Shown one piece after another: positions 1 through 46,329 of a stretch of 46,329 nt of DNA. The position numbers and the translations under genes were made by a program. The stretch spans positions 1 to 46,329 of the forward strand of contig JAAYBV010000004.1 of the NCBI GenBank assembly GCA_012744475.1, given 5' to 3'. The DNA comes from Phycisphaerae bacterium. Lineage in GTDB: Bacteria; Planctomycetota; Phycisphaerae; Sedimentisphaerales; Anaerobacaceae. Positions within the stretch are counted from its first letter, which is position 1. The number at the start of each line of letters is the position of its first letter. The notes beneath the pieces were generated by a model. It did no database searches. It was not told the origin of the DNA and was given only the letters and a program-made list of their open reading frames with translations.

Positions 1-194
1 ACTGAAACACTCTGACGGCGGTTCGTACAGCTTTCCCATCGGGGAGATTCCCTGTCCACGGTTCATCGTGGTCGGGGTACGCGCGTCGTCAGCGGATGGG
101 ATTACCGTGCCACACGGGTAGTGCGGCATGGGCCGGGATCGTCCCTCGCACGTCCCCGGCCCCTTGAAGGAGACCCGCGAGAGGGAGTCACAAC

Positions 195-971
195 ATGGCA
201 GAACGCAGGACACAACACAGTGAATGCAGCAGGAACCACCAAGGTGCCCAGGGGCGCAGAGGGTCGTCCTTTCTGGCGGCTCTGCTGATCCTCGGCGGCG
301 GTATGCTTTGCAGCCGATCCATCGCTTCGCCGTCGGGCCTCAACAACATTCCGACCACGGACACGGCGGCGGTCAAGACCTTCGTGTTGCAGGGTTGGGG
401 CGGGTTTGGCAACGGGCAGGGCCCCGATTGGTGGACCGGATTCAAGTTCGGGCTCGTTGAGGGGCTTGAACTCGGCGCCGACTGGGACGCCGACGGTGAC
501 CCCGCCCGCCACGTTCAGTTCCAGGGCAAGTATGCGATCAACCTCAATGACGCAGGCACGCGCGTGGCTGCCGGCGTCGCGAATGTCTCCGACGACAGGG
601 ACCGCAACGGCGACTGCTTCCCCTATGCCGTGATCACGCAGGACTTCAATGGCTTGTTCCGGGTCCACCTGGGCTATGACTTCCAGGAGGACAACGAGGG
701 CGCGTTCGGCGGCATCGACCACACGTTCGACCTGATGGATCGCGACGTCATGCTGTGCGGCGATGCGATCCAGGTGAACGACGGCGACGACTGGCTCCTG
801 GCGCCGGGAATCAAGTTCGGCCTGGCCCCGAGAGCCGCAGAGGGCCAGACCTCGTCCGGGCTGAATAAGCTGCTGGAGCATTTCGTGTTCGAGTCGTGGG
901 TGACGTTCCCCACACAGGACGATGCGGAAGAGGTCTTCGTGGCCAAGCTGAACCTTGTCCTGAACTTCTGA
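195..971 (+). CDS. Secreted or outer-membrane hypothetical protein
   Basis: This is a 258-residue protein that I do not recognise. Residues ~25-44 form a hydrophobic segment (SFLAALLILGGGMLCSRSIA) preceded by a basic stretch, which fits a signal peptide. The mature part is rich in Gly and Asp and has alternating aromatic/polar segments (GFKFGLVEGLELGADWD, FRVHLGYDF, FVAKLNLVLNF). The last residue is Phe, which is common in outer-membrane beta-barrels, so a small barrel or beta-sandwich is plausible; that is inference. The start is supported by GGGAG about 8 bases upstream of the ATG. It lies 46 bases before the CcdA-like gene on the same strand and may be co-transcribed with it. Confidence 0.6.
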   Translation: MAERRTQHSECSRNHQGAQGRRGSSFLAALLILGGGMLCSRSIASPSGLNNIPTTDTAAVKTFVLQGWGGFGNGQGPDWWTGFKFGLVEGLELGADWDADGDPARHVQFQGKYAINLNDAGTRVAAGVANVSDDRDRNGDCFPYAVITQDFNGLFRVHLGYDFQEDNEGAFGGIDHTFDLMDRDVMLCGDAIQVNDGDDWLLAPGIKFGLAPRAAEGQTSSGLNKLLEHFVFESWVTFPTQDDAEEVFVAKLNLVLNF

Positions 972-1017
972 TTGCGTGCTATGGTGGACAGGATCAAGAT
1001 CTCAGGCAGGAATCTCC

Positions 1018-1746
1018 GTGGTCTGGTATGACGCGATGCTGCATCGAATGGCGGAATGGCTGTCCGTTCAGGACATCAGCCTGGCCGCCTATCCGCTGGT
1101 GTTCTTCGGCGGGTTACTGACGAACTTCTGTCCGTGCAACCTGGTGCTGTTGCCCATGGTGATCGGCTGCGTCGGCGGTTTCTCCCGCCGCAAACAGCGT
1201 GGGCGGGCGGTGCTCTTCAGCGCCGTGTTCGCGGCGGGAATCGTGCTCACGCTGTGCGTCATGGGAGCGATGGCCTCCGTCGTTGGCGCTATCCTGGCTC
1301 CGGCCCGCACGGCGTGCTTGTGGCTCCTGGCGATTGTCACTGTGGTGATGGGCCTGTTTTGCCTCAGGGTGATCCGATTTCGCCTGCCCGGATTGGACAA
1401 GGACAAGATGCCTGTGACGAACCTGAGAAGCAAGGGCCTCTGGGGCGCGTTTCTGATGGGCCTGGCGGCCGGGGTCGTGGCCACGCCGTGCACGACGCCG
1501 GTGCTGGCCGTGATTCTCGCCTACGTGGCCGTGAAAGCCAGACTGCTTTACGGCATGAGCATGCTGTTCGTCTACGCGCTGGGGTTCGTCGTGCCGCTGC
1601 TGCTGACCGGCGTGTTCACGGGGTTCCTCATGGGACTCAAGAAGCTGGAAGATCGCACGGGATACCGCACCTGGATCGCCCGCGGCAGCGGCGTGTTGTT
1701 GATCGCGTTTGGATTGTATGTGATGAAGGTCGCTATCTGGGGATGA
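1018..1746 (+). CDS. CcdA/DsbD-like thiol:disulfide transport membrane protein
   Basis: This is a polytopic protein of about 242 residues with six predicted membrane segments. Two Cys-Pro sites sit in equivalent halves: FCPCNLVLLP in the first and ATPCTTPVLA in the second. These match the paired redox cysteines of the CcdA/DsbD transmembrane domain, which moves electrons from cytoplasmic thioredoxin to periplasmic thiols. The first site is CPC rather than the usual SPC. I chose the GTG at 1018 because CAGGAA lies just upstream; an in-frame GTG at 976 and an ATG at 1036 are alternatives. The next gene begins 24 bases after the stop, and a thioredoxin-like protein lies further down the cluster, which supports a periplasmic redox role. 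Confidence 0.8.
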   Translation: MVWYDAMLHRMAEWLSVQDISLAAYPLVFFGGLLTNFCPCNLVLLPMVIGCVGGFSRRKQRGRAVLFSAVFAAGIVLTLCVMGAMASVVGAILAPARTACLWLLAIVTVVMGLFCLRVIRFRLPGLDKDKMPVTNLRSKGLWGAFLMGLAAGVVATPCTTPVLAVILAYVAVKARLLYGMSMLFVYALGFVVPLLLTGVFTGFLMGLKKLEDRTGYRTWIARGSGVLLIAFGLYVMKVAIWG

Positions 1747-1769
1747 AATCAGAGAAAGGGAGACTGACA

Positions 1770-3635
1770 ATGAAGAGGATGAAATGGATCGAAGTCGGGT
1801 GGGCGGTTCTGGCTTTGGCCGCCGTGGGAGCCCGAGGCGCGGAGTATCGCAACGAACTCAAGGCGCCTCAGAAGGCGCTGGTGCTCACGCTCGAACGAGA
1901 GCAATGGCAGGCGTTGGTCGCCGCCTGCGCGGCCCCGGCCTTCTACAACAGCGACGGTGCTGTGCCGCTGATCTACAGCGACGGGACGGAGGGACGCGAG
2001 ATCGCGATGCCCCACGACACGATGAGTGTCAAAGACCTTGGGAACGACGCCGCGGCGGCTACGGCAAAACTGGCCGCCCGGTATTGGACCAAGGCCGAAC
2101 GCGTGTTCGTGGTCGAGACCTATGAGCAGGCGCTCTGGGTAACGCCCAGCGCCGCGCTTCTGTCGGCGCCCATTCTGGTTGCGCCGGACAAAGCGACGCT
2201 GAATGCCCTCGGCGTCCGGCAGGCTGTCGTGGTCGGCGCCTGGAAACCCGTCGGCGCCGAGGCGGTCCGCCTCGCGGACAAGCAGGCCGTTTGGAAGCAT
2301 CATCTCGGACTCTTGGCCGCCCAAGGCAAGAAGTGCGACTACATCGTGATGACCAATCCCCACGACGCCGACGACAAGCTCAACCCGAACGTGCAATGGC
2401 CGTATCTGTCCCTGGCCGCGGCGCCGTTGGCCGCCTACCGGCAGGCCATCGTTCAGACCGGCAACTACACCGGCGACCGCCAGCGTCTGCACGCGCTGGG
2501 CGTCAGCCTCGGCGACGCCGGAGACCGGGCCAGGTACGAGTACGTCAGGCCGAGCATGCAGCGGGTCAAGGATGAGTCCTACGCCGCCGGCAAGTTCCTG
2601 GCAGACAACGGTGGGGATCCCAAATTCCTGGCCATGGTGGGCGGGTCCATCGAGCTGCCGCACTACATCATCGACCTGCACACGAGCTATGTGTACTGGA
2701 ACATCTCCATCGACTACGTCCCGGCCGACACGCCGTACGCCACGTTTCGCAATGACGTGGATTTCAAGCGATTCGTCAAGCCCGACCTCGGCGTCGGCCG
2801 AATCATGGCCGACAGCGTCCAGGACGCCACGATGCAACTGGTCAAGACGTTCTTCCGCAAGGAGTACCTGCCCGGCGGCAAGTACGCCGACCTGGCGCCT
2901 GCCGGCTGGGAGAAGAAAGCGGTCGTCTACGACGGCCACCGGCTGAACCAGCCCGATGAGGGCGGTCCCGACGCCTCGCCCAACGAGCCGTTCCACCCCG
3001 CCAACGAAGTCCTTGCGGAGTTCGCCAAGGCGGTTCCGACAGCCGACTACGTCTTTCCTCGCGACGAGACCAAGAAAGACAGCAAAGGCCCCACGGCTCC
3101 CGAACTGTTCGCGGCCACGAGCCCGTACGGCTTCGTACAGTACCTTGCCCACGGCGATCCGCCCTACATGCGGATTGAGGCCGGCCGGACCGGAAGAGAC
3201 ATGAAGAATTACATGGCAACGGGACCGGAATTCCGCAAGCAGCTCAACTTCCAGGCCCCGACGGTCGCCTACGTCATCGGCTGCAACGTCGGCTGCGTGC
3301 TGGCGCCGTTCAAGAGCAACGACGAGTTCCTGCCCACCTCTGCGATTCACGCCGGCGCGATGGCGTTTCTGGCGCCGAACAAGTGCCAGGCCATCTGCTT
3401 CTGGCGATTCGCCCCCAAGGGTCCCGGCGCGGATCAGTGCTTCCTGTTCTGGGAGAACGCCCTGACCAAGAAGATGCCTCTGGGGCTGGCCCTGAACGAG
3501 GCCAAGTGGCAAGGGTATGTGAACTGGAAGGATCGTCAGTTCGCGGGCGACCGAGGCAAGGACTCGGACAACGCGATCGAAGTCGATATGCCGTCGCTGG
3601 TGCTCTTCGGCGACCCGGCATTGCGGCTGGATTGA
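1770..3635 (+). CDS. Gingipain-like C25 family cysteine peptidase, secreted
   Basis: This 621-residue protein has an N-terminal signal peptide (hydrophobic VGWAVLALAAVGARGA). The C-terminal half looks like the caspase-like fold of peptidase family C25: a His-Gly pair in QYLAHGDPP (His ~461), then a strand ending in Cys in VIGCNVGC (Cys ~505 and ~509), and a terminal VLFGDPALRL, a motif usual at the end of C25 domains. His then Cys is the catalytic order in gingipains. The start ATG at 1770 follows GAAAGGGAG. It sits directly after the CcdA-like gene and is followed by a strong hairpin. The substrate is unknown. The family call is by motif and overall pattern. Confidence 0.72.
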   Translation: MKRMKWIEVGWAVLALAAVGARGAEYRNELKAPQKALVLTLEREQWQALVAACAAPAFYNSDGAVPLIYSDGTEGREIAMPHDTMSVKDLGNDAAAATAKLAARYWTKAERVFVVETYEQALWVTPSAALLSAPILVAPDKATLNALGVRQAVVVGAWKPVGAEAVRLADKQAVWKHHLGLLAAQGKKCDYIVMTNPHDADDKLNPNVQWPYLSLAAAPLAAYRQAIVQTGNYTGDRQRLHALGVSLGDAGDRARYEYVRPSMQRVKDESYAAGKFLADNGGDPKFLAMVGGSIELPHYIIDLHTSYVYWNISIDYVPADTPYATFRNDVDFKRFVKPDLGVGRIMADSVQDATMQLVKTFFRKEYLPGGKYADLAPAGWEKKAVVYDGHRLNQPDEGGPDASPNEPFHPANEVLAEFAKAVPTADYVFPRDETKKDSKGPTAPELFAATSPYGFVQYLAHGDPPYMRIEAGRTGRDMKNYMATGPEFRKQLNFQAPTVAYVIGCNVGCVLAPFKSNDEFLPTSAIHAGAMAFLAPNKCQAICFWRFAPKGPGADQCFLFWENALTKKMPLGLALNEAKWQGYVNWKDRQFAGDRGKDSDNAIEVDMPSLVLFGDPALRLD

Positions 3636-3657
3636 GCAACGCAAGACTTCCCTGAAA

Positions 3658-3706
3658 GCGTCCGTCAACGGTCTGCGCTCAGGGCCGTTGACGGACGCGT
3701 TTTCTC
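3658..3706 (+). terminator. Rho-independent-like terminator after the C25 peptidase gene
   Basis: There is a perfect 14-bp inverted repeat (GCGTCCGTCAACGG / CCGTTGACGGACGC) with a 13-base loop, followed by GTTTTCTC. It starts 22 bases after the peptidase stop and ends about 17 bases before the next start, so it probably terminates or attenuates transcription between the two genes. Confidence 0.75.
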
Positions 3707-3722
3707 GACTACAGTGGTCCGG

Positions 3723-4979
3723 ATGGATATGACCAGGTGGCTATCTTATCTGCATGTCTTCCTCGTGGGCTGGACCCTGGCCGCACAGGCCTGTGGTGGC
3801 GAGCTGGCCGCCGCGTCCGCCGGGACGCCGGTCCACTGGAATTGCTTCCGCGGCCCATTGTGCGGCGTCTCGCCGTGGGACAACGCTCCGGTGGCGTGGG
3901 ATGGCCCGACGGGCAAAGGTGTCCGCTGGAAGACCCCGCTGAAGATCCCTGGCGTCAGTTCCCCCGTGCTGTGGGGCGACCGCCTGTTCATCACCGAAGC
4001 CGACGACAGGGAACGCGCCGTGTTGGCCTTCGACGCCCGCGACGGCAAGTTGCTCTGGCGACGGGTGGTGGCGGACGGTGGCGAAGGCGCGCCGCTGCCG
4101 GCGGTGTCGGACTACGGCCTGGCTATGCCGACCGCAACCTGCGACGCCAACGGCGTGTACACGCTCTTCGGGACCGGCGATCTTGGCGCGTTCTCCCTCG
4201 ACGGCGAACCCCAATGGCGGATGTTCTTGAAGCGTCCGATTCTCGGCTACGGCTTCGCCTCCTCGCCGTGCGCTGTCAACCATCTGCTCTGCGTGCAATA
4301 CGATCACCATGCCAGCGGCCGCGTGTTCGCCGTCGACACCGCCACGGGCAAGATCATCTGGGACCGGGAGCGGTCGCGCGGGGCGTCGTGGTCGTCGCTG
4401 ATGATCGTACCGGATGTTGACGGGAAACCGCTGGTGGTGGCCAACGCCAACGGCTCGACCACCGCCTACGACCTGACCGGCGAAATGGCGTGGGACGTGG
4501 ACGGCGCCACCGGCGAAGTCGCTCCCTCTCCCGCTTGGTGGGACGGGCGAGTCTACGCGGTCAACGTCGGGTCGCGTCTGTACTGTCACCGGGTCCATGG
4601 GACCGTAGAGCAGCTCTGGGATTATGTCGGGCGATTGAGCGAGACCGCCAGCCCGGTCGCCGTCGACGGACTACTCTTCATGACCAACGCCAACGGCTTT
4701 TTCACCTGTCTCGACGCGACCACCGGCGAGAGGGTCTGGACCGAAAGAATCGCCGGCGGCTACGCGTCGCTGTTGTCCAGCGGCGGCCGGATCTACGCGC
4801 TGGCCCGCAACGGCACGATGCAGATCGTCGCCGCCGAACGCACCTATCGTCCGATCGCCACCTGCGCCCTCGGCGAGGACGCGGACGCCACACCGGCCAT
4901 GACCGCCGACGGCCGCATGTTCATCCGTGGCAGCAAGCATCTTTGGTGCATCGATGGCAAGACCCCAGGAGAACCATGA
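3723..4979 (+). CDS. PQQ-like beta-propeller protein, secreted
   Basis: This 418-residue protein begins with a signal peptide (hydrophobic residues ~8-24). The rest is a series of PQQ/WD-type beta-propeller blades: repeated strand pairs such as VLAFDARDGKLLWRR, VFAVDTATGKIIWDRE and FTCLDATTGERVWTER, each with the A-x-D-x-x-T/D-G-x-x-x-W pattern of this repeat. The N-terminal WNCFRGP fits the FRGP motif common at the start of planctomycete outer-membrane-assembly-like propellers. No dehydrogenase catalytic set was recognised, so this is more likely a binding or scaffold propeller than a quinoprotein enzyme. The start is ATG 3723 or 3729. Its stop overlaps the next start (ATGA), so the two are translationally coupled. 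Confidence 0.8.
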   Translation: MDMTRWLSYLHVFLVGWTLAAQACGGELAAASAGTPVHWNCFRGPLCGVSPWDNAPVAWDGPTGKGVRWKTPLKIPGVSSPVLWGDRLFITEADDRERAVLAFDARDGKLLWRRVVADGGEGAPLPAVSDYGLAMPTATCDANGVYTLFGTGDLGAFSLDGEPQWRMFLKRPILGYGFASSPCAVNHLLCVQYDHHASGRVFAVDTATGKIIWDRERSRGASWSSLMIVPDVDGKPLVVANANGSTTAYDLTGEMAWDVDGATGEVAPSPAWWDGRVYAVNVGSRLYCHRVHGTVEQLWDYVGRLSETASPVAVDGLLFMTNANGFFTCLDATTGERVWTERIAGGYASLLSSGGRIYALARNGTMQIVAAERTYRPIATCALGEDADATPAMTADGRMFIRGSKHLWCIDGKTPGEP

Positions 4980-6715
4980 TGAACACTCAACATGCGCGGA
5001 TCGCTGAAGCCCTCACGCTGTCGATACTCGTGGCTCTGTCGTTCGCGCCTGCGGCGTCGGCCGCCGAGGAGGGCGCCTTCTTCGGCGCCCACATGTTGCA
5101 GCCGAGGATCGAGGCAGCGCCGGCTGCGGATGGCCTGCTCGATCTGACCTGCACTGTACCCCTGATCGGCGGCTGCTGCTTCCCTTTAACCAGTCACAGG
5201 ATCGCCGCTGCGCTTACGGCTCCGGCGGGAATCACCGTCATCAGCGGGCCTGAGCCTGCGAGCTATGACGCTATCGAGGCGCCGGTCAGCGGCACGCCCA
5301 AAGCCTTCGCAACCTTCCGCTGGCGAGTGAAACGCGAGAACCCCGACGCGGAAACCTCGCTGACCATCACCGTCGATAGTGCCGACTCCGGCCAGGTGAA
5401 GGCGACCTATGCCCTCGGCCGACCGGCGACCTGCAAGGTCAGCGGTCCGCAACTGCCGGAGTCTCTGCCGCTCGGAGAGGTCCTGCCTCTGACCGTCGAC
5501 GCATCATGCCTGGACGACAATCACTTCGTGCAGACGGTCCGTTTCTGGTACAGCACGGAGATCCCCACAAACGCCGAGGCGGTGGAAATGCCGGAGGACC
5601 TGGCCTCGCAAGGTATCTTCCGATTCACTGAGGGTGGCCGGCGTCTCATGGTGCAAGGACAGCCGGTGGAGCTTGCTCGCAAATACGAACCGACCACCTG
5701 GTACGGCACACTCCCGGCCCAGACACAGGGACCGCTCTACGGCGTGGCCGTGGCTGTGGACGACACAGGTCGGGCGACCTGCGGTCCTGTTGTGCGGAGC
5801 GTCGCACCGGGTCAGCCTGCTGCAAGCGAAGTCGAGCCGACCACCGCCGTGGCGTCGAAACCGACGACTCGCGGCCCGGCGTGGTGGACTCTGACAGGGA
5901 TCGCCGCACTGGCGGCCTGCGCCGCGTGCGTGGCCCTCATGGTGCGTCGCCGTGGTACGGCGCTTGCGGCCTTCGCGGCCACGCTGATCGTTGTTGCTTC
6001 ACTTGTCGCCCTCAGCCGGATGCGTGGAACTCCTGCCTCGTCGCACGAAACCTCTCTCGGTTACCCCACGGACAGTTCCGTCGTACTCTATCTCTTTCTC
6101 GATCGAGGCGATGCGTCGCGTCAACTGGCCCAGCAGATCGAGACCTATCGCACCGCGGCGCCGCACCGCATCCACCTGCTCAGTTTTGTCGAGGGAGTCA
6201 CGCCACAGGCGATCCTGGCGGCCCAGCGCGATCGCTTCCAGGTGACGCAGATTCCGGCGGTCGTCCTGGACGCCCGCACCCTGATCGACGGCGCCAACGC
6301 GATCACCATACCTGGGACCCTGGACCGCTGCCTCGCCAAGCCGCCGGCACGCCTGAGCATGGAGATGCACGGCGGCGTCATCGCCGGCCGAGAACTATCC
6401 CTGGGTTTTCTCATGTGTAATCACGGCGTCGACCACGAGGTCAGGGGCAGCACGACGATGTTCGCTTACGAAAGCGGCGTGCCGATGGATGGATGGTCCT
6501 GCGACCGCGTCGCGCGAGGGGAAGTCGCCGAAGGCCGGCCCTACGCCATCCCCTCGGGCAAGTGCCAGGCTCCCCTGATGCTCAAGTGGTCGGTCCCTGC
6601 CGGCATGAATCCGACGCACGTCGGAGCCTTGACCATCGTCTTCGACGAACAAGGCCGTCCCATCGATTCGATCTGTACGGAGAAGCCTTGCACTCGATTC
6701 GGAGTGTGCGGTTGA
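4976..6715 (+). CDS. Membrane-anchored protein with thioredoxin-like region
   Basis: This 579-residue protein is not a family I recognise. It has a signal peptide (residues ~10-30), a cysteine-bearing extracytoplasmic region (LIGGCCFPL at ~64-71), two adjacent membrane segments (~303-323 and ~328-347), then residues ~366-455 that look like a thioredoxin fold: strand VVLYLFLDRGDAS, helix, strand HLLSFVEG, and a cis-Pro-like TQIPAVVLD. The usual CxxC is absent from the expected site, so it is probably not a classical oxidoreductase. The C-terminus is Cys-rich (SICTEKPCTRFGVCG). It overlaps the propeller gene by 4 bases. With the CcdA-like gene upstream, a role in periplasmic thiol chemistry is possible but unproven. 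Confidence 0.6.
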   Translation: MMNTQHARIAEALTLSILVALSFAPAASAAEEGAFFGAHMLQPRIEAAPAADGLLDLTCTVPLIGGCCFPLTSHRIAAALTAPAGITVISGPEPASYDAIEAPVSGTPKAFATFRWRVKRENPDAETSLTITVDSADSGQVKATYALGRPATCKVSGPQLPESLPLGEVLPLTVDASCLDDNHFVQTVRFWYSTEIPTNAEAVEMPEDLASQGIFRFTEGGRRLMVQGQPVELARKYEPTTWYGTLPAQTQGPLYGVAVAVDDTGRATCGPVVRSVAPGQPAASEVEPTTAVASKPTTRGPAWWTLTGIAALAACAACVALMVRRRGTALAAFAATLIVVASLVALSRMRGTPASSHETSLGYPTDSSVVLYLFLDRGDASRQLAQQIETYRTAAPHRIHLLSFVEGVTPQAILAAQRDRFQVTQIPAVVLDARTLIDGANAITIPGTLDRCLAKPPARLSMEMHGGVIAGRELSLGFLMCNHGVDHEVRGSTTMFAYESGVPMDGWSCDRVARGEVAEGRPYAIPSGKCQAPLMLKWSVPAGMNPTHVGALTIVFDEQGRPIDSICTEKPCTRFGVCG

Positions 6716-7026
6716 TCTCGCAGGGCTGATTCCACATAGACTCGCAGGGTTGTGCTATGCACACCAAGGCCATCGCGCGATGAGGAAGGCGTGCGGTGCA
6801 CACTCTACGGCCGATTCAGCCGCATGGGCGCCAAACCTGCCCATCCCACGTCGCTGACCGCGAACGAGGGTTCTGTGTTCAGGGCGGCAATATGGAGTGG
6901 ACAGAGGCGGGGCGGGGCGGTAAGATCGTCGTCGGTTCGGCCTTTGCATCCCCAGCAGCACGGGCCGGTTGTGCGCGGATCTGGCCGTACCCTACGGCAC
7001 CCCAAGAGCTTTGAGTGATTGGAGTT
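6716..7026. other. 311-bp non-coding gap with repeat remnants upstream of glnS
   Basis: No gene was seen here. The gap has a direct repeat of CTCGCAGGG(C/T)TG (~6717 and ~6740), two copies related to the GTGTGCA/TGCACAC palindrome family (see 6752-6808), and a short inverted GCCGTA-CCC-TACGGC (6984-6998) that contains the CCCTACGG end shared by the palindrome families. No clear promoter for glnS could be assigned. Confidence 0.5.
6752..6808. repeat. GTGTGCA-type palindrome remnants (family H)
   Basis: The stretch has TGTGCTATGCACACC and, about 30 bases on, GTGCGGTGCACACTCTACG. Both resemble the copy at 17409-17429, where the arms are GGTGTGCA and TGCACACCCTACG. The CTACG end is also shared with the GTAGGGGCGAAT palindromes. 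Confidence 0.5.
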
Positions 7027-8786
<1,760 letters not shown>

Positions 8787-8790
<4 letters not shown>

Positions 8791-9179
8791 TGGCCGGCGT
8801 CTCCCGAAGCGGCAAGACACCGCTGAGCATGTACCTGGGCGTTCCGGGCTGGAAGGTGGCCAACGTTCCCGTGATCGTGGACCTGCCGCTGCCTGCGGAA
8901 TTGCTCCGGATCGATCGCGGTCGCGTTTTCGGGCTCGACATCGACTAGAAGCGGCTCGTTCACCACCGGCGACATCGCCAGCAGCGCAGAGGCCTGACCG
9001 GTCCTGGCGCCTACACGGACCCGAAGATCGTTCTCGATGAGGTGGAAACCGTCCGCGCCCTCTGTCGCCAGCATCGTTTCTCGATGATCGACGTGACCGA
9101 CAAGCCCATTGAGACGACCGCCGACGAGATCATCGAGACGGTGACGCGGCGCTTCGGTGACGGCTCCCGCATGGGGTAG
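8787..9179 (+). pseudogene. ppsR: 5'-truncated ppsR/PPDK-regulator relic with in-frame TAG
   Basis: The reading frame starting at the ATG that overlaps the glnS stop encodes the C-terminal half of a pyruvate, phosphate/water dikinase regulatory protein (DUF299 kinase-pyrophosphorylase). It has the P-loop GVSRSGKTPLSMYLG, then WKVANVPVIVDLPLP, then GLDID, and a TAG at 8946-8948. Without any frame change the family sequence continues (KRLVHHRRHRQQRRGL, AYTDPKIVLDEVE, FSMIDVTDKPIETTADEI) to TAG 9177-9179. The N-terminal ~150 residues of the family are missing because glnS occupies that place. I infer a deletion that fused ppsR to the end of glnS, followed by the nonsense mutation. Confidence 0.82.
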
Positions 9180-9191
9180 ATTGCCTCCGCG

Positions 9192-10001
9192 TTATCCCGG
9201 CCCGAACAGCTCTGTGAACTTACTGCCGATGTCCGGCTGCTCGCACAGGGTCTGGCCGATGAGAACAGCGCGGACGCCGATGCCGATGAGCTTCTCGACG
9301 TCGCGGCGTGTCCGGATGCCGCTCTCGGCAACCACGGGGACATCGTCATCGAGCATGTCCTTGAGCCGGCTGGTCGTGTTCAGATCGACCGCCATGGTCG
9401 TCAGGTCGCGGTTGTTGATGCCGAGAACGCTGTATCGCCCCGCCGGAAAACCGATCAGGCTGCGCACGCGCAGGAGCGTGTCGGCCTGGTGGACCTCCAC
9501 CAGCACGGTCAGCGTCAGTTCCGTCGCCGCAATCACCAGGTCCATCAACTCGCCCGTCGGCAGCGCATCAGCGATCAGCAGGATCGCGTCGGCGCCGGCG
9601 GCACGCGACTCGTACGCCTGCCAGAGGTCCACGATGAAATCCTTTCGCAGGACCGGCAGCGCGACCGCCTGCTTGACCTGCTCGACGTATTCGAGCCGGC
9701 CCTGGAAATACTTCTCGTCGGTCAACACGCTGATCGCATCGGCGCCATACCGCTCATACGTCCTGGCAATCGCCACCGGATCGAAATCGGCGCGGATCAG
9801 TCCCGCCGACGGCGACGCCTTCTTGACCTCGGCGATCACGTTGAGCCCGCGCCGGTTCGCCTTAGTGACCGCCTGGTAGAAGTTGCGGCACTTCGGCAGA
9901 CCGATGATCCGCTCCTTGAGCTGTTCGAGACTGACCTGGGTCCGTCTGTCCCGCACCTCCTGGCGTTTGTCGGCGACGATCTGGTCTAAGATGTTAGCCA
10001 A
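9192..10001 (-). CDS. trpC: Indole-3-glycerol phosphate synthase
   Basis: This 269-residue (beta/alpha)8-barrel enzyme of tryptophan synthesis closes the ring of CdRP to give indole-3-glycerol phosphate. Family motifs are in order: VIAEVKKASPSAGLI (catalytic Glu/Lys and phosphate-site segment), YERYGADAISVLTD, LPVLRKDFIVD (catalytic Lys), VLGINNRDL and PVVAESGI. The length is normal. The gene ends in TAA and is last in a minus-strand run after smpB and the DUF1844 gene, so it is separated from any other trp genes in this window. A GTAGGGG-type palindrome (10027-10054) lies just upstream of its start. Confidence 0.95.
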   Translation of the reverse strand: MANILDQIVADKRQEVRDRRTQVSLEQLKERIIGLPKCRNFYQAVTKANRRGLNVIAEVKKASPSAGLIRADFDPVAIARTYERYGADAISVLTDEKYFQGRLEYVEQVKQAVALPVLRKDFIVDLWQAYESRAAGADAILLIADALPTGELMDLVIAATELTLTVLVEVHQADTLLRVRSLIGFPAGRYSVLGINNRDLTTMAVDLNTTSRLKDMLDDDVPVVAESGIRTRRDVEKLIGIGVRAVLIGQTLCEQPDIGSKFTELFGPG

Positions 10002-10026
10002 TGCAGTCGTGTCCCGTCTGTGACGA

Positions 10027-10054
10027 CAGGAGCGAATGATGGTTCGCCCCTACG
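10027..10054. repeat. GTAGGGG palindrome copy P1, supplies a stop codon
   Basis: This is a degenerate ~28-bp palindrome: CAGGAGCGAATG then GTTCGCCCCTACG. Read on the minus strand, its CCG TAG GGG contains the TAG stop of the DUF1844 gene. Confidence 0.8.
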
Positions 10055-10466
10055 GCTGCGGTCCGCCGGCGGCGGACTCGGCGATCTGCACGAAGCCCAT
10101 GCGCAGCTCGTTCAGCGTGTTCTTGAGCAGTTGCGATTCCTCTGCGGTCAGATTGCCCTTGGTCTTGGCCTGGAGCGTTTCAAGCATATCGATGTTGTAT
10201 CGCGCCATCTCCAGGTCCGGCTCTCTCTGGTCCTGGCCCTTGACCCGCAGCACGCCCAATGCGAACAGCGCCTGGGTCGTCAGCATGTTGATCAGGCTGG
10301 CGAGGTCGCCCTGCGGCAGTGGCCCGGCCGGTTGGCCGATCTCCTCCTCGTCAGCGGCCTTCTGCTTGGCCTTCTCTTCCTTCTCCTTGGCGGCCAGGAT
10401 CTCCTTCTCCTGCTGCGCCTGCTTCTTCCAGTCCTCGTCGATGATGAGTTTCTTCTCTTCCGCCAT
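10050..10466 (-). CDS. DUF1844 family protein
   Basis: This 138-residue cytoplasmic protein has a highly charged, Lys/Glu-rich N-terminal helix (~1-50) followed by the DUF1844 core: LINMLTTQALFALG, then DLEMARYNIDMLETLQ, then TKGNLTAEESQLLKNTLNELR. The family has no assigned function. The start is ATG 10466, preceded on the minus strand by AAGGA at good spacing; the longer reading frame to 10505 runs into a repeat and is unlikely to be used. The TAG stop lies inside palindrome P1, so the native C-terminus may have been changed by insertion of that element. Confidence 0.85.
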   Translation of the reverse strand: MAEEKKLIIDEDWKKQAQQEKEILAAKEKEEKAKQKAADEEEIGQPAGPLPQGDLASLINMLTTQALFALGVLRVKGQDQREPDLEMARYNIDMLETLQAKTKGNLTAEESQLLKNTLNELRMGFVQIAESAAGGPQP

Positions 10467-10492
10467 GCCGGTAATCCTTTTCGAATGGTCCG

Positions 10493-10521
10493 CCCGGGCA
10501 ACCACAGGTTCGCCCCTACGG
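10493..10521. repeat. GTAGGGG palindrome copy P2
   Basis: This is a degenerate copy between smpB and the DUF1844 gene: CGGGCAACC, spacer, GGTTCGCCCCTACGG. It begins immediately after the smpB stop codon. Confidence 0.7.
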
Positions 10522-11004
10522 CTATCGTTTTCGATATTTCTTCATGTCGCGATCGAGATCGCGCTTCTGGCCGCGTTCGGCGATGGTGGCCCGTTTGTCA
10601 TACTGGCGCTTGCCCCGGGCCAGGGCCAGCTCGACCTTGGCCAGACCTCGGCCGCTGAAATACAGCCGAAGGGGCACCAGCGTGAAGCCGCGCTGTTCGA
10701 GCTTGACCTCGATACGGTGCAACTCGGCCTTGTGCAGCAGCACCTTGCGTTTTCGCACGGGGTCGTGACCGCCTTCCCGGGCCATCGCATACGGGGCGAT
10801 CTTGGCTCCGATGAGCCAGCATTCGCCCTGTTCGAAGCGGGCGTAGGACCCGCTCAGGTCGGCGGCGGCGCCGCGCAGCGACTTGACCTCGCTGCCGCGC
10901 AACTGAAGCCCGGCCTCGAACTTCTCGACCAGCTCGAAGTCGCGGTACGCCTTCTTGTTGAACGCCGCCGGACTGTCAAACCCCTTCTTTTCCTTGTTCG
11001 ACAT
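10522..11004 (-). CDS. smpB: SsrA-binding protein SmpB
   Basis: This 160-residue protein binds tmRNA and delivers it to stalled ribosomes for trans-translation. The N-terminal segment KKAYRDFELVEKFEAGLQL and GSEVKSLR are the conserved OB-fold start. ECWLIGAKIAPY, RKRKVLLHK, GFTLVPLRLYF and KVELALARGKRQYDKR follow in order, and the tail GQKRDLDRDMKKYRKR is the basic C-terminal helix that enters the decoding centre. I chose ATG 11004 (MSNKEKKG); a longer frame to 11070 runs into the neighbouring gene's end. It is 62 bases downstream of a sulfatase gene. No tmRNA gene was seen in the window. Confidence 0.95.
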   Translation of the reverse strand: MSNKEKKGFDSPAAFNKKAYRDFELVEKFEAGLQLRGSEVKSLRGAAADLSGSYARFEQGECWLIGAKIAPYAMAREGGHDPVRKRKVLLHKAELHRIEVKLEQRGFTLVPLRLYFSGRGLAKVELALARGKRQYDKRATIAERGQKRDLDRDMKKYRKR

Positions 11005-11066
11005 CCCGACATCATAGCGATCCCCGCCGGCCTTGGCAACCCACACCGGCGATAGCAGGCACGGGA

Positions 11067-12497
11067 TCATCCTTTCTGGATGCGTTTGGCGAGCTGGTCT
11101 TCGACGGGGGTGAGGGTAACGCCGTGCTTTTCGACCTCCTTTACGATGTCGGCGATGACGTCAGGGTGGTCTTTGGCGATGTCGTACTTCTCGGATGGGT
11201 CGTGTTCGAGATGGTAGAGCACGGGCGGATCGTGCTTGATCGGCTTGTCGCCTCCGTAGCCGGATTGCGTGATGAAATGGGCCTTGTACGGTCCTTTGCG
11301 CACGGCGAACAGCTCGGTCCCGCGATAGTAGAACATGGTGCGGCGGGGGCTGGGACCGGTGCCGAACAGGGCGGGCGTAAGGTCGAGCCCATCGACGACG
11401 CGGTCGGACGGCGCCTCGGCGCCCGCCAGCTTGAGGATCGTCGTATAAAGGTCCATCGTCGCGCCCATGTCATGAACCACGCCGGGCCGGATCCGGCCGG
11501 GCCACCAGCAGATCGTCGGCTCGCGCATCCCGCCTTCGTAGGTGCAGCCCTTGCCCTCGCGCAGCAGACCGGCCGAGCCACCGTGGTCGTTGAAGGTCAG
11601 CCAGGGACCGTTGTCCGAGGTGAAGACGACGAGCGTGTTCTCCGCCAGGTTGTGCTTCTTGAGCGTGTCGAGAATCCGGCCGACGCCCGCGTCGATCTCC
11701 TCGACGACATCGCCATACAGGCCGCGAAGGCTCGTGCTCCGGAATTCGTCGGAGCAGAACAGCGGCACGTGAGGCAGATTGTGCGCCAGGTACAGGAAGA
11801 ACGGTTCATCCTTCCTGGTCTCGATGAAGCGCACCGCCTCGTCGCTGTAGCGTTGGATCAGTGTGTTCTGATCGGCCGGCCGCTCGACGATCTCCTCGTT
11901 CCGCATCAGCGGCACGTTCCAATACTCGACCTTCGGGCCCCAGAACGCCTGGCGCCCTTCGCCTCCGACGCGGTCCATGTCGTTGCTATACGGAATCCCG
12001 AAGTACGAGTCGAATCCGTGGCTGGTGGGCAGGTACTGGGGCAGGTGGCCCAGATGCCACTTGCCGATGCACGCGGTCGTGTAGCCCTGGGGCTTCAGCG
12101 CCCGGGCGATGGTGATCTCGCTCTGGGGCAGGCCGCCGGCCGAGTCGGGAAAGAGCACCCGCCGCACGTTGCTGCACATGCCGCTGCGGACCGGCAGCCG
12201 GCCGGTCAGCAGTGCCGCCCGGCTGGGCGTGCAGACCGAGGCGCCCGCGTAGAAGCTCGTCCATCGCTGGCCCTCGCCCGCCATGCGATCGAGGTGCGGC
12301 GTGCGAATCGTCGGATGGCCGAAGCAGGCCAGGTCGCCGTAGCCCAGATCGTCACAGAAGATGATGACGAAGTTAGGCCGCCGGCGCCCGGACGCGCTGT
12401 TCGTGTCGGCCAGTCCGCCACAGGCCGACCGCTGCGCCGGTACGGGCAGGCCTGCACAGGCCAGGCCGATCGCCTTGATGAAGTCACGTCGGTTCAT
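11067..12497 (-). CDS. Sulfatase (formylglycine type), exported
   Basis: This 476-residue arylsulfatase-family enzyme has metal ligands in VIIFCDDLGYGD (Asp49-Asp50) and the formylglycine signature C-T-P-S-R at residues 89-93 in SVCTPSRAALLTGR. GKWHLG and VVFTSDNGPW (second metal site) follow. The N-terminus MNRRDFIKAIGLACAG resembles a twin-arginine signal, as is common for planctomycete sulfatases. Cys89 must be converted to formylglycine by a maturase not encoded in this window. The start overlaps the preceding sulfatase's stop by 4 bases, so the two are coupled. The substrate is probably a sulfated polysaccharide, but cannot be specified from sequence alone. Confidence 0.92.
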   Translation of the reverse strand: MNRRDFIKAIGLACAGLPVPAQRSACGGLADTNSASGRRRPNFVIIFCDDLGYGDLACFGHPTIRTPHLDRMAGEGQRWTSFYAGASVCTPSRAALLTGRLPVRSGMCSNVRRVLFPDSAGGLPQSEITIARALKPQGYTTACIGKWHLGHLPQYLPTSHGFDSYFGIPYSNDMDRVGGEGRQAFWGPKVEYWNVPLMRNEEIVERPADQNTLIQRYSDEAVRFIETRKDEPFFLYLAHNLPHVPLFCSDEFRSTSLRGLYGDVVEEIDAGVGRILDTLKKHNLAENTLVVFTSDNGPWLTFNDHGGSAGLLREGKGCTYEGGMREPTICWWPGRIRPGVVHDMGATMDLYTTILKLAGAEAPSDRVVDGLDLTPALFGTGPSPRRTMFYYRGTELFAVRKGPYKAHFITQSGYGGDKPIKHDPPVLYHLEHDPSEKYDIAKDHPDVIADIVKEVEKHGVTLTPVEDQLAKRIQKG

Positions 12498-14074
12498 GTG
12501 CGTCTCTCCAGCGTTGCCGGACGGCTACGGCCTTGCGCCTTGTAGCGTTCGAGCAGGGCGGTCAGATGTGTCACGATCTCCGGCCGTTCAGCCCAGAGGT
12601 TGGTCTGTTCGCCCGGGTCGTCGTCGAGGTTGTAGAGCTGTCCCTTTGGTCCGCCCGGCTCGGGCTCGACTTGACGCGGCGCCGTGAAACCGCCGGAGCC
12701 GAGGCCATCGATGAGCTTCCAGGGGCCCTGGCGGATGGCGAACAAACCCTGTGCGGAATGGTGGACCACCGCCTCACGGACCGGTTCGGCCAGCGTGGGG
12801 TCAAGCATGGCGGGCAGAATGCTGCAACTGTCGGGCCCCGCGTCGGATGGCAACGTGCCGCCCGCAACGGCGGCGCAGGTCGCCATCAGATCGGTCAGGC
12901 AGATCGTCTGGTTACTATGCGAGCCGGGCTCGATGCGTCCCGGCCAGCGGCACACGAACGGGACCCGATGGCCTGCCTCGTGGATGTCCGCTTTCTGCCC
13001 TCGCCAAGGCCCGTTGGCGCGGTGGCCGAACTTCTCGATCTGCTCGGTGGGCCAGTGCGAGCCGTTGTCAGATGTGACAATCAGAAGCGTATTGTTGCGG
13101 AAGCCGGCGTCGTCGATGGTCTCGATGATCCGGCCAATCGAAGCATCCACCTGTGCGACGAAATCGCCATACCAATCGACCTCGGTCTTGCCGCGGAACT
13201 CATCTGTGGGCATCCAGGGTGTGTGCGGCGCCGTCAGCGGGACGTAGAGGAAGAACGGGTCGTTCTTCTCCTGTCGCTTCACGAAGTCGACGGCCTTGCT
13301 CGTGATCGTAGGCAGGACGTCCGTGAAATCGAACGAAGGAGCAATCGGTCCGGCCCGCCAGAAGCCCCCGCCCCCGTCCCAGCGGCGTTTGCTGCCCGGC
13401 GTCCGGCTGGTCGGCGCCTCGACGGTGCGGCCGTTCTCCAGCCAGCAGTAGGGGTCCATGTCGAGAGAGGCCGGAATAATATAGCTGTGGTCGAATCCCA
13501 GCGATTGCGGCCCGTGCGTCACGGGCGCGTTCCAATCGACGTTGCCGGACTTGGCGGCGCCCCCATCCTTTGTGACCCAGCCGAGGCCGAGATGCCACTT
13601 GCCGATACAGCCGGTGCGGTAGCCGCGACGTTTGAGCATCGACGCTATGGTGAGCCGATCCGTCTCGATCAGCGGTTCGCTGTAGCCGCCCAGGACGCCG
13701 CTCTTGAGCCGGGACCGCCAGCAGTAGCGCCCGGTCAGCAGTCCGTAACGGGTGGGCGTGCAGACCGCCGATGGTGTGTGGGCATCGGTGAAGCGAATTC
13801 CCTCGCCCGCCAGCCGATCCACGCACGGTGTCGGGATCTTGGATTGTGCATCGTACGGTAGAGGCGAATAAACATTCGCCCGTACGTCACCATAGCCCAA
13901 ATCGTCGGCGAGGATCACGACGATATTCGGGAGTCTTCGTCCGAAGCCAGCAGGACTCTGGGCCATCCCCAATCCCGGCGCGCCGGGATTGAGGCTGCCA
14001 CCAACGGTCCCCATTGCCGCCACGCAGCCGGCAGTTCGAAGAAATTCGCGGCGGGTCAGTGGATCATGCGTCAT
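12494..14074 (-). CDS. Sulfatase (formylglycine type) carrying a palindrome-encoded insert
   Basis: This 526-residue sulfatase has a Tat-like start (LTRREFLRTAGCVAAMG), metal motif VVILADDLGYGD (Asp57-Asp58), formylglycine site C-T-P-T-R at 105-109 (VCTPTRYGLLTGRY), GKWHLGLGW, and VTSDNGSHW. Between DLGYGDV and SKIPTP, where relatives have a short GCYNPD-like link, this protein reads RANVYSPLPYDAQ. The extra residues are encoded by palindrome P3 (13859-13887). The insertion lies in a loop next to the active-site region yet keeps the frame. It is the first gene of the minus-strand sulfatase/smpB/trpC run. Confidence 0.92.
   Translation of the reverse strand: MTHDPLTRREFLRTAGCVAAMGTVGGSLNPGAPGLGMAQSPAGFGRRLPNIVVILADDLGYGDVRANVYSPLPYDAQSKIPTPCVDRLAGEGIRFTDAHTPSAVCTPTRYGLLTGRYCWRSRLKSGVLGGYSEPLIETDRLTIASMLKRRGYRTGCIGKWHLGLGWVTKDGGAAKSGNVDWNAPVTHGPQSLGFDHSYIIPASLDMDPYCWLENGRTVEAPTSRTPGSKRRWDGGGGFWRAGPIAPSFDFTDVLPTITSKAVDFVKRQEKNDPFFLYVPLTAPHTPWMPTDEFRGKTEVDWYGDFVAQVDASIGRIIETIDDAGFRNNTLLIVTSDNGSHWPTEQIEKFGHRANGPWRGQKADIHEAGHRVPFVCRWPGRIEPGSHSNQTICLTDLMATCAAVAGGTLPSDAGPDSCSILPAMLDPTLAEPVREAVVHHSAQGLFAIRQGPWKLIDGLGSGGFTAPRQVEPEPGGPKGQLYNLDDDPGEQTNLWAERPEIVTHLTALLERYKAQGRSRPATLERRT
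13859..13887. repeat. GTAGGGG palindrome copy P3, inside sulfatase gene
   Basis: This copy has arms GTAGAGGCGAAT / ATTCGCCCGTACG around a short AAAC-type centre. On the coding strand it reads in the open frame and gives R-A-N-V-Y-S-P-L. Confidence 0.85.
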
Positions 14075-14170
14075 CGTGCCGAACTCCTTCTATCGATTAC
14101 CATGCCGTCGGCTCGCTCCCATTATGGCGCATGCAGCCTTCGCAGGCAACGACGGCCGGCGGATCGACCG

Positions 14171-14200
14171 CGCAGGGGCGAACGATTATTCGCCCCTACG
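14171..14200. repeat. GTAGGGG palindrome copy P4, intergenic
   Basis: This copy is CGCAGGGGCGAAC, GATT, ATTCGCCCCTACG, in the ~200-bp gap between the divergent sulfatase and beta-helix genes. Its arms are almost perfect, so it is probably a young copy. I could not place promoters in this gap with confidence. Confidence 0.85.
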
Positions 14201-14276
14201 AGATGGCGTTCCGGCGGGATTCCCTGTCAAATAGGGTCACATGTTCATTGCATCAGCCGTGTTGGAAAGGACGAAT

Positions 14277-16745
14277 ATGACGCATCACGCAGGTTTGTCG
14301 TGCTTGCTCCTGTTGGCCATGGTTTCCTCGGCCGCCGCCCGCGATACAGTGGAGTTCTACGTAGCTCCCGATGGCAGCGATGCCGGGGATGGCTCGATGG
14401 AAAGACCCTTCGCGTCGTTGGCCCAGGCGCGGGACGCCGTACGCCAGATCCGAGCGGAGAACGTCGAACGAATCACGGTCTTCTTGCGAGGTGGGAATTA
14501 TTACCTGGAGGAGCCTGTGGTCTTCACCTCTGCTGATTCCGGGGGCGGCGAGACCATCATCGAGTACTGCGCCCGGGCTGATGAAGAGGTCGTGATCAGC
14601 GGCGGATTCGAGCTGGACCTGGGCTGGCGGCCGTATAGAGACGGCATCGTCTCGGCGAAGGTCCCGACCCGAATCGGGAAGATCGACCAACTGTTCGTCG
14701 ATGGCCGCCGGCAGCATCCGGCCCGGTATCCGAACTACGATCCCGAAGCGAAGTTCTTCGGAGGCACGAGTGGCAACGCCATCAGCCCCCAACACGCCAG
14801 GACCTGGACCCATCCCGAGGGTGGATACATGCACGCCCTGCACTCGGCCATGTGGGGCAGCAAACACTATGTGATTGTGGGCGTCGACGCAGACGGCACG
14901 ATTCAGTTCAGAGGTGGCTGGCAGGAGAACCGCGGCGGCGGCTTCGATCCGGTCTTTCGAGGGGGCTACCACAAAGACTATCTGTTCGTGGAGAATCTCT
15001 TCGAAGAGGTGGACGCTCCGGGCGAGTGGTACTTCGATGTGCGCACGAAGACGCTGTATCTGATGCCTGAGCCGGACGTTGCCCCATCGCAGGCGCAGGT
15101 CATCGGCGCAGGGCTCAAGGAGCTTGTTCTGATTCGCGGCACGCCGGATGAGCCCGTCCGCAACCTGCACTTTCGCGGACTGCGTTTTCGGCACACGCAG
15201 CGCATCTTCATGGAGCCGTATGAGCGTCTGCTGCGAGGGGACTGGTCGATTGCCCGGCTCGGCGCGCTCCATATCGAGGGTGCCGAAGATTGCTCGGTTC
15301 GCGACTGCCATTTCGAGGACCTGGGCGGCAACGGCGTCTTCCTCAGCCGGTACAATCGCCGCGTCCGCGTCGAGAGCTGCCGTTTCACGCGGCTGGGCGA
15401 AAGCTGTGTCTGTCTGGTCGGCGACGTCGGCGCGGTTCGCTCGCCGGCCATTGAATACGGCACGACCCTCCGCCAGGATCAGATCGACCTGACGCCGGGC
15501 CCGAAAAGTCCGGACTACCCGGCGCAGTGCACCATCCACGACAACCTGATGCACGACTTCGGTTTCATCGGCAAGCAGGTTGCCGGCGTGTTCGTCTCCA
15601 TGAGCGAACAGATCACAGTCAGCCACAATACGATCTATCGCTGTCCTCGTGCGGCGATCTGCATCAATGACGGGTGTTGGGGCGGCCACCTCATCGAGCA
15701 CAACGACGTCTTCCACACCGTCCGCGAAAGCGGCGATCACGGCCCGTTCAACAGTTGGGGACGCGACCGCTGGTGGAAGACCTCGTACAATGGGGGCCGG
15801 GACATCGAGCCGTTCGCCAGGGAGCGGGCCACGCTCGACAATTACAGGACCACGATTATCCGAAACAATCGCTTCGCGCATTCCGGCAGTCATTCGTGGG
15901 GCATCGACCTTGACGATGGATCGAGCAACTACCGGGTCTGCGAGAACCTGTGCCTCGGCATGGGCGTCAAGCTGCGCGAGGGCTTCTTTCGAACGGTGGA
16001 GAACAACATCATCATCGACGGGTTCGGCGGTTTTCATATCTGGATGCCGGAGTGCGACGACGTGATCGCTCGAAATATCTTCGTCAGCGACGAGCCCTAT
16101 CAGTTCATTCGCGCCAATCCCGCCAACGCCAGGCAGTTCGACGATAATCTGTTCTACTCGCGAAACGGCCAGATCCGGATCACCGGCATCGAGGACGGGC
16201 CCTTGACCCTCCCACAGTGGCAGGCCAAGGGGTTCGATTCGCACTCGATCGTAGCGGACCCTTTGTTCATCGATCCGGACAGCGGCGACTATCGCGTCAG
16301 GGAAGACTCGCCTGCGCTGAAGCTCGGCTTCCGGAACTTCCCGATGGATCGATTCGGCGTTCTGAAGCCGGCATTCCGCGAGGAGGTTGCGCAGGAGCCG
16401 CGTGCATTCGCCACCGCCGCGACCAAGCGGGAAGAAAATGACCTCCGCGACCCAAAGCCGGTCACGTGGTTTGGCGCGACGATCAAGAATCTCACGGGTG
16501 AAGCGGAGAAATCCGCCGCCGGCATCGGCCGCGAAACCGGTGTGCTCTTTGTTGCTGTTCCGGCCCGTAGCAGCGCGGCTGACGCGGGATTCAGGCTCGG
16601 CGACGTCATTCTCAAGGCGAACGGCGAATCCATCGATTCGCTCGACGACCTGCGCCGCATCACCACAGAGAGCAGGGGCCGGCCGGTCCAGTTCACGGTC
16701 TTCAACGCCGTCGAGCGGACCGTCATGCTCCAGATGCCGGATTAG
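14277..16745 (+). CDS. Secreted right-handed beta-helix protein with C-terminal PDZ domain
   Basis: This 822-residue protein starts at ATG 14277, behind AAAGGACG. It has a signal peptide (LSCLLLLAMVSSAAA). YVAPDGSDAGDGSMERPFASLAQAR is the typical opening of secreted parallel beta-helix proteins related to polysaccharide lyases and Ca-binding carbohydrate-degrading enzymes. Repeated coils follow (LHIEGAEDCSVRDCHFEDLG, NGVFLSRYNRRVRVESCRF, ITVSHNTIYRC, TIIRNNRFAHS). Residues ~735-822 form a PDZ domain (GVLFVAVPARSSAADAGFR, LGDVILKANGESI). This pairing is unusual and could localise the helix or bind a peptide. The stop is 7 bases from the convergent DUF1080 gene. It is probably part of the surrounding glycan-degradation set. 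Confidence 0.85.
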   Translation: MTHHAGLSCLLLLAMVSSAAARDTVEFYVAPDGSDAGDGSMERPFASLAQARDAVRQIRAENVERITVFLRGGNYYLEEPVVFTSADSGGGETIIEYCARADEEVVISGGFELDLGWRPYRDGIVSAKVPTRIGKIDQLFVDGRRQHPARYPNYDPEAKFFGGTSGNAISPQHARTWTHPEGGYMHALHSAMWGSKHYVIVGVDADGTIQFRGGWQENRGGGFDPVFRGGYHKDYLFVENLFEEVDAPGEWYFDVRTKTLYLMPEPDVAPSQAQVIGAGLKELVLIRGTPDEPVRNLHFRGLRFRHTQRIFMEPYERLLRGDWSIARLGALHIEGAEDCSVRDCHFEDLGGNGVFLSRYNRRVRVESCRFTRLGESCVCLVGDVGAVRSPAIEYGTTLRQDQIDLTPGPKSPDYPAQCTIHDNLMHDFGFIGKQVAGVFVSMSEQITVSHNTIYRCPRAAICINDGCWGGHLIEHNDVFHTVRESGDHGPFNSWGRDRWWKTSYNGGRDIEPFARERATLDNYRTTIIRNNRFAHSGSHSWGIDLDDGSSNYRVCENLCLGMGVKLREGFFRTVENNIIIDGFGGFHIWMPECDDVIARNIFVSDEPYQFIRANPANARQFDDNLFYSRNGQIRITGIEDGPLTLPQWQAKGFDSHSIVADPLFIDPDSGDYRVREDSPALKLGFRNFPMDRFGVLKPAFREEVAQEPRAFATAATKREENDLRDPKPVTWFGATIKNLTGEAEKSAAGIGRETGVLFVAVPARSSAADAGFRLGDVILKANGESIDSLDDLRRITTESRGRPVQFTVFNAVERTVMLQMPD

Positions 16746-16752
16746 CGGAGCG

Positions 16753-17445
16753 TCAGAGGGGCCGGATGCGGATGTTTCGGTACCAGGCTTCGCTGGGCGG
16801 GCCGCCGTGGATCTGGAGACCGATCACGCCGGACTGCGGGATCGCGTCGTCGAGCTCGGTATAATCGACGGTCTGAAGGCCGTTGAGCCAGAGCTGAATT
16901 CGCTTGCCTTCGCAGCGGATGACGTAATCGTTCCAGTCGCCGGCGCGGACCACCTCGGCGATCTTCGCCGGGTCCGGGCAGGCCAGGACCTTGTTCCGGC
17001 GGGATTCATCGTACAGGCAGCCCCAGTACTGCTGGCCCATGTCCGCCTGGTAGCCGCTGACCTCGTAGTGGTCGGGCACGCGCCGGCTGCGAATCTGGAT
17101 GCCGGCGTTGGCGTTCTCGCCGAGCAGCTTGCATTGCAGCCGCAGCTCGAAGTCGTCGTACGACGCGATCGTGCAAAGAAAATCGTTGTGGGCGACCTTT
17201 GCACTCAGCGTGCCGCCGACGACAGCGCCGTCCTCGATGCGAAAGACCTCGTTCGAGCCTTCCCAGCCCGCGAAGGTCTTGCCGTCGAACAGCGAAACAA
17301 AGCCGTCCGCCGCCCGTACGGGCGAATGATTATTTGCCCCTACCGTTTCCCTCGGGCCGGTACACCCGGCCAGCATGGTCGCCAACAGCAGGCATGTCAC
17401 GATGGAACCGGTGTGCAATGCACACCCTACGATCTTTTTCGTCAT
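16753..17445 (-). CDS. DUF1080 (3-keto-disaccharide hydrolase-like) lipoprotein
   Basis: This 230-residue lipoprotein has a lipobox LAGC (Cys28) after a hydrophobic segment, then a DUF1080/LamG-like jelly-roll: GFVSLFDGKTFAGWEGSN, FELRLQCKLLGENANAGIQIRS, YEVSGYQADMG, DWNDYVIRCEGKRIQLWLNG and SGVIGLQIHGGPPSEAWYRNIRIRPL. These are all standard family segments. Two repeat families contribute to its N-terminus: the signal-peptide n-region VGCALHTG is encoded by the palindrome at 17409-17429, and VGANNHSPV after the lipobox by palindrome P5. The start ATG touches the epimerase stop (TGATG). Its likely role is binding or hydrolysing modified sugars at the cell envelope. Confidence 0.88.
   Translation of the reverse strand: MTKKIVGCALHTGSIVTCLLLATMLAGCTGPRETVGANNHSPVRAADGFVSLFDGKTFAGWEGSNEVFRIEDGAVVGGTLSAKVAHNDFLCTIASYDDFELRLQCKLLGENANAGIQIRSRRVPDHYEVSGYQADMGQQYWGCLYDESRRNKVLACPDPAKIAEVVRAGDWNDYVIRCEGKRIQLWLNGLQTVDYTELDDAIPQSGVIGLQIHGGPPSEAWYRNIRIRPL
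17315..17344. repeat. GTAGGGG palindrome copy P5, inside DUF1080 gene
   Basis: This copy is CGTACGGGCGAATG, then ATTATTTGCCCCTACC. On the coding strand it is open and gives V-G-A-N-N-H-S-P-V directly after the lipobox linker. Confidence 0.87.
17409..17429. repeat. GTGTGCA/TGCACAC palindrome (family H), inside DUF1080 signal peptide
   Basis: GGTGTGCA-A-TGCACACC is followed by CTACG. On the minus strand it encodes V-G-C-A-L-H-T-G of the DUF1080 signal region. Related remnants lie at 6752-6808. Confidence 0.65.
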
Positions 17446-18677
17446 CAGCGATCCTTTCCTTGAGCGACGGCGTCGAGCCGCCGGATCGTTTCCAGGCAGG
17501 CCCGCGTGTTGTGGTAGGGGCCTTTCCATTCGGACACCTTGGGCTCGTTGCGGTCGGGCGTTCCGTTTCGGTCGACCCGCCAGAACCATTCGCCGTGCGT
17601 GTGGTCTACGATGGCCCGTTCGATGAACTCCCAGCAGCGCAAAGCCGCCTCGAAGAAGTGCGCGCGGCCGGAAAGCTGGCAGGCGTTCAAGAAACCCACG
17701 ACCGCTTCGGCCTGAGGCCACCACTCTTTGTTCGTGTCGACGACGCGGCCCGCCTTGCCTTCGTAGAACAGCCCGCCGTCGGAGTCGAGTCCCTGTTCGT
17801 AAACGGCCTGCGCGATGTCGACGGCGAGGCGCCCGGTTTTCTCGACGAGTTCGGACCGGCCGAGAGCCTCGGCCGCCTCGCAAAGCAGCCAACTGCCCTC
17901 GATGTCGTGGCCGAACGTGTACGTGTCCGATCGCGGCTCCCAACGTTCGTTGAAAAAGTGCCCGAAGTGAGACGTGTCACGGTCGAGAATATGACGCTCG
18001 AACAGCTCGATCAGGCCGCTCAGCTCGTCGGCAACCTGTGGGTCGGGCCAGGCACGGTACAGATTCGTGTAGCCTTCGAGGAGATGCAGGTGGTTGTTCA
18101 TCGACTTCTTTTCGTTCAGGTCCTTGTCGCTGAGCCGGACATCCTCGGCCGCGGTCCAGTCGCGATTGCACGTCTCGATGTATCCGCCGTTCGCCATATC
18201 GCAACTGTGCTTCTCGATCAGATCGAACAGTGCTTGCGCTCGTTCCAAAGCGGCAGATTCTCCGGTCGCGAGGGAGTACTCGGACAGTGCGTAAATGTAG
18301 AAGGCCTGGCCGTAGATCTTCTTCTTGTCGTCCGCCAGAGCGCCGCGACAATCCACCTGCCAGAAGGCGCCGCCGAAGCGGTCGTCCCAGAAGTGTTGCT
18401 CCAGATAGTCGTAGGCCCTGCGAGCCAATTGCAGGGGCGAATCATCATTCGCCCCTACGATCTCGCTGCGGCACAGCGTCGAGAAGGTCCACAGCAGTCT
18501 GGCGTTGAGGATCAATCCTTTGTTGGCCTGACGGTCGACCGACAGCTCATTGGACATCCGGCCGATGAATCCGCCGTGTTCGTGGTCTACACAGTGTTCC
18601 AGCCAGAACGGCAGGATGTCCTCGTGCAATTCCGCGGCCACACGCCGGCGAAAGCTCTCTATCTCGCGACCGGCCAT
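17445..18677 (-). CDS. AGE-family epimerase, cellobiose 2-epimerase-like
   Basis: This 410-residue (alpha/alpha)6-barrel enzyme of the N-acylglucosamine 2-epimerase superfamily is closest in pattern to cellobiose/mannobiose 2-epimerases. It has HGGFIGRMSNE at the start, KGLILNARLLWTFS, KKIYGQAFYIYALSEY, the central MNNHLHLLEGYTNLYR with catalytic-type His, TYTFGHDIEGSWLL, TNKEWWPQAEAVVGF and the terminal EWKGPYHNTRACLE. It would interconvert the reducing-end glucose and mannose of a disaccharide. No signal peptide is seen. Palindrome P6 adds VGANDDSPL at residues 74-82, in a loop between the first helices. It is 3 bases downstream of the GH5-like gene, consistent with an operon. Confidence 0.9.
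   Translation of the reverse strand: MAGREIESFRRRVAAELHEDILPFWLEHCVDHEHGGFIGRMSNELSVDRQANKGLILNARLLWTFSTLCRSEIVGANDDSPLQLARRAYDYLEQHFWDDRFGGAFWQVDCRGALADDKKKIYGQAFYIYALSEYSLATGESAALERAQALFDLIEKHSCDMANGGYIETCNRDWTAAEDVRLSDKDLNEKKSMNNHLHLLEGYTNLYRAWPDPQVADELSGLIELFERHILDRDTSHFGHFFNERWEPRSDTYTFGHDIEGSWLLCEAAEALGRSELVEKTGRLAVDIAQAVYEQGLDSDGGLFYEGKAGRVVDTNKEWWPQAEAVVGFLNACQLSGRAHFFEAALRCWEFIERAIVDHTHGEWFWRVDRNGTPDRNEPKVSEWKGPYHNTRACLETIRRLDAVAQGKDR
18431..18459. repeat. GTAGGGG palindrome copy P6, inside epimerase gene
   Basis: The arms are almost perfect: GCAGGGGCGAAT, CATC, ATTCGCCCCTACG. On the coding strand it is open and gives V-G-A-N-D-D-S-P-L. Confidence 0.9.
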
Positions 18678-18680
18678 CGC

Positions 18681-20507
18681 TTACTCGGCGCCTCCGTAGG
18701 TGATCTCGATTCGCGAGATCTGGGCTTCGCCTGTGAACTCGATTCTGATGAACCGGCTCTGCAGCGCCTGCGGCTTCGCCTCGTAGCGGACGGGTTTCCA
18801 GTAGCCATATTGGCCTTCACCGCTGTAGAAGTCCTTTCGCCGGGCTTCGGCGGTTTGCCACGTCTGCCCATCGGCCGAGACCTGGAAACGCAAGTCCGCC
18901 GGCTCTTCGGCAAAGAAGGTGTAGACCGTGCAGGTCCGGATCGCGGCGGGCAACCTGTAGACCAGAGCCGCGCCGGCGGCTCCCTTCATCCGATCCATGT
19001 CTTCTTTGGCGTTACGCGTCTTGCCCGTCTCGGGCGTGACGCCGGTATGCTGGTGCAGGAGCGAGAAATCGCGCATTTCGTCCACGAGCGTGAAGTGCCG
19101 GACCGCGACGGGTCCGACGGTATTGGACGACGCAGAGGCGCCGCTGCTGTTCTGCGCGGTAACGCGATAGAAGTACTGGCTGGCGATCTGGACATCGGCG
19201 TCGGCGAACAGCGGGCGGTAGGGCACGGCGGCATCGCAGACGTTCCGACCGATTTCGGTCCAGGGGCCGTTCTTCTTCTCCGCTCTCTCAACGATGTACG
19301 ATTGCGCTCCGGCCGAGCCCTGCCAGGAAATGGCCGCCACGTCGTCAATGGGCAGCAGCACCGGCGCTTGGGGAACGGCGAGCGCAGGCGGCATCTGCCC
19401 CTGAATCTCGAAGGCCTTCTGACGCATCAGCGCCATCAGGTTGCGTTCGTCGTAAGCCTCGCCCGAGGCGAAGCCGGGCCAGTGGTACGCCTTGTAGCGA
19501 TCCCCGCCGAACGGCTCGGAATGCCAGTAGAACCCACCTTCCCGGGTGCGATACCGCAGGCTCCAGATCAGCGCGCCGCTGGTCCCGTCGGCGATCACGT
19601 TCTCCAGCAGCGTCCGGACGGCGTCTGTCTCTACAAACCCGAATTCGCCCACGAAATAGGGCTTTTTGCCCTTGCTCCGGACGCGGTTCGACGCGACCTG
19701 CTCGAACATCTCGCGCGGATTGCTCGGATAGTGGTGCGTGGTCACGATGTCCACGTACGGATTGTCGATCGATTCGTCGCGCAGAACACTCGAAAAGAAG
19801 CCGTCGACCACCAGATGGTTCCGATCGAGGCTCTTGACATAGCCGGCGATTTCTCGCGTCCATTCGTGCGGACATTGCAGTTCGTTGCCTGTCTCCCAGG
19901 CAAGGATGGCCTTGTCGTCCTTGTACTTGACGCCGGTAAAGGTGTTGGTCCGATTGACGACATATTCGATGGTCTTCTTGAAATCGGCGATGATCTGCGG
20001 ATCGGTCCAGAACGCCTCCTTGGCCTTGCCCCGGAAGGCGGCGTATTCCTGGATGCCGCCCCACCAGATCCAGTTGTCCACGAACGGGATAATGACGCGG
20101 ACGCCGGTGCGATGGGCCACCTCCAGCACCTTGTCGAGCGCGCGGAACGCCTCTTCGTTGAACCGGCCTGGGCCCAGCACGTGGCGGGGGATCTCGGGCC
20201 CATCGCCGGCCGCTCGTACGCTCAGCGTGTAAATCCGCGTGGCGCGCCCGCCCATCTGCTGGATCGCCGTCAGCGCATCGGTGATCTCGAATTCATCGGG
20301 CAGCCGCCAGGGGTTGGTCTCTTCGAAGGGCAGATGATCCTCGACATAGTGCAGGTTAGGGATGTTGAAGGAGACGAAGCGGTACTCCCTCGGTCCTTCC
20401 ATCAGCCGATCGCCCTGACGGGTGACGAAATGGTCGAATCCCTGCGAGGCGCCGGCGCAGCCGCAGACCAGCAGCATCGCGAAAGTGACACAGATGGTCC
20501 TTCCCAT
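18681..20507 (-). CDS. GH5-like glycoside hydrolase lipoprotein with FN3-like and sugar-binding-like C-terminus
   Basis: This 608-residue protein has a lipoprotein-type signal (MLLVCGCAGAS). Residues ~25-350 form a beta/alpha barrel with the GH5/clan-A catalytic pair: acid/base Glu in AILAWETGNEL (Glu209) and nucleophile Glu in PYFVGEFGF (Glu288). GRATRIYTLSV, THHYPS and GALIWSLRYR fit mannanase-like GH5 members. Residues ~375-465 look like a fibronectin type III domain (YIVERAEKKNGPWTEIG, YFYRVTAQNSSG), and the C-terminal ~140 residues resemble a discoidin/carbohydrate-binding beta-sandwich (SRFIRIEFTGEAQISRIEI). The adjacent epimerase and DUF1080 genes support beta-mannan or related glycan use; the exact substrate is inference. 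Confidence 0.82.
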   Translation of the reverse strand: MGRTICVTFAMLLVCGCAGASQGFDHFVTRQGDRLMEGPREYRFVSFNIPNLHYVEDHLPFEETNPWRLPDEFEITDALTAIQQMGGRATRIYTLSVRAAGDGPEIPRHVLGPGRFNEEAFRALDKVLEVAHRTGVRVIIPFVDNWIWWGGIQEYAAFRGKAKEAFWTDPQIIADFKKTIEYVVNRTNTFTGVKYKDDKAILAWETGNELQCPHEWTREIAGYVKSLDRNHLVVDGFFSSVLRDESIDNPYVDIVTTHHYPSNPREMFEQVASNRVRSKGKKPYFVGEFGFVETDAVRTLLENVIADGTSGALIWSLRYRTREGGFYWHSEPFGGDRYKAYHWPGFASGEAYDERNLMALMRQKAFEIQGQMPPALAVPQAPVLLPIDDVAAISWQGSAGAQSYIVERAEKKNGPWTEIGRNVCDAAVPYRPLFADADVQIASQYFYRVTAQNSSGASASSNTVGPVAVRHFTLVDEMRDFSLLHQHTGVTPETGKTRNAKEDMDRMKGAAGAALVYRLPAAIRTCTVYTFFAEEPADLRFQVSADGQTWQTAEARRKDFYSGEGQYGYWKPVRYEAKPQALQSRFIRIEFTGEAQISRIEITYGGAE

Positions 20508-20522
20508 AGCACGGTCTCCATA

Positions 20523-20550
20523 GTAGGGCGAATCATCATTCGCCCCTGCG
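20523..20550. repeat. GTAGGGG palindrome copy P7, forms the 3' end of the FtsK-like gene
   Basis: This copy is GTAGGGCGAAT, CATC, ATTCGCCCCTGCG. On the minus strand CGC AGG GGC GAA TGA gives the last residues (RRGE) and the stop of the FtsK-like ATPase. Confidence 0.87.
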
Positions 20551-22335
20551 TAGAGCCCATTTCCTGCCGAGGTCGGCGAGCCAGTCGTCGGGCAGCGGGC
20601 CGTAAGGGCGGAATTTCTCCAGGCCGCCTTGCTCTTCGCTGTAGAGCAGGGCGCGGTGGAAGCCGAGTTGGTTGGCGGCGGGCGAATCGATCAGGGTGCT
20701 CGAATCGGCGGCGCTCATCTGGAACAGGATGCGGTGGTCGAACTCACGGACGGTCTGGCGATCGAAGGTACGCTCCAGCGTGCCGAGGGTATCGGCCCAG
20801 GCGACCACGTGGATACCGACGGGGGGACCGTCGCGCAGGAGGCCGGCAAACTGCACGTCGGGACGCGGCGTTGCTTCCTCGGAGCCCGTCGAGAATCCGA
20901 AGCTGTCCTCGCTGCGGCGGAGCATGCGGTATCGCTGCAAGCCGTAGACGAGCAGGACCACGGTCGCCTCGTCATTCCGATCGGCCTCGATTCGCTCATT
21001 CACTTTCCGGCTCAGTTCGGCGATGGCCGCAGGGACATCGTTCCAGGCGACGATCCGGCAGGGGTGCGGCAGCACGCGCGTTACGCGGGCGAAGGCGCCC
21101 GCCTGCGCCGAATCGGGTGCACTGCCGTCGAGGATCACAAACTCGACGGAGGACCGTGGCAACTGGCTGGCCAGACAGACACAGGCGCCCGTCATCAGAT
21201 TCATCGCCACTTCATCCCGCTGGCCGACCATCAGAATGTTGCCGCCGCTCTGGCGACGCAACACCACGGCGGTCGGCTCCTTGATGGTCACCGGAGAGCC
21301 CAGCCAGATCTTCGGGGCGGGCACGGGCGAAGCATCATTCGCCCCTACACAGGCAGCCAGTTGGCGATTCTCCCGAATGTCGGCCGGAACGTTGCCTTCG
21401 AACACGATCATCGGCTCGCGTGGTTCGGGTCCGCGTGCCGCGATCCGGCTCAGGTACGAATCACGAACGGCATCCGAGAGCCAAGCCACCTGGAAGGGGC
21501 TGTTGCCGGCGACGGCGCCGCCGGCGTCGTTGTAGATCGCCTCGCCCGGTCGCGACAGCAGGCGTGCGGCTGTGTTCTCGTCATCGAGCACGAGCTGCGA
21601 ATCGACCTCCGAGCATTGCAGCGCGATCCGCACCGCCATCTGGCCCATCGTGCTGCGGGCCAGACCGAAGGCGCCGCCCAGCGTCTGCGAGCCGAGCACG
21701 ACGTGGATGCCGAAGGCGCGGCCTTGTCGCACAAGCTGCTCCAGCAGGACGATGGCGTCCTGGGCGAGCTTGTCGTCTTCGGAGAAAAACACCTGGAACT
21801 CGTCCACGATCAGCACCGTGCGGGGCATGGTCTTTCCGGTGGCGCTGCGGTAGGCGGCGATGTCCTGCACGCCCGCGTCGCGGAACAGGTTGCCTCGATG
21901 GGCCATCTCGGCGTCGAGCCGCTGGAGGATGCTGAGCCCGAACTCGCGATCGCTTTCGATGGCGACCGCGCGGGCGTGCGGCAAGCGGTTGGTGACGTAG
22001 GTCTTGAACTCGACGCCCTGTTTGAAGTCGATCAGGTACAGCTCGACCTGGTCGGGAGCGTACCACAGCGCCAGATTGGTCACCATGACGTGCAGCAGGG
22101 TGGACTTGCCCGAGCCGGTCTTGCCGGCGATCAGCGTGTGCTGAGCGACGCCGTGGCCGATGCGGAAGCGTTGCAGTCGCGTCGCGCCGGTCCGGCCCAG
22201 CGGAACGCTCAGCTCGCGCGAGCTGTCGAGCGACCAGAGCTGCTCGTCGGTCGGTGCGATGGTCTGGAAGGGTACCTCCACGCGGGCGGAGCTGGCGCCC
22301 GCCTTGCCGATGGCGTGCATGAGATTCGTCAGCAC
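20536..22335 (-). CDS. FtsK/EssC-like ATPase, C-terminal part after an in-frame TAG
   Basis: This 599-residue segment carries an active FtsK/SpoIIIE ATPase domain with Walker A GKTGSGKST (71-79), Walker B TVLIVDEFQVFF and sensor-like IHVVLGSQTLGGAFG, then a second, degenerate ATPase module lacking Walker A (NILMVGQRDEVAMNL, ATVVLLVYGLQRYR, PPVGIHVVAWADT). The same frame stays open upstream of the GTG at 22335 for 74 codons up to TAG 22560-22558, beyond which the partner gene continues. So this is probably the second half of one ~1300-residue protein. Palindrome P8 adds VGANDASPV in the inter-domain linker, and P7 supplies the stop. Family knowledge: EssC-type ATPases drive WXG100 protein export. 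Confidence 0.85.
   Translation of the reverse strand: MLTNLMHAIGKAGASSARVEVPFQTIAPTDEQLWSLDSSRELSVPLGRTGATRLQRFRIGHGVAQHTLIAGKTGSGKSTLLHVMVTNLALWYAPDQVELYLIDFKQGVEFKTYVTNRLPHARAVAIESDREFGLSILQRLDAEMAHRGNLFRDAGVQDIAAYRSATGKTMPRTVLIVDEFQVFFSEDDKLAQDAIVLLEQLVRQGRAFGIHVVLGSQTLGGAFGLARSTMGQMAVRIALQCSEVDSQLVLDDENTAARLLSRPGEAIYNDAGGAVAGNSPFQVAWLSDAVRDSYLSRIAARGPEPREPMIVFEGNVPADIRENRQLAACVGANDASPVPAPKIWLGSPVTIKEPTAVVLRRQSGGNILMVGQRDEVAMNLMTGACVCLASQLPRSSVEFVILDGSAPDSAQAGAFARVTRVLPHPCRIVAWNDVPAAIAELSRKVNERIEADRNDEATVVLLVYGLQRYRMLRRSEDSFGFSTGSEEATPRPDVQFAGLLRDGPPVGIHVVAWADTLGTLERTFDRQTVREFDHRILFQMSAADSSTLIDSPAANQLGFHRALLYSEEQGGLEKFRPYGPLPDDWLADLGRKWALRRGE
21322..21350. repeat. GTAGGGG palindrome copy P8, inside FtsK-like gene
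   Basis: This copy is CACGGGCGAAG, CATC, ATTCGCCCCTACAC. On the coding strand it is open and gives V-G-A-N-D-A-S-P-V between two ATPase modules. Confidence 0.87.
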
Positions 22336-22557
22336 GCTCTCGGATGGGGGCTTGTCGGGCGTCAGCGGGAACCGCTTCAGGACAGGGTCCCGCCAGACGA
22401 ATCGGTCCTTGTCGTAGACGAGGTGGATGCTGCCGGCGCTGATGTCCTCGATGTCGATCCCGCTGGGCAGCTCCTGCCGGGCGTCGTAGGCGATCAGCGT
22501 GTGGACGCCGCAACGCGGGCCGCTGTGGATGATGCTGCTCAGACGCCGGGCCGATTC

Positions 22558-24459
22558 CTAGTTGAAGTTCACCGGGAAGTCGGCGATGACGAGAAAGCGA
22601 TAAGGCTCGGCCAGTTCGCCCGCCTGTTCGTTGTATTGCTCGATCGTCTCGAATTCGTTGCGGAGGTACTTCTGGATCACGTTCTCCATGTGTCCGGTCA
22701 GGTCCTCCAACTGCTGTCGGATCTGGGCGGCTTCGGTCCAGATGCGTCCGCCCACAAGCGATTCGAGGTAGTCGCCGGCGTGCATGAAGCCCGCAAAGCT
22801 CTCGCCCAAGCCCACCGGGTCGAAGATGGTGAACCGGACCCGGCCCGGCGGAAGGGACGTGAACAGCCGCGCCATCGTCGCGCGAAGCGTCTCGATCGCT
22901 TCCTGTCGTCCCTCACGCCCGGACTGCAGGAGCATCGAGCAATGCCGCGGGAACTCCAACACGGCGGGAAGCTCCATGAGACTGGCGGTGTCCAATGTTT
23001 GGCCTGCGCGGGCCCGGACCGATTCGGATAGCGGCTTGAGATCCAGCCGGAGCGTGCCGAATCGCACGGCGGACGCCGACGCGTCCGACATCATCGGCGA
23101 CCGATCGATCAGATGCTCCCAGTCTGCCACGAATGTCTTGTCGAGTTCGGAGGCTCTGCTCAGCAGGGCGCCGACGCGTGCCAGCCCTTCATCCCATCGC
23201 TGCTGGAGATGTTGCCGGGACGTTTCGTACTGGCTGCGGCATTCGCCCATCTCGCTGTCGTACCGCTGCTGGATTTCCGCCAGCCGCTGCCGGCACTCCT
23301 GGTCCAGTGCCGACCGCTCTTGTTCGAACTGTTCCTGCGCCTGATTGAGGGCGTTGTCTCGCTCCTTTTTGAGCTGGTCGAAGGCTTCCACTCGGCGGTG
23401 CTCGATCTCCTGAAGCGACGTGTTGCGCTGTCGGGAGATGTTGGCCCTGGCGGTCTCGAACGTTTCGTGGGCGCGCCTCAGTTCGACGTCTTTCTTCTGG
23501 ACGGAACTGCCCAGCTCGGTCTCGATGCCCTCCAGCGTGGATCGGCACCACTGTTCCAGCGCCGTCCGAGCGCCGGCCAGCGCGTTCTGAAAAGCCCCGC
23601 AGGTCTGGCGAACCTGCGACTTGGCCTTTCGCCAGATGACGCGTTCCGCCAGACCGGCGGCGATCAGACCGATCCCGGCGGCGATCGGATACGCGATTTG
23701 AGCGGATGGGAGCCCCGGGACCTTCAGGCCGTATAAGATGGCCAGCAGGATAAGAGCAACACCCACCATCCCCGCCGCCAGCAGTGCAGGACGCGTGCCG
23801 ACGAAGACCTGGGCAGTCCAGAGACGTTTCAGCGTTGCCAGATGCTGCTCGGCGAGAGCCTGCTGCGATGCGTAATCGCCGCCCGCAGACGGCGTCACGG
23901 TCTCATGCGCCTCGATTCCATGCTGCCTGTAGAGACGCACGAGTTGGCCGGCCTGCTGTTCGAGGCCGTCGAGATAGTGACGCGCGCCGGCGACCGTCGA
24001 TTCGGTTTCCTGCCGTCGCTGCGTACTCTTGGCCACGGCGCCTTCGGCCACGAACTCGGCGACCAGAACCTGGTCCTGGTGCTCCTTCTCGGCTCTTTGT
24101 TCCAGTTCGACGGCCGTCTGGTTGACTTTCTTTCGCCGATACTGGATGTCGACCTTGACGTCGCTGAGCTGTTTCTCGTAGTTGGCGCGGATCTCCTCGA
24201 CGCGGTCGTCGTAGTGGTCCTGAATCTCCTTGCCGCGGGTGTTGCGGTGCAGCTCGATGCGGCCTCGCTCGGCGTCGAATCGATCCTGGGCCTTGTGCCT
24301 GGCCGCCTCGTAGTCCGACTCAATCCGGGACTCCAGCGGTCCAACGACCTCAGCCGACAGTTGGATCACCTCCGCCAGCGCTTGACGCTGGAGGTTGGTG
24401 TAGTGGTCGTCGGCCACAGGGGCCGGGCCGCGCAGATAGGCTTCGAGATCAGCGTTCAT
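22558..24459 (-). CDS. Coiled-coil/two-TM N-terminal part of the FtsK/EssC-like ATPase
   Basis: This 633-residue frame has a long charged coiled coil (~25-180), two membrane segments (~224-245 and ~255-275), a second coiled coil (~280-425), then a degenerate ATPase-like module (VRFTIFDPVGLGESFAGFMH, GRIWTEAAQIRQQLEDLTGHMENVI, NEFETIEQYN, YRFLVIADFPVNFN). It stops at TAG immediately after PVNFN. The next codons in frame read ESARRLSSIIHSGPRCGVHTLIAYD, which is what an FtsK-type protein should contain there. The gene is therefore split by a nonsense codon, not naturally ended. The start overlaps the upstream small gene (ATGA). It probably acts as an inner-membrane translocation motor. Confidence 0.85.
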   Translation of the reverse strand: MNADLEAYLRGPAPVADDHYTNLQRQALAEVIQLSAEVVGPLESRIESDYEAARHKAQDRFDAERGRIELHRNTRGKEIQDHYDDRVEEIRANYEKQLSDVKVDIQYRRKKVNQTAVELEQRAEKEHQDQVLVAEFVAEGAVAKSTQRRQETESTVAGARHYLDGLEQQAGQLVRLYRQHGIEAHETVTPSAGGDYASQQALAEQHLATLKRLWTAQVFVGTRPALLAAGMVGVALILLAILYGLKVPGLPSAQIAYPIAAGIGLIAAGLAERVIWRKAKSQVRQTCGAFQNALAGARTALEQWCRSTLEGIETELGSSVQKKDVELRRAHETFETARANISRQRNTSLQEIEHRRVEAFDQLKKERDNALNQAQEQFEQERSALDQECRQRLAEIQQRYDSEMGECRSQYETSRQHLQQRWDEGLARVGALLSRASELDKTFVADWEHLIDRSPMMSDASASAVRFGTLRLDLKPLSESVRARAGQTLDTASLMELPAVLEFPRHCSMLLQSGREGRQEAIETLRATMARLFTSLPPGRVRFTIFDPVGLGESFAGFMHAGDYLESLVGGRIWTEAAQIRQQLEDLTGHMENVIQKYLRNEFETIEQYNEQAGELAEPYRFLVIADFPVNFN

Positions 24460-24689
24460 GGGCCGGGTTCCGAACTGTCCTTACAATCATGGCGTGCTGC
24501 CTCAAGGGCGCTGCCGATTCGTTCCATCGCCAAAACAGCCGACCGAATGTTTGCCTCCAGCGGCGCCATGTACTGCTGCTCGAAGCGCCGGGCGTTCTCA
24601 TCGCGCCAGTTCTCCCTGGTCTGCTGCCAGTCGGCCAACAGTTTCTTGCTGGCCTGAACGAGTTTGGCTCGGCTTTCGGTAGCACTCAT
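24456..24689 (-). CDS. Small WXG100-like helical protein
   Basis: This 77-residue, wholly helical protein contains W28-R-D30 in the middle (TRENWRDENARRFEQQY), with Phe36 eight residues on. This is the same spacing as W43-M-D45...F51 in the other WXG100-like protein of the operon. Length, helix-turn-helix pattern and WxD turn fit the WXG100 superfamily, whose members are substrates or partners of EssC/FtsK-type ATPases. Both ends overlap neighbouring genes by 4 bases (ATGA), so stoichiometric co-translation is likely. Similarity is by pattern only, and a profile search is needed to confirm the family. Confidence 0.68.
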   Translation of the reverse strand: MSATESRAKLVQASKKLLADWQQTRENWRDENARRFEQQYMAPLEANIRSAVLAMERIGSALEAARHDCKDSSEPGP

Positions 24690-25669
24690 ACGGTACCGTC
24701 ATTCGCATCGAAGACTGTCAGGGTCGCATTCCGACGGTCTATCACCACCAGAGACCCTTCGGGCAGGCTCAGCACCTTCTGCAATTGAGGCTGCGCCTGC
24801 AACAGGTCGGTCGTGCGCACGGCGACATATTCGCTCGATTCGGTCCCATCGCCGGCGCCGACGAACCATCCCGAATCTCCGTCTGCGGCGTTGGTGCGAG
24901 CAAGGAAGACCACCTCGGGCTGCCGGCCAACGCAGGCGATCAGAACCCTATCCTCCGGCGCCGGAGCACAGGGCTGGTCTTCCAGCGATGCCTCAGGCAT
25001 CGCGATTCCCGTGATCCATTCGGGCACTGCCGCCAGCGGCGCCTCCGTTCGCGTCTGGGGGGCAGGAGTCCTGCTGCGAAGACGTTTTGCGAATGCTCGC
25101 AGGTCGGGCGGGGCCGGCGCAGGCGCCGGCCGCAACACGCTTTCCTTCGCGGCCTTTTCGAACTCCACTGATGCTTCGGGCGGCGCCAAGGCGACGTAAG
25201 CCTCCAGCGAGTCAATCATCTTCTCCAGTCGGGCCATCGCGTTGGGGATATCCGCGTCAATCGCGCCGACCAGACCCTGAACGCCACCCCGGTAGTCCGA
25301 CTGCAACTTGTCGATTTGCTGAATCCACGACCGCGTCCGCGCGAGCTTGGCCTGGGCCTCGCGCAGCCGACGTTCGGCGATGGCCAGCGCCTTCCTTTCC
25401 TCGACGGCCGAACTCGTTGTCCCGGAGAGCGCCCGATCCAGGACGTTCTTCTGTTTCAGGGCCAGTTTGGCCTGTGTCACGCGCTCGGCACACACGTGAA
25501 CCTGGTTCGACCAATACCGCTTGCGATCTTCGTTCAGCCAGGCCAGCGTCCGCTGAACGTCGGTGCTGACTTCATCCAGCGCCACCGCCGCCGCGTCGGA
25601 AAACGTGGCCAGCGAAGCCTTCAGAGACTTCAGCAGGACAACCGAATTGACTCTCGCGTACTGGCTCAT
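24686..25669 (-). CDS. Coiled-coil protein of the WXG100/FtsK operon
   Basis: This 327-residue protein has no signal peptide or membrane segment. The N-terminal ~165 residues are helical and coiled-coil-like (DVQRTLAWLNEDRKRYW, ERVTQAKLALKQKN, EERKALAIAERRLREAQAKL, DIPNAMARLEKMIDSLEAYV). A Pro/Ala-rich linker (~183-225) follows, then a small mixed alpha/beta end (EVVFLARTNAADGDSGWFVGAGDG, SLPEGSLVVIDRRNATLTVFD). I recall similar proteins beside WXG100 and FtsK genes in planctomycetes; no function is established. It sits 9 bases downstream of the first WXG100 gene and overlaps the next one. It may be a large LXG-like substrate or a cytoplasmic chaperone of the system. Confidence 0.7.
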   Translation of the reverse strand: MSQYARVNSVVLLKSLKASLATFSDAAAVALDEVSTDVQRTLAWLNEDRKRYWSNQVHVCAERVTQAKLALKQKNVLDRALSGTTSSAVEERKALAIAERRLREAQAKLARTRSWIQQIDKLQSDYRGGVQGLVGAIDADIPNAMARLEKMIDSLEAYVALAPPEASVEFEKAAKESVLRPAPAPAPPDLRAFAKRLRSRTPAPQTRTEAPLAAVPEWITGIAMPEASLEDQPCAPAPEDRVLIACVGRQPEVVFLARTNAADGDSGWFVGAGDGTESSEYVAVRTTDLLQAQPQLQKVLSLPEGSLVVIDRRNATLTVFDANDGTV

Positions 25670-25678
25670 CGACTGCTC

Positions 25679-25951
25679 TTACCGCTGCTGAAGGTAATCC
25701 TCGATATGGCGCGCCTTCTTCAGCAGGAAGGACGCGTGCTGGGCCGACGATTCGAGGAAACGACTTAGCGTCTTGACCGTCTGCTCGAACTCCTGCGTGA
25801 ACCGCTTCTGCTCCTGATCCATCCAGCTCTTCTCCAACCCATGCAGTCGGGTCTGCAATCCGCCCATCAGGGCCTCCAGATCGGAGTTGAAGCGGTTCAA
25901 ATCTCGCGCAAACCGCCGCAGTTCGGCCGGGTCAACATTGGCTTTGGCCAT
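25679..25951 (-). CDS. WXG100-family protein
   Basis: This 90-residue helical hairpin protein, MAKANVDPAELRRFARD..., has the turn motif W43-M-D45 (LHGLEKSWMDQEQKRF) and a second helix ending LLKKARHIEDYLQQR. Length and a central Trx-x-Asp-like turn are those of WXG100 (ESAT-6-like) proteins; the Gly of WXG is replaced by Asp, as in many non-actinobacterial members. I chose ATG 25951 because GGAGG lies 6 bases upstream on the minus strand; a longer frame to 25978 would overlap that site. It is the first gene of the operon, ~68 bases from a predicted promoter, and should be the most strongly expressed. Confidence 0.82.
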   Translation of the reverse strand: MAKANVDPAELRRFARDLNRFNSDLEALMGGLQTRLHGLEKSWMDQEQKRFTQEFEQTVKTLSRFLESSAQHASFLLKKARHIEDYLQQR

Positions 25952-26025
25952 GATCGCCTCCGTGTCACGGGACCGCATGTCCCTTCGAAATCCAATCGTT
26001 CGTAGTGGGCACGACCCATATCGCC

Positions 26026-26054
26026 ATTATACCGCATCGGGGCGGCACCTGCCA
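26026..26054 (-). promoter_or_regulatory. Sigma-70-like promoter for the WXG100/FtsK operon
   Basis: On the minus strand, TGGCAG (26054-26049) is followed after 17 bases by a perfect TATAAT (26031-26026). The predicted transcript start is near 26019, giving a leader of about 68 bases before the WXG100 start. It is back-to-back with the promoter at 26088-26116. Confidence 0.6.
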
Positions 26055-26087
26055 CTGCTCGCTGAGTTTCGCGCCGCCATGAACGGT

Positions 26088-26116
26088 TTGCAGCCCGACT
26101 TGGGGGCGGCTATAAT
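26088..26116 (+). promoter_or_regulatory. Sigma-70-like promoter giving a leaderless regulator mRNA
   Basis: TTGCAG (26088-26093), a 17-base spacer and a perfect TATAAT (26111-26116). The response-regulator ATG is at 26125, only 8 bases after the -10 box, and no ribosome-binding site lies between. Transcription would start at or next to the ATG. Confidence 0.65.
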
Positions 26117-26124
26117 GCGGCGTC

Positions 26125-27498
26125 ATGAGCGATCCGCGAAATGGCAGTGCGAGGATTCTGATTGGTGACGACCAGCCCGATGTGCTGCGGGCGCTGCGTC
26201 TGTTGCTGAAGCCCGAGGGCTACCGGATCGAGGCGGCCGGCTCGGCGGCGGAGATTCTTCGCGCTGTGGCCGAGCATGACTTCGACGTCGCGCTGCTGGA
26301 CCTGAACTACGTTCGCGGCAGCACCTCGGGACAGGAGGGCCTTGACCTTCTGTTCAAGATCCAGCAGATCGACGGCACCCTGCCCGTCGTGGTCATGACC
26401 GCCTGGAGCAGCGTCGAGCTGGCGGTGGAGGCCATGCGTCGCGGGGCCCGCGATTTCGTCACCAAGCCGTGGAAGAACGAGCGCCTTCTGACAATCCTGC
26501 GGACGCAGGTCGAATTGGGCCGGGCGCTGCGAAAGGGGCGACAGCTCGAACAGGAGAACCTCCTGCTGCGGAGCGAAGCCCGGCCGCTCCTGATCGGCGA
26601 GTCGCGGGCGATGCAACCGGTGCTGGAGGTCATCGCTCGCGTCGGACCTTCCGAAGCCAACGTGCTCATCACCGGAGAGAACGGCTCGGGCAAGGGTGTG
26701 GTGGCCCAGGCGCTCCATGCCGCTTCCTCAAGGAAGGACACCACGCTGGTGACGGTCAACACCGCCAGCATTGCCGAGACGATCTTCGAGAGCGAGCTGT
26801 TCGGGCACGTCGCCGGCGCGTTTACCGACGCCAGAACGGACCGGCTCGGGCGTTTCAAACTGGCGGACCGGGCGACCCTGTTCCTCGATGAGATCGCCAG
26901 CATTCCGGTGAACCTCCAGTCGAAACTCCTGCGCGTCCTGGAAAGCGGGGAATTCGAGCCGGTCGGGTCCTCGAAGACCCTTCGTGTGGACGTTCGGGTC
27001 CTCTCAGCGACCAACGCGAATATTGATGAGGAAGTCCGCGCAGGCCGGTTCCGTCAGGACCTGCTCTACCGACTGCAAACGATTCGTCTGCACGTGCCTG
27101 CGTTGCGAGAGCGTCGGGAGGATATTCCGCTGCTGGCGGCGCATTTTCTGCGTCGATATGCGGTTCGCTATCGCAAGGACCTGACTGGTTTCGACGCGGC
27201 ATCGATGCAGGTGCTTCTGGATTATTCCTGGCCGGGCAACGTTCGCCAACTCGGTCACACGGTGGAACGGGCCGTCCTGATGGCCCAGGAACCGGTGGTG
27301 CGAGCGAGCGATCTGGGGCTCGAGCCGATCGCCGGCATTCGGCCGGCATTTGACGAGATGACGTTGGGGCAAGTTGAGCAAGTGCTCGTGCGGAAAGCCC
27401 TGTCTCGATTCCAGGGCGACGTCAGCAAGGCCGCCGAGTCCCTGGGGCTCAGTCGAGCGGCCCTGTACCGGCGCATGGAGAAGTACCACATCCAGTGA
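26125..27498 (+). CDS. NtrC-family sigma-54-dependent response regulator
   Basis: This 457-residue protein has a receiver domain (acidic pair Asp15-Asp16, phospho-acceptor Asp59 in VALLDL, Thr92, Lys114), then an AAA+ sigma-54 activation domain with Walker A GENGSGKG (184-191), the sigma-54 contact loop GAFTDA (231-236; the consensus is GAFTGA), Walker B LFLDEI (~252-257) and the LLYRLQTIRLHVPALRERREDI block. A Fis-type helix-turn-helix (VSKAAESLGLSRAALYRRMEKYHI) ends the protein. It is paired with the histidine kinase directly downstream. A strong sigma-54 promoter at 33589 before the ABC operon is a likely target. Confidence 0.93.
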   Translation: MSDPRNGSARILIGDDQPDVLRALRLLLKPEGYRIEAAGSAAEILRAVAEHDFDVALLDLNYVRGSTSGQEGLDLLFKIQQIDGTLPVVVMTAWSSVELAVEAMRRGARDFVTKPWKNERLLTILRTQVELGRALRKGRQLEQENLLLRSEARPLLIGESRAMQPVLEVIARVGPSEANVLITGENGSGKGVVAQALHAASSRKDTTLVTVNTASIAETIFESELFGHVAGAFTDARTDRLGRFKLADRATLFLDEIASIPVNLQSKLLRVLESGEFEPVGSSKTLRVDVRVLSATNANIDEEVRAGRFRQDLLYRLQTIRLHVPALRERREDIPLLAAHFLRRYAVRYRKDLTGFDAASMQVLLDYSWPGNVRQLGHTVERAVLMAQEPVVRASDLGLEPIAGIRPAFDEMTLGQVEQVLVRKALSRFQGDVSKAAESLGLSRAALYRRMEKYHIQ

Positions 27499-27566
27499 TC
27501 GGTTCGCGCCCGTCCTCGCGTCGACGCGATCCCGGTGGATATCGGGATTCGACCTGGGAGAAACAG

Positions 27567-28937
27567 ATGAGCGCTCTGTCACGGCGTCTGACATACGAGC
27601 AACGAATCTTTCTTCTGAGCCTGATGGCCGGTCTGGTGGGTTCCGTTCCGGCCGTTGTCCTGCTTCTGGCCTCCGGGTACAGCGTCAGGACACAGGTGAC
27701 AGTGATCGTGTTGCTCGCGCTCGTGGCGCTGGGCATTGCTTCCAGCATCGCCGGCAGGGTGGCCTTTCCGCTTCGTACCTTGTCCAACCTCATGGGGGCC
27801 CTGCGGGAGGGGGATTACTCGATGCGGGCCAGAGGCGCCCGGCACGGCGATGCGCTGGGCGAGGCGATATGGGAGGTCAACGCGCTGGCCACCTCGCTGC
27901 GCGAACAGCGGCTGGGGGCGATCGAGGCGACCGTGCTGCTCCGCAAGGTTCTGGCGCAGATCGATGTGGCGATGTTCGGCTTCGACAATGACCGGAGACT
28001 CCAGTTGGTCAACGACAGCGGCCGGCGGCTGCTGGCCCGGACCGAAGAAGAGCTGATCGGTTGCCGCGCCGGTGAGCTGGGCTTGGCCGAGTGCCTCGAA
28101 GGCGCTACACCTCGTCTGACGGACATTGCGTTTCCGGGCGGTTCGGGGCGCTGGGAGCTGCGCCGAGGCAGCTACAGAGAGAAGGGCGTGTCACACCAAC
28201 TCCTTTTCCTGTCGGACCTTACGCGTACGCTTCATGAGGAGGAGCGTCGGGCCTGGGAGCGGCTGATTCGCACCCTTCGTCACGAAGTCAACAATAGCCT
28301 GACCCCCATTCAGTCGGTGGCCGAGAGCCTCAGGGCGTTGCTCGACCGCCGGCCGCGACCCGACGACTGGGATGACGACCTCCAGGAAGGTTTGGCGATC
28401 ATCGCGGAGCGGTCGGAGGCGCTGGACCGGTTCATCGGGGCCTATTCCCGGCTGGCCCACCTGCCGCAGCCGCAGTTCAACGCGGTGGATGTGACAGACC
28501 TGTTCCGCCGGGTTGTGGGCCTGGAGAAGCGGATGCCGGTGGTCGTGGAAGGCGGGCCGGAAGTGAGCGTCCGCGGCGACCGCGACCAACTGGAGCAACT
28601 GCTCATCAACGTGATCTCCAATGCCGTCGAATCGAGCCTGCTTGCCCATCCCGCCGGAGACGGCCGCGTCTCGGTCAGTTGGCGGACCGACTCGCACGCA
28701 TTCTGGGCGTATGTTGACGACGATGGCGTCGGCCTGGATGCGGCTATCGACGTTTTCGTCCCGTTCTATACGAGCAAGGAACACGGATCGGGGATTGGGC
28801 TGACGCTGTGCCGCCAGATCGCCGAGGCCCACGCCGGCGGCCTGACTCTTGAGAACCACCCCGACAAACCCGGCTGCCGCGCCACACTGAGGCTGCCGGC
28901 CGGAGAGGGTCTGAATCGGCGTCCGGCACAGGGGTAA
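27567..28937 (+). CDS. Membrane sensor histidine kinase (NtrY/NtrB-like)
   Basis: This 456-residue kinase has two N-terminal membrane segments (~13-34 and ~42-62) with almost no periplasmic loop, a HAMP linker (PLRTLSNLMGALREGDYSMR), a PAS-like domain (~132-225), a HisKA site with His239 in LRHEVNNSLTPIQSVAES, and an HATPase with N box (LLINVISNAVESSL), G1 (YVDDDGVGLD) and G2 (SKEHGSGIGLTLCRQI). RHEVNNSLTP is typical of kinases that partner NtrC-type regulators. The start ATG 27567 has GGGAG upstream; a GTG at 27495 overlapping the regulator stop is the alternative. The short sensor loop suggests sensing in the membrane or cytoplasm, for example envelope stress. Confidence 0.92.
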   Translation: MSALSRRLTYEQRIFLLSLMAGLVGSVPAVVLLLASGYSVRTQVTVIVLLALVALGIASSIAGRVAFPLRTLSNLMGALREGDYSMRARGARHGDALGEAIWEVNALATSLREQRLGAIEATVLLRKVLAQIDVAMFGFDNDRRLQLVNDSGRRLLARTEEELIGCRAGELGLAECLEGATPRLTDIAFPGGSGRWELRRGSYREKGVSHQLLFLSDLTRTLHEEERRAWERLIRTLRHEVNNSLTPIQSVAESLRALLDRRPRPDDWDDDLQEGLAIIAERSEALDRFIGAYSRLAHLPQPQFNAVDVTDLFRRVVGLEKRMPVVVEGGPEVSVRGDRDQLEQLLINVISNAVESSLLAHPAGDGRVSVSWRTDSHAFWAYVDDDGVGLDAAIDVFVPFYTSKEHGSGIGLTLCRQIAEAHAGGLTLENHPDKPGCRATLRLPAGEGLNRRPAQG

Positions 28938-28986
28938 CCTGTGCGCCGCCTGTGCTATGGAACGCTGGAACGATTTGCGGAGGATG

Positions 28987-29015
28987 GTAGGGGCGAATAA
29001 TCATTCGCCCGTACG
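28987..29015. repeat. GTAGGGG palindrome copy P9, intergenic
   Basis: GTAGGGGCGAAT, AATC, ATTCGCCCGTACG, between the histidine kinase and the multiheme gene. It may also act as a transcript end hairpin. It is the last copy seen; none lies in the remaining 17 kb. Confidence 0.88.
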
Positions 29016-29048
29016 TCCCCGAGAAGGTGTTGGTCAGAGGAGAAATGC

Positions 29049-32000
29049 ATGGGGACATACCGGTCCCAGGGTGGCAGCGGCAAGCGCGAGCTTGCCGATG
29101 GTTTAGGGCGCCTGCGAAGAGGTCTCCATCAGCAAGTTCGCGCTTGCCGCTGCCACACGCTCGTGGTCATAGCCGTGCTGACGCTTGGCGCCCAGACCAG
29201 TGCGAATCAGGCAGACTCCTGGCAGGCGGCTGTGCTGGAGGCGCAGGCTCAGGCGGCTTCGCTTGACCCTGGCAGCGACGCGTTCACCGCGGCGGCCGAG
29301 GAACTCTCGGTTCGGGCAGAACGCGAATTTCCGATGCAGTGGGACTGGTGCTTGCAGGACGCGGGACCGGACTTCGGCCGGTGGCTGTCGGCTTCCGCCG
29401 CTTCGGCGACAGCGCGACAGGCGGCGGACAAGGCGATCGCGGAACTCGGAGCCGATGGTAGCGACCTTCGGAATGACTTCGACCACCTTGTGAGTCAGTC
29501 CGCGCCCGCCGAGTCGAGACAATGGATCGAGTTGTACCTCCGCGCCGCCGGATTGCGTCGCGAGATGCGCCTGCGCAACCTGCATCGGCACTATCCTCAG
29601 TGGGTCTTCACGAAGCACTGCATCCTGGGCGGCTCGCACTACGCCTACACGGAGGGGCAGTCTGACGCCCAGCACGAGCGGCAGTTCGAGCCGGGTGCGG
29701 CCCTCTGCCGGCTGGAGATCGAAGGCGACCGGTGCGCCGTGCGCACGCTCATTGACGACCCCAACGGCGTCATCCGCGATCCGGACGTGTCCTGGGACGG
29801 CCGTCACGTGCTCTTCGCCTGGAAGAAGTCTGACCGCCAGGACGACTATCACCTCTACGAGATGGAGGTCGCGACAGGCTCGATCCGGCAGTTGACGCAC
29901 GGACTTGGCTTCGCAGACTACGAAGGAGTCTATCTGCCCAACGACGATATCGTCTTCAACTCGACTCGCTGCGTCCAGACGGTGGATTGCTGGTGGACGG
30001 AGGTGAGCAACCTCTACACGTGCGATCGCGACGGCCGGTATCTGCGCCGTCTGGCTTTCGATCAGGTCCACGACAACTTCCCGACGGTGATGCCCGACGG
30101 CCGGGTGATCTACACGCGCTGGGAATACAGCGATCGCGGACAACTCTTCGTCCAGGGCCTGTTTCAGATGAACCCTGACGGCACCGGCCAGACCGAGTTC
30201 TATGGCAACAACTCCTGGTTCCCGACCTCGCTGCTGCACGCTCGCGGCATCCCCGGCACGCAGAAGGTGGTCGCGACCTTCTCGGGCCATCATACGCTCC
30301 AGGTGGGCAAGCTGGGGATCGTGGACCCGGCAAGGGGCCGGCAGGAGAACAGCGGGGCCCGGTTGATCGCGCCCGTTCGCGAGACGCCGGCCGACCGCAT
30401 TGATTACTATGGACAGGACGGCGAGCTGTTTCAGTATCCGTATCCGCTCAGCGAGTCGGAGTTCGTGATTGCCTGCGCGCCGCTCGGCTGGTCACGCAAC
30501 CCGACGCGATTCAAGCTGTACTGGATCGCGGCCGACGGCCGTCGGGAGTTGTTGGCTGCCGATCCGGATGTTCCCTGCAACCAGGCTGTGCCCCTGGTGG
30601 CGCGACCCCGTCCACTGGTCCGTCCCAGTCTGGTCGACTACACCAAGACCACGGGCACGTGCTATCTTCAGGACATCTACGCGGGCCCAGGGCTGGAGGG
30701 TGTGACCCGAGGCACGATCCAGAAGCTTCGAGTGATTGCGTTGGACTATCGCGCGGCCGGCATGGGCTGGAACTACAACGCCGGTCCGGCCGGTGACGCG
30801 CTGGTCTGCACGCCGGCCGCCATCGGCAACGGGAGCTGGGACGTGAAGACCGTGTTGGGCGATGCCACCGTGCACCCCGACGGCTCGGCCTTCTTCAATC
30901 TGCCGGCGCGGACGCCCGTGTACTTTCAGGCGATCGACGCGCGCGGATATGCGGCGCAGACGATGCGAAGCTGGCTCACGGTGCAGCCGGGCGAGAATGT
31001 CTCCTGTCTCGGATGTCACGAATTAAAGAACAGCACGCTGCCCGCGCAGGCCAGACCAAGCAAGGCTTTTGCCGCCGGTCCACAGGATTTGGCTCCATTC
31101 CAGGGGCCGCCCCGAGGCTTCAGCTTCTCGCGCGAGATCCAGCCCATCCTGGATCGCAGTTGCGTCCGCTGTCACAACGATGCGCGGAAGCTCGAAGAAA
31201 GACTGGGTCACGTAGTCACGATACCGCCTTGTCCTGCTGTTGCGAGCGAAGCCGACAACGAGACCGCGTTCAGCCTGTGCAGCACGGCGGTGACCGAGAG
31301 TCTCGCGAAAAGGCGGTGGAGCGCAGGCTACCTGGCTTTGGTGCAGGCGACACAGAAAACGCTGGAAGGGCATCTCTATCTGGCGGGGACGAGCAACGCC
31401 TTGGTGAACTGGATCAGCGCGCAGTCGGTGCCCGATATGCTGCCGGCGTACTCGGCCGGGGCGGCCCGCAGCCGGTTGCTGAGCCTGCTGGCGGACGGCC
31501 ACTATGATGCTCAAGTCACGCCGGAGGAGATTGAGAGAATTGCCTGTTGGATCGACCTGCAGGTGCCTTTCTGCGGTGATTACCAGGAGGCGAGCCAGTG
31601 GACTGCTGAGGAACAGCAGCGATACGAGCACTTCCTCGCCAAACGTCGGCGCATGGAAGAGCTGGAACGTCGCAATATTGCTGCCCTGTTAGAAGCCTAC
31701 AGTCTCAAGACACAGGCGGCCGCACCGGCGCCAGGCGGCGACAACGGCACTGGCCTGTCACCCTCTGTGCTGGCCGTAAACGCAGCCACAGAAGAGCTTT
31801 ATGTCGCAGCGACTGGCGGTCGGCAGATTCTCGTCATTGACAGGACGACGTGCTTGGTCCATCGCAGGATCGATCTGCCCGAGGTGCCGTCAGGCGTCGC
31901 GATCTCTGCGAATGGCGTGAGTCTATACGTGACGGCAGGTGTGCCGGACGGGACGGTCTTGGTCATCGATTCGCAGACGGGCGCCGCGCGGGCGAGGATT

Positions 32001-33494
32001 CCCGCCGGGCATAGTCCGACGGCGCCGGTGCTCAGTACTGACGGGGGCACGCTTCTCGTATGCGACCGGTTTCGTTCGCGGCTGCTGGCCATCGACTTGG
32101 CCGCACAGACGATTAGGGGCGAACTGCCCGTCGGCCGCGAACCTGTCGCCGCCGCCTTGACGCCGGATGGTCGTCGCGTACTGGTCGCGAATCTGCTGCC
32201 CGCCGGGCCGGCCACGAGTCCGCGTGTCGCGGCCGAAGTGGTCGCGGTCAATGCCGCCGATCTGACGCTTGTCGGCCGCATCGGGTTGCCCAACGGCAGC
32301 ACGTCCGTCCGTGGCATCTGCGTGTCCCCGGACGGTGCGCATGCCTACGTCGTCCACACTCTGGCCCACCACCAACTGCCAACCACGCAGGTCGATCGGG
32401 GCTGGATGAACGCCAGCGCCCTGAGCATCATCGATATCCCCTCGTGGCGCCGGATCGCAACGGTGCTGCTGGACGATGTAGATCGCGGCGCCGCCAATCC
32501 CTGGGATGTGGTCTGCACCGGTGATGGCCGGTGGCTCTGCGTGAGCCACTCGGGCACACATGAGGTGAGCATCATCGATCGCCTCGCTCTGCATCGCAAG
32601 CTCGACCGAGTTGCAGCAGGGCCTGAGGATGTGGCCAGCGACCTATCGTTTCTGGTGGACTTGCGCCGGCGCGTCCGTCTGCCGGGCAAGGGACCACGTG
32701 ACATCGCCGTTGTCGGACAGACGCTCTATGTCGCCGAGTACTTCTCCGATTCCGTGGCCACCGTCGATCTGGGTGCGGACTTTGCGGACACACTGGTGTC
32801 GATTCCGCTGGGGCCGACGGCTGGTACAACTGATGTGCAGCGGGGAGAGATGTTCTTCCATGACGCCGATCTGTGTTTCCAGGGCTGGCAGAGCTGCGCC
32901 AGTTGCCACCCCGACGCCCGGACGGACGGCCTGAACTGGGACCTGCTCAACGACGGTCCGGGCACGCCCAGGAACACCAAGAGCATGCTCCGGTCGCATC
33001 GCACGCCACCGGCCATGAGCGTCGGCGTTCGCGAAACCGCCGAGGCCGCCGTTCGTGCCGGTCTGCACCACATCCAGTTCGTGGCGTCTGGCGAGGCCAA
33101 TGCCTCGGCCATCGACGCGTACCTGAAATCTATCGAGCCCCTTCCGAGCCCGTACGCCGCAGATCAGGACCTCATCGCCAAGGCCCAGAGAGGCAAAGGC
33201 GTCTTCGAGAAGGCCGGCTGCCAGGAATGTCACCCTGCGCCTCTCTACACGTCGCTGGCGCCCTATGACGTTGGGACGAGCAACTATTCGCCCCCACCCG
33301 GCCGGACCGGCGAAGCCTTTGACACGCCCACGCTGGTCGAACTGTGGCGTACGGCACCCTACCTCCACGACGGACGGGCCGCGACACTCGAAGAGGTACT
33401 GACCAAGTTCAACCCCGAAGACCGTCACGGCAAGACCTCGAACCTGAGTGAGACGGAGATCGATGACCTGACGGCGTTTCTGCTGTCTCTGTGA
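29049..33494 (+). CDS. Tetraheme double-propeller protein resembling fused hydrazine synthase alpha-beta-gamma
   Basis: This exported protein has 1481 residues. After a signal segment (TLVVIAVLTLGAQTSANQA, ~37-55) comes an HZS-alpha-like region: a propeller at ~190-560 (HCILGGSHYAYTEG, GVIRDPDVSWDGRHVLFAW, FNSTRCVQTVDCWWTEVSN) and two c-type heme sites, CLGCH (653-657) and CVRCH (705-709). Residues ~900-1265 form a YVTN propeller (VLVIDSQTGAARARIPAGHS), the fold of HZS-beta. The end is a diheme peroxidase/MauG-like domain with CASCH (1283-1287) and CQECH (1391-1395), the fold of HZS-gamma. The start ATG follows AGAGGAG. The first ~36 residues are encoded largely by a long inverted repeat. HZS-alpha-like domains are common in planctomycetes, so hydrazine synthesis should not be assumed. 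Confidence 0.85.
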   Translation: MGTYRSQGGSGKRELADGLGRLRRGLHQQVRACRCHTLVVIAVLTLGAQTSANQADSWQAAVLEAQAQAASLDPGSDAFTAAAEELSVRAEREFPMQWDWCLQDAGPDFGRWLSASAASATARQAADKAIAELGADGSDLRNDFDHLVSQSAPAESRQWIELYLRAAGLRREMRLRNLHRHYPQWVFTKHCILGGSHYAYTEGQSDAQHERQFEPGAALCRLEIEGDRCAVRTLIDDPNGVIRDPDVSWDGRHVLFAWKKSDRQDDYHLYEMEVATGSIRQLTHGLGFADYEGVYLPNDDIVFNSTRCVQTVDCWWTEVSNLYTCDRDGRYLRRLAFDQVHDNFPTVMPDGRVIYTRWEYSDRGQLFVQGLFQMNPDGTGQTEFYGNNSWFPTSLLHARGIPGTQKVVATFSGHHTLQVGKLGIVDPARGRQENSGARLIAPVRETPADRIDYYGQDGELFQYPYPLSESEFVIACAPLGWSRNPTRFKLYWIAADGRRELLAADPDVPCNQAVPLVARPRPLVRPSLVDYTKTTGTCYLQDIYAGPGLEGVTRGTIQKLRVIALDYRAAGMGWNYNAGPAGDALVCTPAAIGNGSWDVKTVLGDATVHPDGSAFFNLPARTPVYFQAIDARGYAAQTMRSWLTVQPGENVSCLGCHELKNSTLPAQARPSKAFAAGPQDLAPFQGPPRGFSFSREIQPILDRSCVRCHNDARKLEERLGHVVTIPPCPAVASEADNETAFSLCSTAVTESLAKRRWSAGYLALVQATQKTLEGHLYLAGTSNALVNWISAQSVPDMLPAYSAGAARSRLLSLLADGHYDAQVTPEEIERIACWIDLQVPFCGDYQEASQWTAEEQQRYEHFLAKRRRMEELERRNIAALLEAYSLKTQAAAPAPGGDNGTGLSPSVLAVNAATEELYVAATGGRQILVIDRTTCLVHRRIDLPEVPSGVAISANGVSLYVTAGVPDGTVLVIDSQTGAARARIPAGHSPTAPVLSTDGGTLLVCDRFRSRLLAIDLAAQTIRGELPVGREPVAAALTPDGRRVLVANLLPAGPATSPRVAAEVVAVNAADLTLVGRIGLPNGSTSVRGICVSPDGAHAYVVHTLAHHQLPTTQVDRGWMNASALSIIDIPSWRRIATVLLDDVDRGAANPWDVVCTGDGRWLCVSHSGTHEVSIIDRLALHRKLDRVAAGPEDVASDLSFLVDLRRRVRLPGKGPRDIAVVGQTLYVAEYFSDSVATVDLGADFADTLVSIPLGPTAGTTDVQRGEMFFHDADLCFQGWQSCASCHPDARTDGLNWDLLNDGPGTPRNTKSMLRSHRTPPAMSVGVRETAEAAVRAGLHHIQFVASGEANASAIDAYLKSIEPLPSPYAADQDLIAKAQRGKGVFEKAGCQECHPAPLYTSLAPYDVGTSNYSPPPGRTGEAFDTPTLVELWRTAPYLHDGRAATLEEVLTKFNPEDRHGKTSNLSETEIDDLTAFLLSL
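29071..29156. repeat. 86-bp inverted repeat inside the N-terminal coding region
   Basis: The left arm is 29071-29095 (GTGGCAGCGGCAAGC...) and the right arm 29132-29156 (ending GCTTGCCGCTGCCAC). They match at 24 of 25 positions around a 36-base centre. It encodes about 28 residues between the start codon and the signal peptide core of the tetraheme protein. Confidence 0.9.
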
Positions 33495-33588
33495 CTGCAA
33501 GTGTCCGAATCCGGGCGCGCCGATCCCAGAACCGGGCGCAGCCCCAGCGGTCCAGACGCCTTTCGGGCCTTACGGTGCGGTCCTCGCC

Positions 33589-33604
33589 TGGCACACTGTT
33601 TGCA
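33589..33604 (+). promoter_or_regulatory. Sigma-54 promoter upstream of the ABC export operon
   Basis: TGGCAC, ACTGT, TTGCA matches the -24/-12 consensus (TGGCAC-N5-TTGCW) with correct GG-N10-GC spacing. The expected transcript start is near 33616, with the first permease start at 33738. A sigma-54 activator and its kinase are encoded 5-7 kb upstream. Confidence 0.75.
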
Positions 33605-33645
33605 TGCGCTCCATGCGAAGACGGTGCGACTGCAAATGAGAAGGA

Positions 33646-33728
33646 GTTGACAGTTCACGGTTGGCAGTTGTCGGCCGGGAACCAGGAACCTGCGAACTGA
33701 CAACCGACAACCGGGAACTGTGAACTGG
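33646..33728 (+). repeat. CAGTT/AACTG hairpin element E1
   Basis: The left half carries CAGTT-type units (GTTGACAGTTCACGGTTGGC), the right half AACTG-type units (AACTGACAACCGACAACCGG), with a short centre at ~33675-33690. It can fold as a long imperfect hairpin. Its right end (GTGAACTGGAG) overlaps the Shine-Dalgarno sequence of the first permease. Confidence 0.8.
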
Positions 33729-33737
33729 AGTCATGCA

Positions 33738-36215
33738 ATGACGATGTTGTGGCAGGATATCAGATTCGGGTTGCGGATGCTGGCGAAGAATCGCGGGTTC
33801 ACGGCGATTGCCCTGATTACGCTGGCGATTGGCATTGGGGCCAACACTACCATGTTCAGCATCGCCGATCTGCTGTTGATTCAGACGCCGAGGAAGGTGA
33901 AATCTCGCGAGAAGTTGGCGGTTTTCTCGATCAAAGACGACGAAAATACAGATTTTCGTTATTCTGAGTATCTCGCCCTCCGTGATAGTAGTTTGGCTTT
34001 TAGTGATCTCATGGCCGAGGGGGGTGGCCTTGAGAGTTTTTTCGCCAACCTTGTTCATGGGGATTCGGCCCTGGAGGTTAGGACGAAATACGTGTCGGCG
34101 AACTACTTTACCTGTCTGGGGGATGCTCTGGTCCGCGGACGGGGCTTTCTGCCCGAGGAGGAGCGGCGGGGCAGTGCTCCGGTCGTGGTTCTGGGTCATC
34201 ATCTTTGGCAGCGCCTGGGGGGCGATCCGAAGCTCATCGGTGAGTATGTAACCCTCAATAGCACGCGCTGTCAGGTGGTGGGTGTGGCAGTGAAGGACTT
34301 TGGCGGCGTCACGTTCGACAGTCGTGATCTGTGGCTGTCGCTCGGGAGCTACTGGACAGTGGTGAAGTTCACCCCCGCCTGGAGTGACCGAAGAAAAGAA
34401 CTACGGCTCAACATTGTCGGACGACTTAAGCCGGAGGTGACCATGTCGGTTGCCCAGGCACAACTGAAAGCTCTGATCCCACATTTCAAACGGGAATATC
34501 CTGAACGATGGAGGGAGCAGTCCTCAATCAACCTCCGCCCGCCGGGGCGACACGAGCTACATGGTGACATTGAAGACCAGACTCGGCTTGACACCTTCGT
34601 CAGTCTGGTGTTGATGGCTGTGTCTGCGACCATCCTGGCGATCGCCTGCCTGAACCTGGCGAACATGCTGATCATGCAAGGGGCCTCGCGACAGCGTGAG
34701 ATTGCCATTCGTCTGTCGCTCGGCGGGCGCCGTTGGCGCATCATCCGGCAGTTGCTCATCGAGTCTTTGGTGCTGGCGCTGGCGGGAGGCGTCCTCGGCG
34801 TTCTTCTAGCTTCCTGGGGTACGCGCATTGTGAATATCTGGGTAGTCCCCCATTTCTGGCAAACAACGACCTTTCGATGCGGTTCGAGTCTCAGGGTTCT
34901 GGCGGGCACACTGGGCTTGTGTGTGATAACCACACTGCTGTTTGGTCTGAAACCCGCTCTGCGCTTGTCCAAGAGTGATATTGTCGGCGAGATGAAGGCC
35001 TCCGGCGGCCGTGTGCTGGGATCCCTCCGGAGAAAACGGGGCAGTGCCTCAGTGACAGGCCAGATCGCCCTGGCTGTCACCCTGATGCTCATCGCGATCC
35101 TGCTGACGCGCAGTGCCTTGGCAATAGCGAAACCGGAATGTCATTTTTCCCTGGAGGACAAGCTGATCGTCAATATCGATCTGCTTTCCGCTGGCCATGA
35201 CCAGGTATGGACTAGCCAGATCGGCGAGGCCCTGGCGGATCATCTGAAGTCCCTGCCGGAGGTTAAGGCGTTGGGCACATCGGCCAAAGTGTTCTACGGA
35301 GGGGGTGGACCGATAGTGATTGGCGAACACCTGTCAGAGTCGGCAGGGCCTCTGGCACGTAAGGCTGCCATCGCCTGGGTCGGTCAAGATTACTTCACGG
35401 CCATGGAGATCCCGCTGTTGCAGGGGCGGCTCTTCAACCGGCTGGACTGTGCCCCGGACGCGGAAGAGGTCATGATCATCGACGAGAGTTTGGCGCGTAA
35501 GCTTCGCCCGGACGGCAACGCTTTGGGGTGTTTCGTCCAGTGGGGCCTGTTCACCAAGGCGGAGGACGGTCCCTACCGAGTCGTCGGGATCGTCGCCCAC
35601 CTGCCCAACCTGGAGGACGGGGAAGTCCATGCCCAGGTGTATGCACCCCACAAGTCGGATAAGCTGCCCTCAAACCTCTATCTGCACGTTGCGAACACCG
35701 GATTGGTGGACGGTCTGCGTCAGCGAATGATTGAGGAAATTCATAAAGTCGATGCCCGAATTTCGGTGAAATCGGTGGAAACATTGGCCCAGATACATGA
35801 TAGCAATTCCTCCGTAAAGATGGCGAGACTAGGTGCTCGTGCAGGACTGGCGGCCGGGGCAACGGCTTTATTCTTGGCGTCGCTGGGCATCTATGCAATC
35901 AAGGGTCATATGGTTGTCACACGTACATCGGAGATCGGCGTCCGCATGGCCCTGGGAGCAACGCGCGGCAGCATCGTGGGCATGGTCCTGCGGGAGGGAC
36001 TTCTGCTGACGCTGGCGGGCTTGCTGGTCGGGCTGGCGATAGGATTGGCTGTGGCCAAGGTATCGGCCAGTCTGCTCTACGGCATCAGCCCGATTGATCC
36101 GCTCAGCATCCTCGTGACGGTGGTGTTGCTGGGCACCGCCTCGCTGCTGGCCGGCTACCTCCCGGCCCGGCGGGCGTCGAGGATCGATCCGATGGTGGCG
36201 CTGCGCTACGAATGA
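33738..36215 (+). CDS. ADOP/MacB-type ABC permease 1
   Basis: This protein of 825 residues has the layout of the ADOP family (two tandem MacB-type periplasmic/FtsX permease units). It opens with MLWQDIRFGLRMLAKNRGFTAIALITLAIGIGANT, the family's N-terminal signature and first membrane helix. Central membrane helices follow at ~295-320, ~345-370 and ~395-415 (LNLANMLIMQGASRQREIAIRLSLG), and a terminal three-helix FtsX block ends in PARRASRIDPMVALRYE. Such permeases work with a MacB/LolD-type ATPase and a membrane-fusion protein in export or envelope stress defence. GGAG lies 7 bases before the start. It is the first gene of the operon and the one nearest the sigma-54 promoter. Confidence 0.92.
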   Translation: MTMLWQDIRFGLRMLAKNRGFTAIALITLAIGIGANTTMFSIADLLLIQTPRKVKSREKLAVFSIKDDENTDFRYSEYLALRDSSLAFSDLMAEGGGLESFFANLVHGDSALEVRTKYVSANYFTCLGDALVRGRGFLPEEERRGSAPVVVLGHHLWQRLGGDPKLIGEYVTLNSTRCQVVGVAVKDFGGVTFDSRDLWLSLGSYWTVVKFTPAWSDRRKELRLNIVGRLKPEVTMSVAQAQLKALIPHFKREYPERWREQSSINLRPPGRHELHGDIEDQTRLDTFVSLVLMAVSATILAIACLNLANMLIMQGASRQREIAIRLSLGGRRWRIIRQLLIESLVLALAGGVLGVLLASWGTRIVNIWVVPHFWQTTTFRCGSSLRVLAGTLGLCVITTLLFGLKPALRLSKSDIVGEMKASGGRVLGSLRRKRGSASVTGQIALAVTLMLIAILLTRSALAIAKPECHFSLEDKLIVNIDLLSAGHDQVWTSQIGEALADHLKSLPEVKALGTSAKVFYGGGGPIVIGEHLSESAGPLARKAAIAWVGQDYFTAMEIPLLQGRLFNRLDCAPDAEEVMIIDESLARKLRPDGNALGCFVQWGLFTKAEDGPYRVVGIVAHLPNLEDGEVHAQVYAPHKSDKLPSNLYLHVANTGLVDGLRQRMIEEIHKVDARISVKSVETLAQIHDSNSSVKMARLGARAGLAAGATALFLASLGIYAIKGHMVVTRTSEIGVRMALGATRGSIVGMVLREGLLLTLAGLLVGLAIGLAVAKVSASLLYGISPIDPLSILVTVVLLGTASLLAGYLPARRASRIDPMVALRYE

Positions 36216-36221
36216 GAAGGA

Positions 36222-36342
36222 GTTGTCAGTTCACAGTGGACGGTTGCCGGTTGGCAGCAAGAACGGGCGATTGTGGCAGGGCAACTGGGAACTGACAACT
36301 GTCAACCGACAACTGGCAACTGGCAACTGGCAACCGACAGCC
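36222..36342 (+). repeat. CAGTT/AACTG hairpin element E2
   Basis: The left side starts GTTGTCAGTTCACAGTGG and the right side has repeated AACTGACAAC / CAACTGGCAACTGG units. A perfect 10-bp inverted pair is GTTGTCAGTT (36222-36231) with AACTGACAAC (36290-36299). It fills the whole spacer between permeases 1 and 2 and is nearly identical to E3. Confidence 0.85.
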
Positions 36343-36353
36343 GGAGAGCGAAA

Positions 36354-38798
36354 ATGGGAACACTGTGGCAGGATATCAGATTCGGTTTGCGGATGCTGAG
36401 GAAGAGCCCTGGGTTCACCACTGTAGCGGTGCTGACGCTGGCGCTGGGGATCGGCGCGAATCTGGCGTTGTTCGGGATTCTGAACGAGATGTTGCTGCGG
36501 CCTAAGCCGGTGTCGCGGCCGGATGAGCTGCGGGCGGTGGTGCCGGTCAATACAGCGAAGCAACGCCTTCACATCCTTGTCTACCGGCACTACTACGACG
36601 CGATTCGGGAGAAGACTCGTTTTTTCAACGACGTCATCGGGTACGCGGATGTCGAGCCGAAAATGCGTACGGCTGACGGCTTGGAACGTGTTCAAGCGGA
36701 GCTGGTTACGCCTGGTTACTTCCCGTTCCTCGGGGTGCGTGCGGCGCGGGGGCGAGTCTTTGGGTCGGAGGAGGATGCGGAGGCCGGGGGGCACCCGGTG
36801 GCGTTGATCAGCGACGCGTTTTGGCGGCGGCAGTTTGGCGGAGCGCCGGACGTGGTGGGCAAGATACTGATACTCAACGAGACGCCGGTGGAAATCGTGG
36901 GGGTGGCCCCTAAGGGGTTTGGGGGGCTCGGTCCGCAGCCGGCGAGTTTGTGGATGCCGGCGAACATGGAGCCCGTGCTGGAGAAGTGGGCGGCGAGTTA
37001 TGAGACCGTGGGCCGGTTGGCGGAGGCGAAGGCGGTGGCGGCGGCGACGGAGTACGTGTCGTCGATCGTGGCGGAGGTGACGCAGGCGCTGTTGGCTTCC
37101 AAGCCAGCGGGACTACCTCTGCGTGGCGTCTACCCGGAGTTCACGGGGGTTCGGCTCGATCCGATCGGGCGGGGTCTGCTGGGTACGTCGTATGATAGGC
37201 CAAAGATCGTCAGTTTTCTGCAGTTCGGGATGGTGGCGACGGTGCTGTTGCTGGCGATTGCGTGCGCCAACGTGGCCGGGTTGTTTCTGGCTCGCGCTTT
37301 GCAGCGTCGGCGAGAGACGGCTACGCGTGTGGCGCTGGGGGCGACGCGTGGGGCGCTGATGCGTGGGGTGATGTGTGAAGGGGTGCTGGTGGCGGCGGCG
37401 GGCACGGTGGCGGCGCTGGTGGTGTATGCGTGGGTGGGACGGGGGATCATGAGCCTGGCGGATTGGTGGTCGGGTCCGGCACTGCGGCTGGCGCCTGACG
37501 TGCGCGTGCTGGTGTTTGCGGCTGGGGGTGCGCTGGCGGTTGGGGTGGGCTTCAGTCTGGTGCCGGCGCTGCAGGCGATGCGGTTCGAGCCAGCGGCGGC
37601 GCTGAAGGACGGTCAGGGGGCGGGCCGGCAGCGGCTGTGGCTGCGTCATGGGTTGATTGTGGGTCAGGTGGTGGGGTCGATTGTTCTGCTGTGCGGAGCG
37701 ATGCTGTGCCTGCGGAGTATGCGGAAACAACTGGCGGTGGATGTGGGATACCGCTACGACCGGCTGGCGACTGCTCAACTCGATCTGGAGCGGATCGGTT
37801 TCACAGAAGGGAGTTTCGAGCCGCAACTGGCCGAGATCGTTCGGCGGCTGCGGCTCATTCCCGGGGTCGAGCAAGTGGGCGTTGCGGGGCGGCCACCGCT
37901 AGGCGGGCAACAAGTAGGAAGTCTGCCCAGTGACACGTTTGTGCCCGAGGGCTACGAATCACCCGATGGTTGCTCCGTGGACTCCGCAATCTACAGCCGG
38001 ATCGGTCCGGGTATGTTCCGTATCATGGGTGTGCCTGTGCTGCGTGGACGCGAGTTTGGCCAGGAAGATGTCGACTCAGGGCGGCTGGTCGTGGTGGTGA
38101 ACGAGAGTTTCGCGGAGCGGTTCTGGCCGGGACAGGACCCTGTGGGCAAACACATTTATAAATGGCCGGTGATCGGTGTGGTGAAGGACGCGTGTATCAA
38201 TGGATACGACGACTGGCCGGGGCCGGCGGTCTTTCGCTGCGTGAAGAAGGCGGAGCTGCTCCATGCGACGCTGGTGATTCGTACGCGGGGGGATGCGCGG
38301 CGGGTCGTGGGCTCGGTGCGACGGGAGTTGGGGCGGGTCCATCCGCGGCTGGTAGAGGGGGACGTGCGGCCCGTGCGGGACATTGTCAAGGATGCGCTGG
38401 CGTTTCAGCAGGCGGCTTTGCGCATACTGGGGGCGCTGGGCGTTCTGGCGTTGGTACTGGCGTCGGTGGGGACGTATGGGGTGATGGCGTACGTGGTGAG
38501 CAGCCGGACGCGGGAGGTGGGGATCCGTTTGGCGGTGGGGGCGACGCGAGGGGACGTGATGTGGCTGGTTCTGTTGACAGGGTTGCGACTGGGATTGGTT
38601 GCGATGGCGATTGGGCTGCCTTTGGCGCTGGCGGCGGCGGTGGTGCTGCGAAACAGAATCGCGGGGGTCAGTCCGTTCGATCCGGTGTCTTTCGTGGCGG
38701 TTGCGGCGTGTGTGCTGGCGGCGCTGCTGGCGGCTTGCTGGGTGCCGGCCCGGCGGGCGGCGCGGATCGATCCGATGGTGGCGTTGCGATATGAATGA
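36354..38798 (+). CDS. ADOP/MacB-type ABC permease 2
   Basis: This 814-residue member of the same family opens with MGTLWQDIRFGLRMLRKSPGFTTVAVLTLALGIGAN. Mid-protein helices follow (MVATVLLLAIACANVAGLFLARALQRRRETATRVALG), then a second periplasmic region (~500-680) and a terminal FtsX block ending PARRAARIDPMVALRYE. It is more distant from permeases 1 and 3 than those are from each other, and its codon use in the second half is strikingly GGG/GCG-rich. The start at 36354 follows GGAGAGCG. The first ~45 coding bases, with the E2 spacer, are nearly identical to the start of permease 3, suggesting duplication or gene conversion of the junction. Confidence 0.92.
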   Translation: MGTLWQDIRFGLRMLRKSPGFTTVAVLTLALGIGANLALFGILNEMLLRPKPVSRPDELRAVVPVNTAKQRLHILVYRHYYDAIREKTRFFNDVIGYADVEPKMRTADGLERVQAELVTPGYFPFLGVRAARGRVFGSEEDAEAGGHPVALISDAFWRRQFGGAPDVVGKILILNETPVEIVGVAPKGFGGLGPQPASLWMPANMEPVLEKWAASYETVGRLAEAKAVAAATEYVSSIVAEVTQALLASKPAGLPLRGVYPEFTGVRLDPIGRGLLGTSYDRPKIVSFLQFGMVATVLLLAIACANVAGLFLARALQRRRETATRVALGATRGALMRGVMCEGVLVAAAGTVAALVVYAWVGRGIMSLADWWSGPALRLAPDVRVLVFAAGGALAVGVGFSLVPALQAMRFEPAAALKDGQGAGRQRLWLRHGLIVGQVVGSIVLLCGAMLCLRSMRKQLAVDVGYRYDRLATAQLDLERIGFTEGSFEPQLAEIVRRLRLIPGVEQVGVAGRPPLGGQQVGSLPSDTFVPEGYESPDGCSVDSAIYSRIGPGMFRIMGVPVLRGREFGQEDVDSGRLVVVVNESFAERFWPGQDPVGKHIYKWPVIGVVKDACINGYDDWPGPAVFRCVKKAELLHATLVIRTRGDARRVVGSVRRELGRVHPRLVEGDVRPVRDIVKDALAFQQAALRILGALGVLALVLASVGTYGVMAYVVSSRTREVGIRLAVGATRGDVMWLVLLTGLRLGLVAMAIGLPLALAAAVVLRNRIAGVSPFDPVSFVAVAACVLAALLAACWVPARRAARIDPMVALRYE

Positions 38799-38803
38799 AA
38801 GAG

Positions 38804-38918
38804 AGTTCACAGTGGACGGTTGCCGGTTGGCAGCAAGAACTGACGGTTGTGGCAGGGCAACTGGGAACTGACAACTGTCAACCGACAACTGGCAACTGGC
38901 AACTGGCAACCGACAGCC
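38804..38918 (+). repeat. CAGTT/AACTG hairpin element E3
   Basis: This element is nearly identical to E2 apart from a small difference in the centre (AACTGACGG for AACGGGCGA). It occupies the spacer between permeases 2 and 3 and continues into the same GGAGAGCGAAAATGGGAAC start context. Confidence 0.85.
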
Positions 38919-38929
38919 GGAGAGCGAAA

Positions 38930-41473
38930 ATGGGAACCTTGTGGCAGGATATCCGATTCGGTTTGCGGATGCTGGCGAAGAATCGCGGGTTCACGGCGAT
39001 TGCCCTGATTACGCTGGCCATCGGCATCGGAGCCAACACGATCATGTTCAGCGTGGTCAATACGCTGCTCTTTCGACCGCTGCCCGTCAAAGAGCCTGAT
39101 CGATTGGTGCGCTGCGAGGTCGGTGAGGCCCGTCTCCTCCCGTATGCGGGCTATGTCGACTTGCGTGACAACAATCCCGCGTTCAGCGATCTCATCGCCC
39201 ACAGTTACTACGGCGGAGTGCCCGATACCCTGGTAAGAGACGGTAGCGTAACACCTGTGGCGGCGCTGTTTGTCTCGGCCAACTACTTCACCGCGCTCGG
39301 GGCAGCCTCGCTCTACGGGCGGACGTTTTTGCCTGAGGAGGAAGTGGCCTCTGCCGAGCCGGTGGCGGTCCTGAGCTACCGAACCTGGCAGCGCCTGGGG
39401 GCGGAGCCCGAAATCGTGGACACCTATGTACATCTCAACGGCAAGCCCTGTCGAATCATCGGCGTGGCACCCAAGACGTTCACCGGCGCCGCCGTCGTGG
39501 GCCCCGACGTCTGGTTGCCTCTGGGGACGTACGGTCGTGTGGGCAAGTACTGGGTAGAGAGGTATGAGGGGACGGATGACCAATGGAACTACCCGCCATC
39601 GGCCGTCGTGGGACGACTCAAACCTGGCCTGGGGATATCCGAGGCCCAAGCGAGGCTGCAATCGGTGCTCCCACGCCTGAAGCAGATGTATCCCAGGTAT
39701 GCGAAGAGGTGGGAGCGAGAGAACGCCACGTTTCACCTCCGCCCGTTGCCCAGACTCAACGCCGGCGCGGTCGACAATGACAAGCCTGCATTGGATCGCA
39801 TCGGCCTGGGTTTGATGGGAATCTCCGGCGTCGTTCTGCTCATTGCCTGCCTGAACCTGGCGAACATGATCGTCGTTCAGGGGCAGGGACGCCAGCGGGA
39901 AATCGCCATCCGTGCGGCTATCGGAGGCGGGCGCCCGAGGATCGTGCGGCAGTTACTGATCGAATCGCTTCTCCTGGCCGTATTCGGTGGCATTCTGGCG
40001 GTGGGCGTGGCCCTCTGGGGCATGCGGGTTCTCAAACTGTGGGCGGCGATGGGCCGGCTGCCCTTGTACCTGGGCTCGGCCATCGCCTCCGGCATCGCGC
40101 TCGACGTTCGCGTCCTGGCGGCCACCCTGGGTTTCTGCCTGATCGCCACGGTACTCTTCGGCCTGAGACCGGCGCTGCGCCTATCGGGACGCGATCTTGT
40201 GGGTGACCTGAAGGAATCCGGCCGAGGCGTGCTTGAAGCGACGCGAAGAAGGCGATTTTTCGTACCGCGCGGCCTGTCGGTGCTCTGTCAAATGGCCCTG
40301 TCTGTCGCGCTGGTCATGACCGCGACCCTGTTGGCTCGAACTGCGCTGAGGGCTGTCAGGGCCGAACCCGGTTTTGGCCTCGACGGCAAGGTGGTCGTCA
40401 GCGTGAAGCCGTTCGCGGGAGGTTACAGCATTCCTCAAGCCAAACAAGCCTGCGAGACGCTGGCCCAGCGATTGAAGGATCTCCCCGAGATTCAGGCCGT
40501 GGGCCTGTCCTGTAAATCTCCTGTGGACCTGGGGTGGTGGCCCTGGGTTCGCGGAAGAGTCGTCGAGTATGTGCCGGGCCGCGAAGATGACGCGTCAGGC
40601 AGCCTGTTGACGAAGCCACTTCACGAGTATGAGGTGAACGGCGATTACTTCGAAGCGATGGGAATTCGGCTCTTGCTGGGTCGGCCCTTTCGCCCTCTCG
40701 ACAGCGCTCCCGATGCAGAACCGGTCGTGATCATCGACGAGCTTCTGGCCCGCAAACTCCGGCCGGATGGCAATGCCCTTGGCTGTCTCATCCAGTATGG
40801 CACTGGCGGGTTGTCGTCGCCTTGCCGAGTGGTCGGAATCGTACCGAATCTGCGGAGCGCTTGGGGCAATGATGACGTCCAACCCCTCCTCTATAAGCCG
40901 ATCGAGTCGCATCACATGCCCGGGTCCATCCATTTGCGAGTCAGAAGCACGGCGTCGGGAGCCGAGGCCGCACTCGTGCGAACCATCGGCGAGCGGATTC
41001 GAAAGATCGATCCTCGCCTGCCGGTCCTTGCGGTTGCGTCTCTGGCGGACCGACACCGCCATCATCCCACCGTCTTGTTCGCGCGCGTCGTGGCCCGACT
41101 GGCGGTGATGTTCGGAGCCATGGCCCTGTTCCTGGCCGGTATGGGCCTTTATGCTGTCAAGAGCCATATGGTTGCTTCACGGACCCCGGAGATTGGCATC
41201 CGCATGGCGTTGGGCGCCACACGGCGGGACATTCTGACCCTGGTGCTTCGTCAGGGGGCGATATCGACGGCTGTCGGGCTGCTGGTCGGCACGCTGCTGG
41301 CGGTCGCTATGACACGGGTGATACGCAGCGCGCTCCAGGGCATCAGTACCATCGATCTGGTGAGCATAGTTGTCACCGTGGCTATACTCACAGCGACTTC
41401 CGTGCTGGCCACGTATATCCCTGCCCGGCGGGCGGCGCGGGTCGATCCGATGGTGGCGCTGCGCCACGAATGA
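38930..41473 (+). CDS. ADOP/MacB-type ABC permease 3
   Basis: This 847-residue ADOP permease opens with MGTLWQDIRFGLRMLAKNRGFTAIALITLAIGIGANT and ends PARRAARVDPMVALRHE. The region from ~39830 (ISGVVLLIACLNLANMIVVQGQGRQREIAIRAAIGG) marks the first FtsX block. The second periplasmic region contains the repeated family pattern YEVNGDYFEAMGIRLLLGRPF and PVVIIDELLARKLRPDGNALGC, which is close to permease 1 (EEVMIIDESLARKLRPDGNALGC), so 1 and 3 are recent paralogues. Paired permeases of this sort often form heterodimers; that is inference here. Confidence 0.92.
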   Translation: MGTLWQDIRFGLRMLAKNRGFTAIALITLAIGIGANTIMFSVVNTLLFRPLPVKEPDRLVRCEVGEARLLPYAGYVDLRDNNPAFSDLIAHSYYGGVPDTLVRDGSVTPVAALFVSANYFTALGAASLYGRTFLPEEEVASAEPVAVLSYRTWQRLGAEPEIVDTYVHLNGKPCRIIGVAPKTFTGAAVVGPDVWLPLGTYGRVGKYWVERYEGTDDQWNYPPSAVVGRLKPGLGISEAQARLQSVLPRLKQMYPRYAKRWERENATFHLRPLPRLNAGAVDNDKPALDRIGLGLMGISGVVLLIACLNLANMIVVQGQGRQREIAIRAAIGGGRPRIVRQLLIESLLLAVFGGILAVGVALWGMRVLKLWAAMGRLPLYLGSAIASGIALDVRVLAATLGFCLIATVLFGLRPALRLSGRDLVGDLKESGRGVLEATRRRRFFVPRGLSVLCQMALSVALVMTATLLARTALRAVRAEPGFGLDGKVVVSVKPFAGGYSIPQAKQACETLAQRLKDLPEIQAVGLSCKSPVDLGWWPWVRGRVVEYVPGREDDASGSLLTKPLHEYEVNGDYFEAMGIRLLLGRPFRPLDSAPDAEPVVIIDELLARKLRPDGNALGCLIQYGTGGLSSPCRVVGIVPNLRSAWGNDDVQPLLYKPIESHHMPGSIHLRVRSTASGAEAALVRTIGERIRKIDPRLPVLAVASLADRHRHHPTVLFARVVARLAVMFGAMALFLAGMGLYAVKSHMVASRTPEIGIRMALGATRRDILTLVLRQGAISTAVGLLVGTLLAVAMTRVIRSALQGISTIDLVSIVVTVAILTATSVLATYIPARRAARVDPMVALRHE

Positions 41474-41479
41474 AGGAGA

Positions 41480-41598
41480 GTTCACGGTGGACGGTTGCCG
41501 GTTGGCAGCAAGAACTGACGGTTGTGGCAGGGCAACTGGGAACTGACAACTGTCGACTGACAACGGATAGCTGACAACTGAGAACCGACAACTGGCAG
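41480..41598 (+). repeat. CAGTT/AACTG hairpin element E4
   Basis: The first ~80 bases match E3, then the element diverges into other AACTG-type units (CGACTGACAACGG, AGCTGACAACTGAG, AACCGACAACTGGCAGGA). The terminal AGGA serves as a ribosome-binding site for the fusion-protein gene at 41607. Confidence 0.82.
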
Positions 41599-41606
41599 GA
41601 TCTGGC

Positions 41607-42869
41607 ATGGATATACCGCGAAAATCGGCGAAGCGTATGAAGATGATCCGGCGGGGCGTGATCGCCACGGTCGGGCTGGTGGTGATCGCGGCAGTTACGG
41701 TGGGCCTCTCGCGGCTGGAGCCGGCGGCGCCGAGCGTGGACCGCCGCACGCTCTGGCTGGACACCGTCAAACGCGGCTCCATGTTGCGACAAGTGCGAGG
41801 CGTCGGCACCCTGGTCTCGGAGGACATCCTGGTGGTTCCCGCCCTGGTGAGCGGCCGCGTCACCTACATCCGGGTTCTGCCGGGCGCCATCGTCGACGCC
41901 AACACTGTGATCCTGGAGCTGAGCAATCCCGATCTGGAGCGGGAACTGCTGGATGCCACTTCGCAACTGAACTCGGCCAAGGCCAGGCTGAGCGCCCAGA
42001 GAACGAGTCTGCAAGATCAACTCCTTGGAAACGAAGCGTCTTTGGCGCAATACCAGGCTTCCTGCGACGAGGCCAGGCTCCGCGCCGAGGTCAACCAGAA
42101 GCAGTTCGAGCAGGATCTGATTCCCGAATTGGAACTGACGCTGTCCCAGACGAACGCCGAGCGGGCCAAGCGCCTTCTCGAAATCAACAAGAGACGCTTT
42201 GAGATGTTCGAGAAGGAGACGGTGCCGGGGCAGTTGGCCGAGTTGCAGGAATCGGTGAGCCAGGCCGAATCGCTCTGTGAGCTCAAACGCCGGCAGATCG
42301 AGTCTCTGAAAGTCAGGGCCGGCACGAACGGCGTGCTGGCTCAGGTCAAAGACAAGATCGAGCCGGGCCAGCAGATTGCGCCCGGAACGGTGCTGGCGCG
42401 CATCACGAACCCGAGCCGTCTCAAAGCGCAGTTGAAGATCCCCGAAGTGCAGGCCCGCGATGTGCTCATCGGCCTGCTCGCGGAAGTGGACACGTACAAC
42501 GGCACCGTCCAGGGCGCCGTCTCCCGTATCGATCCGACGGTGATCGAGGGCAATGTGACGGTGGACATCACGCTGAACGGCGCACTGCCCAAAGGCGCCC
42601 GCCCGGATCTCTCTGTGACCGGGACCATCGAAATCGAGCGGCTGGAGGACGCGCTCAATGTTGGAAGGCCCGTCTCGGCCTCGTCGGAGGGGGTCTCGGA
42701 ACTCTTCAAGGTCGTCGAGGAGGGCAAGTACGCGATTCGCACGCGCGTGCGATTCGGCCGCGTCTCCGTCAGCACGATCGAAGTCCTCGAAGGGCTGGAC
42801 GTCGGCGACGAGATCATCCTCAGCGACATGTCCCAATGGGACGGCCAGGACCGGCTGCGCCTGAAGTAG
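41607..42869 (+). CDS. HlyD/MacA-type membrane-fusion protein
   Basis: This 420-residue periplasmic adaptor has one N-terminal membrane anchor (~17-35, GVIATVGLVVIAAVTVGLS). The flanking beta-barrel and half-lipoyl segment (VRGVGTLVSEDILVVPALVSGRVTYIRVLPGAIVDANTVI) is followed by a long alpha-helical hairpin (~110-235, with SQLNSAKARLSAQRTSL and LAELQESVSQAESLCELKRRQIE). The second lipoyl half (GVLAQVKDKIEPGQQIAPGTVLARI) and a membrane-proximal domain come last. It would connect the permeases to an outer-membrane duct or stabilise their periplasmic domains. The upstream ribosome-binding site derives from repeat E4. Confidence 0.92.
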   Translation: MDIPRKSAKRMKMIRRGVIATVGLVVIAAVTVGLSRLEPAAPSVDRRTLWLDTVKRGSMLRQVRGVGTLVSEDILVVPALVSGRVTYIRVLPGAIVDANTVILELSNPDLERELLDATSQLNSAKARLSAQRTSLQDQLLGNEASLAQYQASCDEARLRAEVNQKQFEQDLIPELELTLSQTNAERAKRLLEINKRRFEMFEKETVPGQLAELQESVSQAESLCELKRRQIESLKVRAGTNGVLAQVKDKIEPGQQIAPGTVLARITNPSRLKAQLKIPEVQARDVLIGLLAEVDTYNGTVQGAVSRIDPTVIEGNVTVDITLNGALPKGARPDLSVTGTIEIERLEDALNVGRPVSASSEGVSELFKVVEEGKYAIRTRVRFGRVSVSTIEVLEGLDVGDEIILSDMSQWDGQDRLRLK

Positions 42870-42874
42870 ACGTC

Positions 42875-42914
42875 AATTGGCAGTTGTCAGTCTCCAGTTG
42901 ACGGTTGACAGTTG
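42875..42914 (+). repeat. Left CAGTT array flanking the four-helix-bundle gene (E5 left)
   Basis: It has AATTGGCAGTTGTCAG, TCTCCAGTTGACGG and TTGACAGTTGGGG: about four CAGTT/GTTGA units of ~10 bases, in the opposite orientation to the array at 43327-43378. Confidence 0.8.
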
Positions 42915-42934
42915 GGGAAGGAAGAGCAGAAGTC

Positions 42935-43324
42935 ATGAGAAGAAATAGCTACCGAGACTTGGAGGTTTGGAGGAAGAGCATGGACCTCGTGGTGCAATGC
43001 TATGAGGCGACACGCGCCTTTCCCGCAAGTGAGCAGTATGGTCTGACGGGTCAGGTTCAGAGGGCGGCCGTATCAGTTCCTGCCAACATCGCCGAGGGGC
43101 AGGCTCGCGAGCACAAAAAGGAATTCCTTCACTACCTGTCCATCGCGCATGGGTCTGTGGCTGAATTGGAGACTCACATCGAGATCGCGAGTCGGATCGG
43201 ATACCTGGAGGTTGATGTGGCCCATCGTCTCTTCGGCCAAACTGAAGAAGTCGGCAGGATGATCAACGGCCTGCGGAGATCATTGCGTCAAGCTCGTCCG
43301 CAGAAGGGACAATCTGCCGACTGA
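42935..43324 (+). CDS. S23/four-helix-bundle protein (23S rRNA intervening-sequence type)
   Basis: This 129-residue all-helical protein has the family signature: YRDLEVWRKSMDLVVQCYE, FPASEQYGLTGQVQRAAVSVP, ANIAEGQAREHKKEFLHYL, SIAHGSVAELETHIEIA and a fourth helix ending INGLRRSL. Members are encoded in 23S rRNA intervening sequences and in many other loci; related Avd proteins assist diversity-generating retroelements, but no reverse transcriptase is present here. It pentamerises in known structures and has a basic surface. The start ATG 42935 has GGGGAAGGAAG upstream. It is inserted between the fusion-protein and ATPase genes of an ABC operon, flanked by inverted CAGTT/AACTG arrays, which suggests an element insertion rather than a transporter subunit. 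Confidence 0.92.
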   Translation: MRRNSYRDLEVWRKSMDLVVQCYEATRAFPASEQYGLTGQVQRAAVSVPANIAEGQAREHKKEFLHYLSIAHGSVAELETHIEIASRIGYLEVDVAHRLFGQTEEVGRMINGLRRSLRQARPQKGQSAD

Positions 43325-43326
43325 GT

Positions 43327-43378
43327 ACTGCAAACTGGAACCTGAGAACCGAGAACTGGAAACTGAGAACTGGGAACC
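43327..43378 (+). repeat. Right AACTG array flanking the four-helix-bundle gene (E5 right)
   Basis: About five units of ~10 bases: CAAACTGGAACCTG, AGAACCGAGAACTGG, AAACTGAGAACTGGG. It is inverted relative to the left array. It ends 5 bases before the ATPase start. Confidence 0.8.
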
Positions 43379-43383
43379 ACGAC

Positions 43384-44133
43384 ATGGCAGAATCGAACGA
43401 TGCACTGATCCGTGTGGAAGGCATGCACAAGGTTTTTGTCACGGAGGAGGTGGAGACCCACGCCCTGGCGGGGATTCATCTGTGCGTGTCGAAAGGCGAG
43501 TACGTCTCGATCGCGGGACCTTCGGGTTGCGGCAAATCGACGCTGCTGGCCATCCTGGGCCTGTTGGACTCGCCGACGGAAGGCGGCTACTGGCTGAACG
43601 GCCATCCGGTGGCGGACCTTTCGGCTTCACAGCGCGCCCGGATTCGCAACCGCGAAGTGGGTTTCATTTTCCAGAGCTTCAACCTGATCGGCGATCTGAC
43701 GGTGTTCGAGAATGTGGAGCTGCCGCTGACCTATCGCGGCATGTCGTCGTCTGAGCGGAAGAAGCGATCGTTGGACGCGCTGGAGAAGGTGGGGATGAGC
43801 CATCGGACCAAGCACTACCCGGCGCAGCTTTCCGGCGGTCAGCAGCAGCGCGTCGCGGTGGCCCGCGCGGTGGTGGGCGATCCGTCGATCGTACTGGCGG
43901 ACGAGCCGACGGGAAACCTCGACTCGACCAACAGCGAAGCCGTGATGGCACTGCTGGCCGGCCTCCATCGCGACGGTGCGACGATCTGCATGGTCACGCA
44001 CGATCCCCGCTACGCCCGTCACGCCAGCCGCACCGTCCACCTGTTCGACGGCCGGATCGTCGAAGAGGAAGAGGCCGCCCGCAGGGAACAGGAAGCCCGG
44101 GAACTCAACAAGAGCGGCTTTGACGTGGTGTGA
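43384..44133 (+). CDS. MacB/LolD-type ABC transporter ATPase
   Basis: This 249-residue ATP-binding subunit has Walker A GPSGCGKST (45-53), a Q-loop in EVGFIFQSFNL, signature QLSGGQQQRVAVARA, Walker B IVLADEPTGNLD and the H-loop in TICMVTHDPRYARH. EPTGNLDS is typical of the MacB/LolD/FtsE export group. It is the only ATPase for at least four large permeases in the operon and so is probably shared. The start ATG 43384 has no clear ribosome-binding site of its own; the sequence in front is the AACTG array, so the level of translation may depend on that RNA. Confidence 0.95.
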   Translation: MAESNDALIRVEGMHKVFVTEEVETHALAGIHLCVSKGEYVSIAGPSGCGKSTLLAILGLLDSPTEGGYWLNGHPVADLSASQRARIRNREVGFIFQSFNLIGDLTVFENVELPLTYRGMSSSERKKRSLDALEKVGMSHRTKHYPAQLSGGQQQRVAVARAVVGDPSIVLADEPTGNLDSTNSEAVMALLAGLHRDGATICMVTHDPRYARHASRTVHLFDGRIVEEEEAARREQEARELNKSGFDVV

Positions 44134-44140
44134 GACAAGC

Positions 44141-44236
44141 GGATTGGAGCGATGGAGTATTGGAATACTGGAATAATGGGTCGCAGTGCCGGCGCCCCTA
44201 CGGCATTCCATCATTCCACCATTCCATTATTCCATA
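44141..44236 (+). repeat. TGGAAT/ATTCCA inverted array
   Basis: The left half has GATGGAGTATTGGAATAC and TGGAATAATGGG. The right half has ATTCCATCATTCC and ACCATTCCATTATTCCATA. The centre (~44181-44203) contains GGCGCCCCTACGGC, whose CCCCTACGG end is shared with the GTAGGGG palindromes. It is built like E1-E5 but from a different unit, and fills the spacer before permease 4. Confidence 0.8.
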
Positions 44237-44255
44237 TCACTCTTGGAGTCATGCA

Positions 44256-46329
44256 ATGACGACTTTGTGGCAGGATGTTCGATATGGCGTCCGGATGCTG
44301 CGGAAAAGCCCTGGCTTCACCGCCGTGGCCGTGCTGTCGCTGGCGATGGGGATTGGGGTCAACACCGCGATCTTCAGCTTGCTCAATGCGGTGTGGATGC
44401 GGTCGTTGCCCGTGCCGGACCCGCACGCGTTGCGCGTGGTCAATTGGAGCGGTCACAATACACGGCTTTCCCGCTATGCGGGAGGACCGGGGGATGGCAA
44501 GAGGGATGGTAGCGGCGCCACGACATCCGGGTCGTTCCCGTATCCGGTGTACCGTGACTTCAAAGAACGAGTCGAAGGGTGCGCTGCCGTCTTTGCCTTT
44601 CACGGATTGTACGGACTGACGGTGGTGGGACCGAAGGGAGCCGCCACGGCCGATGCCATGATGGTCTCGGGAGATTTCTTCGAGGGATATGGAGCCCGAG
44701 CCTCGATCGGCCGCACGCTGCGCCCCAGTGACGAATCCTCCGAGGCCGAACCCGTGGCGGTGATCAGCTATCGCTGGTGGGAGAAGGAGTACGATCTCAG
44801 CCCCGAGGTCCTTGGTCAGATGATAACCATCAACCAGCATCAGTTCACCATCGTGGGTGTCCTGCCTCGTACCTATTGCGGCCCGGAGATCGGTGACATG
44901 GCCCAGGTCTATCTGCCGATGTCCGCCCAGCCGCAACTCGCTTCCGGGTTCCCCTTGGATGCGCGGGACCACTGGTGGGCCAATATCATGGTGCGTCTGG
45001 AACCCGAGGCGGACGAGACGCAAATCCGCACTGCCATGGAGGGTCTTTTTCTCCAGACCCTGTCCGTGCCGGGACAAGGAACGCAGATGGAGAACGCACG
45101 GATTCTCCTGGTCGACGGAAGTCGGGGACTTCTGGGGGCGCGCCGGGAGATGGCATTTGGGCTCACGGTTCTGATGGGTGCCGTGGGGCTGGTTCTCCTG
45201 ATCGCCTGCGCCAATCTGGGGGGGCTCCTGCTGGCCCGGGGCGCCGTGCGGCGCCAGGAACTCACCGTACGGGCGGCCATGGGCGCAGGACGCGGACGGC
45301 TGATCCGCCAATTGCTCACCGAGAGTCTGGTCCTGTCTCTGGCGGGAGCCGGACTTGGGCTGCTCGTAGCGGTTTGGATCAAGGCGGCGGTGTTAGGCGT
45401 TATCCCCGGCAGCCTGGAGAGTTTCCATCTCGATGTGAGCATTGACCTGCGCGTCCTGCTGTTCACGCTGGGTGCCGCGATGGCAACGTCTCTTCTCTTC
45501 GGCCTGATCCCGGCCCTGCGTGTCACACGCGTGGATTTGTGTTCGGGGCTCAAGAGTCAGAGAGTGTTGGGTGTCCCGGGTTTGCGGCTGGGCAAGGTTC
45601 TTGTGGCGGCGCAGGTGAGCCTTTCGGTCCTGCTTCTGGTGAGCACCGGTCTGTTGATGCAGACACTGCTCAATCTGTATCGAACCGATCTCGGATTTAC
45701 CACGGACAAGATCCTGGTCTTCGGTCTGAATCCCGGTCAGGCAGGATATGAAGACGGCAACTCCGTTCACTTCTACGATCAGGTCGAAGCGAATCTTGCA
45801 AGCCTTCCCGGCGTGCGAAGCATTGCCCTTTCCAGCGACAACCTCTTGGGTGGCAGCCGCGCCAGCACCGGTTTCTCGATCCCTGGGCGTACCGCAGATG
45901 GCCCGCAGAGTCCTCAGGCCGATGTGCTCGACGTCAGCGAGACCTTCTTTCAAACGATGGGTATTCCACTATTGCGTGGGCGGACCTTTGAAAGAACAGA
46001 TACGCCGTCTGAGCCCCGAGTGGTCATCGTCAACGAAACCTTCGCCCGCACATTCTTTGCCCACGATGACCCCGTCGGGCAATCGATTCACATGGGCGAG
46101 CGAGACCACAGGATCATAGGGCTGTCTGCCGACGCCAAGTACAACCGGGTCCAGAGTGACATCGAGCCCACGATGTACTTCTCGCACCGACAAGCCAGCC
46201 CGGGAGCGATGTGCTTCGAGGTCCGCACCGCAGGCGATCCTCTGACTCTGGTTCCGGCGGTTCGCAAGATCGTCGCGGACCTGGATCGCACCATCCCCCT
46301 GGAACAGGTTTCCACACAACGGCAGCTCT
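44256..46329 (+). CDS. ADOP/MacB-type ABC permease 4, cut by window end
   Basis: The frame is open from ATG 44256 to the end of the window (691 codons), with the C-terminus missing. It starts MTTLWQDVRYGVRMLRKSPGFTAVAVLSLAMGIGVNT, the ADOP signature. Central helices follow (LTVLMGAVGLVLLIACANLGGLLLARGAVRRQELTVRAAMG; LGKVLVAAQVSLSVLLLVSTGLLMQTLL) and then the second periplasmic region (ETFFQTMGIPLLRGRTFE, RVVIVNETFARTFFAHDDPVG). GGAG in CTTGGAGTCATGCA precedes the start, the same context as permease 1 (GGAGTCATGCA). It lies downstream of the ATPase, and its family subtype differs from permeases 1 and 3. Confidence 0.92.
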   Translation, partial: MTTLWQDVRYGVRMLRKSPGFTAVAVLSLAMGIGVNTAIFSLLNAVWMRSLPVPDPHALRVVNWSGHNTRLSRYAGGPGDGKRDGSGATTSGSFPYPVYRDFKERVEGCAAVFAFHGLYGLTVVGPKGAATADAMMVSGDFFEGYGARASIGRTLRPSDESSEAEPVAVISYRWWEKEYDLSPEVLGQMITINQHQFTIVGVLPRTYCGPEIGDMAQVYLPMSAQPQLASGFPLDARDHWWANIMVRLEPEADETQIRTAMEGLFLQTLSVPGQGTQMENARILLVDGSRGLLGARREMAFGLTVLMGAVGLVLLIACANLGGLLLARGAVRRQELTVRAAMGAGRGRLIRQLLTESLVLSLAGAGLGLLVAVWIKAAVLGVIPGSLESFHLDVSIDLRVLLFTLGAAMATSLLFGLIPALRVTRVDLCSGLKSQRVLGVPGLRLGKVLVAAQVSLSVLLLVSTGLLMQTLLNLYRTDLGFTTDKILVFGLNPGQAGYEDGNSVHFYDQVEANLASLPGVRSIALSSDNLLGGSRASTGFSIPGRTADGPQSPQADVLDVSETFFQTMGIPLLRGRTFERTDTPSEPRVVIVNETFARTFFAHDDPVGQSIHMGERDHRIIGLSADAKYNRVQSDIEPTMYFSHRQASPGAMCFEVRTAGDPLTLVPAVRKIVADLDRTIPLEQVSTQRQL

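Follow-up and report, generated by a model that had tools for sequence, protein, structure and literature searches.

An S23 gene between inverted heptamer arrays in an ABC transporter operon

The window (the whole 46,329-nt stretch of DNA analysed) contains an ABC transporter operon in which a small S23 gene lies between the genes for an HlyD-like membrane-fusion protein and an ABC ATPase. Its open reading frame runs from an ATG at 42935 to a stop codon at 43322-43324, and in a profile search the product matched PF05635 with an E-value of 4e-39 (133.5 bits, against a gathering score of 33.8). The gene is bounded on both sides by arrays of short tandem units that are inverted relative to each other. 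The features of this spacer and of the adjoining host genes, with the evidence for each in brackets, are:

41607..42869, + strand: HlyD-like membrane-fusion protein gene, host operon (PF13437, PF16576)
42867..42869, + strand: TAG stop codon of the HlyD-like gene (sequence; the S23 element begins about 10 nt downstream)
42877..42914, + strand: 5' arm, tandem TTGACAG / CAGTTGA units (Tandem Repeats Finder period 7; pairing score)
42935..43324, + strand: S23 / 23S_rRNA_IVP four-helix-bundle gene, 129 aa (PF05635 match, predicted fold, dN/dS)
43327..43377, + strand: 3' arm, tandem AACTGRR units, inverted with respect to the 5' arm (period-7 array score 14; Tandem Repeats Finder; pairing score)
43384..44133, + strand: ABC ATPase gene, host operon (PF00005)

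We infer from its MacB_PCD/FtsX neighbours that the ATPase gene is of the MacB type.

The motif CAGTT occurs three times in the left flank of the S23 gene (42881, 42895 and 42909) and AACTG four times in the right flank (43333, 43354, 43361 and 43368), and Tandem Repeats Finder assigned a period of 7 to both flanks. When the left flank was aligned with the reverse complement of the right, the local score was 32, compared with a mean of 15.4 for mismatched pairs. Window-wide, CAGTT/AACTG was counted 113 times against a shuffle mean of 54, a count reached by 0 of 100 shuffles; 32 of the 113 fall in the 599 nt of operon spacers, about 30 times the rate elsewhere. An earlier note had claimed an S23 gene between inverted CAGTT/AACTG arrays inside an ABC operon, and this held, with the unit now defined as 7 nt. 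The arms pair with each other in the minimum-energy structure, despite the fact that the element as a whole did not fold better than shuffled sequence (z -1.0; 15 of 100 shuffles equalled it), so that unusual folding of the whole element is unsupported. Membership of a known Rfam family was also rejected, there being no match at gathering score between window positions 33000 and 46329.

Gene-less hairpins in the other spacers of the operon

The remaining spacers carry related designs without a gene:

33644..33730, + strand: E1, gene-less hairpin, AACTGAC type (fold z -5.7; similarity 0.32 to the arms of L001)
36214..36345, + strand: E2, gene-less element, AACTGAC type, near-identical to E3 (fold z -2.3; alignment)
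38796..38921, + strand: E3, gene-less element, AACTGAC type (fold z -3.1; alignment)
41478..41600, + strand: E4, gene-less element, AACTGAC type (fold z -2.5)
44140..44241, + strand: gene-less hairpin, ATTCCA type, as in the arms of S23 locus L005 (fold z -3.6; similarity 0.30 to the L005 arms)

An inverted design was present in all four of the gene-less spacers E1-E4, as the earlier note had stated, and the folds beat nearly all shuffles. That description needs one correction: the left arms of E3 and E4 are built of GGTTG units, which are related to CAGTT, and an exact CAGTT is absent from them. Downstream of the ATPase gene, the spacer has the same inverted design as E1-E4, but with ATTCCA as its unit. 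In two relatives, G001 and G004, an ATTCCA element occupies the spacer before the HlyD gene in place of E4, although the preceding gene may differ there.

E2 and E3 are near-identical together with the start of the MacB gene that follows each of them (window positions 36190-36365 and 38770-38945). In G004, different MacB genes lie beside the same operon core. Given the E2/E3 copies and these MacB differences, it is possible that the hairpins act as joints for the shuffling of operon genes.

The S23 protein is under purifying selection and its predicted fold resembles Avd

The S23 gene is under purifying selection, with dN/dS values of 0.10 (against G001), 0.11, 0.08 and 0.15, compared with 0.066 and 0.156 for neighbouring genes. 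An in-frame stop was present in 11 of the 196 S23 loci entered into the analysis. Nine S23 proteins had pI values of 7.8-9.4, and the residues invariant in 45 sequences include Q40, S47, P49, N51, E54, G55, S74 and E77, with R43 also invariant or nearly so. The predicted model (pLDDT 94.7) has the four-helix-bundle fold of solved PF05635 members and matches the S23 structures 2gsc (TM 0.85, rmsd 0.7) and 2rld. A weaker match was obtained to Avd, the four-helix-bundle protein of diversity-generating retroelements (4dwl, TM 0.74, Foldseek E 0.036), and also to Avd in the DGR ribonucleoprotein 8ub7; here identity was only about 10%.

The Avd match (4dwl, 8ub7) speaks for a retroelement, in which a reverse transcriptase supplied in trans would copy the hairpin RNA and S23 would serve as its Avd-like partner. 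Against this, RVT_1 had no match in our own genome (G000, 99.6% complete), nor in the S23-rich relatives G020 (13 S23 genes) and G008 (9 S23 genes). In a search limited to PF00078, 34 of 61 genomes, G000 among them, were without a match, and an RVT_1-family reverse transcriptase is therefore not needed in every host. We consider reverse transcription in trans very unlikely.

Inverted arms are common around S23 genes

G000 contains seven PF05635 matches. Read by eye, all seven loci appear to be bounded by inverted arrays of short units, L006 only weakly, and the units differ from locus to locus (CAGTTGA, GTGAAGC, GTCGCTC, TTTGAAG, TGGAATA, TTTACGA and CGAAATC). Several of the other loci sit in V-ATPase, groES-groEL and leuC-leuD spacers; here and below, neighbour names outside profile matches and annotated plasmid records were assigned by eye. 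PF05635 was matched in 53 of 61 genomes in a sample of relatives and in 77 of 149 in a sample of the phylum (own genome counted in both), and a scan of named genomes yielded at least 80 S23 loci from many phyla. From 40 fetched loci, L277 (internal stop) and L278 (cut) were left out. Of 29 loci from a protein search, 20 were entered; L351 duplicates L007, L361 has a stop, L364 as well as L369 are cut, and L374-L378 were also left aside.

The left flank complemented the right above the 99th percentile of the null in 24/34, 57/79 and 20/22 loci in three samples, the null being pairs of segments taken with identical geometry from other parts of those loci. Three loci near a contig end were dropped from these samples, as were 6 of 28 phylum loci in which the motif found no S23 frame. 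In comparisons across loci (34 of 36 loci used), a locus's own right flank was the best match to its left flank in 18 of 34 cases. Where an arm contained a strong array, its period was 7 in 87 cases, 8 in 23 and 9 in 4. With all sets pooled, the inverted score was 26 or more in 133 of 192 S23 loci from several phyla; the other 59 fell below this value, some with an arm on one side only or with none.

Among the 133 loci with a score of at least 26, 107 had a G-rich 5' arm and 21 a C-rich one, with 5 ties. This polarity, with a mostly G-rich 5' arm and a C-rich 3' arm, is one that any mechanism should account for. Where a neighbour lay within 250 nt, the upstream gene was on the same strand as S23 in 103 of 114 cases and the downstream gene in 95 of 115 (neighbours being simple longest ORFs). 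An exception to the codirectional rule is L412, on the Nostoc edaphicum plasmid pNe_5, where S23 lies between two ribonucleotide reductase genes on the opposite strand, with long GGGAGTA arms.

The association of S23 with inverted arrays is real and more general than the earlier note supposed. That note had proposed looking for CAGTT/AACTG arrays around other S23 genes. The inverted design proved common, but CAGTT is only one of many unit types, because of which a survey for CAGTT alone would have failed. A CAGTT-specific element is rejected.

Arm sequence tends to follow the S23 protein

We compared the arms of S23 loci lying between different neighbours (177 of 196 loci). Arm similarity rose with S23 identity, being 0.124 below 35% identity (n=4233), 0.121 at 35-45% (n=7437), 0.137 at 45-55% (n=3338), 0.179 at 55-65% (n=255), 0.299 at 65-75% (n=76) and 0.285 above 75% (n=12). 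Control flanks 345-420 nt away remained flat over the same bins (0.143-0.161). A Mantel test gave rho 0.117 (p 0.002) for the arms and -0.005 (p 0.61) for the control flanks. Pairs with the same neighbours and S23 identity below 50% (n=100) had an arm similarity of 0.140, near the baseline. The neighbour filter, a short blastp, fails to catch some homologous neighbours (for instance at L352/L353, where leuCD was read in both cases), and many of the high-identity pairs stem from L007-type loci picked by protein search. In a smaller test (125 of 138 loci), rho for the arms was 0.148 in cross-phylum pairs (p 0.001); for the 121 of these loci with control flanks it was 0.157 (p 0.001), with the control flanks also weakly correlated (0.051, p 0.021).

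Arm sequence tends to follow the S23 protein and not the place of insertion; this is shown by sequence, as a trend with exceptions. The S23 proteins of L265 and L003 are 76% identical, but their arm similarity is 0.11. In the V-ATPase D spacer of four species of the same genus as G000, each has an S23 element with flanks 84-95% identical and arms that differ. By eye, the S23 proteins of G000 and G003 at this site look related and the other two look different, so that G000 and G003 combine related proteins with unlike arms.

The 14 L007-type loci that were read (at least 61% identity; L351-L364) include positions that were named by eye as leuC-leuD, V-ATPase D and upstream of dnaJ, besides others. 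In 11 of them the left arm is as expected, with CGAAATC or CTAAATC units running into a conserved AAATGACC-like start; L357, L363 and L364 deviate in part from this pattern. The right arm was recognisable within 130 nt in 11 of the 14, and was short or absent in L353, L360 and L362.

These data bear on an arrays-first explanation, in which heptamer repeats spread by slippage and recombination, S23 being a host gene often located among them. In its favour, heptamers such as TAACTGA have been described between genes with no S23 link noted (PMC4679880), and units are mixed within some V-ATPase arrays. It is opposed by the tendency of arms to follow the protein across unrelated sites and by sites that are near-identical except for a whole element, which is either there or missing (see below). 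We rate arrays-first as very unlikely. A separate observation concerns L225-L226 (G000 contig C6), where GTCGCTC and GTATCTC units are mixed in and near the V-ATPase operon, as if one were replacing another.

Gene-less relatives across genomes

The gene-less arrays found in the window and in 394 kb of G000 (13 in all) had a similarity of 0.298 to the arms of that genome's own seven S23 loci. Random sets of seven other loci gave a mean of 0.166 and a maximum of 0.269, and 0 of 1000 sets did as well; four same-genus loci were left out of these sets and G+C was not matched. Taken singly, 5 of the 13 arrays find a better match among 125 other loci, including a GTATCTC array unlike every own S23 arm (0.10), and E4 ties at 0.35. 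In samples of about 200 kb, period-7 arrays numbered 2, 6 and 3 in genomes with 8, 13 and 11 S23 matches, and none were found in four genomes with 0 or 1 S23 match. G006, which has no PF05635 match, had 4 such arrays in 197 kb, and G000 had 15 in 394 kb sampled largely around its S23 genes.

The CGAAATC type also exists as a gene-less hairpin of about 150 nt, with 34 matches in G000, 44 in G004 and 38 in G005, both strands counted. One palindromic copy may be counted twice, once per strand, and candidates were scored in part (21 of 69 in G000); the matches in G000 represent at least 21 places, none of them at a PF05635 match. The hairpin of G004 folds with a z of -4.4, and the copies that were read were judged by eye to be extragenic. 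At several sites, again by eye and without a scored alignment, the gene-less copies share both ends with L007-type S23 elements, as an internal-deletion derivative would. G004 and G038 have many CGAAATC copies and no L007-type S23. The presence of an L007-type S23 was not a significant predictor of gene-less copies (Fisher p 0.076, from a table counted by hand).

The view of E1-E4 as gene-less relatives of the S23 element, put forward in the earlier note, is supported, in that the gene-less arrays resemble the genome's own S23 arms. That they are miniature derivatives, as was also claimed, is an inference: gene loss is suggested only for the CGAAATC type, because its gene-less copies retain sequence resembling the surroundings of an S23 start. 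The same note held that arrays occurring widely in genomes lacking any S23 gene would refute its proposal, and this is partly met by the CGAAATC copies in G004 and G038, which lack the matching S23 type.

A different enzyme might instead mobilise the hairpins, either Y1/RAYT or some other transposase, S23 being cargo or an accessory. REPIN-RAYT systems have a similar layout (PMC3116915), and Y1 transposase gave one match in G000 and some in 30 of 37 genomes, the own genome included. However, G010, G011, G039, G040, G044 and G045 have 2-6 Y1 matches and no CGAAATC match, so that Y1 counts do not track gene-less copies; moreover, the arms track S23 protein identity and the gene in the loop is S23. 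Y1/RAYT mobilisation is accordingly lowered to an unlikely alternative.

Filled and empty sites

Operons with and without the S23 gene, for which the earlier note had proposed to search, were found at the window's own spacer, at V-ATPase sites and on cyanobacterial plasmids. The window's spacer holds the S23 element in G000 and G001, a gene-less CGAAATC element in G004 and just 28 nt in the more distant G012; the adjoining ATPase gene is 94.7% identical between G001 and G004. At one site in the V-ATPase operon, G000 and G005 are empty, G004 is filled and G003 has a remnant. At the site after it, G000 carries the element and G005 is empty; G003 lacks S23 there, and in G004 an S23 match lies close to a stop codon.

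The clearest example is a family of cyanobacterial conjugative plasmids, in which an S23 element of about 430 nt is present in Trichormus variabilis 0441 and Scytonema NIES-4073. Five plasmids have no S23 element at the same site, and Nostoc C052 has a left arm followed by an apparently decayed S23 start. The filled Trichormus 0441 and empty Tolypothrix PCC 7712 plasmids are 98.4% identical in the upstream gene and 97.4% in the downstream gene. Here the empty GTAATTAAC of Tolypothrix PCC 7712 corresponds to GTAAT-element-GTAATTAAC in Trichormus 0441, a 5-bp duplication of GTAAT that includes the upstream TAA stop. In Aulosira laxa NIES-50 the site is empty on plasmid3, and an 82.8%-identical element lies elsewhere, on plasmid2. 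Four more plasmid sites, as well as the PCC 7003/7002 pair, exist in filled and empty states, at or beside the upstream stop codon. Wherever filled sites were compared with empty ones, the element started at or beside that codon. Duplications were less uniform: a clean GTAAT at one site, CTA/TTCTA (3-5 bp) at another and no clear one elsewhere. Plasmid pairs suitable for testing mobility are available in cyanobacterial strains. Separately, one Nostoc plasmid carries a gene-less palindrome (about 115 nt, with arms of AATTCAGGAGTCAG; L436, positions 430-674, compared with L430) that a second one lacks in the homologous spacer.

A further possibility, not exclusive with mobility, is that of a domesticated regulatory hairpin, S23 binding an inter-cistronic hairpin and setting the RNase III processing or translation of the operon. 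The purifying selection on S23 and the location at operon stop codons favour it, as does the cutting of rRNA intervening sequences by RNase III (PMC4990558). Close relatives differ in the state of a given site, which speaks against a role fixed in the host, and we regard this alternative as unlikely.

A probable mobile hairpin element with S23 as its only gene

We consider it likely, with a probability of about 0.75, that the window locus represents a copy of a mobile hairpin element carrying no gene but S23. The reading of the earlier note, of a mobile hairpin element with S23 as its coding member, is supported by arm-protein co-inheritance and by the filled and empty sites. The architecture, the co-inheritance of arms and protein as a trend, the presence or absence of whole units in close relatives, the stop-codon placement and the selection on S23 are shown by sequence. 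The element consists of two inverted arms of short, mostly 7-nt tandem units with S23 in the loop, and in our model would insert between co-transcribed genes, at the upstream stop codon and before the next start. As the operon would not be ended by it, the element would ride within operons. S23 subfamilies would tend to travel with their own arm sequence, same-armed gene-less hairpins spreading alongside. We infer that S23 may bind the hairpin that encodes it, in the form of RNA or single-stranded DNA, and that, like Avd, its relative in fold, it is probably an oligomer that is small and mildly basic. It may further promote copying or insertion, the chemical steps being left to host enzymes; this too is inferred. 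S23 has no known catalytic function and no transposition has been seen.

The architecture is both IVS-like and REPIN-like. In Coxiella, the 23S rRNA intervening sequence (IVS) has an S23 ORF inside a 28-bp stem (PMC4990558), and rRNA insertions with an IVP ORF, as well as short ones without any ORF, have been reported (PMC11270868). Horizontal spread has been proposed for the S23-bearing rRNA intervening sequences. Our elements share the S23 ORF within terminal inverted repeats, but lie at stop codons in the spacers of protein operons and not in an rRNA gene, with several copies per genome, locus-specific 7-nt arm units and gene-less copies. The likeness to rRNA intervening sequences drawn in the earlier note is supported at the level of architecture only, with no IVS sequence comparison behind it. 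REPINs are likewise hairpins of inverted repeats dispersed in extragenic DNA, as the CGAAATC copies are, and a REPIN type matches a protein gene flanked by the same repeats (PMC3116915). In contrast, the protein here is S23 and not a Y1 tyrosine transposase, and its gene is enclosed by the hairpin, lies within operons and has several differing copies in a genome.

The arms also recall the TAACTGA heptamers of Beggiatoaceae, Cyanobacteria and Bacteroidetes, 7-nt intergenic tandem arrays often found just before a start codon, which the AACTGAC unit resembles. Cyanobacterial STRR are similar intergenic heptamer repeats. However, PMC4679880 counts direct repeats, whereas the arms here are inverted around S23 or a short loop. 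A term search of that paper found no mention of S23, and no link between S23 and heptamer arms was found in the open-licence literature searched, which leaves out most subscription journals.

S23 genes in operons and cas loci

The S23/IVP gene family is widespread, its function is unknown, and it has been met chiefly in insertions within ribosomal RNA. If S23 does drive its own element, this would explain the occurrence of S23 between V-ATPase, groESL, leuCD, carAB and sdhAB genes (by eye) and cas genes (annotated records), give intergenic heptamer repeats an origin and make the rRNA intervening sequences part of a broader class. The findings suggest a mobile element of a kind that is widespread but has gone unrecognised, and one that targets stop codons and spares operons without a known recombinase would be a new mechanism. 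A bolder reading combines several proposals: S23 would be the mobility factor of a phylum-crossing class of stop-codon-targeting hairpins without a recognised transposase or reverse transcriptase, the rRNA intervening sequences would be members that landed in rRNA, much heptamer DNA would be debris, and S23-CRISPR links would in part be insertions into cas operons. Taken jointly, we think the balance tips slightly against it.

With regard to CRISPR, 18 23S_rRNA_IVP genes have been described in cas loci, for example between cmr3 and cmr2 (PMC3936711), and such guilt-by-association links may reflect insertion if the model is correct. In Picosynechococcus PCC 7003 (L411), S23 lies between cas10 and cmr3, and the cmr site is empty on pAQ6 of PCC 7002. 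In Anabaena sp. 90 (L413), it lies between cas6 and cas4. These plasmid arrangements, cas10-S23-cmr3 and cas6-S23-cas4, look like insertions.
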